Source of the DNA: Gammaproteobacteria bacterium
GTDB lineage: Bacteria; Pseudomonadota; Gammaproteobacteria; Steroidobacterales; Steroidobacteraceae
Assembly (NCBI GenBank): GCA_020846815.1
Contig: JADLDF010000010.1
Coordinates: 1-14,769, forward strand
Length of the DNA stretch: 14,769 bases
Reading direction: 5' to 3'
How positions within the stretch are numbered: position 1 is the first letter of the stretch; every line of letters starts with the position of its first letter. Made by a program: the position numbers and the translations under genes. The notes below the pieces were generated by a model that saw nothing but the letters and a program-made list of their open reading frames with translations, did not search any database and was not told the origin of the DNA. This document shows positions 1 through 14,769 of the stretch, one piece after another.

Positions 1-361
1 CCAGGGCACCGGAACGGTACGGACCGGCATGATCCAGATAGACCGACTCCGGCAAGCCGTTCGGCGGAGCACGCAACCGGTTCTCGATCACGCGGCGTCC
101 CCAGGCGTCCGGTGTCGCATCGCGCAGTGCGCCGAACAGTGTGAGCCCGGCGGGAGGCAGCAGCTCCGCACCGCCTCGCCCCTGGCTCAGAGGCAGTGCG
201 ATGGGATCCACGGGCAAAGCACCTGGCCGATCCAGATAGCGCAGGCCATAGGCGAAGCGCGATGCCGTGACTGCGGTTCCCTGCTCCACCATGGTGAGAC
301 GGCCTGCCGGTACGGCATCGGTATCGCCCGGCAGATGGATGAAAACGATGCGATCAGGCAC
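1..361 (-). CDS. HipA-like kinase, N-terminal part (runs off window)
   Basis: This gene is incomplete: about 120 codons of the N-terminal part are visible and the rest lies beyond the left edge. The translation contains PAGRLT, then FAYGLRYLDRPGALPVDPIALPL and, near residues 85-100, FGALRDATPDAWGRR, which matches the HipA N-terminal domain of HipA-type serine/threonine kinases. Known HipA kinases phosphorylate glutamyl-tRNA synthetase or related targets and are neutralised by a HipB partner. The kinase core and catalytic residues are outside the window, so activity cannot be judged. The start is taken as GTG at 361-359. It follows the stop of the HTH gene by three bases and is the first usable start after that in-frame TGA; an in-frame ATG lies 23 codons further in. 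Family assignment is firm; the toxin role is inferred from the neighbouring repressor. Confidence 0.82.
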   Translation of the reverse strand, partial: MPDRIVFIHLPGDTDAVPAGRLTMVEQGTAVTASRFAYGLRYLDRPGALPVDPIALPLSQGRGGAELLPPAGLTLFGALRDATPDAWGRRVIENRLRAPPNGLPESVYLDHAGPYRSGAL

Positions 362-364
362 GCG

Positions 365-691
365 TCAGAAATCCAGATCGGCAGCCGTACGCTTGTGGCG
401 TACCCGCTTGATGCGGGTTTCGTTCAGGAGCGCGGCCGCGGCCGGGTCGTCCAGCGCGTTCAGGAGCCGGAGCATTCCCAGTGATTCGAACACGGAAAGC
501 CAGACACCGAGCGACACCGAGACGCCTCCTTTTTCGATTCGCTTGAGCGTCGCCGTTCCGACGCGAGCGCGCTCCGCCAGCTCCGCCAGCGTCCATCGGC
601 GGGCCAGGCGGCCTTGGCGAACCAGGGACGCCAGATGGCGGGCGGTCTCGTCGGCGGAGGGAGTGATGAAATTTTTGGCCCGGCGCTTCAT
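365..691 (-). CDS. HipB-like helix-turn-helix repressor/antitoxin
   Basis: This is a 108-residue XRE-family DNA-binding protein. Residues about 17-60 form the helix-turn-helix domain (RRWTLAELAERARVGTATLKRIEKG), and the C-terminal tail is basic (IKRVRHKR). It lies directly upstream of the HipA-like gene. HipB-type proteins normally bind palindromes in their own promoter and hold HipA inactive, so this is probably the antitoxin and autorepressor of the pair. The ATG at 691 sits next to an AT-rich palindrome and has no Shine-Dalgarno sequence, which suggests a very short or absent leader. The TGA stop is in the same reading frame as the following GTG start of the kinase, so the two products are separated by only a stop and one codon. 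Function is inferred from family and context. Confidence 0.82.
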   Translation of the reverse strand: MKRRAKNFITPSADETARHLASLVRQGRLARRWTLAELAERARVGTATLKRIEKGGVSVSLGVWLSVFESLGMLRLLNALDDPAAAALLNETRIKRVRHKRTAADLDF

Positions 692-692
692 G

Positions 693-726
693 GATCATTA
701 ATGATCTTTTATATATTTAAAAGATC
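693..726. promoter_or_regulatory. Overlapping palindromes, probable operator/promoter of the hipBA-like pair
   Basis: A perfect 14-bp palindrome, GATCATTAATGATC, spans 693-706. It shares its outer GATC with a second inverted repeat, GATCTTTTA (703-711) and TAAAAGATC (718-726), which has a 6-bp AT spacer. On the minus strand a TATAAA (713-708) lies inside the second repeat and would place a transcript start about 10 bases before the ATG at 691. The stretch is strikingly AT-rich against its GC-rich surroundings. HipB-type proteins are known to bind paired palindromes over their promoter, so these are likely autoregulatory operators. No good -35 box is visible. The remaining bases to 927 show no gene or other structure that I can support. 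Confidence 0.6.
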
Positions 727-927
727 AGATACGACCCTTTTACACTTGATGCTCGCGTCGGTCAAGGCAACCGATCACGCCGCTGCACAGGCGCGACTGC
801 CCGCCTGTCGAGCACGCGCGAAGGATTCCGCGGGTCTCCTCGGTCGATGACGGACAAACGGCGCTTCAGTGCCCGGCGGAGCCGATTGCAAGCTGCTCAC
901 GGCCCGAATCTCCGGCTGATGCGCCTG

Positions 928-1239
928 TCAGGCCGCCAATCTCAGCTCCGGTCGCAGACCCGCCCGAGCCGCCAGCGTCAGCAGCATGTCGAGGCTGAAG
1001 TCCTGCCACTTGCCCTTGGTCAATCGCGATACGCGCGGCTGGGTGATGCCCAATCGCCTGGCTGCTTCGGCCTGCGTTCAGCCCTGCGCCTTCAGATGCT
1101 GCTCCATGCGGATCATCACCTCGGCCCGCAGCGCCATGACCCGGGCTTCTGCCGGGTCGAAACCCAGATCAACAAAGACGTTGCCACTACCTTTGATGCG
1201 GCGGGCATCCGAGAGACGCGAATCGGTCTTTCTCTTCAT
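928..1239 (-). pseudogene. XRE/HigA-type antitoxin interrupted by an in-frame TGA
   Basis: Reading from ATG 1239 gives 53 codons, then TGA at 1080-1078, then 49 more in-frame codons to a second TGA at 928. The two halves together match small XRE antitoxins (HigA/HTH_37 type): an N-terminal segment with NVFVDLGFDPAEARVMALRAEVMIRMEQHLKAQG, then after the stop TQAEAARRLGITQPRVSRLTKGK, which is the helix-turn-helix, then FSLDMLLTLAARAGL. In relatives the residue before TQAEAA is often Trp (TGG) or Leu, so one substitution could explain the stop. A good ribosome site (GGAGA, 1246-1250) precedes the ATG, so the N-terminal stub may still be made, but without its DNA-binding half. No partner toxin lies in the 73 bases upstream or in the sequence downstream. 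It is either a decayed orphan antitoxin or a sequencing error. Confidence 0.72.
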
Positions 1240-1269
1240 GACTTGTCTCCGATCATCCTGGGCTCGGAA

Positions 1270-1287
1270 GACCTGACGCGCCAGGTC
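1270..1287. repeat. Inverted repeat downstream of exbD
   Basis: GACCTG (1270-1275) and CAGGTC (1282-1287) are perfect complements around a 6-base loop, 26-43 bases past the exbD stop on the minus strand. There is no following T-run, so this is at best a weak or factor-dependent end-of-operon structure. Confidence 0.25.
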
Positions 1288-1312
1288 ATCGACACCGAGG
1301 CCACGGCGCCGG

Positions 1313-1747
1313 TCAATCGGGCGTTCCCATACTGCCCGGGTCGGTCACGAACCCGATTCGCGTCAGGCCTTGCCGTGCCAGCATCGAGAGCGTGCGTGCC
1401 ATTTCACCATAGGGCACGGCCGCATCGCCCTTCAGGTGGATTTCGGTTTCCGGCGCACCGGCTGCAAGCTGCGCCGCACGCCGTTCCAGCTCTTGCGGAA
1501 CGATCGGCTCGCCATTCCAGTACAGGCGTCCGTCGCGCTGCACGGCGATCTCGACGTGCTCGGTCCGCGCGACGTTGGGGCGGCTGCTCGCGCGCGGCAG
1601 CTCGAGCTTGACCGCATGGGTGAGCAGCGGCGCGGTGATGATGAACACCACCAGCAACACCAGCATCACATCGACCAGCGGGATCACGTTGATCTCGGCC
1701 ATCGGCCGTCCGCCTGCGCCTGCGCCGAGCGTGCCGAGTCCCATCAT
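1313..1747 (-). CDS. exbD: ExbD/TolR-family energy transducer
   Basis: This is a 144-residue inner-membrane protein of the ExbD/TolR family. It has the typical N-terminal stretch AEINVIPLVDVMLVLLVVFI (about 17-36), a single transmembrane helix carrying the conserved proton-relay aspartate at residue 26. A periplasmic domain follows (EIAVQRDGRLYWNGEPI to TRIGFVTDPG). ExbD works with ExbB to pass proton-motive force to TonB. The ATG at 1747-1745 overlaps the exbB stop in an ATGA junction, so translation is probably coupled. A longer open frame upstream exists but lies inside exbB in another frame and is not coding. The gene is the last of the nine-gene operon, and its position next to tonB and exbB supports ExbD rather than TolR. 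Confidence 0.93.
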   Translation of the reverse strand: MMGLGTLGAGAGGRPMAEINVIPLVDVMLVLLVVFIITAPLLTHAVKLELPRASSRPNVARTEHVEIAVQRDGRLYWNGEPIVPQELERRAAQLAAGAPETEIHLKGDAAVPYGEMARTLSMLARQGLTRIGFVTDPGSMGTPD

Positions 1748-2481
1748 GCGGCTCCGGCGATGCGCAGCGCCGGAATGCGCCCGCCGCGTGACAGCGGGGC
1801 GCCGGTGACGGCGAGCGTGAGCAGGTCGTGCCCGAAGGCATCGAGCCGCCCCAGGACGACGCGATTGCGCCGCACCAACGCGTTGTAGCCGAGCACTGCC
1901 GGAATGGCGACGGCGAGCCCGATGGCCGTCATGATCAGCGCCTCGCCGACGGGACCAGCGACCTTGTCGAGCGTGCCCTGGCCGGACAGGCCAATGGCGA
2001 TCAGTGCGTGGTAGATGCCCCAGACGGTGCCGAACAGGCCGACGAACGGCGCCGTCGAGCCGACCGAGGCGAGCACGGTGAGGCCGCGCTCGAGACGCTC
2101 GGCCTCCTCTTCTATGCCCTGGCGCAGGATGCGGGTCAGGAACTCGGACAACCCACCGGCGGCATCCAGGTGGCCGGCGCCGTAGGCCGAGTAGTGCCGG
2201 GTCGAATCGAGCGCCAGGCGGGCGAGACGCGCGCAGGGGTCGCCGGGCTCTGCCGGCAGTTGGTCGGTCGCCTCGGCGAACGAGCGCGCACGCCGGAAGC
2301 GGGCGAGGAATGCGGCACTGCGCCGCCTGAGCAGCCATTGTCCGATCAGGCGATCGACGATGATTCCCCAGCTGACCACGGAAGCGAGCAGCATGGCCGC
2401 GAGGATGCAGCGCGCGAGTATGTCGGCCTGGGCGAGGAAATGGGTGAAGCCGAGATCGTGTCCGTTCATGGGAGCACTCAC
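1744..2481 (-). CDS. exbB: ExbB/TolQ-family proton channel
   Basis: This is a 245-residue MotA/TolQ/ExbB-family protein. It has a first membrane helix near residues 23-44, a cytoplasmic domain to about 135, and the hallmark second and third helices: ASVGSTAPFVGLFGTVWGIYHAL (138-160) and GEALIMTAIGLAVAIPAVLGYNAL (179-202). ExbB forms the pentameric channel that, with ExbD, energises TonB. The chosen start is GTG at 2481, which overlaps the tonB stop as GTGA; neither this start nor the alternative ATG at 2469 (giving MNGHDLGF) has a strong ribosome site, so the first five residues are uncertain. The stop overlaps the exbD start. Its place between tonB and exbD in an uptake operon argues for a dedicated ExbB rather than TolQ. 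Confidence 0.93.
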   Translation of the reverse strand: MSAPMNGHDLGFTHFLAQADILARCILAAMLLASVVSWGIIVDRLIGQWLLRRRSAAFLARFRRARSFAEATDQLPAEPGDPCARLARLALDSTRHYSAYGAGHLDAAGGLSEFLTRILRQGIEEEAERLERGLTVLASVGSTAPFVGLFGTVWGIYHALIAIGLSGQGTLDKVAGPVGEALIMTAIGLAVAIPAVLGYNALVRRNRVVLGRLDAFGHDLLTLAVTGAPLSRGGRIPALRIAGAA

Positions 2482-3119
2482 ATTTCGAAGAGGATGGGAA
2501 CCTGGACCCAGGCGTTGATGGGCTCCTCGCCGCGGCGTGCGGGTACGAAGCGCCAGCCGACGACGGCTTCACGGGCGGCGAGGTCGAGCCTCTCGAAGCC
2601 GGAGGAGTCCTTGATCTCGATGCGCTCGGCTCGCCCGTCCGCGGACACGAAGACGCGCAGCAGCACGCGGCCCGTCTCGCCGAGGCGACGGGACATCGGC
2701 GGATACTGCGGCGGGGGGTTGTCGAGATAGTCGGCGGTGAAGTCCGGTGGTATCACGGGCGGCGGTGGCGCGACCACTGCCGCGGGCGGATCGAGAGCCG
2801 CCGGCAACGGCTCGGCGGGCGGCTCGGGCACGATGAAGGAGGACATGGGTTGCCCGGCGCGCGGCGCGGCCGCCAGTACCGGACTCGGCGGCGGCGGAGC
2901 CTCCGGTCGCCGGGCCTCGGGTCGCCGCGGAGGTTCTGCGGAACTCGCGATCGGTTTCGGCGACGGCACGATCAGGCTGGCCTGGATGACTTCGCCCAGC
3001 GCCCGTCGCGCCTGCGGCGAAACCTGCAGCACGATGGCGAGGATCGCGAAGTGCGCCAAGCCGACGACGAGCCACTGCGCCGCCGGCCGCATCCAGCGCC
3101 ACGTGCCCGCGCGCAGCAT
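2478..3119 (-). CDS. tonB: TonB energy transducer
   Basis: This is a 213-residue TonB-family protein. It has an N-terminal membrane anchor (AAQWLVVGLAHFAILAIVLQV, about 13-33), a proline-rich periplasmic linker (about 50-125, with runs such as RRPEARRPEAPPPPSP), and a C-terminal TonB domain from about 134 with QYPPMSRRLGETGRVLLRVFVSADG and GWRFVPARRG. TonB spans the periplasm and transmits energy to outer-membrane receptors. The linker is rich in Pro, Glu and Arg but has few Lys-Pro repeats. The ATG at 3119 overlaps the DUF364 stop by one base (TGATG), and its own stop overlaps the exbB start, so all three transducer genes look translationally coupled. It presumably serves the receptor at the head of the same operon. 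Confidence 0.93.
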   Translation of the reverse strand: MLRAGTWRWMRPAAQWLVVGLAHFAILAIVLQVSPQARRALGEVIQASLIVPSPKPIASSAEPPRRPEARRPEAPPPPSPVLAAAPRAGQPMSSFIVPEPPAEPLPAALDPPAAVVAPPPPVIPPDFTADYLDNPPPQYPPMSRRLGETGRVLLRVFVSADGRAERIEIKDSSGFERLDLAAREAVVGWRFVPARRGEEPINAWVQVPILFEM

Positions 3120-3985
3120 CAGGCCGCCGGACGCATTCGCAGGGTGACGCGCTCTACCGTCTTGCCGAAGAAGTGATACCCGGACCCCCCCTCGGCCAGC
3201 AGCTCGAGCAATTCATCGGGCGCCCGCACTCGTGTGCCGCCGACCACGGTGACGCCGCGCCGGGCATAGGGCTCGGCCAGCAGCGTCGCGGTCGGCCCGA
3301 TCACCGCTGCTTCCGTGCTTGGCCGCAGGAGCTGCAGAAGACCATCCAGCGTGCCGTTGAGCAGCGCCGTGCCGGTGGTGATGAAGACATCGGCGCGAGG
3401 AATCACCTCCGCCGCACGCTCCCCCGGGACGTAGTACGGCAGTTCCTCGGGCTTCAAGGTCGTGGGATCGAGCTCGAGGACCTTGAAGGGCTGCTGGCGT
3501 CGGCGCAGCTCCCGCATGTAGGGCGGGAAGGCTCCGACCAGTGCCACCATCTGACCTGGCGCGATGGACAGCGCCTCGAACGCATCGCCCTCCCGCAGCT
3601 CGACACCGGCCGGCGGTCCGTCGCGCAGCCAGAGCGTCTCTGTGAGAGCGTTGAGCGTGGCAATGGCCAGCGCCCGGCGCAGATCCTGTGGGCGATAGAG
3701 ATCGTCCAGCACCTTCACCACCGGACGCCCGGCGATCTTGCCTGGCGTCGGCATGGCCTTGGCCGAGCTCGGGCAACAAACCGCCTCGGGCACTCCCTTG
3801 ACCGGCGTCGCGCACAAGCCGCCGGCGCCATTGGCGAGCTTGACGCCGGTGAAGAAGATGCCGAGCACCGCACGCTCGATGCACAGGGCTTCCGCTTCGG
3901 GGCCGAGGCGCTCGAGCACCGTGGCATGCAGCTCGGCGAGCAGAGTGGCAGGCGCTGCGGCGGCGGTCTCACGCATGGCTTCCAT
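3119..3985 (-). CDS. DUF4213/DUF364 putative heavy-metal chelation protein
   Basis: This is a 288-residue cytoplasmic protein with no signal peptide. Residues about 10-95 fit the DUF4213 N-terminal fold (GIFFTGVKLANGAGGLCATP at 42-61), and residues about 135-270 fit DUF364, with VALVGAFPPYMREL (148-160), ADVFITTGTALLNGTLDGLL (198-217) and VIGPTATLLAEPYARRGVTVVGG (228-250). The family is described as a putative heavy-metal chelation domain and is often found near metal transporters; its reaction is unknown. Cysteines at 35, 58, 70 and 71 (the last two adjacent) are possible metal ligands. The ATG at 3985 is chosen because GAGGTGA (3991-3997) precedes it and overlaps the methyltransferase stop; a longer frame to 4186 would only add out-of-frame methyltransferase sequence. 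It sits between the methyltransferase and tonB, so it probably acts on the transported metal complex. Confidence 0.85.
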   Translation of the reverse strand: MEAMRETAAAAPATLLAELHATVLERLGPEAEALCIERAVLGIFFTGVKLANGAGGLCATPVKGVPEAVCCPSSAKAMPTPGKIAGRPVVKVLDDLYRPQDLRRALAIATLNALTETLWLRDGPPAGVELREGDAFEALSIAPGQMVALVGAFPPYMRELRRRQQPFKVLELDPTTLKPEELPYYVPGERAAEVIPRADVFITTGTALLNGTLDGLLQLLRPSTEAAVIGPTATLLAEPYARRGVTVVGGTRVRAPDELLELLAEGGSGYHFFGKTVERVTLRMRPAA

Positions 3986-3990
3986 GTCGG

Positions 3991-3997
3991 TCACCTC
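3991..3997 (-). promoter_or_regulatory. Ribosome binding site fixing the DUF364 start
   Basis: GAGGTGA on the minus strand lies five bases before the ATG at 3985. It overlaps the TGA of the upstream methyltransferase gene, which suggests reinitiation between the two. Confidence 0.7.
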
Positions 3998-5033
3998 AGC
4001 AGCAGTCCGCTCGACGGCCGAAATGCAGCTTGGTGTTGCCATACTCGCCGGCCAGATCGCCCCGTTCGGTGTCGATGAGCCCGGCCTTTTCCAGCCGCTG
4101 GCAGAACTCCTCGACATGACACAGAGGATGACTGTCGGTGAGTACTGCCTTGTCGAGATCGCACAGCCCGCCGGGTGCCGTTTCACAAGCCTCCAGGCAG
4201 AACCAATGGGCCAGGCACAGCTCGCCTCCCCGATTCAGTCTGGCGGCAACGGCGGTCAGCGCATCGACGGTCGACTTGCGCACCGAATAGAGGCTGTGGA
4301 ACACCACGGCGTAGTCGAACCGTTCGTCGGTCGGCGGATCGAGCGGCGTGCCCGGCAGGACGCGGCAGCGCGCGGCGGTCCCGCAGATCTGCAGCGTCTC
4401 CTCGGCGCGCGAGACGGCGTCTGGCGCAACCACGACCGTTACGTGCGCTGCCGGAAAGACGGGACGGAGCGCAGCCGCCAGCAGGCCGGCACTGCCGTCG
4501 AAGCAGAGCAGCGAGCGCACGGCCGCCGCGTCGCGCCCTTGCGCCTGCCGCGCGGCCAGATGAGCGGCGACGCGACGCGCCTCGCCGAGGAAGGGTCGCA
4601 GTGCCGGCGCGAGCGACGGTGCGGCCGCAGCCGGCGTCCAGCCTTCCGAAAGGAAGCGCCTCATGTCGGACCAGCCACAGGCCGGAGCCAGCAGCGCCTC
4701 GAACGCATCGGCCTGACACCATGGACTGCTCGCGCACAGCGCTTCCCGCATTTCCGGCATCAGCGTGTAGGCGTTGCCGCGACGCGCCAGCAGGCCCAGG
4801 TCCACCAGCGCCTGCAGAAAGCCGCCGAGGTGCGCGCCGCGCAGCTGCAGCGCAGCCGCGATCGCCGACTTCTCCGCCGGCCCGTGGCGTTCGAGCCAGT
4901 CGAAGAGGCCGCTGCCAAAGCCGGCGCGCAAGGCCTGGAAGGTCTTGAAGCCATCCGCGATGCGACGCAAGGCTTCGACTGCCGAGGGAGGTTCGAGGGT
5001 GGCGAGGTCGACGCTTCGGGTTTGCATGTCCAT
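3996..5033 (-). CDS. Cysteine-rich class I SAM-dependent methyltransferase
   Basis: This is a 345-residue protein. The N-terminal third resembles the winged-helix dimerisation domain of small-molecule O-methyltransferases (FGSGLFDWLERHGPAEKSAIAAAL, then FLQALVDLGLLARRGNAYTL). The C-terminal part is a Rossmann-type domain: LLCFDGSAGLLAAAL near 180-195 stands at the SAM-binding loop in a degenerate form, AHVTVVVAPDAV follows, and FDYAVVFHSLYSVR is a motif-II-like strand. The start ATG at 5033 has GGAG (5041-5044) seven bases upstream. It carries 14 cysteines, including a C-terminal CC pair and a cluster (CLAHWFCLEAC, then GGLC), which is unusual for the family. It lies 32 bases after the binding protein gene and 10 before the DUF364 gene. 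Its substrate is unknown; modifying a metal ligand is an inference. Confidence 0.78.
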   Translation of the reverse strand: MDMQTRSVDLATLEPPSAVEALRRIADGFKTFQALRAGFGSGLFDWLERHGPAEKSAIAAALQLRGAHLGGFLQALVDLGLLARRGNAYTLMPEMREALCASSPWCQADAFEALLAPACGWSDMRRFLSEGWTPAAAAPSLAPALRPFLGEARRVAAHLAARQAQGRDAAAVRSLLCFDGSAGLLAAALRPVFPAAHVTVVVAPDAVSRAEETLQICGTAARCRVLPGTPLDPPTDERFDYAVVFHSLYSVRKSTVDALTAVAARLNRGGELCLAHWFCLEACETAPGGLCDLDKAVLTDSHPLCHVEEFCQRLEKAGLIDTERGDLAGEYGNTKLHFGRRADCC

Positions 5034-5065
5034 TCGTGAGCTCCGTCATCGTGTTGGGTAGCGGA

Positions 5066-6091
5066 TCATCTGGCTGCCGGCCCGCCGCGCGGGCCGCCGG
5101 CGAGGATCTCCTCGGCCTGCGATGCCGAGAGATCCGTGCCGAAGAAACTGCGGTAGAACCGCCGCGTCTCACCCGGCAGGTCGACCGTCGCGAACAGCGC
5201 GGGGTGGAACTGTTTGGCTGCCCACAGCACCGTGAGCGGCTGCTCGGCCGTGCGGTTGCCCCAGGCATGAGCACCGCAGGGCGTCACCAGCACGCGTCCG
5301 GTTCGCACGGCCTCGAGGCCGGCGAAGCGCGGTTCACGCCGCACGGCTTCGGCCTCGTCGCGGCCGGAGACGATGAGGATGTCCGGGTTCCAGAGCAGCA
5401 GCTGCTCCAGCGTGAAGCTGCGCGATTCGACGCTGCGCCCGTCGTCGGTGACGCTCTCGCCGCCTGCGCTGCGGATCCACCATTCGGCGACCAGATGCGG
5501 CTGGGTCAGCGTTCCCGGGCTGAAATAGAGCACGCGGGGCCGCCGCGGATCGGCACGCCGCAGCGTCGCGGCGATGCCGGCCAGCGTTGCGTCGAAGTAT
5601 CTGGCATAGCGCTGGGCGGCTTGCCGCCGGCCGAACAGCTCGCCGAGCAGCCGCACCGCGGCCTTCACGTCCTCGGGCTGGCGCCAGGCGAGATAGAGCG
5701 CGGGCAGACCGATGCGGCGCAGGCCCTCGGCGCTCGCTCGATCCATGGTGAGCACGACGTCCGGTGCCGCCTGCAGCAGGGCCTCGAGATTCGGCGTGCG
5801 ATCGGCGTTCTGCAGCGACGGCAGCGTCGCGATGTGCGGCGCAAACACGGTCTGGTATCCCCAGCGCGGCTTCTTGGCGAACTCGGGCAGGCCGTTGGCG
5901 ATGCGCCGTCCTTCGCCCACGACGAACACCAGGCTGTTCAGCACGGGTACCGCGCCGACGGTTGCGATGCGCTCGATGTGTGCCGGCACCGTCACCGCAT
6001 TGCCCGCCATGTCGTGCAGCGTGCGCGGTGGCGCCGCCTGCGCCGGCAGGGTGCAAAGAGTGACGAGCAGGATCAGAAGCCGGGCGAGCAC
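5066..6091 (-). CDS. FecB/BtuF-type periplasmic metal-complex binding protein
   Basis: This is a 341-residue substrate-binding protein of the class served by FecCD transporters. A signal peptide, MLARLLILLVTLCTLPAQA, covers residues 1-19 and lacks a lipobox, so the mature protein should be soluble in the periplasm. RTLHDMAGNAVTVPAHIERIATVG opens the mature part; NLEALLQAAPDVVLT and SFTLEQLLLWNPDILIVSG are the usual paired lobe motifs. The family binds siderophores, heme, cobalamin and, in MolA of Haemophilus, molybdate or tungstate. The start is GTG at 6091, chosen for the strong GGAGG (6101-6105) nine bases upstream. The gene lies 17 bases after the ABC ATPase and completes the importer. The substrate cannot be read from the sequence; molybdate, tungstate or a chelate is suggested by the locus. 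Confidence 0.9.
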   Translation of the reverse strand: MLARLLILLVTLCTLPAQAAPPRTLHDMAGNAVTVPAHIERIATVGAVPVLNSLVFVVGEGRRIANGLPEFAKKPRWGYQTVFAPHIATLPSLQNADRTPNLEALLQAAPDVVLTMDRASAEGLRRIGLPALYLAWRQPEDVKAAVRLLGELFGRRQAAQRYARYFDATLAGIAATLRRADPRRPRVLYFSPGTLTQPHLVAEWWIRSAGGESVTDDGRSVESRSFTLEQLLLWNPDILIVSGRDEAEAVRREPRFAGLEAVRTGRVLVTPCGAHAWGNRTAEQPLTVLWAAKQFHPALFATVDLPGETRRFYRSFFGTDLSASQAEEILAGGPRGGPAAR

Positions 6092-6108
6092 CGACAGGAA
6101 CCTCCGGT

Positions 6109-6873
6109 TCAGAGCCGCGGCACGCAGGCGAGCGGCGCGCCACGATGACTGACGACATCCACCGGCGTGCCGTAGAGCCCGGACAACGACTCCGCATGCA
6201 GCACGCTACGCGCAGGACCGGCCGCGACGATGCGTCCGCCCGAAATGGCGATGGCGCGCGCGCCGAGCAGCAGGGCGTGTTCGGGCTGGTGGGTGGTGAC
6301 GAGCACGGCCAGGCCCTCGGCGGCCAGGTCACGGATGGTGCGCAGCACGCGGGCCTGGTTGCCGAGGTCGAGGCTCGCGGTCGGCTCGTCCATCAGGAAC
6401 AGGCGCGGCTGCTGGGCAAGTGCGCGGGCGATCAGCGCCAGCTGACGTTCACCGCCGCTGATGCGATTGAACGGCCGCGCGGCGAGATAGGCGATGCCGA
6501 CGCGCGCCAGGGCGTCCCGGGCGAGCTGCTCGTCGCGCCAGCTGGGCAGCGCCAGCGGCGGCAGATGCGGCGTGCGACCCATGAGCACGATGTCAAGCAG
6601 TGTCAGGCCGCTGTCGCCAGCCGCCTGCGGCACATAGGCCATCATGCGTGCCCGGTGGCGCGGCGCGGCGTGAATCTCGCCGTCGATGTGCACGGTACCG
6701 TGCTCGGGGCGCAGAGCGCCGATCAGGCAGCGCAGCAGTGTCGTCTTGCCGCTGCCGTTCGGCCCGAGCAGGCAGAGGATCTCGCCGGATGCCAGCGCCA
6801 GATCGATGCCGTCGAGCACGGGCGCCTGCCCGGGCGCGCGCCGATAGACCAGCCCGCGTACGTTCAGGACCAT
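6109..6873 (-). CDS. ABC transporter ATPase, FecE/BtuD class
   Basis: This is a 254-residue ATPase with all motifs present: Walker A GPNGSGKTT (38-46), Q-loop in YVPQAA (80-85), signature ISGGERQ (138-144), Walker B RLFLMDEP (157-164) and the H-loop in VTTHQP (192-197). Length and order fit the ATPases that partner FecCD permeases in type II importers. It hydrolyses ATP at the inner membrane to drive uptake of a metal complex. The ATG at 6873 starts inside the last codons of the permease gene (10-base overlap), and the gene ends 17 bases before the binding protein gene. An open frame extends up to 7278 but that part is inside the permease and is not coding. Confidence 0.94.
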   Translation of the reverse strand: MVLNVRGLVYRRAPGQAPVLDGIDLALASGEILCLLGPNGSGKTTLLRCLIGALRPEHGTVHIDGEIHAAPRHRARMMAYVPQAAGDSGLTLLDIVLMGRTPHLPPLALPSWRDEQLARDALARVGIAYLAARPFNRISGGERQLALIARALAQQPRLFLMDEPTASLDLGNQARVLRTIRDLAAEGLAVLVTTHQPEHALLLGARAIAISGGRIVAAGPARSVLHAESLSGLYGTPVDVVSHRGAPLACVPRL

Positions 6874-7895
6874 TGCCGCCTCGCACGCGCCAGGACGACG
6901 ACGAAGACCGGCGCACCGAGCACGGCCGTGACGATGCCCAGCGGCAGCTCTGCCGCAAAGGCGCTGCGACACAGGTCGTCCACCAGCAGCAGGTAGCCGG
7001 CGCCCAGCAGGGCCGACGCGGGCAGCAGCGCCGTGTAGGCCGGCCCGACGAGCAGGCGGGCGAGATGCGGCACGAGCAGGCCCACCCAGCCGACGACACC
7101 GGAGATGCTCACCGCCGCGGCCGTCATCAGTGTCGCCGCTGCGATCAGTGCGAGGCGCAAGGCACGCACCGGTACGCCGAGCGTGCGCGCCTCGTCGTCG
7201 CCGGCCTCGAGCACCTGGGTCGGCCAGCGCAGCAGGAACAGCGCGACGATGCCGGTCAGCGCAAGAGGCGCCGCCCACGCCAGATCGCGCATGCCCACGC
7301 GACCCAATCCGCCGAGCAGCCAGAAGACGATGGCCGGCAGGGTGTCGAGAGGATCGGCCACGTACTTGAGCGCCGAGGTGAGTGCCTGGAACAGCGCCGA
7401 GACCACGAGCCCGGCGAGCACCAGGACCAGCGCCGAGCCCTTGCCGAGACGGCCGGCGATGAACATCGCCGCCGCCACCGCGATGATGCCGCCGGCGAAC
7501 GCCGAACCCTGCACCGCCAGCACGCCCGCCTGCAGCAGCATGGCGAGCGCAGCACCGAAACCTGCGCCGGCCGAAACCCCGAGGATGGCCGGCGAAGCGA
7601 GCGGGTTGCGGAACAGCGTCTGGTAGGCCGCGCCGGCCGCCGCCAGGCTGGCGCCGACGAGCATTGCCGCCAGGACGCGCGGCAGGCGCACCGCCAGTAC
7701 CACGTTCTCGACCGCCGGCGGCTGGGCCGAATGCGTCCCGCTCAGCGCTGCCCAGAGCACGTCGAGCACCGCTGCAGGATGCAGCGGGTAGTGGCCGAGA
7801 CCCATGGAAACCACGGCCGTGACGAGCAGCAGCGCCACCAGGACGGCCATCGGTGCGACGACACGGTGCGATGAGGTCGCCGCCGACAAGGTCAA
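6864..7895 (-). CDS. FecCD-family ABC transporter permease
   Basis: This is a 343-residue polytopic membrane protein with the FecCD/BtuC hallmarks: VRLPRVLAAMLVGASLAAAGAAYQTLFRNPLASPAILGVSAGAGFGAAL (about 69-117), FWLLGGLG (191-198) and SGVVGWVGLLVPHLARLLVG (265-284). It forms the homodimeric channel of a type II importer. The chosen start is TTG at 7895, overlapping the receptor stop as TTGA; this gives a short cytoplasmic segment (MTLSAATSSHRVV) before the first helix. The alternative ATG at 7850 would begin directly at the helix and has no ribosome site, so 15 residues are uncertain. An open frame extends to 8189, but that part is inside the receptor gene. In Haemophilus MolB, a permease of this class carries molybdate or tungstate. 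Confidence 0.92.
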   Translation of the reverse strand: MTLSAATSSHRVVAPMAVLVALLLVTAVVSMGLGHYPLHPAAVLDVLWAALSGTHSAQPPAVENVVLAVRLPRVLAAMLVGASLAAAGAAYQTLFRNPLASPAILGVSAGAGFGAALAMLLQAGVLAVQGSAFAGGIIAVAAAMFIAGRLGKGSALVLVLAGLVVSALFQALTSALKYVADPLDTLPAIVFWLLGGLGRVGMRDLAWAAPLALTGIVALFLLRWPTQVLEAGDDEARTLGVPVRALRLALIAAATLMTAAAVSISGVVGWVGLLVPHLARLLVGPAYTALLPASALLGAGYLLLVDDLCRSAFAAELPLGIVTAVLGAPVFVVVLARARRQWS

Positions 7896-10174
7896 AATTT
7901 CGCGCTCACCGTCAGCGCCACCGACCTCGGCGCGCCCGGCAGATAGGTCGGCAGGCCCCCTACCGCATAGTCGGAAGCATTGATGATGCCGATGTAGCGC
8001 TTGTCGAAGAGATTGGAGACCGCGAGGCTGGCGCCGAGCCGTTCCAGGCCGAGGACGTCCTTCAGTTCGTAGTCGATGTTCAGGTCGGCCACGGCGTGGG
8101 CGGATACGGGCTCCAGCTCTTGCGTGTCGCCGAAGCGTTTGCCGATGTAGCGCAGCACCGGCGCCACCGACCATGCACCAACGCGCCACACTGCGCCGAT
8201 CTTGGCCGAGTGCCGCGGCGAGTCCTGCATCTGCTTGCCGTCGACGCGCACGACGGCATTGCTGGCGGTCGCGGCATCGTCGTCATAGGCAGCGCGGTTG
8301 TAGGCATACGAGAAGTAGATGTCGAGGTCGTTGCTCGGCATGGCGCCGACTTCCAGCTCCAGCCCGCTGGCGCTCGCCCGTGCGACGCTCTGGTGATAGG
8401 CGACTCCGACCGCCGGATCGAACAGGTTGAGCTGCTTGTTCTGATATCGGATATGGAAGAGCGTCGGCGCGACATAGGCGCTGCCGAAGGCGAAGCGGGC
8501 GCCGAGGTCGAAGTTGTCGGAGATCTCGGGGCGCAGATTCGACCAGACTTCATCGAAGCGCACGCCAGCGGCATCGAACGCCGCACGGCTGCCGGTATAG
8601 GCGCTGGCGATGGAGCCCCAATTCTGACGCCCATAGGCACGTCCGTAGCTGGCCCGCAGCAAGGTGGTCGACGACGCTTCATGGGTGACGCCGAGATTCG
8701 GCAGCCACTCGTGGAAACTGCGGCCGTGCGAGAACATCGACGGATCGGGCTGCGGGTTGTAGTTGAACACCGAGCCATACGGCACGTCGGGCGCAGTATT
8801 GCCGAGATAGTAGGTGAACGTGGGGTCCTTGTAGCCCATGTATCTCACTCCGGCCGACACTTCGGTGTCCTCCAGCCGGAAGGTCGCAGCGACATAGGGA
8901 TTGCTGTATTGATGCCGGGTGGTCTTTGCCAGCGTGCTCCAGCGCGCGAAATTCAGGTTGCCGGCGGCGGTGATGCGGTAGACGCGTTGCGCCGTCGGCG
9001 GCGGCGGCGCCTCGCTGCTCTGGAACCAGTAGCCGACCGCCAGATCGCCCCACGCGTATGGCGAGTCGTAGCGCAAGTCGAATCCGTAGGTGTCGTGGAC
9101 GATCTCCCACCATGTGACGCCTGGCGAACCCTGCACGCTGGCGCTGCCGGCAAGTGAATAGCCGCTCTCCTTCCAGTAGTAGGGTTTGAGCGTCAGGCGG
9201 GAATCGTCGTCGACGAGGAACGTGGCCCGGCCGAGATAGGCGTCGTTGGTGTAGTCCTGACGGTTGAAGCGATAGTACGAGGCATCGGTGGCCGCGTTCC
9301 CCGTGAGGCTGGCGTTGTAATCGAGCGTGCCATACTGGCCGAGATCCCGTGCCTGTGCGCTGCTCAGCGCGCGGAAGTCGTTCCAGCTCACTTCATGATG
9401 CACACCGGACAGCTCGATGGTCACTCGCTTGCCGAGATTCGCATGCAGCCCGAACTCGACGTTGCTGCGATCCTGCCCACCGGGGCCACGCCACTTGTCC
9501 GCCGCCGTGTCCGAGGCCGAGAGGAAGAAGCTGACCGGCGCCGCCGCGAGCTGCCCCGAGTCCAGCCGTGCGAACGTGCGCCGAAAGCCGTCCGAGCCGC
9601 CGGCTTGTGATGCTTCGACACCGAACTCCCGCTCCGGCCCGCGCAAGCTCAGGTCGACGACCGAGGAATTCGAGAAGCCGAGTCCGCTGCCGGCGGGAAC
9701 TGCGCCCCGCATGAGAACGATGCCACTCACGTTCTCGAGATCGAACAAGTCGCCACCACCCTTGCCGCTCGCGAAGCCTGGCTCGCCGGCGATCGGCAGG
9801 CCGTTGATCGTGCGGCCCACGTGGCTCGAGCTCTTGCCCCGGATCCTGAAGCTCATGCGGTTTCCCAGGCCATACGAATCCGCGCTCTGGTAATTGACGG
9901 ACGGGGCCAGCTGCAACGCCTTCCATGGGCTGGTCTGGGCCGGCCCGGCGAGGGCGCGGATGCCGTCCCGGCTGACGTCGGTCTGCGTGTTCGGCCGTGC
10001 CTCCGGGGGCGGGATCAATCCCGGCGGCGCGGTCTCGCGGACTCTGACTTCCTTCAGTACGGCTTCCGTTCCATCGCCGCCGGCTTCGGCGGCGAGAACC
10101 GTGGAGACGGCGAGCAGTGGCGCCGCAGCGCAGAGCAGGCCGGCGAGACCGGCCTTGTTGATCAGGTATCCCAT
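7892..10174 (-). CDS. TonB-dependent outer-membrane receptor
   Basis: This is a 760-residue receptor. It has a signal peptide to about residue 29 (AAAPLLAVSTVLAA), a possible TonB box within EAVLKEVRVRE (38-48), a plug domain with WKALQLAPSVNYQSADSYGLGNRMSFRIRG (84-113) and GIVLMRGAVPAG (151-162), and a long beta-barrel ending in SVALTVSAKF with the terminal Phe typical of outer-membrane proteins. RYIGIINASDYAVGGLPTYLPGAPRS is a standard receptor end. Receptors of this family take up large or scarce ligands: siderophores, cobalamin, metal chelates. It heads the operon; the ATG at 10174 lies 41 bases from a ModE-like site. The ligand is not evident from the sequence; a molybdenum or tungsten complex is an inference from the neighbours. 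Confidence 0.95.
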   Translation of the reverse strand: MGYLINKAGLAGLLCAAAPLLAVSTVLAAEAGGDGTEAVLKEVRVRETAPPGLIPPPEARPNTQTDVSRDGIRALAGPAQTSPWKALQLAPSVNYQSADSYGLGNRMSFRIRGKSSSHVGRTINGLPIAGEPGFASGKGGGDLFDLENVSGIVLMRGAVPAGSGLGFSNSSVVDLSLRGPEREFGVEASQAGGSDGFRRTFARLDSGQLAAAPVSFFLSASDTAADKWRGPGGQDRSNVEFGLHANLGKRVTIELSGVHHEVSWNDFRALSSAQARDLGQYGTLDYNASLTGNAATDASYYRFNRQDYTNDAYLGRATFLVDDDSRLTLKPYYWKESGYSLAGSASVQGSPGVTWWEIVHDTYGFDLRYDSPYAWGDLAVGYWFQSSEAPPPPTAQRVYRITAAGNLNFARWSTLAKTTRHQYSNPYVAATFRLEDTEVSAGVRYMGYKDPTFTYYLGNTAPDVPYGSVFNYNPQPDPSMFSHGRSFHEWLPNLGVTHEASSTTLLRASYGRAYGRQNWGSIASAYTGSRAAFDAAGVRFDEVWSNLRPEISDNFDLGARFAFGSAYVAPTLFHIRYQNKQLNLFDPAVGVAYHQSVARASASGLELEVGAMPSNDLDIYFSYAYNRAAYDDDAATASNAVVRVDGKQMQDSPRHSAKIGAVWRVGAWSVAPVLRYIGKRFGDTQELEPVSAHAVADLNIDYELKDVLGLERLGASLAVSNLFDKRYIGIINASDYAVGGLPTYLPGAPRSVALTVSAKF

Positions 10175-10195
10175 GGTATTGCCTGGTGGCCATCG

Positions 10196-10211
10196 CGTTG
10201 CTGGTGCAACG
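10196..10211. promoter_or_regulatory. Small hairpin in the receptor 5' leader
   Basis: CGTTGC (10196-10201) and GCAACG (10206-10211) are perfect complements around TGGT. The hairpin lies between the ModE-like site and the receptor ATG, so it would be in the leader RNA or form a second protein-binding site. Its role is unknown. Confidence 0.4.
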
Positions 10212-10214
10212 TAG

Positions 10215-10238
10215 CGTAATATACACTAGGATATAACG
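10215..10238. promoter_or_regulatory. ModE/Mop-like operator in the divergent promoter
   Basis: The inverted repeat is CGTAATAT (10215-10222), an 8-base spacer, then ATATAACG (10231-10238); one half-site differs from the other at a single base. This closely follows the layout of the E. coli modA operator as I recall it (CGTTATAT, 8 bases, ACATAACG), which is bound by ModE with molybdate. On the minus strand a TATATT (10223-10218) inside it could be the -10 box of the receptor operon, with a weak -35 near 10247-10242, so binding would repress transcription when molybdate is plentiful. The site lies 41 bases from the receptor start and 131 from the molbindin start. ModE itself is not in this window. 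Confidence 0.68.
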
Positions 10239-10267
10239 AGGCCGGAAGTTGCCGACGGGGTCGAAAG

Positions 10268-10279
10268 GTCCGCGCGGAC
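10268..10279. repeat. Perfect 12-bp palindrome upstream of the molbindin gene
   Basis: GTCCGCGCGGAC is a perfect palindrome in the leader or promoter side of the molbindin gene. It could be a regulator site or a chance GC-rich structure. Confidence 0.25.
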
Positions 10280-10356
10280 TGGGTCTTGTACGTACGCCGG
10301 CAGATGAGCAACTCGGCCGGCAGGCCGATACGATTGCCGATGGTTCTCTGCAGATC

Positions 10357-10361
10357 AGGAG
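10357..10361 (+). promoter_or_regulatory. Ribosome binding site fixing the molbindin start
   Basis: AGGAG lies seven bases before the ATG at 10369. An in-frame ATG at 10363 is only one base away from it, so 10369 is the better start. Confidence 0.7.
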
Positions 10362-10368
10362 AATGGCC

Positions 10369-10797
10369 ATGCAGACCAGTGCGCGCAATCAGTTCCTCGG
10401 CAAGGTGGCGCGAGTCACGAGGGGAGCAGTCAACGACGAGATCGAGCTGGACGTGGCGGGAGGACACACGATCGTCGCCATCGTGACCCACGAGAGCGCG
10501 GACAGTCTCGGGGTGCAGCCCGGCTCGGAAGCCTTCGCGCTCATCAAGGCGTCTTCGATCATCGTGACCACTGAAGAGAAAGGCGTCCGGTTCTCGGCGC
10601 GCAATCGTCTCACCGGGACCATTTCCCGGCGGCAGCCGGGCGCGGTCAATACCGAGGTGGTGATCGATCTGCCGGGCGGCGGCTCGGTGGCCGCGATCGT
10701 CACCAACGAAAGCGCGCAAGCGCTCGGCCTCGAGGTCGGCAAGAAGGCCTCGGCCATCTTCAAGGCCTCGAGCGTGATCATCGGCGTGCTGGCTTGA
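10369..10797 (+). CDS. mop: Di-Mop molbindin (two tandem TOBE/Mop domains)
   Basis: This is a 142-residue protein made of two copies of the roughly 70-residue Mop (TOBE) domain. The first is SARNQFLGKVARVTRGAVNDEIELDV to FALIKASSIIV (about 4-66); the second is SARNRLTGTISRRQPGAVNTEVVIDL to AIFKASSVIIGV (about 74-141). Both keep the N/SARN-L-GxV opening, the GAVNxEV motif and the KASSxII end that shape the oxyanion-binding sites of molbindins. Known molbindins bind molybdate and tungstate in the cytoplasm and act in storage or homeostasis. There is no extra DNA-binding domain, so it is not ModE. It is transcribed away from the receptor operon across a ModE-like site, and its stop overlaps the next gene as TTGA. 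Confidence 0.92.
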   Translation: MQTSARNQFLGKVARVTRGAVNDEIELDVAGGHTIVAIVTHESADSLGVQPGSEAFALIKASSIIVTTEEKGVRFSARNRLTGTISRRQPGAVNTEVVIDLPGGGSVAAIVTNESAQALGLEVGKKASAIFKASSVIIGVLA

Positions 10798-11312
10798 CGC
10801 AGGTCCTGCCCATCGCTGCAGTCGTCTATGCCGGTCACGGCGCGGTCGATGGCGTCGTGGCCGAGTTCGCCCGCGGCTTGCAGCGGCGTGGCCGGCAGGT
10901 GCGCGGCCTGCTCCAGAACGACTCGCCGGCCGGCGCCGGGAGCATGTGCGGGACGGTGCTCGTCGATCTGCACAGTAGCGAGCGCTACCGCATCTCGCAG
11001 GATCTCGGCTCCGGCTCGGTCTCGTGCCGGGTCGATCCCGGCGGTCTCGCCATAGCCAGCATCGTGCTGCGTCGTGCGCTCGCCGAAGACACCGACCTCG
11101 TCGTCGTCAACCGCTTCGGTGTCCTCGAAGCAACGGGCGGCGGCTTTGCGGCGGAAATGCTGGCGCTGATGGAGGCGGAGCGGCCGCTGCTCGCAGCCGT
11201 TGCCGAGAAGCATCGCGAACACTGGCTGCATTTCACCGGTGGCGCCGGTGTCGAGCTTCCGGTCGAGATCCAGGCGCTGGAGTCCTGGTTCGCCGGGCTC
11301 GGGCAACGCTGA
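10794..11312 (+). CDS. DUF2478 protein, molybdenum-associated
   Basis: This is a 172-residue soluble protein of the DUF2478 family. Signature stretches are AAVVYAGHGAVDGVVAEFARGLQRRG (8-33), SVSCRVDPGGLAIAS (75-89) and DLVVVNRFGVLEATGGGFAAEML (101-123). DUF2478 genes recur beside molybdate transport and molbindin genes and have sometimes been labelled as molybdenum transport ATPases; the biochemical role is unknown. The N-terminal loop resembles a nucleotide-binding loop but lacks the Lys-Ser/Thr pair of a proper Walker A, so NTPase activity should not be assumed. The start is TTG at 10794, overlapping the molbindin stop as TTGA; no ATG or GTG is available before the conserved first strand. 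Translation is probably coupled to the molbindin gene. Confidence 0.83.
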   Translation: MTQVLPIAAVVYAGHGAVDGVVAEFARGLQRRGRQVRGLLQNDSPAGAGSMCGTVLVDLHSSERYRISQDLGSGSVSCRVDPGGLAIASIVLRRALAEDTDLVVVNRFGVLEATGGGFAAEMLALMEAERPLLAAVAEKHREHWLHFTGGAGVELPVEIQALESWFAGLGQR

Positions 11313-11341
11313 AGGCAGCGCGTCGCGCGCAACGATCCAGC

Positions 11342-13294
11342 TCAGCCGCCAAAGACAGCGGGCGTCCCGAGCCAGTCGGCCATGTCGCGCCGGCTGCGCA
11401 ACCGCTGCCGCTGGAAGTGCATCCAGGCCTTCTCGTAGAGCCGGTCGATGCGCTGCGGCGAGGGAAAGCGCGCGCAGAAGCCGGGGTCGACCGGTTCGAT
11501 GGCGAGCGCGGCGGCATGCATGAACTGCGCGAGCAGGCGCCGCGGATCCTCGTCGCCGACGGCAATGCGGATCGTGGTCGGCGCGATGCCAGCCTCGCGC
11601 AGCGCTTCGGGCGAGAGCTCGGAATGGCTGGTGACGCCGGGGCCGAGCACGACGGTGTTGGTCTGGCCGAGGCTCACCTGCAGGCCGAAGGCCGGCTCGA
11701 GGCAGTCGAAAAAGCGCTTGAAGGCCGCGGTCGGCAGCCAGGAGGCCTCGCCGGGCGCCGGCTCGAAGTCGAGCGTGAACAGCGGCGCCGGCAGGCCGAG
11801 ATAGAGGCAGCGGCGCGCCAGTGCATGGTTCGGGTCAGTGCGCACGGCGGAGCAGTGCACGCGGATCCGCGGATGGCGCGCCAGCACGCGGGCGAGCACG
11901 ACGGTGTGGATGCACTTCTGCAGCATCCGCATCTCGAGCGTGCGCATGCCGTCGATGACATCGAAGGCCTTGTCGGCGTCGAGGAACGCGCCCTTGACGT
12001 AGTAGACGTTCCAGAACAGCGTCTGGTCCCAGCTCCAGGCGCGCGCCTGCCCGTCGGGGCCCGGCGCGGTCACGCTCTCGCCCTTGGGGATGAACATGCG
12101 CTCGGTGCGCGCGATCGCGACGCCGGCCGTGGTCGTGCCCGAACCGGCGAGGTCCTTGGTGTAGGAGTGGATCACGAAGTCCGGCCGCTGCGCTGGATCG
12201 TCGCGCTGCAGCACCGGCTGCAGGAACGGCGTGCCGACGGTCGCGTCGCAGATCACCGTGAGCCCGGCGGCATGCGCCGCGGCGCAGATGCCCGGCACGT
12301 CGAGCACATAGCCGTGCGGGTTGCAGGGGGATTCGAGGTAGACGTAAACCTGCCGGCCCTGCGCGAGGCGGTCGGCGTGCAGCGTGCGCACGCGTGCCAG
12401 CGCCGCCGCGAAATCCGCCGTGCCGAAGCCGTCGAACGACTCGACCGCGACGTCGAGATTGGCGCGCCGACCGTACCAGTCGTGCAGCAGCTGCCAGGTG
12501 CCGCCGTAGATGTTGCGGCTCGCGAGCACCACGTCGCCGCGGCCGAGCAGGTGCGCGAGCACGGCGTCGATCGCCGCCATGCCGGAGTTGAAGTTCCAGG
12601 CGAAATACTCGGGCGCGAGCCGGCCCGCCTCGACCTCGACGACGTGGTTCGCGAGGCTGATCGAGGTCGGGTTCAGCAGCCGCGAATAGACCTGGTGCAG
12701 AGACTCCTTGCCGCGAAATGCGTCCTCGACCCACTCGGTGCAGGCATAGAGGTAGGTGGCTGTACGCGTGATGACCGGCGTCGCCGAGAAGATCGCGGTA
12801 ACGTTGTCGAACAGCGGGTACGGCCCGCGCACGGCCGCGTCGACGCCGCCACCGTCGAGTGATTGCCAGGTACGGCGCAGCGGGTTCTGCAGGGTGTCGA
12901 GGATCTTGGCGAGCTGGAAGCAGGCGAAGCGCTTGGCGTTGAACCAGGCGACGCGGTCGCGACGGTCAAGCCCGTCCAGCGCCTCCACCATGCAGCGCCA
13001 CAGCTCGTGCGCGGCCTCGTGCGCGGTGTAGAGTTTTTCGACCAGCGCCAGCAGCGCGCGGCCGGCGTCGCTGTGCTCGTCGATCGAGAAATGCTGCAGC
13101 TGCTCGCGGGCGAGGTCGGCCGCGCCGGTCGCGGCGGTCGTGTGGCGCAGCGGCGAGAGCTCGTGGCGCGCGGCGAGATCGCGGTCGTCGTCGCTGTTGC
13201 GCGCACCGTCGGCAGCACGGCTCCGGTCCGTGGCCGGGCCGCGGCCCCCATTGCTGCCTGGTTGATGCGTACCGACGGCCATCAGCCGGAGCAT
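11342..13294 (-). CDS. Cys/Met-metabolism-type PLP enzyme with long N-terminal extension
   Basis: This is a 650-residue PLP-dependent protein of the trans-sulfuration (MetB/MetC/MetY) fold. The core starts near residue 160 and has YSRLLNPTS (203-211), the glycine-loop region NFNSGMAAIDAVLAHLL (234-250), NIYGGTWQLL (261-270), YLESPCNPHGYVLDV (319-333), the ring-binding aspartate in ICDATVGTP (D350) and the PLP lysine in HSYTKDLAGSG (K380). Residues about 55-150 are an extra helical domain (LVEKLYTAHEAAHELWRCMVEAL), and the first 50 residues are low-complexity, so the true start could be later than ATG 13294 (ATG also at 13282). No clear ribosome site is seen. Substrate is unknown; a C-S lyase or related reaction is likely by family. 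It follows the NtrX-like gene by 53 bases and runs convergent to the DUF2478 gene with a 29-base gap. Confidence 0.82.
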   Translation of the reverse strand: MLRLMAVGTHQPGSNGGRGPATDRSRAADGARNSDDDRDLAARHELSPLRHTTAATGAADLAREQLQHFSIDEHSDAGRALLALVEKLYTAHEAAHELWRCMVEALDGLDRRDRVAWFNAKRFACFQLAKILDTLQNPLRRTWQSLDGGGVDAAVRGPYPLFDNVTAIFSATPVITRTATYLYACTEWVEDAFRGKESLHQVYSRLLNPTSISLANHVVEVEAGRLAPEYFAWNFNSGMAAIDAVLAHLLGRGDVVLASRNIYGGTWQLLHDWYGRRANLDVAVESFDGFGTADFAAALARVRTLHADRLAQGRQVYVYLESPCNPHGYVLDVPGICAAAHAAGLTVICDATVGTPFLQPVLQRDDPAQRPDFVIHSYTKDLAGSGTTTAGVAIARTERMFIPKGESVTAPGPDGQARAWSWDQTLFWNVYYVKGAFLDADKAFDVIDGMRTLEMRMLQKCIHTVVLARVLARHPRIRVHCSAVRTDPNHALARRCLYLGLPAPLFTLDFEPAPGEASWLPTAAFKRFFDCLEPAFGLQVSLGQTNTVVLGPGVTSHSELSPEALREAGIAPTTIRIAVGDEDPRRLLAQFMHAAALAIEPVDPGFCARFPSPQRIDRLYEKAWMHFQRQRLRSRRDMADWLGTPAVFGG

Positions 13295-13347
13295 ACGCGC
13301 GCAACCGATTCACGCGCCGGCACAGAGGGCGTAGGAGGCTTCCGACT

Positions 13348-14742
13348 CTATTTTTCTTCTTCGTCGCCGACGCTGCGGAAATCGACGCCGAGCGAGCGCA
13401 GCTTGCGATAGAGGTGGGTGCGCTCCATGCCGACGCGCTTGGCGAGCTGGCCGACCTTGCCCTGGCAGAGCAGCAGCTGCTGCTGCAGGTAGGCGCGCTC
13501 GAACTGCTCGCGGGCCTCGCGCAGGGAAAGCGCCAGCAGGTCCTGCTTCACCAGCGGCTCATCGGCCGGCTGCGCCTGCGCGAGCTCGCGCTCGATCTCC
13601 TCCAGGCGGATCTCCTCGGCACCGCCCTGTACCAGCAACCGCTGCACCAGGGTGCGCAGCTCGCGGACGTTGTCGGGCCAGGGGTAGTTGCGCAGCCGGT
13701 TCTGCGCCGCGACGCTGAAACGCCGGAACGGCAGGCTCTCGGTGTCGACCAGGCGGTCGACGTAGTGGCGCAGCAGATCGGGCACGTCCTCGGCATAGTC
13801 GCGCAGCGGCGGGATGCGCACGACCAGGCCGTTGAGATGCGCGAGCAGGTCGCGCCGGAAGCCGCCGGGCGCGGCGCCGGCACGGTTCTCGATGCCGGGC
13901 TGGGCCGAGGAGACGATGCGCGCGCCGAAAGGCAGCGGGCGCGTGTCACCGACCCGCGTGAAGCTGCCGGCCTCGAGCACGCCGAGCAGCGCACGCTGCG
14001 CGTTGGCCGGCAGGTCCTCGATCTCGCTCAGGAACAGCGTGCCGCCGCCAGCCTGCTCGAGCAGGCCGGGCGCGGCGCCACCGGAACCATTGGCATCCTC
14101 GACGCCGCGGCCGAACAGCACGAGATCGGCATCCGCGGTACGCAACGCGCTGCCGACGACCGTGACGAACGGCTGGCCGGCGCGCGGGCCGGACTCGTGC
14201 AGGAAGCGCGCGAAGGCCTCGCGGCCCGCGCCGTGCTCGCCGACCAGCAGCACCGAGGTCGAGGCGCCCGCGATCTGCTGCAGCTCGGTGCGCAGCTGCT
14301 GGATCAGCCTGCTCTTGCCGACCGGCGCGACCGCCGCGGCCGCGAGCAGCTTGCCCGAGGAGCGGTGCTTACGGCCGGCCTCGAGCGCACGCTCGACGGT
14401 GCGCAGCAGCTTGGCGAGCGACAGCGGCTTCTCGACGAAGTCGAACGCGCCGAGACGGGTCGCCTCGACCGCGGTCTCGACAGTGCCGTGGCCGGACATC
14501 ATGACCACCGGGCTGCCGTCGGCGGCGCCGGCCTGCCATTCGCGCAGCAGGGTGATGCCGTCGGTGCCGGGCATCCAGATGTCGAGCAGCACGAGATCCG
14601 GCGCCTGGCGCGCGCGGCTGGTGCGGGCCTGGGCGGCATCGCCCGCGACCTCGACCTCGTAGCCCTCCTCGGACAGGATCTCCTTGAGGAGGCCCCGGAT
14701 TTCGGCCTCGTCGTCGACGACGAGAATGCGCGCTGCGCTCAT
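13348..14742 (-). CDS. NtrX-like response regulator with degenerate AAA+ domain
   Basis: This is a 464-residue protein with three parts. The receiver domain (1-120) is intact: acidic pair near D10-D11, phosphate acceptor D54 in LVLLDIWMPG, T/S in MMSGHG and K105 in VEKPL. The central AAA+ domain (about 140-375) is degenerate: the Walker A position reads GEHGAGRE (168-175), with Arg in place of the usual Lys; Walker B reads GGGTLFLSEIEDL (232-244), with Ser where Asp is normal; and the GAFTGA loop that contacts sigma-54 is replaced by a Gly/Ala-rich stretch (210-228). The C-terminal domain is a Fis-type helix-turn-helix (GQLAKRVGMERTHLYRKLRSLGV). GGAGGGAG (14748-14755) precedes the ATG by five bases. 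It most resembles NtrX; a sensor kinase gene may lie just outside the right edge. It probably regulates without ATP-driven sigma-54 activation. Confidence 0.87.
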   Translation of the reverse strand: MSAARILVVDDEAEIRGLLKEILSEEGYEVEVAGDAAQARTSRARQAPDLVLLDIWMPGTDGITLLREWQAGAADGSPVVMMSGHGTVETAVEATRLGAFDFVEKPLSLAKLLRTVERALEAGRKHRSSGKLLAAAAVAPVGKSRLIQQLRTELQQIAGASTSVLLVGEHGAGREAFARFLHESGPRAGQPFVTVVGSALRTADADLVLFGRGVEDANGSGGAAPGLLEQAGGGTLFLSEIEDLPANAQRALLGVLEAGSFTRVGDTRPLPFGARIVSSAQPGIENRAGAAPGGFRRDLLAHLNGLVVRIPPLRDYAEDVPDLLRHYVDRLVDTESLPFRRFSVAAQNRLRNYPWPDNVRELRTLVQRLLVQGGAEEIRLEEIERELAQAQPADEPLVKQDLLALSLREAREQFERAYLQQQLLLCQGKVGQLAKRVGMERTHLYRKLRSLGVDFRSVGDEEEK

Positions 14743-14769
14743 GCCCGCTCCCTCCGCAACTCCGACCGG

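Follow-up and report, generated by a model that had tools for sequence, protein, structure and literature searches.

Known TonB-dependent receptors include those for iron and vitamin B12, and the usual view of molybdate is that it enters via porins and ModABC. In the siderophore and cobalamin systems FhuA/FhuBCD and BtuB/BtuCDF, such a receptor works with TonB-ExbB-ExbD, a FecCD permease, a PF01497 binding protein and an ATPase. MolBC-A (HI1470-HI1472) of Haemophilus influenzae is likewise a type II (FecCD) ABC importer; it is a low-affinity importer of molybdate, and the paper contains no mention of TonB (PMC4031551). The nearest precedent that we found is an Fe/Mo cluster of Acidithiobacillus ferrooxidans, predicted in 2008, with two outer-membrane receptors, a TonB system, ABC transporters and a molybdate-type binding protein predicted for molybdenum (PMC2631029). 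It differs from the locus described here in its ModA-like protein, Fur box and nitrogenase neighbours, and neither a ModE site nor DUF364 is mentioned in the text excerpts (PMC2631029). Secreted ModA and the outer-membrane protein IcmP of Pseudomonas aeruginosa represent another outer-membrane molybdate route (PMC8602904, PMC11734730). No characterised TonB-dependent molybdenum receptor is among the matches listed in the open-licence PMC literature.

Here we describe a locus in a Gammaproteobacteria bacterium (contig JADLDF010000010.1; the whole 14,769-nucleotide stretch analysed is referred to as the window) that very probably functions in molybdenum or tungsten uptake, and that is likely to be a ModE-controlled, TonB-dependent system importing molybdenum (or tungsten). 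Nine genes, from the receptor to ExbD, form one minus-strand operon running from 10174 to 1313, and a divergent plus-strand pair codes for a di-Mop protein and a DUF2478 protein (Table 1). Every gene overlaps its neighbour or sits at most about 45 bases from the next start, as in an operon. All eleven genes of a preliminary description, with the families it named, are present by Pfam, and the TonB-dependent transport set is complete, with PF07715, PF00593, PF03544, PF01618 and PF02472 all over cut-off. That description took the genes to be one logical unit, and recurrence of parts of the set across 80 fetched DUF364 loci argues against a chance neighbourhood. Relative to MolBC-A, the window adds the receptor, TonB-ExbBD, the DUF364 and methyltransferase-like proteins, Mop, DUF2478 and a ModE box. 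It has the components common to siderophore and cobalamin uptake, but with a ModE box rather than a Fur box or cobalamin riboswitch, and with molybdenum-handling partners. The ModE box and Mop-type proteins are shared with ModABC-ModE, and Mod relatives lie in the same loci of some genomes; however, the window transporter is of another class, with PF01497 and PF01032 proteins in the operon; ModA- and ModB-family genes are absent from the window, and there is an outer-membrane receptor in addition. The permease start is placed at the ATG at 7850, and an alternative start further 5' is possible.

Table 1. Features of the putative molybdenum/tungsten uptake locus (window positions).
Feature	Coordinates	Strand	Evidence or remark
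TonB-dependent outer-membrane receptor, 760 aa	7892-10174	-	barrel PF00593 E 1.8e-32, plug PF07715 E 4.6e-8 (Pfam)
FecCD (type II) permease, MolB-like	6864-about 7850	-	PF01032 E 4.8e-82
ABC ATPase, MolC-like	6109-6873	-	PF00005 E 1.6e-28
Periplasmic binding protein, MolA-like class	5066-6091	-	PF01497 E 1.6e-17
Methyltransferase-like protein	3996-5033	-	PF08100 O-methyltransferase dimerisation domain E 2.2e-7
DUF4213-DUF364 protein	3119-3985	-	PF13938 E 5.9e-17, PF04016 E 4.3e-41
TonB	2478-3119	-	PF03544
ExbB	1744-2481	-	PF01618
ExbD	1313-1747	-	PF02472
di-Mop molybdate/tungstate-binding protein (molbindin)	10369-10797	+	two TOBE stretches, E 2.4e-37
DUF2478 protein, NTPase-like, TTG start	10794-11312	+	PF10649 E 8.8e-51, PF03266 E 2.2e-6
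ModE box CGTAATATACACTAGGATATAACG	10215-10238		divergent promoter

The ModE box has two mismatches in 18 positions to CGNTATATA-N6-TATATANCG and lies between the two start codons, at a distance of 40 bases on the receptor side and 130 on the side of the mop ATG. No other site in the window comes within three mismatches, and none appeared in 200 dinucleotide shuffles. Across the window and the 80 loci there are 33 boxes at three or fewer mismatches, and shuffles (five per locus) gave seven, all at three mismatches; 22 boxes have two or fewer, spread over the window and 16 of the 80 loci, with none found in the other 64. The preliminary description lacked the box, the most telling feature of the locus. 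Scanning of 10100-10450 for promoters and terminators found nothing, and an Rfam search of the whole window at a loose threshold gave just two weak, implausible matches.

ModE boxes are present in some relatives too. The genomes of the 26 closest relatives contain 45 boxes at two or fewer mismatches, 11 of them inside the 26 DUF364 loci, which make up 0.43% of the DNA and in which 0.19 boxes would be expected (binomial P 9e-17); this count pools the 26 genomes, and an initial hand-picked 13 held seven of the eight box-bearing loci. The reversed pattern has eight matches in the same genomes, against 45 forward. A box heads receptor-and-DUF364 operons in eight relatives (L002, L003, L007, L012, L016, L017, L020 and L045), about 10 to 120 bases 5' of the called start of the first gene. 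A ModE N-domain is found at E≤1e-20 in 24 of the 26 genomes, in 17 of them over the curated cut-off. For comparison we used 23 control FecCD loci, hand-picked, one per genome and on contigs other than that of DUF364 (none from G011, G019 or G024), in stretches of about 11 to 20 kb, as earlier ones of 2.4 to 4 kb were too short for most promoters. Counted per locus, 8 of the 26 close DUF364 loci have a box at two or fewer mismatches and 18 have none; 2 of the 23 controls have one, and the difference is not significant (P 0.08). Both control boxes sit at permeases of the MolB-like clade.

There are two further types of link to molybdenum and tungsten. First, a gene-neighbourhood comparison, as the preliminary description proposed, places DUF2478 in 13 of 26 and Mop in 10 of 26 close DUF364 loci, versus none and one of the 23 controls (Fisher P 4e-5 and 0.006, respectively); in the 13 loci with no DUF2478 inside the fetched stretch, three (L001, L010 and L013) have it at most 2 kb outside. 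Relatives of ModE, ModA, ModB, ModC and ModD also recur as neighbours. Gene calls in the relatives come from homology-weighted picking, so that some are shadow ORFs and lengths and starts are approximate. Second, a core lacking the receptor is shared with Bacillota and archaea, and a Mo/W riboswitch is present at the ABC-DUF364 genes in three of nine Bacillota and Synergistota relatives searched, with none found in the other six. One example is L069, where the riboswitch heads FecCD, ATPase, binding protein and DUF364 genes. In a second, L027, it is followed by a binding protein of the same family and then by an aldehyde ferredoxin oxidoreductase.

Together with the MolB and MolC matches described below, the ModE boxes, Mo/W riboswitches and Mod and DUF2478 neighbours support the molybdenum or tungsten acquisition proposed from the initial annotation. 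That annotation offered iron or cobalamin as alternatives, to be recognised by Fur boxes or cobalamin riboswitches, and that test came out in favour of its molybdenum or tungsten reading. An importer of cobalamin or another corrinoid is exceedingly improbable: BtuC- and corrinoid-type permease and ATPase profiles do score, far below their cut-offs, but the regulation contradicts it, with no cobalamin riboswitch in the window or the loci of 24 close relatives, compared with 11 of 15 control FecCD loci. It is very unlikely that the locus is a siderophore-iron or dual Fe/Mo importer adjoining mop and DUF2478 by chance. Iron and siderophore proteins make up most of the annotated members of the receptor and binding protein families, fold comparison of the binding protein places YiuA and CeuE high, and the prediction in A. 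ferrooxidans was of a dual cluster that combined TonB receptors with a ModA-like protein and a Fur box (PMC2631029). However, no Fur box is present in the window at five or fewer mismatches (a weaker site is possible), relatives carry ModE boxes and Mo/W riboswitches, and the permease is nearer MolB than FhuB. The cobalamin and iron readings are unsupported. The Fur scan does not discriminate between the groups, since sites at five or fewer mismatches are present in 2 of the 26 DUF364 loci and in 2 of the 23 controls.

The transporter core is close to MolBCA. The best match of the permease in the PDB is MolB (HI1471, 2nq2_A; 228 bits), ahead of FhuB (174) and BtuC (148), and that of the ATPase is MolC (HI1470, 2nq2_C), with 135 bits against 128 for the next. 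In a permease tree the window protein falls in a clade separate from cobalamin-type permeases; most molybdenum-marked rows in this tree come from loci fetched with DUF364, so the clustering is partly by choice, and the control set is less biased. The structural comparison of the binding protein with MolA that the preliminary description suggested agrees in part: the predicted fold is MolA-like and MolA is among the best four matches (fourth by sequence, second by Foldseek and third by VIA-align), but 4ovk is first each time. The title of the 4ovk entry names no ligand. By eye, the N-terminus of the binding protein resembles a signal peptide.

A search of 5.8 billion proteins, with 7997 candidates scored, gave 38 homologues of the receptor at E≤0.001, and a PDB sequence search gave no match at E≤0.001. 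The receptor appears to be a molybdenum version of the iron- and B12-type receptors. In L001, L006, L009, L011 and L013 the receptors are 31 to 42% identical to that of the window and the DUF364 proteins 79 to 82%; no receptor match is present in seven of the 26 close loci, two of which are on contigs of 4 to 5 kb. Because ModA and ModB relatives are present in some of the same loci, and because the receptor diverges and the inner parts do not, an organic molybdenum chelate is a fairly probable ligand of the receptor. We infer the direction of transport and the cargo as follows. When molybdenum is high, molybdate-loaded ModE would, from its known action, repress the receptor operon at the box, and it may act on mop too. 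Scarcity of molybdenum would lead to expression of the operon. The receptor would then take up a molybdenum-containing ligand with energy from the TonB-ExbB-ExbD encoded beside it, and the MolA-like protein would ferry either this ligand or the oxyanion through the periplasm to the MolB/MolC-like transporter, which would move the cargo inside. In the cytoplasm, the methyltransferase-like and DUF364 proteins may help to free molybdenum from the ligand, and Mop and DUF2478 would buffer the oxyanion or hand it on. The cluster thus looks like a whole import line, from the outer-membrane receptor through to intracellular storage.

The sole Pfam domain over cut-off in the methyltransferase-like protein is the dimerisation domain, and PDB matches to methyltransferases are weak. 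It has a conserved HWFC-x3-C ... HPLC motif that resembles a metal-binding one; the HWFC...C part is present in 19 of the 20 loci matching this family (window included; 81 searched), and H276, C279, C283, H302 and C305 are invariant in ten aligned proteins. The predicted structure has a mean pLDDT of 75.6, but values drop below 50 over residues 279-304, which belong to the motif region. The start of the DUF364 gene was set from a 288-residue protein (P0001) that is 100% identical, and a single plasmid record came up when plasmids were searched with it. The di-Mop protein is presumably ModG-like; its best PDB match is 1h9j, 'molybdenum-binding-protein' (E 1e-31), and that alignment begins with the first residue encoded from the 10369 start. 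Its ORF opens at 10249, and the alignment to solved Mop proteins begins at the ATG at 10369. DUF2478 has no match in a PDB search at E≤0.1.

In many loci the methyltransferase-like and DUF364 genes come after the transporter genes, which suggests that their products act on the imported substance, and a role in ligand release is possible, if tentative. We propose with similar reserve a molybdophore or tungstophore uptake-and-release system in which the receptors are exchangeable, the whole chelate is imported by a conserved MolBCA-type transporter, a conserved cytoplasmic DUF364/HWFC pair dismantles it, and molybdenum passes to Mop and DUF2478. The exchangeable receptors would serve different organic molybdenum chelates, perhaps made by neighbouring cells, as no gene resembling chelator synthesis is among those scanned in the window. 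It is rather unlikely that in this same molybdenum system the oxyanion alone crosses the inner membrane, with the receptor bringing in chelated or otherwise bound molybdenum, release occurring in the periplasm, molybdate being the substrate of the MolBCA-like transporter, and the cytoplasmic enzymes doing something else, such as pterin or cofactor chemistry. MolBC-A carries bare molybdate with low affinity, and MolA binds molybdate and tungstate (PMC4031551), so that a chelate need not reach the cytoplasm. L022 and L026 have DUF364-DUF2478 pairs but no FecCD, and the structure paper on a DUF4213-DUF364 relative, which has enolase-N-like and Rossmann-like folds, proposed flavin, pterin or siderophore chemistry (PMC2954201). 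The gene order noted above speaks against the oxyanion crossing alone.

A tungsten system instead of a molybdenum one is quite improbable. Aldehyde ferredoxin oxidoreductases are a tungsten-enzyme family, and one follows the riboswitch-headed binding protein in L027; on the other side, Thauera, Acidovorax, Comamonas, Rhodanobacter and Thiobacillus account for many of the relatives, and these genera are known for molybdenum-dependent nitrate respiration. Since ModE and Mop bind both oxyanions, sequence cannot separate the two metals. A dedicated TonB route for molybdenum would, if true, place chelated or very scarce molybdenum beside iron among the resources for which some bacteria compete. It would also assign functions to three obscure families: DUF364/DUF4213, DUF2478 and the HWFC methyltransferase-like protein. 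With ModE boxes, Mo/W riboswitches and named relatives to work from, the idea can be tested straight away. The genes could also serve as genetic markers of molybdenum limitation. One setting for this would be the Oak Ridge site, where, in the text excerpts, molybdenum is picomolar and potentially limits nitrate reduction, and where FW104 is listed among the wells (PMC7604516). From its name, one of the relatives, Rhodanobacter sp. FW104-R8 (L011), seems to come from well FW104.

The locus comprises a run of nine genes on the minus strand (10174 to 1313) and two genes on the plus strand (10369 to 11312). All of the gene families are above curated Pfam cut-offs; the least certain assignment is gene 3996-5033, in which the O-methyltransferase dimerisation domain is the sole domain to pass. 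These matches, and a minus-strand layout of overlaps and short gaps, bear out the eleven-gene unit of the preliminary description. A ModE box, CGTAATATACACTAGGATATAACG, lies at 10215-10238 in the promoter that separates the receptor and mop genes. Two of its 18 fixed positions depart from consensus, and the window has no other such site at up to three mismatches; 200 shuffles gave none. No Fur box is present in the window at up to five mismatches, and no family reaches its gathering score in an Rfam scan of the window, cobalamin and Mo riboswitches included.

A profile built from 21 DUF364 proteins identified 179 relatives in species genomes, and the best 80 loci of the 179 were kept, with DUF364 identities of 61 to 82% (L001-L026, the close loci) and 44 to 54% (L027-L080). 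Among plasmid records only CP038201.1 303160-303927 (Paracoccus ferrooxidans) has a DUF364 relative at the limit used, with 44.5% identity. In the window and the 80 loci there are 33 ModE sites at up to three mismatches and 22 at up to two, the latter present in the window and 16 of the 80 loci; five shuffles per locus gave seven sites, all at three mismatches. In eight loci (L002, L003, L007, L012, L016, L017, L020 and L045) a site with two or fewer mismatches lies ahead of an operon-like run with receptor and DUF364, about 10 to 120 bases from the first gene (start to start, the called starts being approximate), and in L017 a further box falls barely within the receptor ORF as called. The 26 close genomes, each scanned in full, contain 45 sites at up to two mismatches, 11 of them within DUF364 loci, which occupy 0.43% of 104.1 Mb (0.19 sites expected; binomial P 9e-17); the pattern read backwards gave eight. 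Other sites are near ModE or DUF2478 genes in several of these genomes, and a ModE protein is found in 24 of the 26 at E<=1e-20, and above the curated cut-off in 17. We note that some boxes ahead of the operon come in pairs with a spacing of 78 to 83 bases (L007 2531/2609, L017 3677/3760, L020 2825/2907), as is a pair in relative contig G021:C145 (1054/1136, spacing 82), with other spacings of 92 (G004:C39) and about 150 (G003:C43, G013:C19); these perhaps reflect cooperative binding or two promoters.

As controls we used 23 places with FecCD matches on other contigs of the same genomes. DUF2478 is present in 13 of the 26 close loci versus 0/23 controls and Mop in 10 versus 1/23, and a receptor match in 19 of the 26; TonB-ExbB-ExbD is present in five. 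ModE boxes at up to two mismatches (8/26 versus 2/23) are alone not significant (P 0.08). Cobalamin riboswitches, named earlier with Fur boxes as signs against Mo/W uptake, are in 0/24 of the DUF364 loci searched (L001-L024) versus 11/15 of the controls searched. By bit score to the window's permease the control permeases form two sets, and a Mo marker accompanies three of the four at >=235 bits (Mop in L118, ModE boxes in L125 and L128, none in L132) and 0 of the other 19 (18 at <=156 bits; L135 not detected; Fisher P 0.002). A maximum-likelihood tree of 79 permeases has a clade of 60 (support 100/99), most rows of which were obtained through DUF364. It contains the window, every one of the 33 Mo-marked rows, 24 of the 26 DUF364-linked rows (both L067 rows are outside) and three unmarked rows, and none of the ten cobalamin-riboswitch rows. 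The window's permease belongs to a five-row subclade whose position within this clade the tree leaves unsettled.

A second, independent Mo signal is the presence of Mo/W-cofactor riboswitches (Rfam) in three of nine Bacillota/Synergistota loci, all three Bacillota; none of the nine has a receptor match. One example is L069 (Thermacetogenium sp.), where a riboswitch (6675-6817) is followed by FecCD, ATPase, binding protein and DUF4213-DUF364 genes. In L028 5112-9743 (Desulfosporosinus) the series is riboswitch, FecCD, ATPase, two nitrogenase-component-1-type proteins (PF00148) and DUF364, placing nitrogenase-like proteins within a Mo-controlled uptake operon; a second riboswitch precedes a DUF1858 plus SBP_bac_6 protein (3298-4758). 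The third, L027 14473-20361, has in succession a riboswitch, a MolA-like binding protein, an aldehyde ferredoxin oxidoreductase and a molybdopterin oxidoreductase, possibly a tungsten version. Together with the ModE boxes and Mop/DUF2478 enrichment, these sequence data strongly support the proposed Mo/W uptake by the window locus, which we class as a form of TonB-dependent metal uptake that is linked to a MolBCA-type transporter and controlled by ModE.

Pfam scans of representatives place ModE (HTH_1 and two TOBE), ModA-like, ModB-like, ModC-like (ABC and TOBE) and ModD-like (QRPTase) proteins among the neighbours, along with a molybdopterin-binding oxidoreductase, receptors of several types and radical-SAM proteins, the last recurring in L009, L027, L029, L045, L060 and L061. 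By similarity clusters the L016 order is ModA, ModB, ABC ATPase, ModE box, receptor, unknown protein, DUF2478, binding protein, FecCD, methyltransferase, DUF364, ModD and ModE/Mop. A ~300-aa protein (cluster c39) lies between receptor and DUF2478 in L007 (4608-5573), L016 and L020; the L007 copy, the one scanned, has no Pfam match.

ModA and ModB matches lie within L001, L009, L016, L017, L020 and L024, and free molybdate therefore probably already has its own carrier; porins also let small oxyanions through. L001 is 88% identical to the window in the permease and 82% in the binding protein versus 42% in the receptor, and in L009 the in-locus receptor is 34% identical and a second, further upstream on the same contig, 67%. 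The receptor thus appears to diverge faster than the other parts, a pattern of receptors following different ligands, and for these three reasons we infer that its cargo may be an organic chelate.

DUF364 adjoins DUF2478 without FecCD in L022 and L026, which suggests that the two act in cell Mo handling, not membrane passage. The DUF364 structure paper had noted that neighbours serve the transport of tungstate, vanadium, molybdate and iron, and had proposed that the protein helps to build or cleave chelators (PMC2954201). In the methyltransferase-like protein an HWFC-x3-C motif is conserved in 19 of the 20 loci that match its family (81 searched), in Proteobacteria, Bacillota, Dehalococcoidales and methanogens, for example Methanoregula; its glycine motif, judged by eye, differs from the usual methyltransferase one.

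Downstream of the operon is a hipBA-like pair (minus strand, 2-691), and a PLP enzyme gene is tail-to-tail with the DUF2478 gene.

Features of the window flanking the uptake locus
Feature	Position	Strand	Remark
Open frame resembling start of HipA	2-364	minus	Cut by window end; by eye
HTH protein	365-691	minus	First of hipBA-like pair
Cys/Met-metabolism PLP enzyme, 650 aa	11342-13294	minus	Long N-terminal part outside Pfam domain
NtrC-family sigma-54 response regulator	13348-14742	minus
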